From: a virus
Strand: one strand, 5' to 3'
Virus record (IMG/VR): IMGVR_UViG_3300047994_000064
Location: 1-37,557 of that record
Length of the DNA stretch: 37,557 nt
Below are positions 1 to 37,557 of this stretch, piece after piece. The position numbers and the translations under genes are program-made. Below the pieces are notes generated by a model that saw only the letters and a list, made by a program, of their open reading frames with translations, did not search any database and was not told the DNA's origin. How positions within the stretch are numbered: the first letter of the stretch is position 1; each line of letters opens with the position of its first letter.

Positions 1-87
1 GGAGGCGATGGCCCGACGGATAGAGGACTCCGAGACCCCGGTGGCCTCGGCGGCCTCGGGGATCGAGTAGGCGATGCGCGCGGCCAT
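1..87 (-). CDS. Excisionase/AlpA-like HTH protein, N-terminal part (cut by window)
   Basis: Only the first 29 codons are present; the gene runs off the left edge. The visible part (MAARIAYSIPEAAEATG...) has the 'IPEAAEATGVSESSIRRAI' helix-turn-helix seen in MerR/AlpA-type excisionases and DNA-binding regulators. It is identical at DNA level to the start of the 61-residue gene at 36548-36733. Its ATG overlaps the TGA of the XRE-like gene upstream (ATGA), so the two are co-translated. Role inferred: recombination directionality or control of early genes. The family call is good; the exact role is not shown. Confidence 0.7.
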   Translation of the reverse strand, partial: MAARIAYSIPEAAEATGVSESSIRRAIAS

Positions 88-99
88 CAGGCCACGTCC
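1..99. repeat. 99-bp perfect direct repeat, left copy
   Basis: Positions 1-99 are identical base for base to 36647-36745; the first mismatch is at 100 (T versus C). The repeat covers the start of the excisionase-like gene and the last codons of the XRE-like gene. It probably continues beyond the left edge. Beyond 99 the two loci are homologous but diverged, so this is shared ancestry or recent recombination rather than a duplicated sequence end. Confidence 0.95.
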
Positions 100-368
100 T
101 CGGCGCGGCTCGGTGCCGGCACCAGTCGGGGGGTGAAGTAGACGTGCGGCTTGTCGGTGAGGTCGTAGAACTCAGCGAGTGCCGCGGTGAGCTTCGGGCC
201 GGGGCGGTCAGCGCCGATCTCGACGGCGCTGATGGTGCCCTCGGCGTAGCGGCGGCCCGTGATCGCGGCCAGCCCTTCGACGACGTCCATCAGCGTGTAG
301 CCGTGGGCTCTGCGGAGGTGGGCCAGGCCGACGAGCGGCGGGGTGACCCGGCGGGCGGTTGGCTTCAT
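87..368 (-). CDS. Small XRE-like HTH regulator (left copy)
   Basis: This 93-residue protein has the core 'TPPLVGLAHLRRAHGYTLMDV...EGTISAVEIG', a Cro/CI-type helix-turn-helix in which the recognition helix follows 'GTIS'. Its paralogue at 36733-37023 aligns over its whole length (TPPLVGIAHLRRALGYSLEDV...GTISGIELG). I chose the ATG at 368 because the paralogue has an ATG at the matching place. There is no Shine-Dalgarno before it, but a possible promoter (TTGTGC-17 bp-CATAGT, 404-376) would start the transcript at or next to this ATG, so the mRNA may be leaderless. A TTG at 404 would add 12 residues but lies inside that -35 element. It is divergent from the repressor at 535, so it may be the Cro-like arm of the switch (inference). 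Confidence 0.75.
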   Translation of the reverse strand: MKPTARRVTPPLVGLAHLRRAHGYTLMDVVEGLAAITGRRYAEGTISAVEIGADRPGPKLTAALAEFYDLTDKPHVYFTPRLVPAPSRAEDVA

Positions 369-534
369 GTCTGGAACTATGGCCCAAGTCGGCCCTAAGC
401 ACAACCCAAGATGGGCATAACTTGTATCTCCGCAGGTCAGGCGCCCGATTGTCCGCGTGTCGGTCCCGAGTTTCGTACATGTAGTTAGGAAGTTAGGTTT
501 GTCTTAGGTTCCATTCCGGGGAGAGGCTCCAGCC
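369..534. promoter_or_regulatory. Divergent immunity promoter region, left module
   Basis: This gap separates the minus-strand XRE gene from the plus-strand repressor. It holds a candidate minus-strand promoter (TTGTGC at 404-399, 17-bp spacer, CATAGT at 381-376). It also holds the box CCGCAGGTCAG at 430-440, whose near edge is 62 nt from the XRE start. Close to the repressor start are three TTAGG-type direct repeats (GTTAGGA 484-490, GTTAGGT 492-498, CTTAGGT 503-509), which could be operators. A good ribosome-binding site, GGGGAGAGG, is at 518-526. Confidence 0.5.
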
Positions 535-969
535 ATGGCACGCAGGACCACACCGGTCGGCGCACGACTGGCCGGCCTACTCAAGGAGGCGAACCGTGAC
601 GGCCTTCGCTGGAAGGACATCCCGCGCAAGTCGGAGTCCACCATGTCGGCGCTCGCCAACGACCCCGGGCGACGGATGGCCGACGACACCGCGGCAGCGA
701 TCGACGAGGGGATGGGCTGGGCGGCCGGCACCGCGTGGAAGATCGCGGTCGGCGAAATCACCGACCCTGTTCCGCGTGTCGAAACGCCGCCCGGCACTGT
801 CGGTGGTACGCGCCAGGCTCCGGGCATCACCAAGGCGGGCGATCGGGGAGAGGGAGAGTTGGCTGCGAACGAGCGCAAGATTGTGGGGGAGGCGGCGCGC
901 CTGTTGGCCCAGGTGGCCGAGCTGCTGGCGCAGATCGAGACGGGGGCTGACGATGCTGACTCCGACTGA
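535..969 (+). CDS. Probable immunity repressor (left module)
   Basis: This 144-residue DNA-binding-like protein has an N-terminal helical region with 'LRWKDIPRKSESTMSALAN' as the likely HTH, followed by 'AAIDEGMGWAAGTAWKIAVGEI'. The pattern of one helix, then GW..GT/V.., then a hydrophobic strand and G/D is shared with the right-hand protein at 37194 (TYGWPEGVAFRLVDPDE) and is typical of actinophage immunity repressors. The C-terminal 40 residues (ERKIVGEAARLLAQVAELLAQIE) form a leucine-heptad helix suited to dimerisation. The ATG follows GGGGAGAGG at good spacing. It overlaps the DUF3263 gene by 17 nt. The two repressors are strongly diverged, so different immunity specificity is likely (inference). 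Confidence 0.65.
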   Translation: MARRTTPVGARLAGLLKEANRDGLRWKDIPRKSESTMSALANDPGRRMADDTAAAIDEGMGWAAGTAWKIAVGEITDPVPRVETPPGTVGGTRQAPGITKAGDRGEGELAANERKIVGEAARLLAQVAELLAQIETGADDADSD

Positions 970-1192
970 GCACGCGATGCTCGAGCACGCCGGCCTTCGC
1001 TGGCGACGCGCGGGCATCAGCGAGCAGGTCATCCGGGAGCGGTGGGGCGTCTCGGGCACGAGATTCTGGCAGGTCGTCAACGGCCTGCTCGACCGCCCGG
1101 ATGCGCTCGCGGCTCAGCCGATGACCGTGCGGCGCCTTCGTGCGCTGCGCGAGGGTCGGCGCCTGACGAGGTCGTCGCATGCGATTGGCTAA
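953..1192 (+). CDS. DUF3263 family small protein
   Basis: This 79-residue protein closely matches the actinobacterial DUF3263 pattern: 'LRWRRAGISEQVIRERWGVSGTRFWQVVNGLLDRPDALAAQPMTVRRLRALR'. The segment 'IRERWGVSGTRFWQVVNGLL' reads as a helix-turn-helix. The function of the family is unknown; DNA binding is plausible. The ATG at 953 sits inside the 3' end of the repressor gene behind a G-rich site (GGGGG, 942-946), so the two are translationally coupled. A strong hairpin terminator follows. Confidence 0.75.
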   Translation: MLTPTEHAMLEHAGLRWRRAGISEQVIRERWGVSGTRFWQVVNGLLDRPDALAAQPMTVRRLRALREGRRLTRSSHAIG

Positions 1193-1218
1193 GGCGTTGG
1201 CTAAGGCGGGCTGGCATG

Positions 1219-1265
1219 GAGAAGGCCCGCCACCACTCGGTTTCCCTTGTGGTGCGGGCCTTCTC
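1219..1265. terminator. Hairpin terminator after the repressor/DUF3263 operon
   Basis: A near-perfect inverted repeat: left arm GAGAAGGCCCGCCACCAC (1219-1236), right arm GTGGTGCGGGCCTTCTC (1249-1265), with one bulged C. It lacks a clear T tract, as is common in high-GC actinobacteria. It separates the repressor operon from the attachment core and integrase. Confidence 0.8.
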
Positions 1266-1269
1266 ACCA

Positions 1270-1320
1270 GTACGCCGCGTAGGACTTGAACCTACAACCC
1301 GCGGATTAAGAGTCCGCGGA
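1270..1320 (-). other. Attachment core: 3' half of tRNA-Lys(CTT)
   Basis: On the minus strand the sequence has an exact tRNA 3' half: anticodon stem GCGGA, loop CTCTTAA (anticodon CTT, Lys), stem TCCGC, variable loop GGGTT, T-arm GTAGG-TTCAAGT-CCTAC, acceptor strand GCGGCGT and discriminator A. No CCA is encoded. Upstream (1321-1350) there is no matching 5' acceptor (expected ACGCCGC-like) and no proper D-arm, so the gene is not complete. A tRNA 3' half beside a tyrosine integrase is the usual look of a phage att core. The intact tRNA would be expected beyond the right edge of the window. Confidence 0.7.
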
Positions 1321-1355
1321 TACGCTACCCTGGACATGCGCAGAACAGGCCGTTT

Positions 1356-1366
1356 CCGCAGGTCAG
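1356..1366. promoter_or_regulatory. CCGCAGGTCAG box upstream of the integrase
   Basis: The same 11 bases occur at 430-440, and the first 10 at 37085-37094. In all three places the near end of the CCGCAGGTCA core is 62 nt from a start codon (int ATG 1427, XRE ATG 368, XRE ATG 37023). Binding by a phage regulator or by integrase/excisionase is inferred from this. Confidence 0.5.
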
Positions 1367-1426
1367 AGGCTTGCAGCGTCGGTCAAGACTACCCATGAGT
1401 ATCCGTGACTAGGCTAAGGTTTGGCT

Positions 1427-2680
1427 ATGGGCAAGACGACCAGGCGCCAGCGGGGCGAGGGCGCGCTCTACTTCCGCGAGAGCGACTGCATGTGGGTCGG
1501 CTCCGTCGACCTCGGCCACACGCCCGACGGGAAGCGGCGGCGCAAGGTGGTCACCCACTCGACGCAGGCCGGTGCGCTGAAGAAGCTGAACGAGGTCAAG
1601 CGCGCCGTCGGCATCCACGGCGACGTGCCCACCAGGAGCCAGACCCTCGGGGAGTGGCTCGACCGGTGGCTAATGGAGATCGCGCAGCCACGGGTGCGGC
1701 CCCGGACCCTGGACACCTACCGTCACAAGGTCGGCCTCATCAAGGCGGCCATCGGCAGGGTGCGGCTCGACCGGCTGACCCCCGCGCACGTCCGGCAGAT
1801 GCAGGACCACGCAGGCGCCGATGGCCGGTCGAGTACGACCGCGCTACAGGCGCACCGCATCCTGGCGAAGGCGCTCAAGGACGCCGAGCGCGAGGGCCTG
1901 GTCGTGCGCAACGTGGCGACCCTGACCGACGCGCCCCGCAAGGCCGTGAGCACACGCACGGCGCTCTCGGCGGGTGACGCCCGCAGCGTCCTGGTCGGGT
2001 CCGCTGCGGACCCGCTGGCGGCACGGTGGGCGCTGGCGATCCTGTGCGGGGTGCGCCAGGGCGAGGCACTCGGGCTCCGCTGGGAGTACGTCGACCTCGA
2101 CGTGGGCGTGGCCGACCTCGCGTGGCAGCTGCAGCGCCTCACCTGGCGGCACGACTGCGGCGGGACGTGCGGGCGCAAGCGCGGTGCCGAGTGCCCCGAC
2201 CGGTCCCTGATGATCCCGGCGGGGTTCGAGGCCGAGGTGCTGCGCGGCGGGCTGTGCCTGACGCGCCCGAAGTCGGAGGACTCCCGCCGCATCGTCCCGC
2301 TGCCGAGCCTCGTGGTCGACCTGCTCGGACGACACCGGGCCCTGACGGCGCAGCGCCCCAACCCCTTCGGGCTGGTCTGGACGGACGGCGACGGCATGCC
2401 CGTCGACCCGAAGGACGACCGTGCCGCGTGGGGCGCTGCGCTCACCCGCGCCGGCGTCGCACCGGTCGTGCTCCACGCCGCACGCCACACGACGGCGACG
2501 CTGCTGATGAACGGCGGCACCGCCGACACCACCATCCAGTCGATCATGGGCCACTCGGACGTGACGACGACGCAGAAGTACCAGCACGCGGACCTGCGCA
2601 TCGCACGTGAGGCCATCGAGCGCCTCGCGGGGGAGCTGACCGCTACGCTGCCGCCAGTCGATCCTGAGGGGGACGGATGA
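1427..2680 (+). CDS. int: Tyrosine site-specific integrase
   Basis: This 417-residue recombinase integrates and excises the prophage at the att core about 110 bp upstream. An N-terminal arm-binding region is followed by a SAM-like core-binding domain (about 70-165: 'TLGEWLDRWLMEIAQPRVRPRTLDTYRHKV') and the catalytic domain from about 178. The catalytic set is R210 (CGVRQGEALGL), K282 (RPKSEDSRR), H350 and R353 (LHAARH), H376 (IMGHSD) and Y385 (QKYQH), all present. A Cys-containing insert (C244, C248, C256: HDCGGTCGRKRGAEC) is common in actinobacterial phage integrases. The ATG at 1427 follows AAGG at good spacing; an upstream TTG at 1421 is less likely. Its TGA overlaps the ATG of the lipoprotein gene. 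Confidence 0.95.
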   Translation: MGKTTRRQRGEGALYFRESDCMWVGSVDLGHTPDGKRRRKVVTHSTQAGALKKLNEVKRAVGIHGDVPTRSQTLGEWLDRWLMEIAQPRVRPRTLDTYRHKVGLIKAAIGRVRLDRLTPAHVRQMQDHAGADGRSSTTALQAHRILAKALKDAEREGLVVRNVATLTDAPRKAVSTRTALSAGDARSVLVGSAADPLAARWALAILCGVRQGEALGLRWEYVDLDVGVADLAWQLQRLTWRHDCGGTCGRKRGAECPDRSLMIPAGFEAEVLRGGLCLTRPKSEDSRRIVPLPSLVVDLLGRHRALTAQRPNPFGLVWTDGDGMPVDPKDDRAAWGAALTRAGVAPVVLHAARHTTATLLMNGGTADTTIQSIMGHSDVTTTQKYQHADLRIAREAIERLAGELTATLPPVDPEGDG

Positions 2681-3123
2681 AGCGCACCGCCATGCTCGCC
2701 GCCGTGATGATCCTGCTGGCCGGGTGTGGGTCGACCGCGTCGCCGGGTGAAGAGAGAGCCCCAGCCGCGTCGCCGTCGGTGTTCACGCTGTCCGTGCTGG
2801 GCCAGATCACCGTCGGGGACGGCTTGACCGTCGACGGCCCCGGCTCGCTCTGCCTCACGACGGGCACAGGGTACGACGACATCGCGGCGGGCACTGCGGT
2901 GGTGGTGAAGGACAACACGGGCGCCCAGGTCGCGATCGGGCGCCTGGGCGAGGGCGTGACCTCGCCGGACAGCACCAACTACTCGGTGAAGTGCATCTTC
3001 TCGTTCACGGTGCGGGACGTGCCCGGCGACAGTCCGATCTACTCGCTGTCCGTCGGCTCCCGCGGTGAGACGTCATACTCCCGGGCCGACCTGAACAGCC
3101 CGATCTCACTGACCCTCGGCTAA
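2677..3123 (+). CDS. Putative prophage lipoprotein
   Basis: This 148-residue protein has a classical lipoprotein signal: charged start MKRT, a hydrophobic stretch and the lipobox LLAG-C at about residues 14-18. The mature part begins GSTASPGEERAPAASPS, a flexible Ser/Pro/Ala linker, and continues as a beta-rich domain of about 110 residues containing two cysteines. It resembles secreted actinobacterial lipoproteins of unknown function. It is coupled to int by an ATGA overlap and is the only other plus-strand gene on this side, so it is probably made in the lysogen. A surface role such as superinfection exclusion or lysogenic conversion is inferred from location only. Confidence 0.75.
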   Translation: MKRTAMLAAVMILLAGCGSTASPGEERAPAASPSVFTLSVLGQITVGDGLTVDGPGSLCLTTGTGYDDIAAGTAVVVKDNTGAQVAIGRLGEGVTSPDSTNYSVKCIFSFTVRDVPGDSPIYSLSVGSRGETSYSRADLNSPISLTLG

Positions 3124-3139
3124 CCCCGGCAACGACGAA

Positions 3140-3177
3140 ACGCCCCCGCACGCTGCGCATGGCAGGTGCGGGGGCGT
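3140..3177. terminator. Bidirectional terminator between converging operons
   Basis: ACGCCCCCGCAC (3140-3151) pairs with GTGCGGGGGCGT (3166-3177), giving a 12-bp GC-rich stem with a 14-nt loop. It lies between the plus-strand int/lipoprotein genes and the end of the minus-strand late operon. On the minus strand it is followed by TTTCGTCGTT, so it can serve both directions. Confidence 0.8.
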
Positions 3178-3179
3178 CG

Positions 3180-3353
3180 TCACGACCCCGCCGGAGGGTC
3201 CGGTGACGGCGGGGCGGTCGGTGGGCGAGGGGCACGAGGCTGGAACGGGTCGGGGTAGAGCGCGCCGACCTCGAGGTAGACGCGCAGGACGGCCATCCAC
3301 GCCGGGTCGAGGCCGGCGCGGATCGCGAGCTCCTCGCCGATGCTCACTCCCAT
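3180..3353 (-). CDS. Small phage protein of unknown function
   Basis: This 57-residue protein starts MGVSIGEELAIRAGLDPAWMAVLRVYLEVG and ends in a Pro-rich tail. It is the last gene of the late transcript and its start overlaps the stop of the gene before it by 10 nt. No domain is recognised. The position downstream of the metallophosphoesterase suggests a small structural or lysis-associated product (weak inference). Confidence 0.55.
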   Translation of the reverse strand: MGVSIGEELAIRAGLDPAWMAVLRVYLEVGALYPDPFQPRAPRPPTAPPSPDPPAGS

Positions 3354-3511
3354 GAGGGCGGCCAGGGGTCGGGGCTCGGGCGGAAGCCGAACGGCTGCGG
3401 CCCGGTGTCGCGCTCGGTCGAGGCGGACCCGCCCCAGTCGTCGTCGTCGTCGGGCTCGAGGATGCACAGGTCGACGACGGTGCGCCCGAGCAGGCTCAGG
3501 GTGAGGCGCAC
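3344..3511 (-). CDS. Small acidic phage protein
   Basis: This 55-residue protein runs VRLTLSLLGRTVVDLCILEP, then five Asp, then a Gly/Pro/Phe tail (GPQPFGFRPSPDP). The GTG at 3511 lies inside the end of the phosphoesterase gene behind GGGGAC. Short proteins of this form (LLGxxVV.L.., acidic run, PFGF) occur near the tail/lysis genes of many actinophages with no known function. Confidence 0.6.
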   Translation of the reverse strand: MRLTLSLLGRTVVDLCILEPDDDDDWGGSASTERDTGPQPFGFRPSPDPWPPSWE

Positions 3512-4782
3512 GGCGCGTCCCCGGCCCAGGTGAGCACGCGCAGCCGGTCCCAGCCGCCGCGGCCCACGGTGAGCGTGAGCAGCCCGGACGGGGCGGCGTC
3601 GCCGGTCTCGCGCGCCCACCACTCGGAGCCGTTGTCGAGCGCCGGCGCCTGCACCCACGTCTTCGCACCGGACTGCACGACGCGGACGTGGTGGTAATGG
3701 CCAGACACGAGCAGGGTTGCCTCCCCGGCGGGGAGCATCCCGTGAGCCTGCCCGGCCCACCACTTCTCGGCGCCACCCTTGCACTGGTGGCCGTGGGCGA
3801 CGGCGACGATGGTACCGCCGAGGTCGACGGTCACCACGTCCTTGTCGACGCCGGGAAAATGCCAGGCGACGTGCCCGAACTTCTCCGGCTGGTCGGCTAG
3901 GCGCTCGCACACGGCGGCGGCGGCGTCGATGTCCCACGAGTCGTGGTGCGCCGTCTCGACCTGCCGCGTCGACTGGTCGTGGTTGCCGCCGACGGCGATG
4001 ACGGACACGGCGGGGGCGACCTTCGCGAACGCCATGACGACGTGGGCGACGATGCGCCGGTAGACGCGGACCATCTCGGTGGGGAACAGGTCTGTGCGGG
4101 CGATGAGCCGGCCACCCTGGGAGACATAGCCCTCGCAGCCATCGCCGGGGAAGATCAGCGCGACCGGCCCGGCCTCGCCGCGCTTGGACAGCGTGCGGTA
4201 CTCGGCCAGCGCCCGGTCGGTCAGCGCGAGGATGCGGGCGACGGTGCGGTCGGTGCCACCGCCGGCGGGCTCCCACTTGCCGATCTGCATGTCGGCGTAG
4301 ACCACGGTGAACGTGTCTGCGGTTTCGCTGACCGCCGGTCGCGGTTTCGCTGACCGCCACCGGTCGATCGCGGCGAGCAGGTCGTCGGCGCTGTTGGCAG
4401 ATTCGGTGGTCTGCTCGACGCGGAAGCGGTAGCGCCATACCGGCTTGGTGACGGCGGGCGCCTGGCGCAGCTGCCCGTCCTTGCCGGGCTCGGGCATGTA
4501 CGGCTCGGGCCGGGTCCATGCCTCCGGGTCGAAGCGGGCCTCGACCAGGACCAGGCGCCAGCCCTCGGGCAGGGTGACGCCCATCGCCTCGACGGCGGTG
4601 CGCCACTCGTCCTCGGTTGACAGATGGTTGACGGCGTCGGTGGTGATCTCCGACGGCTGCCCACCGGCGTAGCGGACGCCGGGCTCGAAGCCCTTAGGCG
4701 CTGCGGTGCGGGTGCGCTTGGGTGCCTTCGGCGTCGGACCCGCTGCGGCGTACTCAGCGGCGAGCGAGTCGCCCAGGCTCAC
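3496..4782 (-). CDS. Metallophosphoesterase (calcineurin-like)
   Basis: This 428-residue protein has the metal-binding motifs of the calcineurin-like phosphoesterase fold in order: YADMQ (D164, Q166), FPGDG (213-215, in place of the usual GDxxD), GGNHD (266-269), AHGH (330-332) and SGHYHH (361-365). The likely activity is metal-dependent phosphomono- or diester hydrolysis; the substrate is unknown. The N-terminal 150 residues are a separate region that begins MSLGDSLAAE, like the protein encoded just upstream (MSLKDALAAE). The ATG overlaps the stop of that gene (4779-4782). An 18-bp repeat at 4319-4336/4341-4358 sits between the two halves. Confidence 0.85.
   Translation of the reverse strand: MSLGDSLAAEYAAAGPTPKAPKRTRTAAPKGFEPGVRYAGGQPSEITTDAVNHLSTEDEWRTAVEAMGVTLPEGWRLVLVEARFDPEAWTRPEPYMPEPGKDGQLRQAPAVTKPVWRYRFRVEQTTESANSADDLLAAIDRWRSAKPRPAVSETADTFTVVYADMQIGKWEPAGGGTDRTVARILALTDRALAEYRTLSKRGEAGPVALIFPGDGCEGYVSQGGRLIARTDLFPTEMVRVYRRIVAHVVMAFAKVAPAVSVIAVGGNHDQSTRQVETAHHDSWDIDAAAAVCERLADQPEKFGHVAWHFPGVDKDVVTVDLGGTIVAVAHGHQCKGGAEKWWAGQAHGMLPAGEATLLVSGHYHHVRVVQSGAKTWVQAPALDNGSEWWARETGDAAPSGLLTLTVGRGGWDRLRVLTWAGDAPCASP
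4319..4358. repeat. 18-bp direct repeat, 22-bp period, inside the phosphoesterase gene
   Basis: GCGGTTTCGCTGACCGCC occurs at 4319-4336 and at 4341-4358. The 22-bp period is not a multiple of three, so the two copies are read in different frames (RSAKPR and AVSETA). It lies at the junction between the N-terminal region and the catalytic domain. Confidence 0.9.
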
Positions 4783-5021
4783 GGGCGCGGGCAGGCGCAG
4801 ATGCCGCGCCTGTGACGCTGCACGGTGTTCTGCCCGACCTTGTGACCCTCGGTGGTGAGCGCGCGCAGGATGATCGTCGTGGTGATCTGCTGGTCGGCCA
4901 GGTATGCCTGCAGCGCGGCGGAGTCCTCAGGGGTGAGGCGGGCGAGGATCACCGCCATGCCGCAGGGCGGCCCCTTGGTGGCGGTGGCCTTCTCGGCGGC
5001 TAGTGCGTCTTTGAGCGACAT
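4779..5021 (-). CDS. Small HTH-like protein paired with the phosphoesterase
   Basis: This 80-residue protein starts MSLKDALAAEKATATKG. A middle region 'LTPEDSAALQAYLADQQITTTIILRALTTEGHKVGQNTVQRHRRG' looks like a winged or helix-turn-helix fold ending in the RHRRG motif, followed by a short Cys-containing tail (ICACPRP). In actinophages such a protein is regularly encoded just before the metallophosphoesterase. DNA binding is inferred. Confidence 0.65.
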   Translation of the reverse strand: MSLKDALAAEKATATKGPPCGMAVILARLTPEDSAALQAYLADQQITTTIILRALTTEGHKVGQNTVQRHRRGICACPRP

Positions 5022-5051
5022 CGGTGGACCCTTCTGTCGAGGGGACGTGCG

Positions 5052-5732
5052 TCAGGCTCCGCGCTGCGTGTGGCGGGACAGCACCCACTGGCGGCCGAGG
5101 TTGAACAGCCACGTCTCGGCGCCGTGCTTGGGGTCGACGGCGACCTTGGTGCGGGTGTAGACGACCTTCGCGCCGGCCTTGCGGTGCTTGCCGGGGCGCT
5201 CGTCACGCCCGGGCTTGAGCCGCGCCGTCGTGCCGCCGGGACGCCGCACCGTGGTCACGCCGCGCTGGGGCTTGAGCGAGGCGCGGTACTCCTCCCACGT
5301 CGTCGGCGCGATGCCGAGGCTGGCCTGCGGGTCGGGGCGCTTGCCGCCCTCACCGGCGAGGCCGTCGTAGCCGTGACGGAAGGCGACCGTCTGCGCCCTC
5401 GCCGAACTGCTGAGGTCCGGGCAGCCGATCGAGACGGCGTGAATGTGCTCGCCCCAGACGCCGGGCGTCTCCGGGCGCAGCCACGCCGCGAAGCCGACGG
5501 TGCGCAGCGCCGCGACGATCTCGAGCTTCTCCTTGCGGCTGAAGCCCTGGTACTTGGTCGCCACGTCGATGACGCCGCCCCCGTCATGGGTCGATCCTGA
5601 CGCCGCCGTCTGGCCCGCCCGGTAGGAGCCCTGCGCCAGGCGCAGACGGTGGCCGAGGATCTTCACCGCGGCGTCGAGCTGCTTCTTCGTCCGGGCGTCG
5701 GTGACCATCGAGCCGCCGAGGGAGACGCGCAT
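5052..5732 (-). CDS. Endolysin, M15-type peptidase
   Basis: This 226-residue protein has a VanY/D-Ala-D-Ala carboxypeptidase-like (M15) catalytic domain in residues 1-130. The zinc site is H49-x6-D56 (GSTHDGGGVIDVA) and H98 in 'WGEHIHAV'. It would cut a peptide bond in peptidoglycan during lysis. A basic linker (KPGRDERPGKHRKAG) leads to a C-terminal stretch of about 40 residues (VVYTRTKVAVDPKHGAETWLF...) that may bind the cell wall. There is no signal peptide, so export would rely on the holin encoded just upstream, whose stop overlaps this ATG (ATGA at 5732). Confidence 0.85.
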   Translation of the reverse strand: MRVSLGGSMVTDARTKKQLDAAVKILGHRLRLAQGSYRAGQTAASGSTHDGGGVIDVATKYQGFSRKEKLEIVAALRTVGFAAWLRPETPGVWGEHIHAVSIGCPDLSSSARAQTVAFRHGYDGLAGEGGKRPDPQASLGIAPTTWEEYRASLKPQRGVTTVRRPGGTTARLKPGRDERPGKHRKAGAKVVYTRTKVAVDPKHGAETWLFNLGRQWVLSRHTQRGA

Positions 5733-6001
5733 CAGTGGTCGCCGACCTCGGTGTCGGGGATCGCGTCGACGACGGTCTCGACGCCGAGCGACGGCCCCTC
5801 GCCGCCGACGCCCGCCGACGCGAGCGAGGTGAGCACGGACAGCACGCCCATCGACAGGGCCGCGTAGCCGCACGCCTGAGCGGCGTCGGTGATCTCCGCG
5901 AGCGAGGTGAACGTCACCGCGCCCCACGCGACGACGGCGCCCTGCGCGGCGGACTTGAGCGCACGCTCGGCGGTGGCCTTCCAGAACAGGATCGTGAACA
6001 C
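5732..6001 (-). CDS. Holin, r1t-like
   Basis: This 89-residue protein starts MFTILFWKATAERALKSAAQGAVVAWG, which matches the phage r1t holin family ('FWKAtaERAlkt.aQ'). It has two hydrophobic segments (about 18-34 and 43-64), consistent with a two-pass inner-membrane holin. It lies immediately before the endolysin gene with overlapping stop and start. It triggers lysis by opening the membrane to the endolysin. Confidence 0.85.
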   Translation of the reverse strand: MFTILFWKATAERALKSAAQGAVVAWGAVTFTSLAEITDAAQACGYAALSMGVLSVLTSLASAGVGGEGPSLGVETVVDAIPDTEVGDH

Positions 6002-6010
6002 GGGGACTCC

Positions 6011-6151
6011 TCAGGGGTGGGGCATGAGCGCGGCGTCAGGGACGGCGTCGCACGTCGGGCAGCACAGGACGCCGCCGTGGCGGGTCCAGCGCATCGGGGT
6101 GGTGCAGGTCGGGCAGCGGATCGTGCCGGGCGGGTCGGGCTGCTCGTCCAC
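6011..6151 (-). CDS. Small zinc-ribbon protein
   Basis: This 46-residue protein has two CPxC knuckles, CPTC (13-16) and CPTC (31-34), that form one zinc ribbon. The GTG at 6151 follows GGTGGAGG at good spacing, which supports a real gene despite its size. It lies between the tail-fibre gene and the holin. Function unknown. Confidence 0.6.
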   Translation of the reverse strand: MDEQPDPPGTIRCPTCTTPMRWTRHGGVLCCPTCDAVPDAALMPHP

Positions 6152-6180
6152 GGCTCGCCTCCACCAGGCATCGGCTCGGG

Positions 6181-8103
6181 TCAGCTGGGGCCGAGCAGGG
6201 AGGTCGAGCCGGCCTTGGTCTTCACGTCGTCGAACTTGTAGGTGCTCACCGCGGACCCGCCCGACCAGCGCCCGAGAGCCAGGCGCGCGATGTTCGACGT
6301 GCCGAAGTTGGCCGAGGCCGCCGTCAGCGACAGGTTGGCGTCGGCGGAGAGGCTGTCGCCGGCGTAGACGTTGAGCACGGCGGCGCCCGCACCGGAGCCG
6401 CCGGCGTTGTCGACGGTGAGCTCCACGCGGTACCAGGTGCCGTTGACCAGGCCGTTGGTCGTCGTCGACAGGGTCGTGCCGGCGGCGTTCTGCAGCGAGA
6501 GCTTGCGCGCGGTGTCGATGAGGATCGCGCACTGGTTCGTGTCGCCCGCGGTGGCGAACGCCGCGATGCGCGTGCCGCCTGTCGGGGTCGAGTCGAGCTT
6601 GAAATAGAACCGTGCGGCGACCAGGCGTGACGGGGAGGTGTCCCAGTAGGCCCGGCGCGTCGTGGTCGATGTGCCGTCGCACTTCATCGACACGGAACCC
6701 TTGAACGAGTCCGCGTCGAAGGTGAAGCCCGAGTCGACGTAGGCGAACGGATCGCCCGAGACGCCGCCGCTGTTGCCGGTGGTCACCGTGACGGTCGCCG
6801 TGCCGCCCTCGAAGGTGCTCTGCTTCACGGTTCCGTCGACGACGGTGACGGTGCTGTCGGCGGTGACCGAGCCGCCGTTGGCGAGCACCTTCGGCGTGCC
6901 TGTCCAGGCGCCGCCGCGAGAGGCGGTGTCCATGTCGCGGATGCGGACCTTCGTCGTGCCGCCGGAGGCGTTGACCAGGTAGACGTCCTCGCTCACGGCG
7001 GCGGCGCGGTCGTAGACGCAGTCGTACATCAGGAAGTTGCCGCCCGTGACGTCGATGACCGCGGTGGGGCTGCCGCCGTTGGCAGGGTCGTACATGGCGT
7101 AGGCGAGCCACGAGTGCGACAGGCTCAGCCGACCGCCCTTGACCTTGATGAGCCCGCCGTAGGCCGGGTAGGTGCTGCCCGCGGAGTAGACCGGGTTCTG
7201 GCCCTCGATGACGGAGTGGCTGATCCAGACCGTGCCGAAGTTGGACGACGACCCGTTGTTGAGGTTCGTCGGGCCGTCGATCTCGACGCCGGACCAGGCG
7301 CCGCGGCAGGTGACGTACAGCCCGGTCACCGGGGTCTTGTCGAGCGACTGCAGGTACAGCGCGACCGGGCGGCCCGCGGAGGGGCAGGAGCCGGTCGGGG
7401 AGTCGACGAGTGCCTGGGTGAACAGCAGCTTCCAGTCCGAGCCGCCGAGGTTGATCGCGCAGTCGGTGCCGTTGGCGATGTCCCAGTTGCCGCGCAGCAC
7501 CCCGGCGGTGCCGAGCAGCTTCGCGGCGTAGGTGCCGCAGACGCCCTTGAGGCCGGACGCGGAGATGTCCTCGAGGTCGAGGCAGTACCAGGTGCCCGAG
7601 CCGGTGTTGCCGAGGACGACCTCGTTGCCGGTCGTGCCCTTGAAGCACATCTGCCCGAGGTAGACCTGGAAGATGCTCGCCGTGGTGGCGGTGAACCAGT
7701 TGCCGTTGAAGTTGAGGTTGACCATGAACGCCTGGTCGGACGCGCCGCCGTTGCGCTCGGGTGCCTGCAGGCCGCGCGTGGGGCCGATCAGGCGCAGGCC
7801 GTTGAACGGCGCCCGGTCCTTCGTGGTGAATGTGTAGGCGCGGTTCGAGAAGGCGATCGCGGGCCGGTAGGACAGTCCCGAGACGTAGGACAGCGCGGCG
7901 GTCAGCTTCGCGTCGTCGTTTGCGCCGGCGAACGAGTCGAGGTAGACGACGCCCTGCATCCCGAACAGGGAAAGCAGGAAGTTGATCGCGGTGGTGATGA
8001 CCCCGAGCGCGGTGTTGAGGATGCCCCCCCAGATGCCGCGGCCGGCCTCGTCGAGCGGGGTCGGGAGCGTCACCGTGATGGGCGTCGCCTGCGGTGCGGG
8101 CAT
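6181..8103 (-). CDS. Tail fibre/spike: beta-helix plus LamG-like domain
   Basis: This 640-residue protein has a short N-terminal region with a hydrophobic segment (LNTALGVITTAINFLLSLFG, about 29-48). A pectate-lyase-type start (VYLDSFAGANDDAKLTAALSYVSG, about 53-76) leads into a Gly/Asn/Thr-rich right-handed beta-helix to about residue 420. The last 190 residues look like a concanavalin/LamG sandwich (FKGSVSMKCDG..., YRVELTVDNAGG..., ARLALGRWSGG). Such proteins bind or degrade cell-surface glycans. It lies at the end of the tail operon and is probably a receptor-binding or depolymerase spike; no catalytic residues could be assigned. Confidence 0.75.
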   Translation of the reverse strand: MPAPQATPITVTLPTPLDEAGRGIWGGILNTALGVITTAINFLLSLFGMQGVVYLDSFAGANDDAKLTAALSYVSGLSYRPAIAFSNRAYTFTTKDRAPFNGLRLIGPTRGLQAPERNGGASDQAFMVNLNFNGNWFTATTASIFQVYLGQMCFKGTTGNEVVLGNTGSGTWYCLDLEDISASGLKGVCGTYAAKLLGTAGVLRGNWDIANGTDCAINLGGSDWKLLFTQALVDSPTGSCPSAGRPVALYLQSLDKTPVTGLYVTCRGAWSGVEIDGPTNLNNGSSSNFGTVWISHSVIEGQNPVYSAGSTYPAYGGLIKVKGGRLSLSHSWLAYAMYDPANGGSPTAVIDVTGGNFLMYDCVYDRAAAVSEDVYLVNASGGTTKVRIRDMDTASRGGAWTGTPKVLANGGSVTADSTVTVVDGTVKQSTFEGGTATVTVTTGNSGGVSGDPFAYVDSGFTFDADSFKGSVSMKCDGTSTTTRRAYWDTSPSRLVAARFYFKLDSTPTGGTRIAAFATAGDTNQCAILIDTARKLSLQNAAGTTLSTTTNGLVNGTWYRVELTVDNAGGSGAGAAVLNVYAGDSLSADANLSLTAASANFGTSNIARLALGRWSGGSAVSTYKFDDVKTKAGSTSLLGPS

Positions 8104-8127
8104 GGGCCGGTCCTCCGGGGCATGGGA

Positions 8128-8154
8128 AAGCCCCGACCGGGTCCGGTCGGGGCT
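8128..8154 (-). terminator. Hairpin between the membrane-protein and spike genes
   Basis: AAGCCCCGACCGG (8128-8140) pairs with CCGGTCGGGGCT (8143-8154). On the minus strand the stem is followed by TTTCCC. It lies in the 63-bp gap between the gene at 8167-8487 and the spike gene, so it may partly terminate or attenuate late transcription. Confidence 0.65.
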
Positions 8155-8166
8155 GGTGGGTCTAGG

Positions 8167-8487
8167 TCAGCGGTCGAGCTCGACGGGCCACTCAGGCGGC
8201 GGGGGCGGCAGCTCGTCGGTGATGTGACGCCGCAGCGTGTGGACGTAGTTGGCCCAGGCTCGATCGCGGCGCTCGAGGGCGGCGAGGCGCGCCATGTTGT
8301 CCTTGACCTCGGCGCGGGTGTCGGTGAGCTCGGCGCGTAGGTCGGCGACGACGATCTCGGTAGCCTTCTGTCGGCTGCCGAGCAGGACCCCGAGCAGGGT
8401 GATGAGCGCGGCGAGGACGACCCCCACGAGCGCCATGAGGGCGATGACCTCGGACTCGGACACGTGGCTCCCTACGGTGGCGGTCAC
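8167..8487 (-). CDS. One-pass membrane protein with coiled coil
   Basis: This 106-residue protein has one strong membrane segment (VIALMALVGVVLAALITLLGVLLG, about 14-37), then a charged helix with heptads (ATEIVVADLRAELTDTRAEVKDNMARLAALERRD, about 42-76), then a Pro-rich end (ELPPPPPEWP). This matches small phage membrane proteins near lysis genes. It could be a second holin or a regulator of lysis timing; the evidence is topology and position only. Confidence 0.6.
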   Translation of the reverse strand: MTATVGSHVSESEVIALMALVGVVLAALITLLGVLLGSRQKATEIVVADLRAELTDTRAEVKDNMARLAALERRDRAWANYVHTLRRHITDELPPPPPEWPVELDR

Positions 8488-8491
8488 GGGG

Positions 8492-9043
8492 TCACCCGGC
8501 CGCGGTGGTCGAGGTCATCTGGATGGCGTGCCAGGTCAGAACGGGGCTTCCGCCACCAGTGGTGTTGTCCATGTGGCGGGCGGTCGCGGTGAAGCCGGAC
8601 GTGCTCACGCCCGAGGTTGAGCCGACGAAGCTCGTCGTGCCCGAGCCGCTGATGACCACGAGCGGCGCGACGGTGAACCTGCCCGCGGGGAACGCCACTG
8701 CCTGTGTGCCCGAGACACTGCCGCCCGACACGGTGACGGTGACCTGGCCGGCGGCGTAGGCGAACGGCTGGCCGGGGTAGTCGTCGACGCCGACGGCCCC
8801 GAGGATCAGCACGTCGCCCTGGTAGACCTCGAGGCGCACGACCGCGCCCACGGCGGGCGCCGCGGACAGGTAGCGCGCGGGGATGTCCTGGGAGCCGTCG
8901 GTGGCCGACGCGGTCGAGGGCCGCACGGTGGCGACCCCGGTGCCGAGGTCGACGGAGACGACGGTGGCGAAGCGCACCGGGTTCTGACGGCGCTCCTGGC
9001 GCAGCTCACGCCCGAGCAGGACCGCGGACTCGACGCTATCCAT
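8492..9043 (-). CDS. Tail-tip protein with OB-like and lectin-like domains
   Basis: This 183-residue protein has an N-terminal half (residues 15-85: 'RFATVVSVDLGTGVATVRP...VGAVVRLEVYQGDVLILGAV') with the beta-rich look of an OB fold found in baseplate spike/hub proteins. The C-terminal half ('VAFPAGRFTVAPLVVISG...VSTSGFTATARHMDNT...LTWHAIQM') resembles an H-type lectin or fibre-tip domain. The ATG at 9043 is chosen over that at 9052 because of the spacing from GGGG. It overlaps the upstream gene by 8 nt. A role in host recognition is inferred. Confidence 0.6.
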   Translation of the reverse strand: MDSVESAVLLGRELRQERRQNPVRFATVVSVDLGTGVATVRPSTASATDGSQDIPARYLSAAPAVGAVVRLEVYQGDVLILGAVGVDDYPGQPFAYAAGQVTVTVSGGSVSGTQAVAFPAGRFTVAPLVVISGSGTTSFVGSTSGVSTSGFTATARHMDNTTGGGSPVLTWHAIQMTSTTAAG

Positions 9044-10262
9044 AGAGACCATCCCCGTAGAGGCCGGCGCCGTAGAGGCCGGACACAACAACGGCGGGCA
9101 CCGTGGTGGGCACGACCGGGTCGACGTCGGGGATGCCCGCGTCGAGCTGGCGGGCGCGCGACTCGGCGCTCATCGCATCGGAGACCGACCACGGGATCGT
9201 CAGGGCATCGAGCACGACCGTGATCGCGGTGTTGATCCGCAGCCGGGACTGCTTGAACGCGATCGCGTCGTTGGCGTCATGGGCCGGGTTGACGACCTGC
9301 CGCCAGGTCAGCGACTGCGCGACGCCGCGGCGGCGGGCCAGCTGCGCCTGCGCCGCGGCGGTGGCCTGCGACTCGGAGCCGACCAGCGGCGTCACGAGGA
9401 ACTCGGGGTACGCGCCATAGGCGCCGAGGCGGTACGTCGGCGAGGACGGGTCGTCGTCCCAGGCCTCGCCGCGCACCGGCGCCGTGGTCGCGCCCTCGCC
9501 GATGACGATGCACCCGTTGTAGGACTTCTCCGCGTCCCAGACCTTCGTGGCCGAGGTGATGACCGCCAGGGCGTCGTTGGCGTAGGTGATCTGCGGCGTG
9601 GCCGTGGTGGGGTCCGTCGGCTGGGTGAGCACCGCGACGCCGGTCGCGTCGTAGTACAGGTCGTAGCCAGCCGCTGTCGCCAGCGACTGCGCGTCCGCCC
9701 ACGGGTCCGACTCGACCTCGAGGCCGAACGACGTCGCCGGCACCGTCACACCGGTGGACTGGAAGTTGACGTCGTAGAGCGGCGCCCGGTTGGCGAGCAG
9801 GTCCGCGATCGCGTCCTCGAGGCGGGTTCCTGCGGGGATGGAGTAGACGTCGGTCCACCGGTTGCGCGACACGGTGCTCGAACGGTCCTGCCCGCCGACG
9901 GTGATCGTGACGATGCCGTCCTCGCCCATGCTCGGCGGCGACGACCGGACCGGGAACACGCCCAGCGGCACGAGCTCGGTGCTGCCGTCGTCGTAGGTGA
10001 CGCCGCGGTAGGGACGCAGCTCGTTGCCGGACAGTGGCGAGAGCAGGTCACCGGGCGCGGCAGGGATCAGCGCATAGGCCGACACCGGGATGGTGAAGGA
10101 CGCCTCCCGGCGCACGCTGCGGCGCGCGTCGATGGTGACCTCGCCGCCGGTGGCGTCCAGCGACGCGAGCACCGTGCCGTCGGGCGTGCACACGTCGAGG
10201 CGCTTCGCGACCTGATGCGACTGACGCACCGCGGCGAGGAACGCGGCAGAGACCGGGTACAT
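9036..10262 (-). CDS. Minor tail protein, DUF5047-like
   Basis: This 408-residue protein starts MYPVSAAFLAAVRQSHQVAKRLDVCTPDG...GEVTIDARRSVRREASFTI, the typical start of DUF5047 actinophage tail proteins. These are likely related to the baseplate hub. The rest is a large alpha/beta region. The last 14 residues are a short repeat, GLYG-AGLYG-DGLYG. It is coupled to the upstream gene (stop/start overlap at 10262-10264) and belongs to the tail-tip group. Confidence 0.75.
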   Translation of the reverse strand: MYPVSAAFLAAVRQSHQVAKRLDVCTPDGTVLASLDATGGEVTIDARRSVRREASFTIPVSAYALIPAAPGDLLSPLSGNELRPYRGVTYDDGSTELVPLGVFPVRSSPPSMGEDGIVTITVGGQDRSSTVSRNRWTDVYSIPAGTRLEDAIADLLANRAPLYDVNFQSTGVTVPATSFGLEVESDPWADAQSLATAAGYDLYYDATGVAVLTQPTDPTTATPQITYANDALAVITSATKVWDAEKSYNGCIVIGEGATTAPVRGEAWDDDPSSPTYRLGAYGAYPEFLVTPLVGSESQATAAAQAQLARRRGVAQSLTWRQVVNPAHDANDAIAFKQSRLRINTAITVVLDALTIPWSVSDAMSAESRARQLDAGIPDVDPVVPTTVPAVVVSGLYGAGLYGDGLYG

Positions 10263-12508
10263 CAGTAGCCCTGACCGACCTCGACGGCGCGCACCGTGAA
10301 CGTCGAGCGGGGCCGCGACGGCACGCCCTCCCGCGTCCACGAGCGGTCGACCACGCGGACGAAGCGCTGGCGGCCGACGTCGTCGCTGTCGAGGTAGGGC
10401 TCCTGCAGCAGCAGCGTGCCCTGGTGGGTGAGCAGCGCCCGCACCGTCTCGAAGTCGGCGGCGCCGACGGTCGTGATGGTGAAGTCGGGGTCGTCGCCGA
10501 AGGTCTGGCCCGAGACGACGACGACGTCCGGGCGGCCGTCGACGCGGAACTGCCCGAGGTTCTCCTGCCGTGCCTCGCTCGGCACGCCGACGACGCTGAC
10601 CGCGGCGTTGAGCGCAGGCGTGGACACCGCCTTGAGCCACCACGCGCCGTCGCTGGTCGTCGTGGCGGTCGCGGTGCCGGGCAGGGTGGACACCAGGCCG
10701 CCGCTGACCGCACGGCCCACCAGGACCGCGCTGTACGTCGTCAGGGCGCCACGGGGCGCCTCGTGGTCGGAGAACGCCAGCCGCTGCGCGGTGCTCAGCG
10801 TGACCGGCGGGCGCACCGACACCGGGGCGCCGGCACCGCTCGCGCGCGTGAGGGTCAGCGAGTAGGTCAGGCCGCCGATGGAGAACGCCGGGGTCGACCC
10901 GGGGTGCAGCGCGAACTGGTCGGCGCGGTGGATCTCCGACGCTCCACCGGTGGACGCGACGGTCAGCACTAGGGCGGCGGTGACCGCGTTCGACGGCGAC
11001 GTGCCCGTCACCGTGCGTGTGCCATAGGTGACCGCATCGTTGGACGCGGCACCCGTGCTCGTCGAGATGAGGCTGCCGGCGGCGTTGTACCAGGCGATGC
11101 CCAGGGTCACCGAGCGGGCGCTGGCAGCGGTCATCACCCGCGCGGTCGCGGAGTAGGCCGTCGACCCGAGCACCGCGTAGGCGGTCGTCGAGGTCCGAGC
11201 GCTCATCGTCCCGGCAGCCGTGGACAGCAGCTGCAGCGAGTAGGTGCCGGTGTCAGCGATGAACGAACGGCTCAGGGTGCAGTTGGAAGCCGCGACCCAG
11301 GTGCCGACGCTGCCCTCGATCGTCGCGTCGTCCGCCGAGAGGACGTTGCCCGCGCACGCCACCGTGAGCAGCGTGCACTGCGTCGCGGCATCCCACGTCG
11401 CGGTCACCACCGGCGCGGCGGCCACGTCGGCGGACAGCGTGAACGCCGAGTACGCCCACGTCGAGGTCACGGTCGTGCCCAGGCTCGACAGCTTCGTGAC
11501 CCGGACATAGGCCCGGTACGAGCCGCCGTTGGCGAGCTGCGCGGGGATCACGGTGGCGGTCGTGCCGGTGCCCGAAGTCGACCAGGTCGCGGTGGACAGC
11601 GACGGGTCGAAGTCGGCGGCACCGTACTGCACCGCGGAGTAGACCTTCACCTCGAACGTGGCCTGCGGGCGGTCGTCGCCGATCGTGGCCGTGCCCGACG
11701 CGCCGGTGCTGCCGACGTTGGTGTTGGTCTTGGCATAGGTGAACGTCGTCGACGTCGGCGTGGCGATGATCTTGTAGATGCCGTCGAAGACCGCGTCCCC
11801 GATGACCACCGACACGTCGTTGCCCGGCTGGAAGCCGTGCGCCGCCGACGTGGTCAGGGTCACGACGTTGCTCGTGAGCGCCTTCGTGGTGACCGTCGCG
11901 ACCTTCGTGTCGGCGTAGGCCCAGGTGATCGGCGGCGCCAGGTTGTCGCTTACGGTGCCCGACGGGGTGACCACGGCCACGGTGGGCACGCTGACCGTCT
12001 GCAGGTCCAGGCCGAGCTCGAGGAACGACGCCGCGTAGGTCGACGCGGGCGAGGTCGTCGTCGCGTCGTCGAGGCGGATGCTCGCCGCGGACACCTCGGC
12101 CTGGGTCAGCGGCCCAGGGCTCGTCTCGCCGGTGAACGGGTTGACGAACGCGGTCGGGTTCAGCGTCACCCATGGCCCGGTCAGGGTCGTCGCGGACACG
12201 AAGCCCGCGAACGTCTGAGCACCGACCGACGGGCGACCGGCCTCGCCGACGCCCTTGAGCCCGACAGTCACCTTCGTCGCGTAGGACGGGCGGGCCATGC
12301 GGCACCGCCAGCGCAGACCGCCCACGACCTCGTTCGACGGCACCGTCACGTCGGTCGTCGGGTAGGTGATCGAGTCGCCCACGCCCAGCGTCGTCTTCTT
12401 GACCACCGTGGCGTCGTTGGCGTCGTTGAGGTTGCCGTAGGCGCCCGACCACGAGCCGACGGTGGAGCCGCCGGCGCCGGAGATCGCGAGGTTCGTCCAG
12501 ACGCTCAC
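10262..12508 (-). CDS. Large minor tail protein with carbohydrate-binding-like and Fn3-like parts
   Basis: This 748-residue protein follows the tape measure gene (GTGA overlap at 12505-12508), the usual place of the distal tail or tail-tip protein. Residues from about 165 contain beta-sandwich segments of fibronectin/Ig type (PTVAVVTPSGTVSDNLAPPITWAY..., RAYVRVTKLSSLG). A middle section ('SNCTLSRSFIADTGTYSLQLLSTAAGTM...SAYSATARVMTAASARSVTLGIAWYNAAGSLIST', about 400-500) looks like a CBM4/9-type sugar-binding module. No enzyme motif was seen. Likely role: tail structure and glycan binding. Confidence 0.65.
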   Translation of the reverse strand: MSVWTNLAISGAGGSTVGSWSGAYGNLNDANDATVVKKTTLGVGDSITYPTTDVTVPSNEVVGGLRWRCRMARPSYATKVTVGLKGVGEAGRPSVGAQTFAGFVSATTLTGPWVTLNPTAFVNPFTGETSPGPLTQAEVSAASIRLDDATTTSPASTYAASFLELGLDLQTVSVPTVAVVTPSGTVSDNLAPPITWAYADTKVATVTTKALTSNVVTLTTSAAHGFQPGNDVSVVIGDAVFDGIYKIIATPTSTTFTYAKTNTNVGSTGASGTATIGDDRPQATFEVKVYSAVQYGAADFDPSLSTATWSTSGTGTTATVIPAQLANGGSYRAYVRVTKLSSLGTTVTSTWAYSAFTLSADVAAAPVVTATWDAATQCTLLTVACAGNVLSADDATIEGSVGTWVAASNCTLSRSFIADTGTYSLQLLSTAAGTMSARTSTTAYAVLGSTAYSATARVMTAASARSVTLGIAWYNAAGSLISTSTGAASNDAVTYGTRTVTGTSPSNAVTAALVLTVASTGGASEIHRADQFALHPGSTPAFSIGGLTYSLTLTRASGAGAPVSVRPPVTLSTAQRLAFSDHEAPRGALTTYSAVLVGRAVSGGLVSTLPGTATATTTSDGAWWLKAVSTPALNAAVSVVGVPSEARQENLGQFRVDGRPDVVVVSGQTFGDDPDFTITTVGAADFETVRALLTHQGTLLLQEPYLDSDDVGRQRFVRVVDRSWTREGVPSRPRSTFTVRAVEVGQGY

Positions 12509-15090
12509 TTGCCGGCCCTCAGCTCTCGGATCAGCTTGCGCACGAGACGCTCGCTCGCCTTGTCGACGGCGGCCTCGATCTCGGCTCGGTCCTTCGCGGT
12601 CACGTTGTTGCCGACCTGCACGACCACGGCGCCCTTCTCGATCTTGACGCTGGTGTTCATCAGGCCCTGCGCCTGCGAGGCGTTGAGGCCGTACTGCGAC
12701 ACGCCCGCGGTGTTGCCGACCGAGGCACCCGCGGCGGCGAGCTGCTTTTCGAGGCTGTTCACCTCGCCGATCGCACCGGCGCCGCCATTGAGCAGCGCCT
12801 GCGCGATCTGATCGCCGGCGGTCGGGCCGGCGCTGATGATCTCCTGCAGCGACTGGTTGTTCAGCCCGAGCTTGCGCAGCGCGCCGACGTCCTTGGCGAA
12901 CTGCTGCGCCTGCCGGACCCGGTCGCCCATCTGCCCCGTGATGTCGCCTGCGTTCGCGCCGCGGCCCCAGGTGGTCTGGGCGGCACCGGGCTGGAACTGC
13001 GTGACGGCACCGGAGTCGATGATCGAGCCCTTGATGCCGTTGATGAAGTCGAGCGCGGTGCGGCCCCGGTCCTGGAACTTGGACAGCACGTCCTCGGCCC
13101 CGGACAGGATGTCCTTGGTCGCTGAGCGGATGACGGCCTTGGCGCCGCCAGCCTTCTTGAGCACGCCCGCGGTCAGGCCGTTGACGACTTCCTCGCCGAC
13201 CTTGATCGTGATCTTGGACGGGGACTGCACCTGCGCGCCATCCTTGACCGCGAGCGCCGTCGCCTTTCCCAGCGCGCGGGCGCGGGCCAGTGCAACGGCG
13301 GCGCGGTCGGCGATACCCGCGGCGAGGCCCTCGGCGATGTCGCCGCCGTAGGTCTTGGCCTGGCCCTTCATGGTCTTGAACGGGGCGAGGAACTGGTCGA
13401 CGTCGGCCTTCTTCACCCCGGCCTTGATGAACGTCGCCCGGATCCTGCCCAGGCCGTCGGAGAAGAACTCCGCCTGCTTCTGCGGGTTCTTGAACGCCTG
13501 CGCCGCCGACGCGAGGTTGCCGACCGCGCTGTCGAGGAAGTCGTTGAACGCGCGGCCCTTCTCGGTGCCGGTGCCGAACTGGCCCCCGGCCTCCTTCACG
13601 GCCTTGCCTACACCGTCGAGGTCGGCCTTCCACGCGCGCAGCGCACCGCGCTTGGTGAGCAGGCCCTGCAACTCCTCGAACGTGGCCTTGAGGTTCTGGA
13701 TGCCGGTGTCGAGCTTCTCGTTGACGCCGATCAGCGCGACGGTCGGCGGCACCGAGGCCTTGATCGCGGCCTGATAGTTGACCAGCGCGCCGTCGAACAG
13801 GTTGAGGTCGCCGCCGGACTGCTCGAACTGGCTCCGCAGCGCGGCGACGGCCTTGATCGCATCGTCGGTGTGCCCGGCCTTGACCATCCCGGCGAGAGCG
13901 TTGTCGACGCCGGTCAGCGACTCCTGCGCCAGGGTCAGGTCGTCCTTCATGCCGACGACGCTGCCGATGCCCTGGCCGAGCCGGTCGAGCCAGTCGGGTG
14001 CCTGCGAGCGGTTGATCACGGAGTTGAAGTCGCTGGTGGTCTGCGTCCAGCCGTCGACCGTGTAGCCGAACTGGTCGAACCCCTGCCCGGTGCGACCGAG
14101 CTGCGTGAGCAGCTTCTCCATGTCGTCGGTGTTGCTGTTGACCTTGTCCTGGTAGTTGTCCAGGGCGGCGACGGCCTGCGTGATCGCAATGGCGGCCATC
14201 GCCTTGCCGACGCCGCGGATCGCGGCGCCGCTCTTGCCGGCCATGACGGTGGTCGCTGCGAGCTCCCGGCGCAGCATGAGGATGCGCGGCCCGGCGATGA
14301 CGGCGGCCGCACCGAGGGCGCCGACGGCGATGGCCGCCTGGCGCACGGGGACCGGCATCGCCTGCAGCACGCCCACAACAGGCTTGGCGACGTTGACGAG
14401 GCCTTGCAGCACCGGGATGAGCGCCTGCCCGACCTGCTCCTGCAGGTCGCCGTAGGCGTTGGTCAGCTGCGCGAGCTGGCCCGTGGCCGTCGCGCCCTCG
14501 ACCTCGGCCAGGCCGCCGACCTGCTTGCGCAGCGCGGCGGTGATCGTGGCGAAGTCCGCGGCCCGGTCACCCGTCGCCTTGAAGTCGATGCCGACGGCCT
14601 TGAGCGCGCGGGCGTTGCCCATGAACGCCTTGCCGAGGGACTCCGCAGCGGCGGGCAGCTCCTGGCCCGTGGCCGTGGCGTAGTCCATGAGCAGCGGCGT
14701 GACCTGCTCGAGCTGCTGGCCCGTCAGGTTGAACTGCGCGAGCACAGCCTGGGCCGCGGCAGTCGTGTCGTCCTCGTAGATCGTGGTCCGCTGCAGCTCG
14801 CTGTTGAGCGCCTGCAGCCGCTCGATGTTCGTGTCAGCCAGCCCGGGGAACCGGGTGAACGCGGCGGCGAGCTTCGCCTGCGCCTGCTCGGCGTCGGCGT
14901 AGGCCTTCACCGACTCGGTACCGAAGCGCACCGCGATGGCCGCACCGGCAGCGAGCGCCGCGGTGCGCATGACGCCGAGGCCGCGCGCAGTCGGGCCGGA
15001 CGCCTGCTTGCCCAGGCCGTCGAGGGCCGCCTTCGCCTTCGCGATGTCCTTGTCGTCGTACCGCCCGACGACGTTGACGACCACCGCCAT
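12505..15090 (-). CDS. Tape measure protein
   Basis: This 861-residue, Ala/Gln-rich, mainly helical protein sets tail length in siphoviruses and is threaded through the tail tube. The N-terminus (MAVVVNVVGRYDDKDIAKAKAALDGLGKQ) and repeated helical segments fit the family. Hydrophobic stretches lie near residues 45-60 and 240-280. An 861-residue measure would predict a tail of roughly 130 nm at about 0.15 nm per residue. The ATG at 15090 overlaps the stop of the upstream gene. It is two genes downstream of the frameshifted chaperones. Confidence 0.9.
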   Translation of the reverse strand: MAVVVNVVGRYDDKDIAKAKAALDGLGKQASGPTARGLGVMRTAALAAGAAIAVRFGTESVKAYADAEQAQAKLAAAFTRFPGLADTNIERLQALNSELQRTTIYEDDTTAAAQAVLAQFNLTGQQLEQVTPLLMDYATATGQELPAAAESLGKAFMGNARALKAVGIDFKATGDRAADFATITAALRKQVGGLAEVEGATATGQLAQLTNAYGDLQEQVGQALIPVLQGLVNVAKPVVGVLQAMPVPVRQAAIAVGALGAAAVIAGPRILMLRRELAATTVMAGKSGAAIRGVGKAMAAIAITQAVAALDNYQDKVNSNTDDMEKLLTQLGRTGQGFDQFGYTVDGWTQTTSDFNSVINRSQAPDWLDRLGQGIGSVVGMKDDLTLAQESLTGVDNALAGMVKAGHTDDAIKAVAALRSQFEQSGGDLNLFDGALVNYQAAIKASVPPTVALIGVNEKLDTGIQNLKATFEELQGLLTKRGALRAWKADLDGVGKAVKEAGGQFGTGTEKGRAFNDFLDSAVGNLASAAQAFKNPQKQAEFFSDGLGRIRATFIKAGVKKADVDQFLAPFKTMKGQAKTYGGDIAEGLAAGIADRAAVALARARALGKATALAVKDGAQVQSPSKITIKVGEEVVNGLTAGVLKKAGGAKAVIRSATKDILSGAEDVLSKFQDRGRTALDFINGIKGSIIDSGAVTQFQPGAAQTTWGRGANAGDITGQMGDRVRQAQQFAKDVGALRKLGLNNQSLQEIISAGPTAGDQIAQALLNGGAGAIGEVNSLEKQLAAAGASVGNTAGVSQYGLNASQAQGLMNTSVKIEKGAVVVQVGNNVTAKDRAEIEAAVDKASERLVRKLIRELRAGK

Positions 15091-15662
15091 CAGGCTGCCC
15101 CCCGTCCCTCTGCGTCGATGAAGCGCTGGACGACGGACTCGGCGTGGTGGATCTCGACCTCGATGGTGCGCAGCGCCTCGTCCCGGGTGGCGAGCCACGC
15201 CGGCCACAGAACGCGCTGGGCCTTGCTGAAACGGTCGAGGTTGCGCACGAACTGCTCACCCACCGGCGAGTGCCCCTGCGCGCTCTTGTCGAAGATCGTT
15301 CCAGCGCCGTCGGAGGACTGGACACGCCAGGCGACCGCGACCGAGGACAGGCGCCGACCGCGGGCCTGGCCCTTGCCGACCTTGATCCCGGCGCGTGCCT
15401 TGCCTGCGTCCCAGCCGGGCCAGCCGGCGCCGCCCCGTGCACGGCCACGAGCAGCCGAGCCGGTGCGCCACCCAGACATGGGCGGCGTGTCAGGGATGCG
15501 GCCACGGGCGGCGTCACGGGTCTTGTTCAGCGCCTGACGGATGGCCTTGTCGAGCGCCTTGCCGACCTCCGGGGCGATGGCCTTCAGCGCCCGCTCGGTC
15601 TGCTGCAGGCCGTAGACGTTGAGCTCGACACCCGTGGAGCGCCCGGACTGGATGATCGGCAC
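15090..15662 (-). CDS. HK97 gp10-like / minor tail assembly protein
   Basis: This 190-residue protein has 'VELNVYGLQQTERALKAIAPEVGKALDKAIRQALNKTRDAARGRIPDTP' near its start, which resembles HK97 gp10-type proteins. A basic middle section (GSAARGRARGGAG) follows, then a helical end. The start is GTG at 15662, behind GGAGG that forms the end of the preceding frameshifted gene. It lies between the chaperones and the tape measure, a place where gp10-like proteins are less usual. Confidence 0.55.
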   Translation of the reverse strand: MPIIQSGRSTGVELNVYGLQQTERALKAIAPEVGKALDKAIRQALNKTRDAARGRIPDTPPMSGWRTGSAARGRARGGAGWPGWDAGKARAGIKVGKGQARGRRLSSVAVAWRVQSSDGAGTIFDKSAQGHSPVGEQFVRNLDRFSKAQRVLWPAWLATRDEALRTIEVEIHHAESVVQRFIDAEGRGAA

Positions 15663-15663
15663 G

Positions 15664-16166
15664 TCATCCTCCGTTCAGGCGTCGGACCTGGGCGCTGAGA
15701 TCAGCCCACTGCTGGTGACGTTCGGCGAGACGGTCCTCGCGCTCGAGCGCGCGGTGCCGTTCGATGACCCGCTCACGGATCGCGACGTAGACCGTCGCCG
15801 GGACGGCGAGCAGGTCCGCCGCTGACTGGCCCGCCTGCAGAGACAGCCAGGCGACCTCATCAGCAGCGCTCAGAGGTTTCCCTCGGCGTCCACGACGGGC
15901 GGCTCCGGGTTGCGGAACTCGAACGACCACGACTCGTCGGAGTCGATGAACTCGTCGAAGGACATCTCGGGCGGGATCGCGCCGGACTGCTGGCCGACCA
16001 TGAAGCCCAGGCGCTCGGCGGCGCCGGTGAAGCCCTGGCGGATGCGCTGCGCCAGCGGAGCGCCGAGCTGCTCCTCGTAGCGGATCAGGGTGGACTGCTT
16101 GACCGGCACGTCTACGACGGCGCCAGACGGGTCGGTGATGGTGATGACGAAGGCGGCCGAGGCCAT
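15664..16166 (-). CDS. Tail assembly chaperone G-T, -1 frameshift product
   Basis: The long chaperone form (167 residues) is read from the same ATG at 16166. At the slippery heptamer GGGAAAC (15882-15876 on the minus strand) ribosomes slip back one base. The heptamer lies exactly in phase (GAG GGA AAC), giving codons 16166-15876 followed by 15876-15664. After the slip the product continues PLSAADEVAWLSLQAGQSAADLL and ends at the TGA at 15664. By analogy with lambda gpG/gpGT the T part contacts the tail tube and the G part coats the tape measure. The second frame has no convincing start of its own. Confidence 0.8.
15870..16166 (-). CDS. Tail assembly chaperone G (short form)
   Basis: This 98-residue acidic protein starts MASAAFVITITDPSGAVVDVPVKQS. 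It lies between the tail tube and tape measure genes, the standard location of gpG-like chaperones. It ends EGNL at a TGA one codon after the slippery site, so most ribosomes make this form and a minority make the longer product. Confidence 0.85.
   Translation of the reverse strand: MASAAFVITITDPSGAVVDVPVKQSTLIRYEEQLGAPLAQRIRQGFTGAAERLGFMVGQQSGAIPPEMSFDEFIDSDESWSFEFRNPEPPVVDAEGNL
15876..15882 (-). promoter_or_regulatory. Programmed -1 frameshift heptamer GGGAAAC
   Basis: The minus-strand GGGAAAC fits X-XXY-YYZ in the reading phase of the upstream gene. The stop of the zero frame follows after one sense codon (CTC TGA). Confidence 0.85.
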
Positions 16167-16207
16167 GAGGGTGTGCTCCTAGGTCCGAGGGGGTCCGGGG
16201 GGATGGA

Positions 16208-16247
16208 CCTGCCCGCCCGGCTCCCCTCGGTGGGCCGGGCGGGCAGG
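16208..16247 (-). terminator. Hairpin after the tail tube gene
   Basis: CCTGCCCGCCCGGC (16208-16221) pairs perfectly with GCCGGGCGGGCAGG (16234-16247). It lies between the stop of the tail tube gene and the start of the chaperone gene. Partial termination here would keep tail tube levels above those of the downstream tail genes. Confidence 0.75.
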
Positions 16248-16260
16248 CGTTGCGGGGGCG

Positions 16261-17247
16261 TCAGACGCCGACGTAGCTGGTCTGGGTGTTGATCAACGTC
16301 GCGGTGAGCGCGACCGCGCCCGCCGTGGTGGGCACGGGCAGCCCCGCGAACGGGAGCTCGACGTGGCCGCCGGACGGGTCGAGCTGCGGGTAGCCCACGG
16401 CGTAGGCGACACGCGGCGCGGCGAGCTGCAGCGACGCGGCACCGGCCACGAACGTGACGTCGAAGGCGCCGTAGACGGTGTCCTCGGCCGCGGTCGTGCC
16501 CGACGTGGTGCCGGTGACGGCGGCGCGCCAGTCGTCGAGGTTGGCTGGCGGGACGACGGTGATCATCGCCTCGTAGGACTGCCGGTCGGAGTAGACGTCC
16601 TGCGGCACGATGGTGTGCGAGAGCTGCACGAAGCCGGCGACGTTGGTGATCTTGATGCTGCCGGCCTTGATCGGCGCCGTCGCGGCGGTGGAGTAGGCCG
16701 AGAACTTCATGTTCGCCGCGGTGCCGCTGTTGGACCGCAGGTACGCGGTGTTCGTGTCGTCGGTCGTCGGGGTGAACGTGGGCGCGAAGTTGGCGATGGT
16801 GCCCTCGCCCTGCACGGAGCAGGTGACGATGCCGGTCTCGTCCCAGGCGATCTCGAGCGAGGTCACGACGCAGTCCTGCAGCGCCCGGTAGATCCCGGCG
16901 ATGTTGGCGAACGTCGTGAGCAGCGGCCCGGTCGCACCCGGGGTGATCGTGTGCGTGTACGGCCCGGCGCCGGTGACGGCCTTCGAGCCGAGCGCGGCGT
17001 AGAGCCACAGGCCGAGGCTGCGCGGGTGGCAGCGGAACTGCACGTCGAACTTGCCGCGCACGCCGGTGCGGTCCACGCCGGGGCTGGTCCGCGTCGCGGT
17101 GACGATCGGCGCGAGGTCCTGCGTCACGTCGAGGTCGAAGCCCGACCCGCCGAGCACGCCGTGCATGAACGTGGGGTTGCCTGCTGCCGTGCCCTTCGCC
17201 GCCTGCAGGGCGACTCCGACGGCACCGAGGCCCTTCTGTACAGCCAT
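16261..17247 (-). CDS. Major tail (tube) protein
   Basis: This 328-residue beta-rich protein starts MAVQKGLGAVGVALQAAKGTAAGNPTFMHGV. It matches phage tail tube proteins in length and layout, with repeated 'D.TG.VT.SV.GEG' and 'VQLSHTIVPQDV' beta segments. A final region of about 75 residues (VYGAFDVTFVAGAASLQLAAPRV...) may be an added surface domain. It lies right before the chaperones and is isolated from them by a strong hairpin, as expected for a highly expressed tube subunit. Confidence 0.8.
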   Translation of the reverse strand: MAVQKGLGAVGVALQAAKGTAAGNPTFMHGVLGGSGFDLDVTQDLAPIVTATRTSPGVDRTGVRGKFDVQFRCHPRSLGLWLYAALGSKAVTGAGPYTHTITPGATGPLLTTFANIAGIYRALQDCVVTSLEIAWDETGIVTCSVQGEGTIANFAPTFTPTTDDTNTAYLRSNSGTAANMKFSAYSTAATAPIKAGSIKITNVAGFVQLSHTIVPQDVYSDRQSYEAMITVVPPANLDDWRAAVTGTTSGTTAAEDTVYGAFDVTFVAGAASLQLAAPRVAYAVGYPQLDPSGGHVELPFAGLPVPTTAGAVALTATLINTQTSYVGV

Positions 17248-17250
17248 GAT

Positions 17251-17460
17251 CTAGCCCTCCTGGGCGTCGGTGGTGGCCCGGCCGCGCTTGCCGCGGGGCG
17301 GGGGGTTCGTGGTGGCGAGACCGGCGGCGAGCAGCTGCTCGAGCGCGGCGACCTCCAGGGGGTCGGTCGGCTCGTGGTCACCGGCCGGGATCGGCACGTC
17401 GACGGCTGTCCCGTCGGGGCCGGGGACCGTGACCGTGTAGTCGGCCTCGACGTGGAACAT
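17251..17460 (-). CDS. Small head-tail region protein
   Basis: This 69-residue protein starts MFHVEADYTVTVPGPDGTAVDVPIPAGD, continues with 'TDPLEVAALEQLLAAGLA' and has a basic tail (PPPRGKRGRATT). It is similar in style to the small protein encoded at 21022-21255. Not recognised; its position between the terminator-like protein and the tail tube suggests a connector or accessory subunit. Confidence 0.6.
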   Translation of the reverse strand: MFHVEADYTVTVPGPDGTAVDVPIPAGDHEPTDPLEVAALEQLLAAGLATTNPPPRGKRGRATTDAQEG

Positions 17461-17525
17461 GGGGGACTCCCTGGGCAGCGCGAAGCGCCCGAGCGCCGGT
17501 GGCGTCGGGTCGGGTGGGTGGTGGG

Positions 17526-17978
17526 TCAGGTGATCCAGGCGGTGCAGGCGACCGAGACGGTCAGCCCGAGCTCACGAGTGCGGTCGTCGGCGAGGGACTC
17601 GGCCTGCTCCATGGCGACGATCTGCGCCATGCCTGAGTCGGACAGGGCACCGCCGAGCGTCCAGTCGGCGCGCACCGCGGCCTCGAGCGCGAGCCGGTCG
17701 GTGGCGATGTCGGCCATGAGCGTGACCACGTCGCCGCCCAGGCGCCGCCGGTAGATCCGGCAGGTGAGGGTGAAGCGCTCGTCGCGGCCGCCGTCGAGCC
17801 CGGCGTCGGCGTGCGGGGTGACGCCCCAGGCCTGGTCCCAGTCGGTGACTTGACCGGAGACGTAGCGTGCGGAGTCGCCCAGCGCCGCCGGGGTGCCGAC
17901 GGGGACCGTGGTGCCCAGTTGCTGGCCCCAGGCGGCCGCCAGAGCGGCCATCGCGGCAGGGACGGCGGAACCGGCCAT
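17526..17978 (-). CDS. Probable tail terminator / tail completion protein
   Basis: This 150-residue protein starts MAGSAVPAAMAALAAAWGQQLGTTVPV and has beta segments typical of gpU-like tail terminators (RFTLTCRIYRRRLGGDVVTLMADIATDRLALEAAV...ELGLTVSVACTAWI). It lies between the connector and tail tube genes, where the tail terminator is found in siphoviruses. Its start overlaps the previous stop (ATGA at 17978). Confidence 0.6.
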   Translation of the reverse strand: MAGSAVPAAMAALAAAWGQQLGTTVPVGTPAALGDSARYVSGQVTDWDQAWGVTPHADAGLDGGRDERFTLTCRIYRRRLGGDVVTLMADIATDRLALEAAVRADWTLGGALSDSGMAQIVAMEQAESLADDRTRELGLTVSVACTAWIT

Positions 17979-18853
17979 CAGGCGAACCCGTAGGGGCTGG
18001 TGATGGTGGATCCGACGCGCTTGCCACGCTTCACACCGAACAGCGCGGCGGTGGCGTCGAAGTCGGGGACGCCGGTGGATCCGTCGCGGCCGGCGAGCGA
18101 GAGCCGGGAGTAGCCGAGGTCGTTGGCGACCGACGTCATCCGGCCCAGCCCGGACTGCGGCGGGATGAGTAGCTCGATCGCGCGCTGCATCACCGCGTCG
18201 ACGACGGCGCGCGGCGGCGAGTCGAGGCCGTGGGTGTAGTGGACGACGACCTGCTTGCCCACGGTGAACGACCCGGAGGTGAGGGTGAGCTGGCTGGTCG
18301 TGGGGTCGACGTAGTACTGGCTGGGGGCGACGGTGATGCCGTCGATCTTGAGGCTGACCACCGACCGGATCCGTGCGTTCGGGAGCGCCATCACCGGTCG
18401 ACCATTCCCGAGACGGGTGATGCGGCGAGCGAACGGGGCCATGGAGACTCCGGCGAGGGTGTTCCACTGCTCGACGGCGCCGCGGAGCGCCTCGCGGACC
18501 CGCGAGTCGGGGTAAGTGGCGGTGGAGGCGACGTCGGCGTAGCGCGCGCGCAGTTCGGACGGGTCGCAGATCGTGGCGCCGTAGACGTCGAGGCGGCGGA
18601 TGTCGGCGGCCTGGTTCGCGCCGGTCGCAGCCCAGGTGATCGGGACGTGCGGACCGATCATCGTCAGCGGGAGCGAGTAGCCGTAGATGCCGCTGCTCGG
18701 CGTGTGCGTCAGCCCGGCGAGGGCCACGGTCGTGACCGTGCCGTCGGGCTTGGTGATGGCCAGGGACACGTCGGTCGCGTCCGCGGGCGCGTCCGCGGAG
18801 TCGAAGGTGCTGAGCTGCAGCTTGGCGACGTCGCCGAGGTCGTACAGGCTCAT
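17978..18853 (-). CDS. Head-tail connector (adaptor-like) protein
   Basis: This 291-residue protein has an N-terminal beta domain (MSLYDLGDVAKLQLSTFDSADAPADATDVSLAITKPDGTV) and a C-terminal helical and strand region ('YPDSRVREALRGAVEQWNTLAGV...RSVVSLKIDGITVAPSQYYVDP...VVVHYTHGLDSPPRAVVDAVMQRAIELL'). The second half has the pattern of gp6-type adaptor proteins that join the portal to the tail. Coupled on both sides by overlapping stop/start codons. Confidence 0.65.
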   Translation of the reverse strand: MSLYDLGDVAKLQLSTFDSADAPADATDVSLAITKPDGTVTTVALAGLTHTPSSGIYGYSLPLTMIGPHVPITWAATGANQAADIRRLDVYGATICDPSELRARYADVASTATYPDSRVREALRGAVEQWNTLAGVSMAPFARRITRLGNGRPVMALPNARIRSVVSLKIDGITVAPSQYYVDPTTSQLTLTSGSFTVGKQVVVHYTHGLDSPPRAVVDAVMQRAIELLIPPQSGLGRMTSVANDLGYSRLSLAGRDGSTGVPDFDATAALFGVKRGKRVGSTITSPYGFA

Positions 18854-19092
18854 CAGCTCATCCCTCCCACGGCACTTCCGCCGCTCGCCGTGCTCGTGGT
18901 GATGGACCCGGTCGCGGTCGCCGTCGCGGCACTGCCACTGGCGGCGCCGACTGCGCCGGTGCCGAAGCGGATCGTCGTCATGCGCCCCGGCGTGGTGTCG
19001 GCGGGCGGCGGGCCGCCACCGTCGAGCCAGCCGTCCCAGGTCTGGGGGCCGTCCCACCGTTGCGCGTTGTCCCAGACCAGCGCGGTCGGCAC
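18853..19092 (-). CDS. Small Trp- and Gly-rich structural-region protein
   Basis: This 79-residue protein starts VPTALVWDNAQRWDGPQTWDGWLDGGG, with three WD(N/G) units, and ends in a low-complexity Gly/Ala/Ser/Thr tail. The GTG start is 2 nt after the stop of the upstream gene. The function is not recognised; the composition suggests a surface or linker peptide. Confidence 0.5.
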   Translation of the reverse strand: MPTALVWDNAQRWDGPQTWDGWLDGGGPPPADTTPGRMTTIRFGTGAVGAASGSAATATATGSITTSTASGGSAVGGMS

Positions 19093-19094
19093 GG

Positions 19095-19403
19095 CTACGT
19101 CCCAGTGGTCGAGTCGAGCTGCGCGGCGACGAGGCGCGCGAGCGCGGACACCTCGCGCGTCAGTGCCTTGATCTGCGCGGTGTTCTGCGCGGTGGTCGGT
19201 GACGCCAGCGCGAGGTAGGCGGCGTTCGTGGTGAGCGCGGGGCCGACCTTGGCGAGGAGTGCGTCGCGGTTCGTCGCGGTGGCGCGTGCGGTCTGCGTCG
19301 CGGCGGTGGGCGGGAGCAGGCCGAGGGCGACGGCGCGTGCCTGCTGCGCGTCGGTGAGGGCACCGGTGGCGGCGAGTTGGGCGACGCGTTCGGTGAGGGT
19401 CAT
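19095..19403 (-). CDS. Helical protein of unknown function
   Basis: This 102-residue protein is mostly helical and Ala-rich (MTLTERVAQLAATGALTDAQQARAVALGL...QNTAQIKALTREVSALARLVAAQLD). The last 35 residues have heptads suited to a coiled coil. It follows the fibre-like gene and could be an assembly factor for it (inference). Confidence 0.55.
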   Translation of the reverse strand: MTLTERVAQLAATGALTDAQQARAVALGLLPPTAATQTARATATNRDALLAKVGPALTTNAAYLALASPTTAQNTAQIKALTREVSALARLVAAQLDSTTGT

Positions 19404-19609
19404 GACAGCACCGCCATGATGATCTGGTCGAGGACGTCGGCCGAGGACGGCGGCGGGTTCGCTGCGGCGTACTGCTCAGCGGCGAGCCACGCGGCCTCGT
19501 CGGCGGTGAGCGCCTCGACGCGCCAGGTGCTGCCGTCGAGGTAGTGGTGGCCCTGCTCGTCGACGTACTCGACCAGGGTGCCGGCGGCCAGTGTCTCACT
19601 GATGCGCAT
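19400..19609 (-). CDS. Small protein downstream of the fibre gene
   Basis: This 69-residue protein runs MRISETLAAGTLVEYVDEQGHHYLDGSTWRVEALTADEAAWLAAEQYAAANPP. The ATG is 2 nt from the stop of the fibre-like gene and its own stop overlaps the next start. It could be a fibre-assembly chaperone, but no family is recognised. Confidence 0.55.
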   Translation of the reverse strand: MRISETLAAGTLVEYVDEQGHHYLDGSTWRVEALTADEAAWLAAEQYAAANPPPSSADVLDQIIMAVLS

Positions 19610-19611
19610 GG

Positions 19612-21012
19612 TCAGTTCCTCACCAGGAGAGCCATCGGCATCAGCGGCGCGTTCGTGCTCGCCGCGGCACCTGAGAACGAACTGTTCAGCGCGCCGCCAC
19701 CGGAGTAGGACAGGTCCGTGTAGGCCGTGCCGTTGCGGACGGGGAAGGTTTGCGCTGTGGCGGTCCCGACGGGTGGTGCAAGGAGCCACGAGTGCAGCGC
19801 AGGGGCCGACCCCGACCCGTCGAGCGCCGCGGCGATCCAGTAGAAGCCGTCACTGGGCACCGTCCACGTCGAGGCGAACAGGTCCGTCACGATGCCGGTA
19901 CCGGCGATCGAGTGCGAAACCTCGGTGCCCGAGACCAGCGCCGACGGTGCTCCGCCACCACTGTCGGTGTAGACCGCGGCTCGGAACGTACAGCCCGACC
20001 CCGCCGACCGTGCGCGCATCGAGATGCCCTTGAACACCGTCCCTGCCTTGAGCCACAAGCGGCCCGCGCGGCACTCGTTCTGGGTGCCGTAGTCCGTCGA
20101 CATCGAGTAGATGTGCGCCGGGAACACGACGTGGTTCGTCGCGGCAGGCTGGTCCCAGAAGCCCATCACCGAGACGTCAGTCTTCGAGCCGCCGGAGTTG
20201 TCGACCGCGGCCACACCGGGGCCGAGGAAGTCCACCGTCGCCCGCTGCGTCAGCGACGACCCCTCGTCCTTGACCGTGTCGTAGCCGGACGACCCGCCAG
20301 CAGGGGCGGCCCACGTGCCGTCGGCGCGCAGGAAGTTGGCCGTGCCACCACCCGACGCCGGGGCCAGGCCCTTCAGCGACGAGGTGACCGTGTTCCCCAG
20401 CGCAGTCAACGCCGCCGCGTCCGCGAGGGTGAGCAGCGCCCGACCGTAGGACGTGGTCGTCAGGGCCGCGATCGCAGTCAGGTCCGAGTCCACCGGCTGC
20501 GACGCAGCCTGCGCGGAAGCCGCAGCGCCCGCCGCGTCGTAGGCGGTCGCGGCCGTCGTCGCCGCCGACCCCAGGCCCAGCGCAGTGCGACCCGCCGCAG
20601 CATCCGCCAGGGCGAGCAGGCCACGACCGAACGACGTCGTCGACAGGGCAGCGATGGCCGTCAGGTCGGAGTCGAGCGGCTGCGATGCCGCCTGCGCCGC
20701 GGCGGCCTGCGCGAGCGCGTAGGCCCGGTCACCGTGCGGGTCCGCAGCGCCGACGTGAGCCGACACCGCCGAGGTGGCAGCACCCGCCGACTCCTTGCCG
20801 CCGACGGTGGAGTCCAGCGCCGCCAGGCGGGCCGCCAGGTCAGCGGCACCGCCCTGCGGGTTGACGCCCAGCGCCAGCAGCGCAGCGCGCAGCTCGTCGT
20901 GGATCTTCGCCACGACGTCCGTGCCCGACTTCCCCGGCTCGCTCATCAGCGTCCCCGACGGGCCAGGCGTCAGCGTGGCGAACGTCGGGATCGCACCGGG
21001 GTAGTCGGTCAC
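19612..21012 (-). CDS. Fibre-like protein located in the head module
   Basis: This 466-residue protein begins MTDYPGAIPTFATLTPGPSG. It carries two tail-fibre-type repeats of about 40 residues at 106-147 and 167-206 (core QP(L/V)DSDLTAIAAL(S/T)TTS(F/Y)GR.LL.LADAAA). A trimer-fibre transition follows (LAPASGGGTANFLRADGTWAAP, 216-237), and then a beta-sandwich end domain (about 285-466) that may bind sugars. The gene lies between a capsid accessory gene and the head-tail connector, not with the tail-tip genes, so it may be a head fibre/decoration rather than a tail fibre. Confidence 0.7.
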   Translation of the reverse strand: MTDYPGAIPTFATLTPGPSGTLMSEPGKSGTDVVAKIHDELRAALLALGVNPQGGAADLAARLAALDSTVGGKESAGAATSAVSAHVGAADPHGDRAYALAQAAAAQAASQPLDSDLTAIAALSTTSFGRGLLALADAAAGRTALGLGSAATTAATAYDAAGAAASAQAASQPVDSDLTAIAALTTTSYGRALLTLADAAALTALGNTVTSSLKGLAPASGGGTANFLRADGTWAAPAGGSSGYDTVKDEGSSLTQRATVDFLGPGVAAVDNSGGSKTDVSVMGFWDQPAATNHVVFPAHIYSMSTDYGTQNECRAGRLWLKAGTVFKGISMRARSAGSGCTFRAAVYTDSGGGAPSALVSGTEVSHSIAGTGIVTDLFASTWTVPSDGFYWIAAALDGSGSAPALHSWLLAPPVGTATAQTFPVRNGTAYTDLSYSGGGALNSSFSGAAASTNAPLMPMALLVRN

Positions 21013-21021
21013 GAGTCAGCC

Positions 21022-21255
21022 TCAGGCCGTCGGCTTCGCGGCGGCCTTCTTGGCCGGCGCCTTCTTCACGGGGCCGCTGGTGCGCTCGACGGCCGTCTCG
21101 ACGTCGCCGGGGGCATTGTCGTCGATCGGCTCGACGGGCAGCCCGATCGACTCGAGCTCGACACCGAGGGAGTCGTCGAGGACCTGGCCCTCCTCGAAGT
21201 GGAGGGTGGTGCCGCGGATGCCCGCGGGGAAGGGCGCTGTGGCGCGGTACGACAT
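21022..21255 (-). CDS. Small capsid-region protein with Lys/Ala-rich tail
   Basis: This 77-residue protein starts MSYRATAPFPAGIRGTTLHFEEGQVLDD and ends VKKAPAKKAAAKPTA, a basic tail of the kind that binds nucleic acid. It lies between the capsid and the fibre-like gene, after a strong hairpin. It may be a head accessory or decoration protein; no family was recognised. Confidence 0.6.
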   Translation of the reverse strand: MSYRATAPFPAGIRGTTLHFEEGQVLDDSLGVELESIGLPVEPIDDNAPGDVETAVERTSGPVKKAPAKKAAAKPTA

Positions 21256-21288
21256 GACAGTGGCTCCTTGCGCAGAGGGTTCGAGGGG

Positions 21289-21332
21289 TGTCGGCGACGG
21301 ACCAGGCGGTGAAGCCCGGTCCGCCGCCGACA
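21289..21332 (-). terminator. Hairpin after the major capsid gene
   Basis: TGTCGGCGACGGACCAGGC (21289-21307) pairs with GCCCGGTCCGCCGCCGACA (21314-21332) at 17 of 19 positions. It sits directly downstream of the capsid stop, which fits termination or readthrough control that favours capsid production. Confidence 0.75.
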
Positions 21333-21338
21333 GGTGGC

Positions 21339-22679
21339 TCAGGAGCCGATGTGCTCGACGACGACACCGCGCTTGAACAGCGCCGTGTCAGCGCTGAACG
21401 ACGTGATGCCGTCGGACGGGACGCAGAAGTCGCCGACCCACGAGTAGGTCGAGGACACGACCTGCTGGAGGCGGTCCTGCGGCGAGCGCGTGATCAGCGC
21501 GATCTCCAGACCGGAGTCACCAGCCTCGACCATCTCGATCGCCGGCGCCGCGCCGTTCGCCGAACTCGAGTCGAACCCGGTCTCGCCGAGAAGGCTGCCG
21601 AAGCCCTCCATCGGGCCGTTGATCAGCGAGCCGGCGCCGAGCACGACCGGGCGGCGCACCTGCAACGAGCCCGCGCCGAGGGTCTTCGTCTGGGAGGGTG
21701 CCTCGACGTTGCGGACCCAGTCGATGCCGCCGAACCGACCGATGGACAGGTTCTCAAAGATCGGGCTGTCGACCCGACCCTGGAGCGCCTGCTTGAAGTC
21801 GGTGTCGCCGAAGAGCTGGCCCTCGGTGATGGCGTCGATGTGCGCGACGTAGTAGCCGTCGATGGTGGGGACGCCCATCTGCCGCAGGCGCGCCACCGCG
21901 GAGCGGAACAGCGACATCGTCGCCACGTCCGCGCCGGTGAGCGTGTACTGCGACGTGCGGGCGCCGGCCCGGACGAAGTACGACGACGTCGACGCCACCA
22001 CGACCCAGCCCGTGGTCGTCGCGACCGCGGTGCCGAGGGTGAGGGTGTTGGTCGCGAGGTTGCAGCCGACGACGGTGTTGGCGACGCCGTTGATCGTGAT
22101 GCTCAGCGGGTTGCCTGCCGAGACTGCGGTCGGGACACCGTTGACCAGGACCTTGTCGAAGCCGTTGGCGTCGTCGACGACGAGGGTGGTGGACGAGCCA
22201 CCACCCGTCGGGACGAACGTGGTGCCGCCGCCGTAGGCCGCGTAGATGCGGTTGCGAGCGACGCGGTTGAGCGACTGCCCGGCCGCGATCGCGAGCGTGC
22301 GCACGTCCTGGAGGTACTTGCTCGCCGCCGCAGCAGCCGACTGCAGCATGTTGGTGTCGATCGACTGCGCGTACTGGTCCAGGACCAGGCTGTACTGCTC
22401 GACCGAGTACGTCGAGGCGGACGGGTCGGCGTTGCCGCCGAGCGCGGTCGTCGACGGCGTGATCAGACCCGTGCGGGTCTTGGTGATCGTGTCGCCGACG
22501 CTGCCCGGCACGGGCTGCAGGTCGCCGACCTGCGGGTAGAGGAACTGCGGCACGAGGGCGTCCTGGAACGCACGCTCGATGAGGCCGTTCTGCATGATCG
22601 CGCGCACAGCCGCGGGCAGCTGCGTGCGGATGTCGTGGCGGCCCAGGTCGAACCAGGACCGCACGAGGGTCTTCTTCAT
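21339..22679 (-). CDS. Major capsid protein
   Basis: This 446-residue protein has the size, position and internal pattern of an HK97-fold capsid subunit, resembling the N4-gp56-like group (e.g. 'QSIDTNMLQSAAAAASKYLQDVRTLAIAAGQSLNRVARNRIYAAYGGG'). Residues about 150-237 (VLVNGVPTAVS..., PLSITINGVANTVVG...) form a beta-rich inserted domain. The N-terminus MKKTLVRSWFDLGRH carries the motif WFDLxRH at residues 9-15, also present at residues 9-15 of the scaffold. The ATG follows GAGGAG and overlaps the stop of the Prp-like gene. I infer N-terminal trimming by that protease. Confidence 0.85.
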   Translation of the reverse strand: MKKTLVRSWFDLGRHDIRTQLPAAVRAIMQNGLIERAFQDALVPQFLYPQVGDLQPVPGSVGDTITKTRTGLITPSTTALGGNADPSASTYSVEQYSLVLDQYAQSIDTNMLQSAAAAASKYLQDVRTLAIAAGQSLNRVARNRIYAAYGGGTTFVPTGGGSSTTLVVDDANGFDKVLVNGVPTAVSAGNPLSITINGVANTVVGCNLATNTLTLGTAVATTTGWVVVASTSSYFVRAGARTSQYTLTGADVATMSLFRSAVARLRQMGVPTIDGYYVAHIDAITEGQLFGDTDFKQALQGRVDSPIFENLSIGRFGGIDWVRNVEAPSQTKTLGAGSLQVRRPVVLGAGSLINGPMEGFGSLLGETGFDSSSANGAAPAIEMVEAGDSGLEIALITRSPQDRLQQVVSSTYSWVGDFCVPSDGITSFSADTALFKRGVVVEHIGS

Positions 22680-22882
22680 GAGGTTGTCTCCTCGGGGGTT
22701 GTGGTGATCTCGACCTGGACCAGGCCGGGGTGTGCGGCAGCGATCTGCTCGAGGCCGAGCAGTGCTGTCTGAGTGATCGCCGACACGGCCGCGCAGACGC
22801 GACCGTCTTCGACGTGCCCCTCATGCCCCTCGACCTCGATGCGCGTCAGCCCCTCGGAGAGATGAGCGCGGACGTGGATCAC
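22676..22882 (-). CDS. Prp-like (DUF464) cysteine protease
   Basis: This 68-residue protein matches the Prp family, known for removing the N-terminal extension of ribosomal protein L27 in Firmicutes. The key block is 'VEGHEGHVEDGRVCAAVSAITQTALLGL': His20 in GH and Cys30 in VCAAVSA are the expected catalytic pair. The loop between them is about two residues shorter than in the staphylococcal enzyme as I recall it. The start is GTG overlapping the scaffold stop (GTGA at 22879-22882), and its stop overlaps the capsid ATG, so the three genes are tightly coupled. The likely substrates are the scaffold and capsid N-termini, which share WFDLxRH. Prp trimming of phage head proteins is known for staphylococcal phage 80alpha with the host enzyme; here the enzyme is phage-encoded. 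Confidence 0.8.
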   Translation of the reverse strand: MIHVRAHLSEGLTRIEVEGHEGHVEDGRVCAAVSAITQTALLGLEQIAAAHPGLVQVEITTTPEETTS

Positions 22883-23490
22883 GAGAAGCGGCGAACGCCG
22901 AGCTTGCGGAGCTCGGCGTCGACCTCGGCCTTGGGAGCCGTGCGCAGGTCGACCGGGGCGGGCGGGGAGCCCTGGACCCCGACACCGGCGGCTGCCGGAG
23001 GCGGGGTGGCGGGCTTGCCAGGCAGGAGCGCCAACAGCGCGTCGGCGTCCGCCTCCATCGCGGCGCGGTCAGCGCCGACGAGTCGAGCTGCGAGCGCCGG
23101 CGGCAGGCCCTTGGCGATGGCCACCTCGGCGCGCAGGAGCTTCTCGTTGGCGTCCGCGGCTGCCTTCTCGGCGGCGGCGGCACGGTCCTCGAGCTTCTGC
23201 TGCTCGGTCTTCTGCTCTTCCTCGATCTCGGCGAGGCGCTTGGTCGCCACCTCGCCGGCCTTGGCCTTCGCCTCGGCTTCCTTGCGGGCCTCGCGCTCCT
23301 TGCGCAGGACCTCCTTGACCTTGTCCGGCAGCGACGTCTCGTCGTCGGCGGGCGGTGCCGGAGGCGTCGGCGGGGGTGTGGGGACAGCAGGGGCGGCGGC
23401 CGGCGGCGTGGGAGCCGGGGGCGTCACCGGAGCAGGAGGGTCCTCGTGACGGGCGAGGTCGAACCAGTGCGTGCGGCGGTGCAGGTCCAT
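22879..23490 (-). CDS. Scaffolding protein
   Basis: This 203-residue protein has the composition of phage scaffolds: a Pro-rich N-terminal section (18-48), a long charged coiled coil (about 55-125: VKEVLRKEREARKEAEAKAKAGEVATKRLAEIEEEQKTEQQ), and a basic end (ELRKLGVRRFS) likely to contact the capsid. It guides capsid assembly and is then lost. The N-terminus MDLHRRTHWFDLARH carries WFDLxRH at residues 9-15, as in the capsid. The ATG at 23490 follows AGGAG. Confidence 0.8.
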   Translation of the reverse strand: MDLHRRTHWFDLARHEDPPAPVTPPAPTPPAAAPAVPTPPPTPPAPPADDETSLPDKVKEVLRKEREARKEAEAKAKAGEVATKRLAEIEEEQKTEQQKLEDRAAAAEKAAADANEKLLRAEVAIAKGLPPALAARLVGADRAAMEADADALLALLPGKPATPPPAAAGVGVQGSPPAPVDLRTAPKAEVDAELRKLGVRRFS

Positions 23491-23519
23491 CTCGGACTCC
23501 TGGTGCGAGGGTCGGTCGG

Positions 23520-23562
23520 GCGTGCGTCGCGCACGCTCGCGCACCGGCCGCGACGGCCGGTG
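23520..23562 (-). terminator. Two tandem hairpins between portal and scaffold genes
   Basis: The gap between the portal stop and the scaffold start holds GCGTGCG-TCG-CGCACGC (23520-23536) and CACCGGCCG-CGA-CGGCCGGTG (23542-23562), both perfect. They may terminate or attenuate transcription, or stabilise the start of the scaffold mRNA. Confidence 0.55.
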
Positions 23563-23576
23563 AGTCATGGGGTCGT

Positions 23577-24923
23577 TCAGGCCGGGACGACCGGCGGTGT
23601 CTCGGACGCCGCGGGTGGCTGCTGCTCCGCCATGGCCATCACCCGTGTGATCGTCTGCGGGGTCAGCCCGTACTCCTCGAGCAGGAAGGGCAGCGGGATC
23701 CCGATGGCAGCCAGCTTCGTCATCTGGTCGGCGAGCTGCGCCCGGGACCGGGCCTCGGTGTCGCGCCAGATGACCTGGGAGGCGAGGTCTGTCGCGCCCG
23801 TGTCGTCGCCGGCGGCAGCTGCGGCGAGGCGCATCACGTCCTCCCACGCCTCACCGAAGTCGGCCTGCTTGTCCTCGACTCGGAACTTGAGCCCCGACTC
23901 CGCGGCGACGAGCGCGTCGGCGGAGAGGTTGGCGATGTCGCCGAGCAAGGACTGGGGCGGGACCTGCGCGAGCGCCGCCATCTGTCGCACGTCATCGACG
24001 ACGGCGTCGATGTAGGGCTTGAGGTCGGTGGCGGAGAACTCCCCGAAGGTCGTCTCCTTGTCCTCGGAGATCCAGAGCCGGTCGACCATGGCCTTGAATG
24101 GCTCCACGGGGTTTCCGTCGTCGTCCTCCGGGATGACCATTCCGGTCGCCCACCGCTGCCGGAACGCGGAGAACTTCTGCGCCATGAGCCTGTCGAGGAG
24201 GGTCTCGTTGATGCGGTCCTGGATCGGCAGGAGCGGCGCGATCTCCGACGTGCAGTAGCCCTCGAGGTCGGCGTCGTTGAGGAACGGCACGACCGGGACG
24301 CGCCCGAAGTCGTGGGGCATGACGCCCTCGATCGCCCATCCGTTCGTGCGGTCCCGACGCAGCATCCACGCGGCGGCGTCGTCGTAGAGCGCCGCTCGAG
24401 TACCAGATGGCGTCCGCCAGCGCTTGAGCGCCAGCTGCAGCCGCGCCGGGTCGGAGGCGTCCTGGTCGCCGTACATGATCAGCGCGGAGTCAGCGGCGAT
24501 CTTCGGCACGTCGTCGGTCGCCCAGACGGTCACGTAGGCCCGGGACAGCGCGAGGGCGCCGCGGTGCACCCGGTTCTGGTGGGCGTCCATGCCGTTGGCC
24601 TGCCAGCGCGCCCACGCCGCCGAGTCGGCAGCCTCGTCGACGCTGGACCGGAACCCGTCGACCTTGAGTCGCTGGGCCTGCACCTGCACGACGAGCTTGA
24701 GCCAGTTCGCGCGGGCGCGGCGGATGAGGGCCAGGTACTCGTTGGCGACCTGACGCGGCATCCACGGCAGGTCGAACCGGCCCCGGTGGTACCGGTCGAG
24801 GCGACGGAGCCCGGGGATGATCTCGTTGGTGTCGCTGTCGACCCGGTCGGTGAGATCGACGTCGTGCGCCTTCGCCAGCCGCGTCGCCTCGGCGAGGACC
24901 TGGCTGCGCTGCAGTCGCGCCAC
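23577..24923 (-). CDS. Portal protein
   Basis: This 448-residue protein fits SPP1 gp6-like portals, the dodecameric DNA gate at the head vertex. The N-terminal region has 'RYHRGRFDLPWMPRQVANEYLALIRRARANWLKLVVQVQAQRLKVDGFR'. A long acidic/helical middle follows (PHDFGRVPVVPFLND..., INETLLDRLMAQKFSAFRQRWATG) and a crown-like end (ESGLKFRVEDKQADFGEAWEDVMRLAAAAAG). It directly follows the large terminase gene, as is standard. Confidence 0.85.
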   Translation of the reverse strand: MARLQRSQVLAEATRLAKAHDVDLTDRVDSDTNEIIPGLRRLDRYHRGRFDLPWMPRQVANEYLALIRRARANWLKLVVQVQAQRLKVDGFRSSVDEAADSAAWARWQANGMDAHQNRVHRGALALSRAYVTVWATDDVPKIAADSALIMYGDQDASDPARLQLALKRWRTPSGTRAALYDDAAAWMLRRDRTNGWAIEGVMPHDFGRVPVVPFLNDADLEGYCTSEIAPLLPIQDRINETLLDRLMAQKFSAFRQRWATGMVIPEDDDGNPVEPFKAMVDRLWISEDKETTFGEFSATDLKPYIDAVVDDVRQMAALAQVPPQSLLGDIANLSADALVAAESGLKFRVEDKQADFGEAWEDVMRLAAAAAGDDTGATDLASQVIWRDTEARSRAQLADQMTKLAAIGIPLPFLLEEYGLTPQTITRVMAMAEQQPPAASETPPVVPA

Positions 24924-24932
24924 GTGCCCTCC

Positions 24933-26537
24933 TCAGAAGCCGGCGACGCGGCCGCGTCGCGGAGCGGGGGCGATGAACGACGCCTCGTGCGCGAGAGCGT
25001 CGGCCATCACCATGTCGATCTTCTGGTGGTCGGCTGGCTTGCCGATCACGATGCCGCCGGGGCGACGGACCTTGCGCGCGTTGCGCAGGTGCACGAGCAG
25101 GTCCGGGTCGCCGTCGTGGCTGTACGACTTCTGCGACGTGTCCGTCTGCAGCCGCTCGAGCGCCGCGGCCATCTGCTTGAACCGGTTCGTCGCCCACGAG
25201 ATGACCCGCTTCTCACCGAAGCGGTCGGACCACTCGTCGATCTCGGACTGCCACAGGAACGGGTCGGCGTACATCAGCGCGACCCGGTACCTGTCGAAGC
25301 ACTCCTCGACCGCGGCCTGCACCTCGCCGCGCGGGACCTCGCCGCCGTACTCCGCCGGGTTCCACCTGGCGGGTCGGCCGTCGGCGAAGCGGGGCGTGAA
25401 GCCGTACCAGGTCCCGTCGAGCAGCGCGCGAGCCCTCAGTGCGGTCCAGTCGTCGTACTGCGACCCGTCGAATCCGAGCACGACGTGCGCACCGCGGGGT
25501 ACCTCGCGTGGCTCGGCGAGGGACTCCCACGTCGCGACCTGGTCTCGGCTCATCCACGCATCCGCGGTCGCGACGAGCCGGTTGCCGAAGAACCGCTCAG
25601 CCTGGGCGGCGTCGCGCTCCATGATCTCGACCGCCTCAGCCTCGATCGCGTCGAGATCGACCCAGGGAACGCCGGCGTACACGTGGCGCAGGATCCGGCG
25701 TCGCTCCCTCTTGTCGCCGAACGACAGCTTGGCGGGCGCCTGCGGGAACATCCGGAAGACGTCGGTCGCCTTCGACTCTTGCGTGCGCTGCGCGACGGAG
25801 TCCTCAGCGGGGTCGAACGCGTTCGTGGTCTCGATCGCTCGGCCGCCCATGCCCGCCAGGCCGCGGCGCTGCGTCTCGGCGACCGCAACCATGCCGGACT
25901 GCTTCGTCCACAGCCCGGTCTCGTCCTGGTACGCCGCAGTGATCGGCTGCCCCAGCCGCGACCGGGCGCTCGAGGTGACCTTGTCGATGCGGCCGTCCTC
26001 GCCGACGCGGATGAACTCCTCGCCGACGCGCAGCAGGTCCTCGAGAGGCCCCGTCCGCGCCATGGCCTGCAGCGGCCGCCAGATGTTGTCGGCCTGGTCC
26101 TCGGAGAACGCCGTGACCTGGATCAGCGGCGTCGGCCACGGCATGCCCATCGGCTCGCCGGGCTCGTAGTCGTAGAAAAACCCGCAGGCGCAGCGGTGCT
26201 CCCGGCAGTCGTAGAACTCTCCACCAGCGGCCCACCCGGCGAAGACCGCCGGCCCGACGGCCTGCACGCAGCAGTCCGACGCCGACCAGGGTCCCTTGCC
26301 GGCCTTCTGCGGCAGGATGATCTGCGAACGGCGGTGCGCGAACGCCGGCGCGAGCTGCCCGAGCGTCGCGGTCGGCCGCACCTGGTAGTGCTTGACCGTC
26401 GCACGCAGCTGCCACTCGGTCTCGACGAACGGCTCACCCTTGCGGAAGCCGTCCGGGATCGTGCAGTGCGCTTCCTTCCAGTCCGCGACCAGGAAGCCCA
26501 GTGTCGGGAAGTCGACGACGAACTCGTCAGGCTCCAT
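24933..26537 (-). CDS. Terminase, large subunit
   Basis: This 534-residue protein is the packaging ATPase and nuclease. The ATPase part has a Walker A-like site at 76-82 (PQKAGKG, with G where S/T is usual) and Walker B with D205-E206 (AAYQDET). The C-terminal RNase H-like nuclease has acidic residues at D357 (LGFDGS), D425 (YADPF) and D512 (MADA). A Cys/His cluster (C111, H114, C116, C118) plus C89-C90 is inserted after Walker A. The ATG at 26537 overlaps the end of the small subunit gene by 11 nt. Confidence 0.85.
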   Translation of the reverse strand: MEPDEFVVDFPTLGFLVADWKEAHCTIPDGFRKGEPFVETEWQLRATVKHYQVRPTATLGQLAPAFAHRRSQIILPQKAGKGPWSASDCCVQAVGPAVFAGWAAGGEFYDCREHRCACGFFYDYEPGEPMGMPWPTPLIQVTAFSEDQADNIWRPLQAMARTGPLEDLLRVGEEFIRVGEDGRIDKVTSSARSRLGQPITAAYQDETGLWTKQSGMVAVAETQRRGLAGMGGRAIETTNAFDPAEDSVAQRTQESKATDVFRMFPQAPAKLSFGDKRERRRILRHVYAGVPWVDLDAIEAEAVEIMERDAAQAERFFGNRLVATADAWMSRDQVATWESLAEPREVPRGAHVVLGFDGSQYDDWTALRARALLDGTWYGFTPRFADGRPARWNPAEYGGEVPRGEVQAAVEECFDRYRVALMYADPFLWQSEIDEWSDRFGEKRVISWATNRFKQMAAALERLQTDTSQKSYSHDGDPDLLVHLRNARKVRRPGGIVIGKPADHQKIDMVMADALAHEASFIAPAPRRGRVAGF

Positions 26538-26988
26538 CGCGCGGGACGACCTTGAGGCGATCGCGCGAGCTCGACCTCGGCGCACGCTTCTCCGCGCGCT
26601 TCTCCGCGGTCTCGTCCGCCGCGATCTTCCACCGCAGCGAATGCATGCCCGGCACCGTCAGCCCGAGAGAGTCCGCCAGCTGCCGAACGAGCGTCGAGAG
26701 CGCCGTCGGTGAGCCCGGCTCCTCCGCTTCACACCAGCGACGCACGTAGAGCGCCACCTGGTCCTCGAGTTGGAATCGCGACCATGCGACGGCCTGCGGC
26801 TTCGACCACAAGCTCGCCCACACCGCCGTCTCGCGCTCGGACTGCTCGATGAACGGCCAGTCAGGGGCCTTCTCCGTGCGACCGCGCGCCGGCAGGAGCA
26901 GCCACTCGCCGTCGGACTTCCGATCACGCCTCAGAGCGGCCGGATCTGGGGCCGGACCGGACCTGTTTCGGGCTCCACCACTGGCCAT
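26527..26988 (-). CDS. Terminase, small subunit (probable)
   Basis: This 153-residue protein lies directly before the large terminase gene. It runs MASGGARNRSGPAPDPAALRRDRKSDGEWLLLPARG...TEKAPDWPF, continues with helices (SERETAVWASLWSKPQAVAWSRFQLEDQVALYVRRWCEAEEP) and ends very basic (EKRAEKRAPRSSSRDRLK). This is the pattern of actinophage P27-like small terminases that recognise the packaging site. The ATG at 26988 follows AGGAG. Confidence 0.75.
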   Translation of the reverse strand: MASGGARNRSGPAPDPAALRRDRKSDGEWLLLPARGRTEKAPDWPFIEQSERETAVWASLWSKPQAVAWSRFQLEDQVALYVRRWCEAEEPGSPTALSTLVRQLADSLGLTVPGMHSLRWKIAADETAEKRAEKRAPRSSSRDRLKVVPRDGA

Positions 26989-27131
26989 CGGGGCACTCCT
27001 GAATCCGCATCGCGCGGGGTCGAGCGGGGCCGGCACATCGCGTGTCGGCGAGGTTTGAACCTGACGGACCTCGCGCGGACCTAGCAGCGAGGTACGGTCG
27101 GGGCGCCGATGGGGGGTCACCCCCACCCCTG
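26989..27131. other. 143-bp gap between HNH and small terminase; possible cos region
   Basis: This gap lies where a cos site is often found in HNH/terminase phages. It contains several inverted repeats: ACCTCGC/GCGAGGT (27068-27074 and 27087-27093) and the perfect GGGGGT-C-ACCCCC (27112-27124), next to a run of G then C. No cos sequence can be proven from this alone. Confidence 0.35.
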
Positions 27132-27461
27132 TCAGTCCCGCTGCGGCCATGACGCGCGGCCGGCGGCGACGCTGTTGCAGCGTCGGTGGCTCGGGCCGAG
27201 GTATCCGGCGCGGTCGTCGGTGTGGTCGAGCGCCCACGGCTGTCCCGGTTGGATGCGCTCATCGCAGCGGGCGCAGTCGACCTCGCCCCGGGCGACGCGA
27301 GGTGCCCAGCGTCGACGCTCGCGGTCGTGCGCTGCGCCATAGCCGCGAGCCTGACGGCTCGGGCGGGCGGCCTCACGCTCGGCCCGGTGCGCGGCGCACG
27401 GTCCGCCACGGCTGAGCTCGGGACATCCGACGACGGTGCAGGGACGCAGCGCGCGGGTCAT
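27132..27461 (-). CDS. HNH endonuclease
   Basis: This 109-residue protein has a zinc-type HNH fold: CARC (68-71), 'WALDHTDDRAGYLGPSHRRCN' with the catalytic HxxD...H...N pattern, and CTVVGC near the N-terminus. HNH proteins beside terminases assist cos cleavage and packaging in HK97-like phages. Its location just upstream of the small terminase fits that role. Confidence 0.85.
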   Translation of the reverse strand: MTRALRPCTVVGCPELSRGGPCAAHRAEREAARPSRQARGYGAAHDRERRRWAPRVARGEVDCARCDERIQPGQPWALDHTDDRAGYLGPSHRRCNSVAAGRASWPQRD

Positions 27462-27470
27462 GCCACCTGG

Positions 27471-28043
27471 TCAGACGACGGTGAGGATGCGCTTGGCGTC
27501 GGGGTCGACGTAGACCTTGCACGTCGGCGTGGCGTACAGGACGTGGCCGTTGCTCAGGACGCGCTTGGTCTCGGGTCGGGCGAGACAGCGGCAGAGGTTG
27601 CCGGGGTCTACGTCGCGTTCCCGGATGCGCTGCAAGGCGTGGGGCTCGATGGTGTAGCCGATGGCTCGCACGGCTGCGACGTGGCGTGTGTCGAGGTCGA
27701 GCGGCCCTTGCTGCTGACGTTCGGCGATGGGGTCGCGTCGGGTGGTGACGGCTCGGCGTTGGGCGAAGCGCGCGCGTTCGGCGTCCTCGCGCAACTGCTT
27801 GTCGGCCTGCTTGGCCTTGTTGACGCCCATGTTGCGGCGGGCGAGGACCACGTCGCCGATGAGGTCGCCGGCCTTGCGGACGATGGCCCGCTTGTTGACG
27901 TTCGGCCCCCAGGTGACGGGGGTCGGAGCGTCGTCGTGGGTGGCGATCCAGTGCGGCCGCCCGTGCTTGTCGGTGCTGGTCTCGATGGTCCATCCGTTGC
28001 GCCCGAGCGTCTTGGCTACGTCGCGGGCGTCCTGGATGCTCAC
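27471..28043 (-). CDS. Uncharacterised protein with DUF4258-like end
   Basis: In this 190-residue protein, N-terminal residues 1-50 (QDARDVAKTLGRNGWTIETSTDKHGRPHWIATHDD) resemble a small HicA-like or double-stranded-RNA-binding-like fold with 'LGRNGW...HW'. The middle is charged and helical. The C-terminal 55 residues ('HALQRIRERDVDPGNLCRCLARPETKRVLSNGHVLYATPTCKVYVDPDAKRILTVV') match the pattern of DUF4258/RelE-like folds. An RNA-related role is possible but unproven. Coupled to the gene upstream by ATGA. Confidence 0.55.
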   Translation of the reverse strand: MSIQDARDVAKTLGRNGWTIETSTDKHGRPHWIATHDDAPTPVTWGPNVNKRAIVRKAGDLIGDVVLARRNMGVNKAKQADKQLREDAERARFAQRRAVTTRRDPIAERQQQGPLDLDTRHVAAVRAIGYTIEPHALQRIRERDVDPGNLCRCLARPETKRVLSNGHVLYATPTCKVYVDPDAKRILTVV

Positions 28044-28255
28044 CGGTGCCTCCGGGCGCGCTCACGGGTGGCGCGCTCGGCCTTGGCTACGTCGATGAGC
28101 CGGTACAGGGGGCGGCCCTTGTCGTCGAGGCCGGAGGGCTTGAGCAGCTCCCGGTGACGCCATGAGCGGATCGTCTCGACACTGACTCCGGCGACGGCCG
28201 CGGCATCGTTGGTGCTGACGAGGGTGTTTAGACCTTCGGGTGCCATCACTGCCAT
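28040..28255 (-). CDS. MerR/AlpA-like DNA-binding protein
   Basis: This 71-residue protein has the helix-turn-helix 'STNDAAAVAGVSVETIRSWRHRELLKPSGLDDKGRPLYRLIDV', typical of excisionase/AlpA-type or MerR-type proteins, and an Arg-rich tail. It follows a strong terminator and precedes the HNH/terminase block, so it could control late genes (inference). Confidence 0.7.
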   Translation of the reverse strand: MAVMAPEGLNTLVSTNDAAAVAGVSVETIRSWRHRELLKPSGLDDKGRPLYRLIDVAKAERATRERARRHR

Positions 28256-28275
28256 GCGATCCCCTCAGACACGAC

Positions 28276-28314
28276 GAAACCCCCCGTGCAGCCGAGGGGC
28301 TGTCGGGGGGTTCG
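28276..28314 (-). terminator. Terminator at the end of the early operon
   Basis: AACCCCCCG (28278-28286) pairs with CGGGGGGTT (28304-28312), with an inner hairpin in the loop (GCAGCCGAGGGGCTG). On the minus strand it is followed by TTTCGTCGT. It divides the early/accessory genes from the packaging block. Confidence 0.75.
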
Positions 28315-28372
28315 GTGGGTTTGGGCGCACCTGTGGCGCTGTTGTTAGCGTTGCACGCAACGGGCTGGTTGG

Positions 28373-29053
28373 TCAACTCGCCGCGCCGGTGGCGTTGTCG
28401 GTGTCTACGGCGGCGATGAGCTCGCCGACGATGATCCGCGTGTAGAGCCCGTAGTGCTCTTCGCTGATGGTGCGCCCGCAGGCGTCGCATTCGATGGAGT
28501 CGGTGCGGTTGACGCGGATGGTGCGGAACACGGGGACGATGCCGCAGTCGGGGCAGGGCGTGGGCAGCGCCTGGCGGGCGTTGCCGTGACCGAGCCCCCA
28601 CGCGACTTTGCTGCTGAGGTCGTGGAGCTCGTGGGCGGTGGCGTCGGCGCCGGGGTAGGCGCAGAGGTTGTCGAAGCGGCTGACGAGGGTGGCGTGGGCG
28701 TGGTCGACGCGGCGGCCTTCGGCGTTGGTGCGGGGCGGTGGTGGCAGGTGGCCGAGGTGGTCGCGGAGGCTGTCGCTGGCTTCGTCGAGGGCGTCTGCGA
28801 TGGCACGGCAGGTGTCGGATGCCCACTGTGCGGGGTGTCCGGGTTCGCGGGCGGTGCGGCTGGTCTGGGTGTCGCGTTCGCCGCGGATGGGGGCCTTGGG
28901 CATGGTGGCGCGGAGGGTGACGTAGTTGAGGACCAGGCCGTCGATGGTGCGGCGGTAGCGGCGTCGGCAGGGCCGGCAGATGGTATCGCCGGTGAGCCGG
29001 GGGTTGCCGTCGCTGTCGCAGCATCCGGGGTACACGCAGGGGCTGATACTCAA
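28373..29053 (-). CDS. Zinc-binding protein of unknown function
   Basis: This 226-residue protein has one N-terminal Cys cluster (CVYPGCC...CRPC, about 6-29) and one C-terminal zinc finger (CPDCGIVP...CDACG, about 168-194). The middle is helical ('WASDTCRAIADALDEASDSLRDHLGHLPPPP', then 'LVSRFDNLCAYPGADATAHELHDLSSKVAWGLGHG'). Proteins of this kind are common in actinophage early regions. The start is TTG, behind GGAG, coupled to the 30-codon ORF upstream. Confidence 0.7.
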   Translation of the reverse strand: MSISPCVYPGCCDSDGNPRLTGDTICRPCRRRYRRTIDGLVLNYVTLRATMPKAPIRGERDTQTSRTAREPGHPAQWASDTCRAIADALDEASDSLRDHLGHLPPPPRTNAEGRRVDHAHATLVSRFDNLCAYPGADATAHELHDLSSKVAWGLGHGNARQALPTPCPDCGIVPVFRTIRVNRTDSIECDACGRTISEEHYGLYTRIIVGELIAAVDTDNATGAAS

Positions 29054-29056
29054 CGC

Positions 29057-29149
29057 TCATGCTCCGATCTCGGCGCGGGAGTGGTCGTCGGCGCGCATGG
29101 GCACGTCGGGGGTCTTGCAGCAGTCCGCCGTGCAGTAGCGGTCGGTCAT
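29057..29149 (-). CDS. 30-residue Cys-rich mini-protein
   Basis: The protein reads MTDRYCTADCCKTPDVPMRA and ends HSRAEIGA, with three clustered cysteines. Its ATG overlaps the TGA of the preceding ORF (ATGA at 29146-29149), and its end provides the GGAG site for the next gene. It is too short to be certain, but the tight coupling supports translation. Confidence 0.45.
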   Translation of the reverse strand: MTDRYCTADCCKTPDVPMRADDHSRAEIGA

Positions 29150-29334
29150 GCGCCCGCCCCCGCCAGCCGCTTAGCCGTCTCGTCGCGCCTGAGCGCGCGC
29201 GCGTCACTCAAGTGCCACGTCTCGCTGGGGGTTGAGTGGGGATTCTTCGTTAGTCCGTTCGTCCGTTCGTTCGTAGGATCACGATCGGATCCGGATCGGA
29301 CGTCCGGTCGGACTCCGGTCGGAGTGCGCTTCAT
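29146..29334 (-). CDS. Short basic ORF overlapping a repeat region
   Basis: This 62-codon ORF (MKRTPTGVRPDVRSGSDRDP...) overlaps its neighbours by 4 nt at both ends (ATGA at 29331-29334 and 29146-29149). The composition is disordered and charged. Its first half is made of short DNA repeats with 11- and 12-bp spacing that are not in phase with codons. It may be translated, but the DNA may matter more than the peptide. Confidence 0.45.
   Translation of the reverse strand: MKRTPTGVRPDVRSGSDRDPTNERTNGLTKNPHSTPSETWHLSDARALRRDETAKRLAGAGA
29253..29323. repeat. Iteron-like short repeats, candidate replication origin
   Basis: TCGGA occurs at 29285, 29296, 29308 and 29319 (spacings 11, 12 and 11 bp), each inside CCGG/GATC-type contexts. 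Next to it are two adjacent GTCCGTTC units (29253-29260, 29261-29268) followed by GTTCG. The spacing is close to one helical turn. It is directly downstream of a replication-initiator-like gene. Confidence 0.45.
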
Positions 29335-29726
29335 GCTCCGTTGTCCTTCCGGTTCCAGCATCCGCATGCCTTGCCGTGCCAGCGGACGCAGTTGGCCTTC
29401 TGGGAGGCCAGGCGGATGCCCTCGGCCTTCATCTCGCGGACGATCTCGCCCTCCTGTCGGAGCTCCCAGTTGTGGATCTCGTAGTCGCCGGCTTCGAGGT
29501 GGCGGAACAGGCCGACGTCGACCAGGAGGTCCGCGAGCTTGCTGGTTCCGTGGCACATGGGCAGGGCGAGACGCTTGATCCTGCCGTCGGTGCCGTGGGC
29601 TCCGGAGTAGCCGAGCGCGCAGATGTAGAGCGTGAACGCCTTGTGCCCGTTGGGTCGTGACAGGAGGTCGAGCACCTTGTCATGGGTGGCGATGTTGGAG
29701 TCCAGTCGGACCCAGGGCAGGCTCAC
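29331..29726 (-). CDS. Replication-initiator-like (winged-helix) protein
   Basis: This 131-residue protein starts VSLPWVRLDSNIATHDKVLDLLSRPNGHKAFTLYICALGYSGAHGTDGRI, resembling the winged-helix start of phage replisome organiser/DnaD-like proteins ('W.RLD.ni..h.Ki..L'). It ends with a Cys-containing basic segment (ANCVRWHGKACGCWNRKD). The GTG start follows AGGAG and overlaps the upstream stop. Adjacent repeats support a role in origin recognition (inference). Many actinophages carry this gene as a hypothetical. Confidence 0.55.
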   Translation of the reverse strand: MSLPWVRLDSNIATHDKVLDLLSRPNGHKAFTLYICALGYSGAHGTDGRIKRLALPMCHGTSKLADLLVDVGLFRHLEAGDYEIHNWELRQEGEIVREMKAEGIRLASQKANCVRWHGKACGCWNRKDNGA

Positions 29727-29908
29727 GCCGTGCTCTCCTTCGGTCGTGGTCGAACGCCGGCGGCGTTGAGGTGGTCCTGCAGCTCGCAGAGGGCTTGACC
29801 GTGGCGTTCGCGAAGGTCGCCGATGAAGCCGCACGTGCACTCGACGACGTAGCCGCAGGTGTAGCCGTGCTGGTCGTAGACCATCCGCAGGTCGCCGTCG
29901 TGGGTCAT
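29723..29908 (-). CDS. Small Cys-containing protein
   Basis: This 61-residue protein starts MTHDGDLRMVYDQHGYTCGYVVECTCGFIGDLRERHGQ. It has C18, C24 and C26 plus a following His, a likely small zinc site. Coupled on both sides by overlapping stop/start codons. Function unknown. Confidence 0.6.
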   Translation of the reverse strand: MTHDGDLRMVYDQHGYTCGYVVECTCGFIGDLRERHGQALCELQDHLNAAGVRPRPKESTA

Positions 29909-30114
29909 GGCGCCTCGAACGTGACCAGACAGAGGTCGGCGTCCCATTCCTCGGCGGGTCGCGCCGTGCCGACCATGAGGGCCTTGCGGGCGCGGCCTTC
30001 GAGGATGACGAGGTCGGCGGCGAGGGCTGCCCGGGTGGTGGCGTCGCAGTGGTCGATGTCGCCTGCGAGGAAGTCGAGGACGCGCATCGTGGCCGCCGCC
30101 TCGCTGATGTTCAC
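29905..30114 (-). CDS. Hypothetical protein
   Basis: This 69-residue protein starts VNISEAAATMRVLDFLAGDIDHCDATTRAALAADLVILEGRARKALM. It is helical in the first two thirds and ends WDADLCLVTFEAP. The GTG overlaps the WhiB stop (GTGA at 30111-30114). No family was recognised. Confidence 0.6.
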   Translation of the reverse strand: MNISEAAATMRVLDFLAGDIDHCDATTRAALAADLVILEGRARKALMVGTARPAEEWDADLCLVTFEAP

Positions 30115-30353
30115 GACGCCTGCTCGAGTGGTCGGGGCCGGCGCAGGGTGTCGCGCTCGGCGGGGGTGAGCGCGGCCCACATGCCGTCGGTCTCCGGGGT
30201 GGTGAGGACGTGACGCAGGCAGTCGGCGATGACGGGGCAGCGGACGCAGACGGCGCGGGCGATGCGGTAGGCGCCCTCCTTGTGGAATCCCTCGGGGAAC
30301 CACCAGTACGGGTCGTGGTTGCGGCAGGCGGCGGCGTTCTGCCAGTCGGTCAC
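30111..30353 (-). CDS. WhiB-family Fe-S transcription factor (short)
   Basis: This 80-residue protein has the four conserved cysteines of WhiB proteins, C10, C36, C39 and C45 (VCVRCPVIADC), which hold a [4Fe-4S] cluster. The G-[I/V/M]-W turn follows as GMWAALTPAER (57-67). Phage WhiB proteins can displace host WhiB factors and change host transcription or superinfection. Coupled to the larger WhiB gene by GTGA at 30350-30353. Confidence 0.9.
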   Translation of the reverse strand: MTDWQNAAACRNHDPYWWFPEGFHKEGAYRIARAVCVRCPVIADCLRHVLTTPETDGMWAALTPAERDTLRRPRPLEQAS

Positions 30354-30871
30354 GATGCCTCCCGTTCGCCGGCGCAGTACGCCGTCCAGGCGGCCCGGCA
30401 CGCGGCGCACGTCGCGGTGCCGGTGCGGCGGTGCTGGCGGTAGCCGCGGGCGGTGCCGTGCTCCTCGGGCAGTGCGGTGCGTCCGGTGCGCCCGGGCTGG
30501 GGTGCGCGTCCGGCGCGCGCCGCGTGGTAGTCGACGTTGGCACGCTGGCAGTCGTCGCACGGGTGCTCGTCGTTGGCGCGGTGGCGGATATACGCGGCGC
30601 GAGTGCCGCAGGGCTGCAGCGCGACGTTGAGGCCCAGGTCGGCGCGGATCTTGCGCCGCTCGCCCTGCGTGAGGCCGCCCCATACGCCTTGCAGCGCGGC
30701 GACGTCCTGCTCGAGCGCGTAGGCCCGGCAGTCGTCGATCACGTCGCACTTGGCGCAGATGGCCTTGGCGATGCGGGCCGGGTGACCCTTCTCCGGGAAG
30801 AACAGCTCCGGATCGGTCTGGGCGCACAGGGCGCCGGCGACCCAGGCTGGTGGGATCTCGGCGAGGGTCAT
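30350..30871 (-). CDS. WhiB-family protein with zinc-knuckle repeats
   Basis: This 173-residue protein has a WhiB domain in 1-80 (C16, C39, C42, C48 and GVWGGLTQGER at 62-72). The extra C-terminal 90 residues hold two related units of the form (C/H)GT.xAYxxHR...C-x2-C (88-113 with C105/C108; 138-165 with C155/C158). The second part is basic and may bind DNA. The ATG at 30871 is chosen because it overlaps the upstream stop (ATGA). Confidence 0.85.
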   Translation of the reverse strand: MTLAEIPPAWVAGALCAQTDPELFFPEKGHPARIAKAICAKCDVIDDCRAYALEQDVAALQGVWGGLTQGERRKIRADLGLNVALQPCGTRAAYIRHRANDEHPCDDCQRANVDYHAARAGRAPQPGRTGRTALPEEHGTARGYRQHRRTGTATCAACRAAWTAYCAGEREAS

Positions 30872-31185
30872 CGCGGTCCCACCCACTGCCAGTGCCTCGC
30901 GGGCCGTCCGGCGTTGCCGCTGGCCCTGTCGTCGTTGGTGCCGATCCAGCCGAGCGAGCGCAGGACACCGCGGCGCGCGAGGGCGCTGTACGTCGCGGAG
31001 AGGGCCTGCGGGTGGACGGTGAGCCCGTGGTCGTTGGACAGCGCGTCGCGGACCCGGTTGGGGTCCACGACGCCGTCGTGGGCCTGGGCGTCGGTGAGGA
31101 TCGCGGCGGTGATCGCACGCCGGTCGCGGTCGGCGATCGGGTGCGGGTTCTCCGCTATGGCGAGGAGGTCGAGCTGCGTGGTCAT
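30868..31185 (-). CDS. Winged-helix-like protein
   Basis: This 105-residue protein contains 'ITAAILTDAQAHDGVVDPNRVRDALSNDHGLTVHPQALSATYSALARRGVLRSLGWIGTND', the layout of a winged-helix DNA-binding fold, and ends GRPARHWQWVGPR. Such proteins are frequent in actinophage early regions. Role unknown. Confidence 0.6.
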   Translation of the reverse strand: MTTQLDLLAIAENPHPIADRDRRAITAAILTDAQAHDGVVDPNRVRDALSNDHGLTVHPQALSATYSALARRGVLRSLGWIGTNDDRASGNAGRPARHWQWVGPR

Positions 31186-31430
31186 GCCGTCGTCTCCTGG
31201 GGGTCGAGGGGGGCGAGCAGCCGCTCGCCGTCGAGGGCTTCGTCGAGGTGCCGGTACATCGCCAACCGGTCTTCCTGGCGGTGCAGTTGCGTGCGCAGCG
31301 ACCGGTTCTCGGCGCGGAGTGCGGCGATGGTCTGGGCGAGGTCGTGGGGGGTGGGTGCCAGTTCGCGGCCGAGGACGGCAGCGGTGGCGCGTGGGCTTGC
31401 GTAGCCGAGGAGGCGGTCGAAGGCGCTCAC
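31182..31430 (-). CDS. Small coiled-coil protein
   Basis: This 82-residue protein has a central heptad-rich helix (LAQTIAALRAENRSLRTQLHRQEDRLAMYRHLDEALD, about 33-67) likely to form a coiled coil. The GTG at 31430 overlaps the upstream stop (GTGA) and has GAGG at good spacing. The GTG at 31439 is immediately after that site and less likely. Confidence 0.6.
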   Translation of the reverse strand: MSAFDRLLGYASPRATAAVLGRELAPTPHDLAQTIAALRAENRSLRTQLHRQEDRLAMYRHLDEALDGERLLAPLDPQETTA

Positions 31431-31549
31431 CGTGTCCACCTCTCGGCGGCGGCCAGTCCTGCGACGAACCCCGCGGCCAGCAGCAGCCCCGCGGCGATGT
31501 CGGCGGCGAAGGCTTGGCCGGCGAGTCGGGGCAGCGTCGCGGCGGTCAC
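31427..31549 (-). CDS. 40-residue membrane mini-protein
   Basis: The protein starts VTAATLPRLAGQAFAADIAAG and continues LLLAAGFVAGLAAAERWTR; residues about 17-34 form a single hydrophobic segment. It is coupled to both neighbours by GTGA overlaps. Function unknown. Confidence 0.5.
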   Translation of the reverse strand: MTAATLPRLAGQAFAADIAAGLLLAAGFVAGLAAAERWTR

Positions 31550-32166
31550 CACGACGACTCGCTCGGGTCGTTCCACACCGTCAGCCGTGGCCCCGCTGGA
31601 CTGGTGCCGAAGTGACCCGCGGCCACCTCGGCAACGGTGAGCGGCGGGGTCGGAACGTGTGGGTTCGGGGTCCGCCATACGAGCAGGCAGAGGCCGAACG
31701 GTGGCCGGTCGCCCTTGACTGGCTTGGTCCAGCCGGGGCGGTCGAAGCGGCGGCGCCCGCGCAGGAAGTGCACCCGGAGGAACGGCCCACCACGGTGCGG
31801 TTCGATCTCGTCCTGCCACCACGACTGCTCGGTGCGGTTGGCGGGCAGGAGCATGGCGATCACGTCCACCTCGCGGCGACACGACTCAACCCATGCCTTG
31901 TCGACCCAGGCCGGGATGTTGCTGTAAGGCGGGTTACACCACACCCGGGCGGCATCCCAGGGCTGTTCGAGTCCGTTGTCGTCGATCGCGAAGAAGCGGG
32001 GCGCCTTTGTGTTCTCGGCGTTGGCCGCCACGTCAAGGTCGAACGCGTCGACCCCGGCGAGCGCGGCGCATTCGGCCAAGAGGTCGACCGGTGTCCGCCG
32101 GTCGTCTACGTCATCTCGCACCAGTTGCTGAGGGTGGTTTTGTGCGCGGAATCCGATGAGGCTCAC
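31546..32166 (-). CDS. Phage DNA N-6-adenine methyltransferase (Dam family)
   Basis: This 206-residue protein matches the phage Dam family: 'RRTPVDLLAECAALAGVDAFDLDVAANAENTKAPRFFAIDDNGLEQPWDAARVWCNPPYSNIPAWVDKA'. The catalytic NPPY lies in WCNPPYS, and the S-adenosylmethionine-binding part is DLDVAAN. It methylates adenine in DNA, usually to resist host restriction. GTG start at 32166, coupled. Confidence 0.85.
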   Translation of the reverse strand: MSLIGFRAQNHPQQLVRDDVDDRRTPVDLLAECAALAGVDAFDLDVAANAENTKAPRFFAIDDNGLEQPWDAARVWCNPPYSNIPAWVDKAWVESCRREVDVIAMLLPANRTEQSWWQDEIEPHRGGPFLRVHFLRGRRRFDRPGWTKPVKGDRPPFGLCLLVWRTPNPHVPTPPLTVAEVAAGHFGTSPAGPRLTVWNDPSESSW

Positions 32167-32621
32167 AGCAACTCTCCTCCCGCGATGCGGGCGGCGGCAC
32201 GGAGTCCGTCGAGGTGGGCGTTCCGGTAGCCGTTGTTGCCGGGTCGGGGCCACGTGGCGCGTGTCGTGTCGACGGCGGCTTCGATCTCCGCTGCGACCTG
32301 TGCGCGGATCAGCGGCGTCAACGTCTCGACGGCGACGGTGGCGAGGGCGGACGTGACCCACGGGAGCATGCGCTGCCACGTCGCGTCGTTGATCCACGGC
32401 ACGCCCGCGCAGGCGCACGGCTGCTCCATGTGGTCGCAGTCGCCGCAGCGGTGCCACTCGAACGGGTAGGGGCAGTCGCAGAAGTCTCCCCGGTGCTCGC
32501 AGCACTCGGTCCAGTCATCGAATCCGCCCTGCACCATCGCCGTAGCGACGGCCTGCCGTGTGGCGTCCTCGAACGCGGGGGCCTCGGCCACTGCCGCGAC
32601 GTGGGCAGCGTCGGCGGTCAC
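32163..32621 (-). CDS. Cys-rich hypothetical protein between two methyltransferases
   Basis: This 152-residue protein has a Cys/His-rich section (WTECCEHRGDFCDCPYPFEWHRCGDCDHMEQPCACAG, about 37-73) that probably binds one or two zinc ions, followed by helices (MLPWVTSALATVAVETLTPLIRAQVAAEIEAAV). It lies between two DNA methyltransferase genes in a coupled operon. Confidence 0.6.
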   Translation of the reverse strand: MTADAAHVAAVAEAPAFEDATRQAVATAMVQGGFDDWTECCEHRGDFCDCPYPFEWHRCGDCDHMEQPCACAGVPWINDATWQRMLPWVTSALATVAVETLTPLIRAQVAAEIEAAVDTTRATWPRPGNNGYRNAHLDGLRAAARIAGGELL

Positions 32622-33628
32622 GACTCGTCTCCGAACAGGTCGGCCTGCTCGTGTGCGCCGAGGCAGGAGGGTGAGAGCCAGAGGCGTTCGCGGCGTCCGT
32701 TGTCGGCGCGGGTTGAGTACCCGGCGCCACTCCCGGCCTTGCCCGCGGTGACGGTCCAGCCGAGCGCCAGGAGGTCGTCGTGTTCGGCGTCGTACCCGGC
32801 GAGGATGATCCGCATGGCGGGGTCGGATTCGGTGGCGCACCATTCGCGGACGGTGGCGCTGACGGTGCTGTCGCCGTGGGCGTACAGGTCGCCACTGGTC
32901 GCGTAGGGCGGGTCGAGGAACAGTGCGCGCGTACCATCTCCACCGGCGCCGCTGCGGGTGACTGAGGGTTGGCAGACGCGCCGCCAGTCGCCGCAGGTGA
33001 TGCGGACGCGTCGGAGGCGGTCGGCTAGGCGGTTGAGGTAGTCGACGAGTCCTTGTCCCGCGTTGCCGAGGTGGGGCAGTTCCCGGTTCACGCCTCGTCC
33101 CGCGGTGCCGAGGTGGGGCAGTTTCCGGTTCACGCCTCGTCCCGCGGTGCCGAGGTGGGGCAGTTTCCTCGTGTCAACCAGGCGGTCGTCAAGCACACGC
33201 CACGGACCCGAACCGAATGGGTCACCGATGCCGCACGCCAGGACGTACAGCCACCACCCGGCGGCCTTCGCGTCATGCGCCTCCGGGTGGCCCTCAAGCC
33301 ATGACACGAGCCCGTCGTTGCGGCGCTCGTTCAGCCACGCCAGCCGGGCGTGGTAGTCGATCTCCGTCACGGGTCCATAGGCGTGCTCAGAGACCCTGCC
33401 GGGGCTGAGCTGAATGGCGCGCCAGGCGTTCACGAGCCATCCGTCGGCGTCGTTCAGCGTCTCGACGCGGCGACCCTTGAACGCTGGTCGGGCGAGCAGG
33501 ACGGCTGCGGACCCGGCGAACGGCTCGACGTAGCCAGACGGATCACCGAGGCGGTCCCACACGATGCTGGCGGCGCGACGCTTGCCGCCAAAGTACGGGA
33601 ACGGTGCCGCGGGCGTCGCGGCGGTCAC
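32618..33628 (-). CDS. D12-class DNA adenine methyltransferase with internal repeats
   Basis: This 336-residue protein has D12-class N6-adenine methyltransferase motifs in order: PYFGGK (11-16), YVEPFAGS (33-40, SAM binding) and LDPPYA (238-243, catalytic). Between them, at 154-195, is a 14-residue unit repeated three times, RKLPHLGTAGRGVN twice and RELPHLGNAGQGLV once. These fall near the target-recognition region. It methylates phage DNA, probably as anti-restriction. The ATG at 33628 is the first gene after a short membrane group. Confidence 0.85.
   Translation of the reverse strand: MTAATPAAPFPYFGGKRRAASIVWDRLGDPSGYVEPFAGSAAVLLARPAFKGRRVETLNDADGWLVNAWRAIQLSPGRVSEHAYGPVTEIDYHARLAWLNERRNDGLVSWLEGHPEAHDAKAAGWWLYVLACGIGDPFGSGPWRVLDDRLVDTRKLPHLGTAGRGVNRKLPHLGTAGRGVNRELPHLGNAGQGLVDYLNRLADRLRRVRITCGDWRRVCQPSVTRSGAGGDGTRALFLDPPYATSGDLYAHGDSTVSATVREWCATESDPAMRIILAGYDAEHDDLLALGWTVTAGKAGSGAGYSTRADNGRRERLWLSPSCLGAHEQADLFGDES
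33051..33168. repeat. 42-bp tandem repeat inside the D12 methyltransferase gene
   Basis: A 42-bp unit starting TGCCGAGGTGGGGCAGTT occurs at 33064, 33106 and 33148, with a partial copy before the first (from 33051). Copies differ by a few bases. The period equals 14 codons, so copy-number changes would keep the frame. Confidence 0.9.
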
Positions 33629-33852
33629 GGGGTGGCCTCAGCGATGCGGGCGGCAGCAAGGTCGAGCGCCCAGCGAATGGCGCGCCCCTCGCCTTCGGGA
33701 CAGCGTTCGGCGATGGGGACGCGCTCCATCCGATCCATGCGGCGTGCGATGTCGCCCTGTGGGTCCACGGCCCACTCGCCGCTCAACTCCCACGGTCCTT
33801 CGGTTGCCGCAGCGCAGTACGCCTCGATGGCGTCCAGGTCGATGTCAGCCAC
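33625..33852 (-). CDS. Hypothetical protein
   Basis: This 75-residue protein starts VADIDLDAIEAYCAAATEGPWELSGEWAVDPQGDIARRMDRMERVPIAERCPEGEGRAIRWALDLAAARIAEATP as far as it can be read. Many actinophages have a similar small 'DL..IEa...AATEGPW' protein, function unknown. The GTG start at 33852 lies within the end of the upstream gene. Confidence 0.6.
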   Translation of the reverse strand: MADIDLDAIEAYCAAATEGPWELSGEWAVDPQGDIARRMDRMERVPIAERCPEGEGRAIRWALDLAAARIAEATP

Positions 33853-34087
33853 CCCAACCACCCCCATACGGCAGCGCATCATCATCCTCGGCGTCGGGCA
33901 GCTCCACCCGGTCCACGCCAGCCGCCAACAGCAGCCACCCCGCGACACCGACCACGGCGACGAAGCCGACGACGGCCATGCCCCACAGCAGCAACGCCAG
34001 GGCGACGACGGGGTAGGCGACGATGAACCAGGCGACGGCGAGGCCGACGGCGGCGGTGGTCACGGCGTACCGCGGTGGGCGGGTCAT
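33845..34087 (-). CDS. Two-pass membrane protein
   Basis: This 80-residue protein has hydrophobic segments at about 8-35 and 37-57 and a short acidic tail ('VELPDAEDDDALPYGGGWGG'). Coupled to neighbours. Function unknown; it could be a superinfection-exclusion or anti-holin type protein, but nothing in the sequence shows this. Confidence 0.6.
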   Translation of the reverse strand: MTRPPRYAVTTAAVGLAVAWFIVAYPVVALALLLWGMAVVGFVAVVGVAGWLLLAAGVDRVELPDAEDDDALPYGGGWGG

Positions 34088-34356
34088 GTCTCGTCTCCTT
34101 GGTCGATGCGGTAGTCCGGCGCGAAGCCGTAGTCCGGGAACGCGGTGGCCCGGTCGGTGCCGCGCGGTGGGAGGACGCCGGCGGCGCGTGCGATCTGCTC
34201 GGAGACGCGGCGGGCTTCGTCGTCGGTGAGGTCGAGCAGCCCGTTGGGCAGGGGCCGTCCGGCGATGATCCGGGCCCAGGTGTCCACGTCGCGGCGGTCG
34301 ACGCCCGCGAGGCTGGCGGCGAGGCGCAGTCCCAGGTCGTTCTGCACGGCGGTCAT
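34084..34356 (-). CDS. Hypothetical protein next to RecT
   Basis: This 90-residue protein starts MTAVQNDLGLRLAASLAGVDRRDVDTWARIIAG and continues 'LLDLTDDEARRVSEQIARAAGV'. It is helical and mildly acidic. No family was recognised. Its ATG overlaps the RecT stop. Confidence 0.6.
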   Translation of the reverse strand: MTAVQNDLGLRLAASLAGVDRRDVDTWARIIAGRPLPNGLLDLTDDEARRVSEQIARAAGVLPPRGTDRATAFPDYGFAPDYRIDQGDET

Positions 34357-35309
34357 GCCGCCGCCTTCCGGGGCAGTCGGTTGAGCAGCAGCGACACCTC
34401 GGCGGCAGTCAGGTCCTTCGTCGACTCCACCGCCCGGTCGACGCTGTTCGAGACACGCCGCAGCACCTCGGCCCGGTCGATGCCCTGCGCCTTCGCGTAG
34501 GCCGACAGGCCCGCCTGCAACGCGCGGAACGCCGCGTCGGTCGGTGCCGCCGACGGTTCGTGCAGCGACCGGCCAGCGGCGACCCGCTCGGCGGGTGATG
34601 CCGCCGAGGCCAGCGGGTCGGGCAGGATCTCGCCGGTGTCCTCGTCGACCACCTCGGCGTCGGTGATGTCAGACGACGAGGCGGCGGGCCCCAGGTCGGA
34701 AGCCGGGTTCGGGGACGCATCCCCGAATACCTCAGCCGGTTCCTGTACCGCCCCGTCGTCCGCCTGTGGGACCACCTCAACGGTGGTCGGGTACGCCTCG
34801 GCAACGACGGCGTCATCCCCAAGTTCCTCAGCGGTGTACGCCACCCCCGCCAGCGCCTCCGGGCACGCATCCCGCGCGCACTCCGTGATCGCACGGGCCT
34901 TCAGCATGTTCGCCGGATACGCCCGCCACGTCTCCTTGCCCGTCAGCTTCGCGTCCCGCGCCCGCTCGATGGTCCACTCCGCAACGAACGTGAAGTCCGG
35001 GTCGTCGGCGCGGGTGATCTCGCAGCGGGCCTGCGTCGCGTCGCCCGTGACCCGCAGCCGATGCCCCGCCTTGCGGACCAGCGCGCCGATGAGCTGCGCC
35101 GACGCGACGGGGCGGCCCTGCACGATGTGCACCTGCTGGATCGACACCATCGGCGGGATGCCCAGCGCCGCACCGTATTCCAGCGCGACGAGGACGTTGG
35201 CGGGCTTGCCGCGGTACGCCTCGGGCAGCAGTCCGGAGCCGGACAGCGCCTGCGCGTAGGTCATGCGGTCAGGCACGGAGGCGTTGTAGATCGCCACGTC
35301 GCTGCTCAT
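34353..35309 (-). CDS. recT: RecT-like single-strand annealing protein
   Basis: This 318-residue protein has a core ('KPANVLVALEYGAALGIPPMVSIQQVHIVQGRPVASAQLIGALVRKAGHRLRVTG...KARAITECARDACPEALAGVAYTAEELG', about 35-190) that is the hallmark of actinophage RecT proteins, which anneal complementary DNA in phage recombination. The C-terminal third is acidic and disordered, followed by a helical tail. No exonuclease partner is present in the neighbourhood. Confidence 0.85.
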   Translation of the reverse strand: MSSDVAIYNASVPDRMTYAQALSGSGLLPEAYRGKPANVLVALEYGAALGIPPMVSIQQVHIVQGRPVASAQLIGALVRKAGHRLRVTGDATQARCEITRADDPDFTFVAEWTIERARDAKLTGKETWRAYPANMLKARAITECARDACPEALAGVAYTAEELGDDAVVAEAYPTTVEVVPQADDGAVQEPAEVFGDASPNPASDLGPAASSSDITDAEVVDEDTGEILPDPLASAASPAERVAAGRSLHEPSAAPTDAAFRALQAGLSAYAKAQGIDRAEVLRRVSNSVDRAVESTKDLTAAEVSLLLNRLPRKAAA

Positions 35310-35575
35310 GCCCCCACCACCGCGACCGGCCACCAGGATGCCGCGACGGGCACGTCGTCGATGCGCCCCGTGACGAACAGGTGCGACCCGTTCGCCCCGG
35401 TGACCTCGGCGACGGCGTTGACGGCCATCGCCCAGGCGACGGTGGTGGCGTTGCGGGCCGGGTAGACCTTGATGCCGTCGGCGTCGAGCTCGATGCGGAC
35501 GTCGGCGGAGACGCCGGCGTTGCCGAGGGCGCGGACGACGAGGGCGGCTGCGGTGTAGACCGCGGCGAGGCTCAT
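35306..35575 (-). CDS. Hypothetical protein upstream of RecT
   Basis: This 89-residue protein starts MSLAAVYTAAALVVRALGNAGVSADVRIELDADGIKVYPARNA, followed by a beta-rich part ending in hydrophobic VAASWWPVAVVGA. It resembles small alpha/beta proteins encoded beside actinophage recT. Function unknown. Confidence 0.6.
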   Translation of the reverse strand: MSLAAVYTAAALVVRALGNAGVSADVRIELDADGIKVYPARNATTVAWAMAVNAVAEVTGANGSHLFVTGRIDDVPVAASWWPVAVVGA

Positions 35576-36024
35576 CGGACCACCGCCGGGATCTGCCGCG
35601 GGAAGCGCGACTCGACCTCGAACCGGTCGACGCGCAGCAGCTTCGGCCCAACGCGGTAGGCGACCAGCGTGCCGTCCGCGACACGGCGACGCAGTGTCTT
35701 GGTGGACACGCCGAGCATCGACGCCGCGTCCTGCAGACTGATCAGGTCCTTCGCGCCACCACTGCGGCCGACGACGCCGGGCATGCGGCGGGGCGCCGTG
35801 GGACGGCCCGCGCGGTTGAACACCGGAGCCTCATCGCGGATGGCGGCCCGCTCTGCGCTCGCCGCCGCACCACGCGAGTCGAAGGTCTCCACCTCGACGC
35901 GGACGACCTGCGAGAACCAGTGCTTGTCGGCGTGCTGGGAGAACCGCTTGCGCGTGTCCTTGGTGATGCCGACGTAGAGCAGCGCGCCGCCCTCGTCGAA
36001 CATCCGGTACAGGGTGGTCGCCAC
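35572..36024 (-). CDS. GIY-YIG nuclease domain fused to excisionase-type HTH
   Basis: In this 150-residue protein, residues 5-72 form a GIY-YIG nuclease: LYR (5-7) and YVGIT (17-21) stand for GIY-YIG, R25/R27, E59 and N70 fill the remaining sites, and 'TRKRFSQHA' is the typical helix. Residues 95-140 ('ISLQDAASMLGVSTKTLRRRVADGTLVAYRVGPKLLRVDRFEVESRF') are an AlpA/MerR-type helix-turn-helix. It could be a site-directed nuclease or a repurposed DNA-binding protein. The GTG at 36024 touches the upstream stop (TAGTG); a GTG at 36033 would add three residues. Confidence 0.75.
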   Translation of the reverse strand: MATTLYRMFDEGGALLYVGITKDTRKRFSQHADKHWFSQVVRVEVETFDSRGAAASAERAAIRDEAPVFNRAGRPTAPRRMPGVVGRSGGAKDLISLQDAASMLGVSTKTLRRRVADGTLVAYRVGPKLLRVDRFEVESRFPRQIPAVVR

Positions 36025-36290
36025 TACGACCACCGCCCGGCGCGCAGCTGCTCGCGCATCTCGGCGTCACGGTCCCGGCGCGCCCACACGGCGGCACGGC
36101 GGCGGCGCTGCGCGTCGAGGTCATGCGCGGCGGCCAGGTGCCACGTCATCGTGGCGACGCAGCCGAACGCGACCAGGCCGACGAGCGGGCCGGACTGCGA
36201 CCACGCGGAGCCCGCCAGGATGATGCCGACGGCGACAGCGAGCAGCTCCGGCCAGGTGAGGGCCTTGAGTGCCCGGATCGTGGAGGACAT
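36024..36290 (-). CDS. Membrane protein with basic tail
   Basis: In this 88-residue protein, two hydrophobic segments (about 13-30 and 34-52: LLAVAVGIILAGSAW, LVGLVAFGCVATMTWHLA) are followed by a basic helix (LDAQRRRRAAVWARRDRDAEMREQLRAG). The ATG at 36290 has AAGGAG at good spacing and a long 5' region with stacked hairpins, so it is the first gene of its operon. Confidence 0.65.
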   Translation of the reverse strand: MSSTIRALKALTWPELLAVAVGIILAGSAWSQSGPLVGLVAFGCVATMTWHLAAAHDLDAQRRRRAAVWARRDRDAEMREQLRAGRWS

Positions 36291-36310
36291 TCGGTACTCT
36301 CCTTCTGTCG

Positions 36311-36348
36311 GAGGACGCGGCATCGCTTGCGGTGGTGGCCGCGTCCTC
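36311..36348 (-). promoter_or_regulatory. Inverted repeat in the leader of the early operon
   Basis: GAGGACGCGGC (36311-36321) pairs perfectly with GCCGCGTCCTC (36338-36348). It lies in the leader of the gene at 36290. Next to it are a small CTTGG-CGTT-CCAAG (36348-36361) and a further hairpin at 36366-36402, together a likely terminator/attenuator set. Confidence 0.5.
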
Positions 36349-36365
36349 TTGGCGTTCCAAGGGGT

Positions 36366-36402
36366 CCGGTCGGGGTGTCGGGGGCGGGGGCACCCCGACC
36401 GG
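36366..36402 (-). terminator. Hairpin after the excisionase/zinc-finger cassette
   Basis: CCGGTCGGGGTG (36366-36377) pairs perfectly with CACCCCGACCGG (36391-36402). It begins 3 nt after the stop of the gene at 36405-36551, so it probably ends, or gates, the transcript that starts at the XRE gene. Confidence 0.75.
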
Positions 36403-36404
36403 GG

Positions 36405-36551
36405 TCAGGGGGCTTCGTCGAGCCCGTGGGAGGCCAGCAGGTGCGCGGCCAGGTCGGCGAAGGGGACCGCGACAGCGCACTCGGGGCAGGCCGTGGTGGC
36501 GTAGGCCGGTTCGAGGAACTCGGCGTCGAGGGAGCCGCCGGGCTGCGTCAT
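36405..36551 (-). CDS. 48-residue C2H2-like zinc-finger protein
   Basis: The protein starts MTQPGGSLDAEFLEPAYATT and has the zinc-finger pattern C-P-E-C (22-25), then H (about 37), then H (about 42). It is coupled by ATGA to the excisionase-like gene. It is followed by a strong hairpin. Confidence 0.6.
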   Translation of the reverse strand: MTQPGGSLDAEFLEPAYATTACPECAVAVPFADLAAHLLASHGLDEAP

Positions 36552-36733
36552 GACGCACGCTCCGTGGGGGCGTTGGCGATCCATGCCACGAGCACGTCGT
36601 AGGCGATGACCGGCTTCGACGTGGGGTACGAGGCGATGAGGTCGCCGGAGGCGATGGCCCGACGGATAGAGGACTCCGAGACCCCGGTGGCCTCGGCGGC
36701 CTCGGGGATCGAGTAGGCGATGCGCGCGGCCAT
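36548..36733 (-). CDS. Excisionase/AlpA-like HTH protein
   Basis: This 61-residue protein, MAARIAYSIPEAAEATG then VSESSIRRAIASGDLIASYPTSKPVIAYDVLVAWIANAP, matches HTH_17/excisionase-type domains with a wing (SKPVIAYDVLVAWI). It is the complete version of the gene cut at the left edge. It could direct excision or regulate early genes. Its stop overlaps the zinc-finger gene start (ATGA), and its ATG overlaps the XRE stop. Confidence 0.8.
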   Translation of the reverse strand: MAARIAYSIPEAAEATGVSESSIRRAIASGDLIASYPTSKPVIAYDVLVAWIANAPTERAS

Positions 36734-36745
36734 CAGGCCACGTCC
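36647..36745. repeat. 99-bp perfect direct repeat, right copy
   Basis: Identical to positions 1-99. It spans the first 29 codons of the excisionase-like gene and the last codons of the XRE gene. Confidence 0.95.
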
Positions 36746-37023
36746 CGATTCGGGGACGGCACCAGGCGCGGTCGGGGGTAGACGTGCAGCGAGGCGTCCG
36801 GGTCGAGCTCATAGAGCGCCAGGAGGGCGGCCATGAGGTTGTCGCTGGCCCGGCGGTGGCCGAGCTCGATGCCGGAGATGGTCCCCGGCTCCGGTCGGCG
36901 GTGACCGAGGGCGTGGATGCCGTCGCACACGTCCTCGAGTGAGTAGCCCAGAGCGCGGCGCAGGTGGGCGATCCCGACGAGTGGGGGAGTGACACTGCCA
37001 CCCCGTGGGTTGCGGTTGCTCAT
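36733..37023 (-). CDS. Small XRE-like HTH regulator (right copy)
   Basis: This 96-residue protein starts MSNRNPRGGSVTPPLVG and contains 'LGYSLEDVCDGIHALGHRRPEPGTISGIELG', the same fold as the protein at 87-368. The ATG at 37023 is chosen because it lines up with the left copy. No Shine-Dalgarno is seen, but TTGCGT-18 bp-CAGACT upstream would start the transcript about at this ATG, so it may be leaderless like the left one. A perfect 7-bp palindrome (GCGGCAG-T-CTGCCGC, 37025-37039) overlaps the start and may be an operator. Confidence 0.75.
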   Translation of the reverse strand: MSNRNPRGGSVTPPLVGIAHLRRALGYSLEDVCDGIHALGHRRPEPGTISGIELGHRRASDNLMAALLALYELDPDASLHVYPRPRLVPSPNRDVA

Positions 37024-37193
37024 GGCGGCAGTCTGCCGCAAAGAGCCGCCAATACGCAAGCAAACAGGGCCACGAGGGGCTAAGCCGCAGGTCACGCGGC
37101 GTGTCGGGGTCCGCCGTTGGCGGCTATTCGAACGTCTTACACGGCGCGTATTTGCAAACTCGGGGTTGGGTTTGCGGCTACTGTGCGAGCATC
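37024..37193. promoter_or_regulatory. Divergent immunity promoter region, right module
   Basis: The region between the XRE gene and the repressor-like gene holds a palindrome at 37025-37039, the CCGCAGGTCA box at 37085-37094 (near edge 62 nt from the XRE start), CCGCC-GTT-GGCGG at 37111-37123, and two TTTGC units 20 bp apart (37151, 37171). These are candidate operators. Confidence 0.5.
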
Positions 37194-37557
37194 GTGAACC
37201 CCGTGAAGCCGACCGAAGAGTTGTTCGAGGCGGTCGGCGTGTGCGACGGCATCGACCGTCGCTCGATTCCGGGGAGGACGCGTGCAGAGGTTCAGAACGC
37301 CGGCGGCCCGTCGAGCGCCACCATCAAGAAGCTGCTCAACCGGACCCATGGGCAGGTGAGCGAGAAGGTGCTCGCGCAGCTGGAGGCCACCTACGGATGG
37401 CCCGAGGGGGTGGCCTTCCGACTCGTGGACCCGGACGAGTCGTTGCGGCGTGGCGCCTTGACAGAGGTCAGTGTCGGACCCCACCGACATGCTCTGCCTC
37501 GCGGGCGAGGGTCCCGCCGGGGGAAGGCAAGCGACGTGCAACTACAGGCTATGGACC
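37194..37557 (+). CDS. Probable immunity repressor (right module), cut by window
   Basis: The first 121 codons are present. The protein starts at GTG (VNPVKPTEELFEAVG) and contains 'IDRRSIPGRTRAEVQNAGGPSSATIKKLLN' as the likely HTH and 'LEATYGWPEGVAFRLVDPDE', which matches the GW..G pattern of the left repressor. Overall identity to the left protein is low. It is divergent from the XRE gene, as in the left module. It probably maintains lysogeny of this prophage. Confidence 0.6.
   Translation, partial: MNPVKPTEELFEAVGVCDGIDRRSIPGRTRAEVQNAGGPSSATIKKLLNRTHGQVSEKVLAQLEATYGWPEGVAFRLVDPDESLRRGALTEVSVGPHRHALPRGRGSRRGKASDVQLQAMD

Follow-up and report, generated by a model that had tools for sequence, protein, structure and literature searches.

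Two diverged immunity cassettes in one phage contig probably reflect two alleles of a temperate phage joined by assembly

The question raised by the left end of this virus contig is whether two prophages meet there head to tail, or whether the immunity genes, attachment core and integrase of positions 1-2680 belong to one temperate phage. The window, which is the whole stretch of DNA analysed in this study, is the entire IMG/VR record IMGVR_UViG_3300047994_000064 (37,557 bases). Its left end (1-2680) carries a partial xis (-), XRE (-), repressor (+), DUF3263 (+), a tRNA-Lys-like att core and int (+); after int, one phage genome is followed by a second xis/XRE/repressor set at 36548-37557. This gene order, given for both ends in a preliminary description, was borne out by the gene calls, by family matches (PHROG, Pfam) and by an Rfam match. 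The features are as follows:

1-87, minus strand: xis, first codons, truncated where the contig begins; same sequence as the beginning of the xis ORF at 36548-36733
1-99: left copy of a 99-base direct repeat, an exact copy of 36647-36745; probable k-mer overlap at an assembly-graph branch
87-371, minus strand: XRE/Cro-like HTH protein, allele A (phrog_6463, E 2e-14)
372-534: divergent control region A, with imperfect, weak and short repeats that are possible operators
535-969, plus strand: putative immunity repressor, allele A, named from position and divergent arrangement
953-1192, plus strand: DUF3263 protein (Pfam PF11662, E 7e-23; phrog_5316, E 8e-22)
1219-1265: long hairpin, read by eye
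1271-1327, minus strand: att core, likely attP, the 3' half of a tRNA-Lys(CTT)-like gene (Rfam tRNA, 1279-1327)
1427-2680, plus strand: tyrosine integrase (phrog_1, E 1e-60; Pfam PF00589, E 1e-14; 68% identical to the integrase of locus L003 in the relative G001)
3496-36323, mostly minus strand: phage backbone
36548-36733, minus strand: xis-like HTH protein, complete (phrog_66, E 6e-6)
36647-36745: inner copy of the 99-base direct repeat, the presumed branch point
36733-37023, minus strand: XRE/Cro-like HTH protein, allele B (phrog_6463, E 4e-17)
37024-37193: divergent control region B, with weak repeats that differ from those of region A
37194-37557, plus strand: putative immunity repressor, allele B, truncated at the right end of the contig (ORF 37194-37556 open to the end; phrog_6288, E 4e-6)

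The backbone runs in the order early genes (RecT, GIY-YIG/HTH, methyltransferase, WhiB-like), terminase, portal, major head protein, tape measure, tail proteins and exonuclease. Several further observations were made there. One gene (35572-36033, -) encodes a GIY-YIG endonuclease domain fused with an HTH domain of the excisionase-like kind, the early region includes a gene for a WhiB-like regulator of 178 aa (30350-30886), and a short direct repeat, 25 bases or more in length, stands at 33102 and 33144 with a spacing of 42 bases. ARAGORN called a tRNA-Ala (cgc) at 4291-4365 (+), within the exonuclease gene of the minus strand; no Rfam match there reached the gathering score, and it is probably a false call.

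The best explanation, which we regard as likely, is that positions 1-2680 are the ordinary attP region of one temperate phage and that two of its immunity alleles were joined by assembly. In the circular (or virion) arrangement, such a phage would carry leftward xis and XRE genes, a rightward repressor and DUF3263 gene, attP (the tRNA-Lys 3' half) and int. At least two forms of the immunity cassette, A and B, would have been present in the sample, each joined to identical xis sequence. Starting from the branch k-mer into cassette A, the assembler would then have made one lap of the circle and run off into cassette B, which would leave two immunity sets in the contig. From the sequence, we infer that A and B lie on different molecules.

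The left end of the window is an exact 99-base overlap with the contig's own interior, a feature absent from the preliminary description, and the tandem prophage junction proposed there was not supported. From base 100 onward the copies differ, and to the left of the point at which A and B diverge there is 1-99 alone, identical to the window's own phage. By comparison, the prefixes of eight other complete IMG/VR contigs recurred over 6-9 bases only. Contigs that metaSPAdes and MEGAHIT broke at branches have been reported to end in sequences as long as maxK, a value set to 99 in COBRA simulations (PMC10914622). Here, the assembler and its k were deduced from the length of the repeat, and base 1 is most simply read as a branch node from which the common xis sequence continues into either cassette A or cassette B. 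Moreover, the overlap of 1-99 with 36647-36745 closes the map, so that 1-36646 forms a circle of approximately 36.6 kb.

A toy de Bruijn graph (K = 99) was built from the circle of window 1-36646 and a fragment carrying cassette B, which this model assumes to be a dead end. The graph gave exactly two unitigs, 1-36745 and 36647-37557, and these, when joined, reproduced the window letter for letter. A tandem model and a model in which B rejoins at att each needed one additional resolved junction. The repeat favours the circle without proving it, because the tandem model likewise yielded a unitig beginning at base 1; a genuine tandem whose early regions were identical over more than 99 bases would also begin the contig at this k-mer.

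The two immunity sets had been described as homologous but diverged in their XRE and repressor genes, and this description stood. The XRE proteins A and B shared 51% identity over 96 aa (E 4e-26). The products in the repressor position are nearly unrelated, with a marginal alignment that scored 49 (shuffles: mean 31, max 45), and the gene of set A (535-969) had no family match in the PHROG or Pfam scans. Since the sets are homologous but diverged, and the weak repeats of their control regions are also unlike, it is plausible that A and B differ in a putative immunity specificity. No relatives of 1-1427 were found among phages in the DNA search, and viral contigs yielded neither relatives of XRE B or of repressor A nor the exact xis segment, although near-identical records may have been absent from that collection.

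The att core that had been placed between the repressor side and int was recovered as a tRNA-Lys-like sequence. Its Rfam tRNA match (1279-1327, -) was partial and reached 22.3 bits against a gathering score of 29; the anticodon CTT was read off the sequence, and no whole tRNA-Lys was found anywhere in the window. The same scan also gave miRNA, CRISPR and plastid matches, which fell far short of their gathering scores and were disregarded. A similar tRNA-Lys-like core occupies the equivalent place in the G001 locus L003 (4115-4162), and the core of the window likely functions as attP. It is the one att core seen in the window; the second unit, cassette B, ends before any att site. Furthermore, the contig passes across att from the immunity genes into int, as in a circular temperate phage genome with attP between them. 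Integration-dependent immunity, in which attP lies inside the repressor gene, was considered and rejected, as the repressor-position gene A ends at 969 and the core starts at about 1271. The terminator reported beside the core was not confirmed: the hairpin at 1219-1265 is a good one, but it has no T run, and a terminator scan found none.

The integrase had a single distant match (24%) in genome contigs. A search with two integrases gave further loci that, G001 apart, were 25-43% identical. Five records with these integrase relatives yielded neither DUF3263 nor XRE B, which is an uninformative negative.

The nearest relative, G001 (IMG/VR record IMGVR_UViG_3300022745_000043), resembles the window in its integrase, in the tRNA-Lys-like att core just upstream of int, in the xis/XRE/repressor order, in a repeat of k-mer length at the contig start and in running through more than one lap. 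It differs in a genome unit of approximately 42 kb and in a second lap with another integrase and a tmRNA-like att core, and its backbone is largely unrelated to that of the window in DNA. The corresponding gene order in G001 is xis (-), XRE (-), repressor (+), an IrrE-like gene, an ion-channel-like gene, the tRNA-Lys-like core and int (+); these names, the integrase excepted, were read from translations. In reversed coordinates, the first 127 bases of G001 exactly duplicate its own 41899-42025. Its early sequence 1-1687 recurs at 41899-44722 with 76-94% identity, and the sequence after int (6221-6944) recurs at 48340-50243 with 92-94% identity, which gives a period of approximately 42 kb. Between these second copies lie another XRE gene, an IrrE-family peptidase gene and a different tyrosine integrase (-), which adjoins a weak match to a tmRNA 3' end (14.1 bits, E 0.002, below the gathering score). 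Stacking at one site would not be expected to give a prophage flanked by a tRNA-Lys att at one end and a tmRNA att at the other. G001 more plausibly represents a path that leaves one phage variant and enters a second, or else a recombinant. In the G001 loci L003 (1-6944) and L024 (1-9226), one phage family appears to combine a similar backbone with either of two integration modules, one of a tyrosine integrase with a tRNA-Lys-like core and the other of a different tyrosine integrase with a tmRNA-like core.

In the window, a common backbone seems to carry alternative immunity cassettes, and in G001 a common backbone seems to carry alternative integration modules. A contig that runs past one phage lap into another allele mimics a tandem prophage junction, which calls for caution; the giveaway of such contigs is an exact repeat of k-mer length (99 and 127 here) at the contig start.

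Next to the joining of alleles of one phage, the reading that survives best is that two related prophages with different immunity are arranged head to tail at a single tRNA-Lys site, with 1-1268 as the first prophage's right end and the remainder as the second prophage; we consider it improbable. The gene order, the att core at the supposed junction and the divergence of the two immunity sets fit it, and there is precedent in Mycobacterium abscessus T36, T38 and T48, which carry two different prophages at attB-2 (PMC9934374). The same work terms tandem prophages unusual (PMC9934374). However, the gene order is explained without a second prophage: the assignment of 1-1268 to the end of another prophage is needless, because immunity genes beside att and int are normal in a non-integrated phage, and cro, repressor, DUF3263-like and int genes adjoin within the single virion genomes of Lton and Kuwabara. 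The end overlap would also imply that the supposed first prophage has the window's own xis region exactly, and an assembler that passed through the common stretch into B should, judging from the toy graph, usually have extended A leftward too. In addition, G001 laps likewise but with two different, incompatible integrase/att modules, which speaks against the earlier claim of a tandem at one tRNA-Lys site. Equally unlikely is the corresponding picture in nature, that heteroimmune phages with a near-identical early region lie head to tail at one tRNA-Lys gene of an uncultured bacterium, probably an actinobacterium; if true, it would be another case of the already known heteroimmune double lysogeny at one tRNA gene.

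A single molecule with two immunity cassettes, either a dimer formed by homologous recombination of related phages or a duplicated and diverged cassette, is very improbable: G001 too exceeds one lap with diverged copies, and recombination between related phages is among the routes given in PMC9934374, but the annotated isolate regions examined held one such cassette each, and the exact 99- or 127-base copies at both contig starts would be left unexplained.

Among isolated phages, the Gordonia phages Lton and Kuwabara share with the window the leftward cro and early genes and the rightward repressor and DUF3263-like HTH gene followed by a tyrosine integrase. In both, Cro (-), repressor (+), DUF3263-like HTH (+) and the tyrosine integrase are contiguous in one virion genome, in which the cassette occurs once. 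They differ from the window in that int runs in the opposite direction in both, and protein identities to the window are low (50-53% for DUF3263). Among known tandem prophages, prophiT36-2a/2b of M. abscessus are two different prophages at one tRNA attB (PMC9934374), as in the tandem reading of the window. These prophages lie in a bacterial chromosome and have attP inside the repressor gene, whereas the window has no host DNA and its likely attP lies outside the repressor.

Follow-up and report, generated by a model that had tools for sequence, protein, structure and literature searches.

A compact Prp-like protease gene between N-terminally tagged scaffold and capsid genes: a candidate head-trimming system of actinophages in hosts lacking Prp

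The head-gene cluster and its Prp-like gene

The analyzed window, i.e., the whole stretch of 37,557 nucleotides of the viral record IMGVR_UViG_3300047994_000064, carries a head-gene cluster on its minus strand in the order large terminase subunit, portal, scaffold, a gene of 68 residues and capsid. The terminase large subunit (24933-26585) matches phrog_19179 (1.7e-148), and the SPP1 gp6-like portal protein (23577-24923; PF05133, 2.2e-40) adjoins the scaffold gene upstream. The head scaffolding protein of 203 amino acids (22879-23490) matches head-scaffold families in a PHROG profile search (phrog_1793, 1.9e-22) and PF14265 (5.2e-6), and the major capsid protein of 446 amino acids (21339-22679) matches phrog_1357 (3.2e-20) and resembles the N4-gp56 type at 2e-12 and 47 bits, below the curated cut-off of 60. 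The compact gene between them (22676-22882) starts with GTG and, as the initial annotation had stated, is joined to both neighbors by overlapping codons: the scaffold stop overlaps its start by 4 nt (GTGA) and its end overlaps the capsid start by 4 nt (ATGA). Between the portal and scaffold genes no other head protease gene was found, and no further protease families were detected among the window genes scanned. An actinomycete host is suggested by the nearest relatives and by a WhiB gene. A WhiB-domain protein, Dam-type and D12-type DNA methyltransferases and a RecT-like annealing protein are encoded at 30111-31118, 31546-32505, 32618-33628 and 34353-35684, and a tRNA-Ala gene with the anticodon cgc is located at 4291-4365.

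The 68-residue protein matches the Pfam family PF04327 (Peptidase_Prp) with an E-value of 1.5e-8 and 35.1 bits at a cut-off of 27; the match spans only profile positions 1-56 of 90. In relatives the compact proteins have a length of 62-68 amino acids, and the C-terminal part of the Prp fold, approximately 40 residues, is absent. Against the NCBIfam equivalog for the canonical ribosomal-processing Prp the compact protein scores 23 bits and does not reach the cut-off of 171, and a sequence profile built from the compact family retrieves the Prps of S. mutans (1.7e-4) and S. aureus (0.008). In an alignment of 64 distinct compact sequences G19, H20, C30 and S34 are invariant, of which G19, H20 and C30 are common to compact and full-length Prps, and His20, preceded by Gly, and Cys30, with which helix 1 begins, are the predicted catalytic dyad. 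Ser34, at Cys+4, is the equivalent of Ser38 in S. aureus Prp; it is replaced by Thr in one further subgroup, so that the position keeps a hydroxyl group. Codon changes at His and Cys are all silent, Ser34 is encoded by both TCN and AGC codons, and the compact genes show a median dN/dS of 0.27. The equivalent of S. aureus Asp31, which precedes the catalytic Cys, is deleted together with its neighbor (GeDIvC vs Gr--vC). For S. aureus Prp it was shown that loss of Asp31 abolishes the enzyme activity and that the substrate P3 Gln contacts Gly29 and Asp31 (PMC9405229). The Prp/DUF464 signature described in the initial annotation is borne out by the Pfam match and the invariant His and Cys, while its designation as a phage-encoded Prp is correct for the family but not for a standard Prp, since the protein is half-length and has no Asp31 equivalent. 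It is classified here within PF04327 as a branch that has diverged and is of half length, and not as a canonical ribosomal-processing Prp (C108).

Shared N-terminal tags on scaffold and capsid

The N-termini of the scaffold, MDLHRRTHWFDLARHE, and of the capsid, MKKTLVRSWFDLGRHD, both carry a common motif at residues 9-15, read as WFDLARH/E in the scaffold (codons at 23446-23466, minus strand) and as WFDLGRH/D in the capsid (22635-22655, minus strand), with a predicted cut after H15 in both. Besides the translations, a DNA pattern for the tag finds two matches in the window, both at these N-termini, while shuffled sequences give 0.01. The motif pointed out earlier is thus real, but its identical placement in both proteins is a coincidence, because the start residue varies along the N-terminus among relatives; it is the motif and not its position that is conserved. 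It could be argued from the short length of the compact gene that it represents a full-length Prp in decay and that the two N-termini are alike by chance. This is extremely improbable, given the chance expectation for the motif, the low dN/dS and a length and dyad that are preserved over several actinomycete genera.

Similarity scans yielded 72 and then 80 viral loci, two sets that overlap, and 28 loci in genomes. The compact form is encoded in 19 of the genome loci, which come from Streptomyces, Sphaerimonospora, Nonomuraea, Catenulispora, Glycomyces and Streptosporangiaceae; the other nine belong to Bacillota, where those loci that were read encode full-length Prps of 108-110 amino acids. 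The order scaffold, compact Prp, capsid is kept in more than 120 related phage and prophage loci, and wherever the contig extends far enough both flanking genes begin with a W-F-x-L-x-R-H-like motif, with a few deviating scaffolds; scaffold variants include WTFNLACFD (L035) and WFAVARHD (L110). By a single strict pattern, the genes on both sides of the compact Prp were seen to carry the motif in 109 of 126 loci, the other 17 being contigs cut near the Prp gene, matches seen only by another pattern, or variants. Outside the scaffold and capsid genes of these loci the motif was found in nothing but two unrelated frames. Near-invariant columns are few in an alignment of 93 scaffolds, for which the motif was required for inclusion, and they include its W, F, L, R and H. 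The spacing of the first two residues, W-F or W-x-F, agrees between scaffold and capsid of the same phage in 73 + 7 cases and disagrees in 3 + 1 (p 2e-7, not corrected for kinship). In three loci (L005, 5192-6598; L006; L078) the capsid N-terminus holds a tandem motif, SWFRLDRHDG...ARPWFDLGRHD, which is suggestive of a tag duplication.

The scaffold sequence FDLARH/E aligns in the register of the classical Prp site F-N-L-Q-L-F, and a recognition site of the form [W/F](x)F-x-[L/I]-x-R-H in this register appears to be the best explanation of the motif. Three observations lead to this reading: the scaffold forms WLFNLARF/D, WLFDLARF/D and WTFNLACF/D bridge the two types, having Phe at the predicted P1 where His is usual; classical tags occur on the same two proteins in phages of Bacillota; and capsid relatives without Prp start at the residue that corresponds to D16. 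The likeness to the classical Prp site that had been suggested from the window is well supported by these comparisons. The P1' residues at the tags are D, E, A or N and extend beyond small residues, which was counted against cleavage.

Capsids of the type found in the window carry the motif together with the Prp gene in 65 of 66 loci, and in the single exception the contig begins 46 bases ahead of the capsid gene. Conversely, 80 relatives of the capsid of Komagataeibacter phage phiKX1 have neither Prp nor tag. The co-occurrence survey proposed in the initial annotation therefore shows both features jointly present or jointly missing, and no locus with the motif, without Prp and in a Prp-less host was found in it. 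As regards the search itself, the window capsid as a single-protein query found no matches among viral contigs, while an alignment of capsids recovered relatives; no capsid relatives were found on plasmids. Alternatively, the common motif might be a capsid-scaffold interaction or portal-targeting signal that is unrelated to the Prp gene, which would then have another substrate. In phage 80alpha such N-termini can act in assembly uncut, the scaffold N-terminus being required while cleavage of neither scaffold nor capsid is essential (PMC5744158). However, this explanation leaves the joint presence and absence in capsid loci (65/66 vs 0/80) and the same pairing with the known Prp site in Bacillota phages unaccounted for, and we consider it very unlikely.

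The N-terminus of the Prp-less capsids reads MAIANFPAxLQPxIQQG, with slight variation. If residues are counted backwards from the aligned Pro (P7 vs P22), their Met1 corresponds to D16 of the window capsid; this correspondence is an ungapped manual count, and the aligner puts the first three residues elsewhere. By this count the start of the Prp-less capsids coincides with the predicted cut H15/D16, i.e., with the predicted new N-terminus.

Hosts and related Prp systems

All of the 16 host genomes examined contain a single Prp match, which is the prophage copy, and in all of them the ribosomal protein L27 is short, starting with MAHKKGA without an extension. Among 395 genomes of the class of these hosts any Prp was found in two, both being prophages of the compact-Prp family, and a capsid-profile search of the same genomes gave full matches in those two alone. 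As a control, the same Prp search was positive for 51 of 61 Bacillota genomes. As the hosts carry Prp only within prophages and have the short L27, the phage enzyme is there without a host counterpart or a ribosomal substrate. This agrees with the earlier proposal of a head-maturation system independent of the host, and head trimming in these actinophages seems to rely on their own enzyme where the host lacks Prp.

One of the closest systems known is S. aureus Prp (MEROPS C108) with the scaffold gp46 and capsid gp47 of phage 80alpha. The same two substrates are N-terminally tagged in both systems, which have in common the GH...C...S signature and the register F/L-x-L-x-x-[F/H]/. They differ in that 80alpha relies on the host enzyme while the actinophages supply their own, in the tag, LNLQFF/A in 80alpha and FxLxRH in the actinophages, and in the enzyme, which in S. 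aureus comprises approximately 106 amino acids including Asp31, in contrast to the compact form of 62-68 amino acids without Asp31. The actinophage tag has no P3 Gln and the compact Prp no Asp31, i.e., the two contact partners are lost together.

A Prp encoded by the phage itself, as inferred earlier for the window, is not unique to actinophages. Full-length Prps are encoded by phages of Bacillota, including Enterococcus phiFL3A (gp45), Brochothrix BL3 (gp6), Lactococcus PLgT-1, Oenococcus Krappator27 and the Acutalibacter phage Fontainebleau; they belong to phrog_4478 ("peptidase"). Like in the actinophages, their Prp gene lies in the head cluster and scaffold and capsid are tagged, but the enzymes comprise 95-104 amino acids, are encoded ahead of the scaffold or a minor head gene and are paired with a classical tag. 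Tags of the types LNLQFF/A, MNLQLF/A and LNLQRF/A were found in phiFL3A, BL3, PLgT-1 and in Oenococcus and Latilactobacillus phages, and HFNLQLF/D and FFNLQLF/D in the Fontainebleau group. Prps of Bacillota phages, e.g., that of L305, have Asn at the position of Asp31. Unlike the actinophage hosts, the Bacillota hosts usually possess a Prp as well. In the Fontainebleau group FNLQLF also marks the N-terminus of a further protein of ~180 amino acids (L306-L312), encoded ~2.6 kb downstream from where the capsid gene starts, which is possibly the major tail protein; no third tagged protein was seen in actinophages.

Among actinophages, gene 6 of the Streptomyces phage Kromp (MH744420), annotated as "protease", encodes the same compact Prp with 75% identity, in the same three-gene order and with the tags WFQLTRH and WFRLDRH. 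Kromp additionally has gene 4 (L002, 3866-4882), annotated as "capsid maturation protease", which matches Pfam VG15 weakly and below the cut-off; the window has no gene at this place. Kromp reaches high titre on S. coelicolor (PMC13175485). Two further candidates were rejected. ORF22 of Shewanella phage Y11 (OQ927986; L353, 32262-32669) is discussed as Prp in its paper (PMC10846135) but has no Pfam Prp match and lacks the signature, and the Prp match in the record of Enterococcus phage Efs 1-1-1 (OR846610; L352) apparently lies in a bacterial L21-Prp-L27 region, so that this record may represent bacterial DNA.

A proposed role in head assembly and the fold of the compact Prp

Very probably, the compact protein acts as a dedicated half-length Prp-type protease, encoded on the same message as its substrates, that removes tags of 15 residues from scaffold and capsid during head assembly. 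The enzyme would be produced from one message together with scaffold and capsid, recognize the N-terminal tags of both and cut them after His15 while heads assemble, and an oligomer would compensate for the missing half of the protein. The bond directly after the His, H15/E16 in the scaffold and H15/D16 in the capsid, is the likely cleavage site. Directly supported by the sequences are the homology, the gene order, the matched and exclusive tags, the conserved dyad, hosts that lack both Prp and a cleavable L27, and capsid relatives in which Prp and tag are missing together; from these we infer that cleavage occurs and at which exact bond. The earlier view of an actinophage with its own Prp and a matched, divergent motif gains support from the co-occurrence and from the Prp-less hosts.

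As neither cleavage is essential in 80alpha, conservation of the tag may reflect binding instead of cutting (PMC5744158). The compact protein could accordingly be a chaperone or assembly factor that binds the tags of scaffold and capsid and has lost the cutting activity, as the missing Asp31 equivalent and C-terminal half and the requirement of 80alpha for the scaffold N-terminus, not its cleavage, might suggest (PMC5744158). We regard such a factor as unlikely, because a pure binder would be expected to lose the His, Cys and Ser, which are retained as invariant residues, with silent changes only in the His and Cys codons and with a Ser drawn from two codon families and exchanged only for another hydroxyl residue; the coincidence of the predicted cut with the natural start of Prp-less capsids argues in the same direction. 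With a cutting enzyme as the preferred reading, the tag may in addition aid folding or assembly, by analogy to 80alpha, which needs the scaffold N-terminus while cleavage is dispensable (PMC5744158).

With somewhat less confidence, we slightly favor a more specific model, in which a half-size Prp of ~62 residues is active without the Asp that is essential in S. aureus, working as an oligomer whose active site has been rebuilt, and in which the FxLxRH specificity shifted together with the two substrates of the phage once the enzyme had moved into hosts lacking Prp and a cleavable L27. If this is true, it would constitute an unusually small protease subunit having its own tag. Compact Prp and tag would represent a natural enzyme-tag pair that diverged in step, and the joint loss of P3 Gln and Asp31 makes it possible to examine directly how the specificity of Prp evolves. 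The minimal size of the compact form informs what the Prp fold requires for catalysis, which is relevant to inhibitor design against essential Prps. The findings also suggest that Prp could serve phage head maturation alone, outside the bacteria that need it for their ribosomes. Bacillota phages already have annotated Prp genes, and Kromp gene 6 is labelled "protease"; a search of mostly open-access literature found no account of a phage Prp with matched tags, of the compact form, of the FxLxRH tag or of its occurrence in Prp-less hosts.

A predicted single-chain model of the compact Prp shows a beta-beta-alpha arrangement with two strands and one long helix (pLDDT 91.7). Foldseek with this model returned no Prp match and nothing at E < 1, and in a second structural alignment (VIA) the top row was S. 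mutans Prp (2g0i_A), weak with Z 4.3, rmsd 2.4 and 55 aligned residues. A second model including full-length rows was poorer (pLDDT 74) and was set aside. Two origins of the compact form were compared, an internal deletion that fused helices 1 and 2 and a plain loss of the C-terminal half. Residues 37 to the end score 14.3 and 14.2 bits against the two helix profiles, with shuffled 99th percentiles of 3.1 and 4.8, and residues 45 to the end prefer the C-terminal profile in just half of the sequences.
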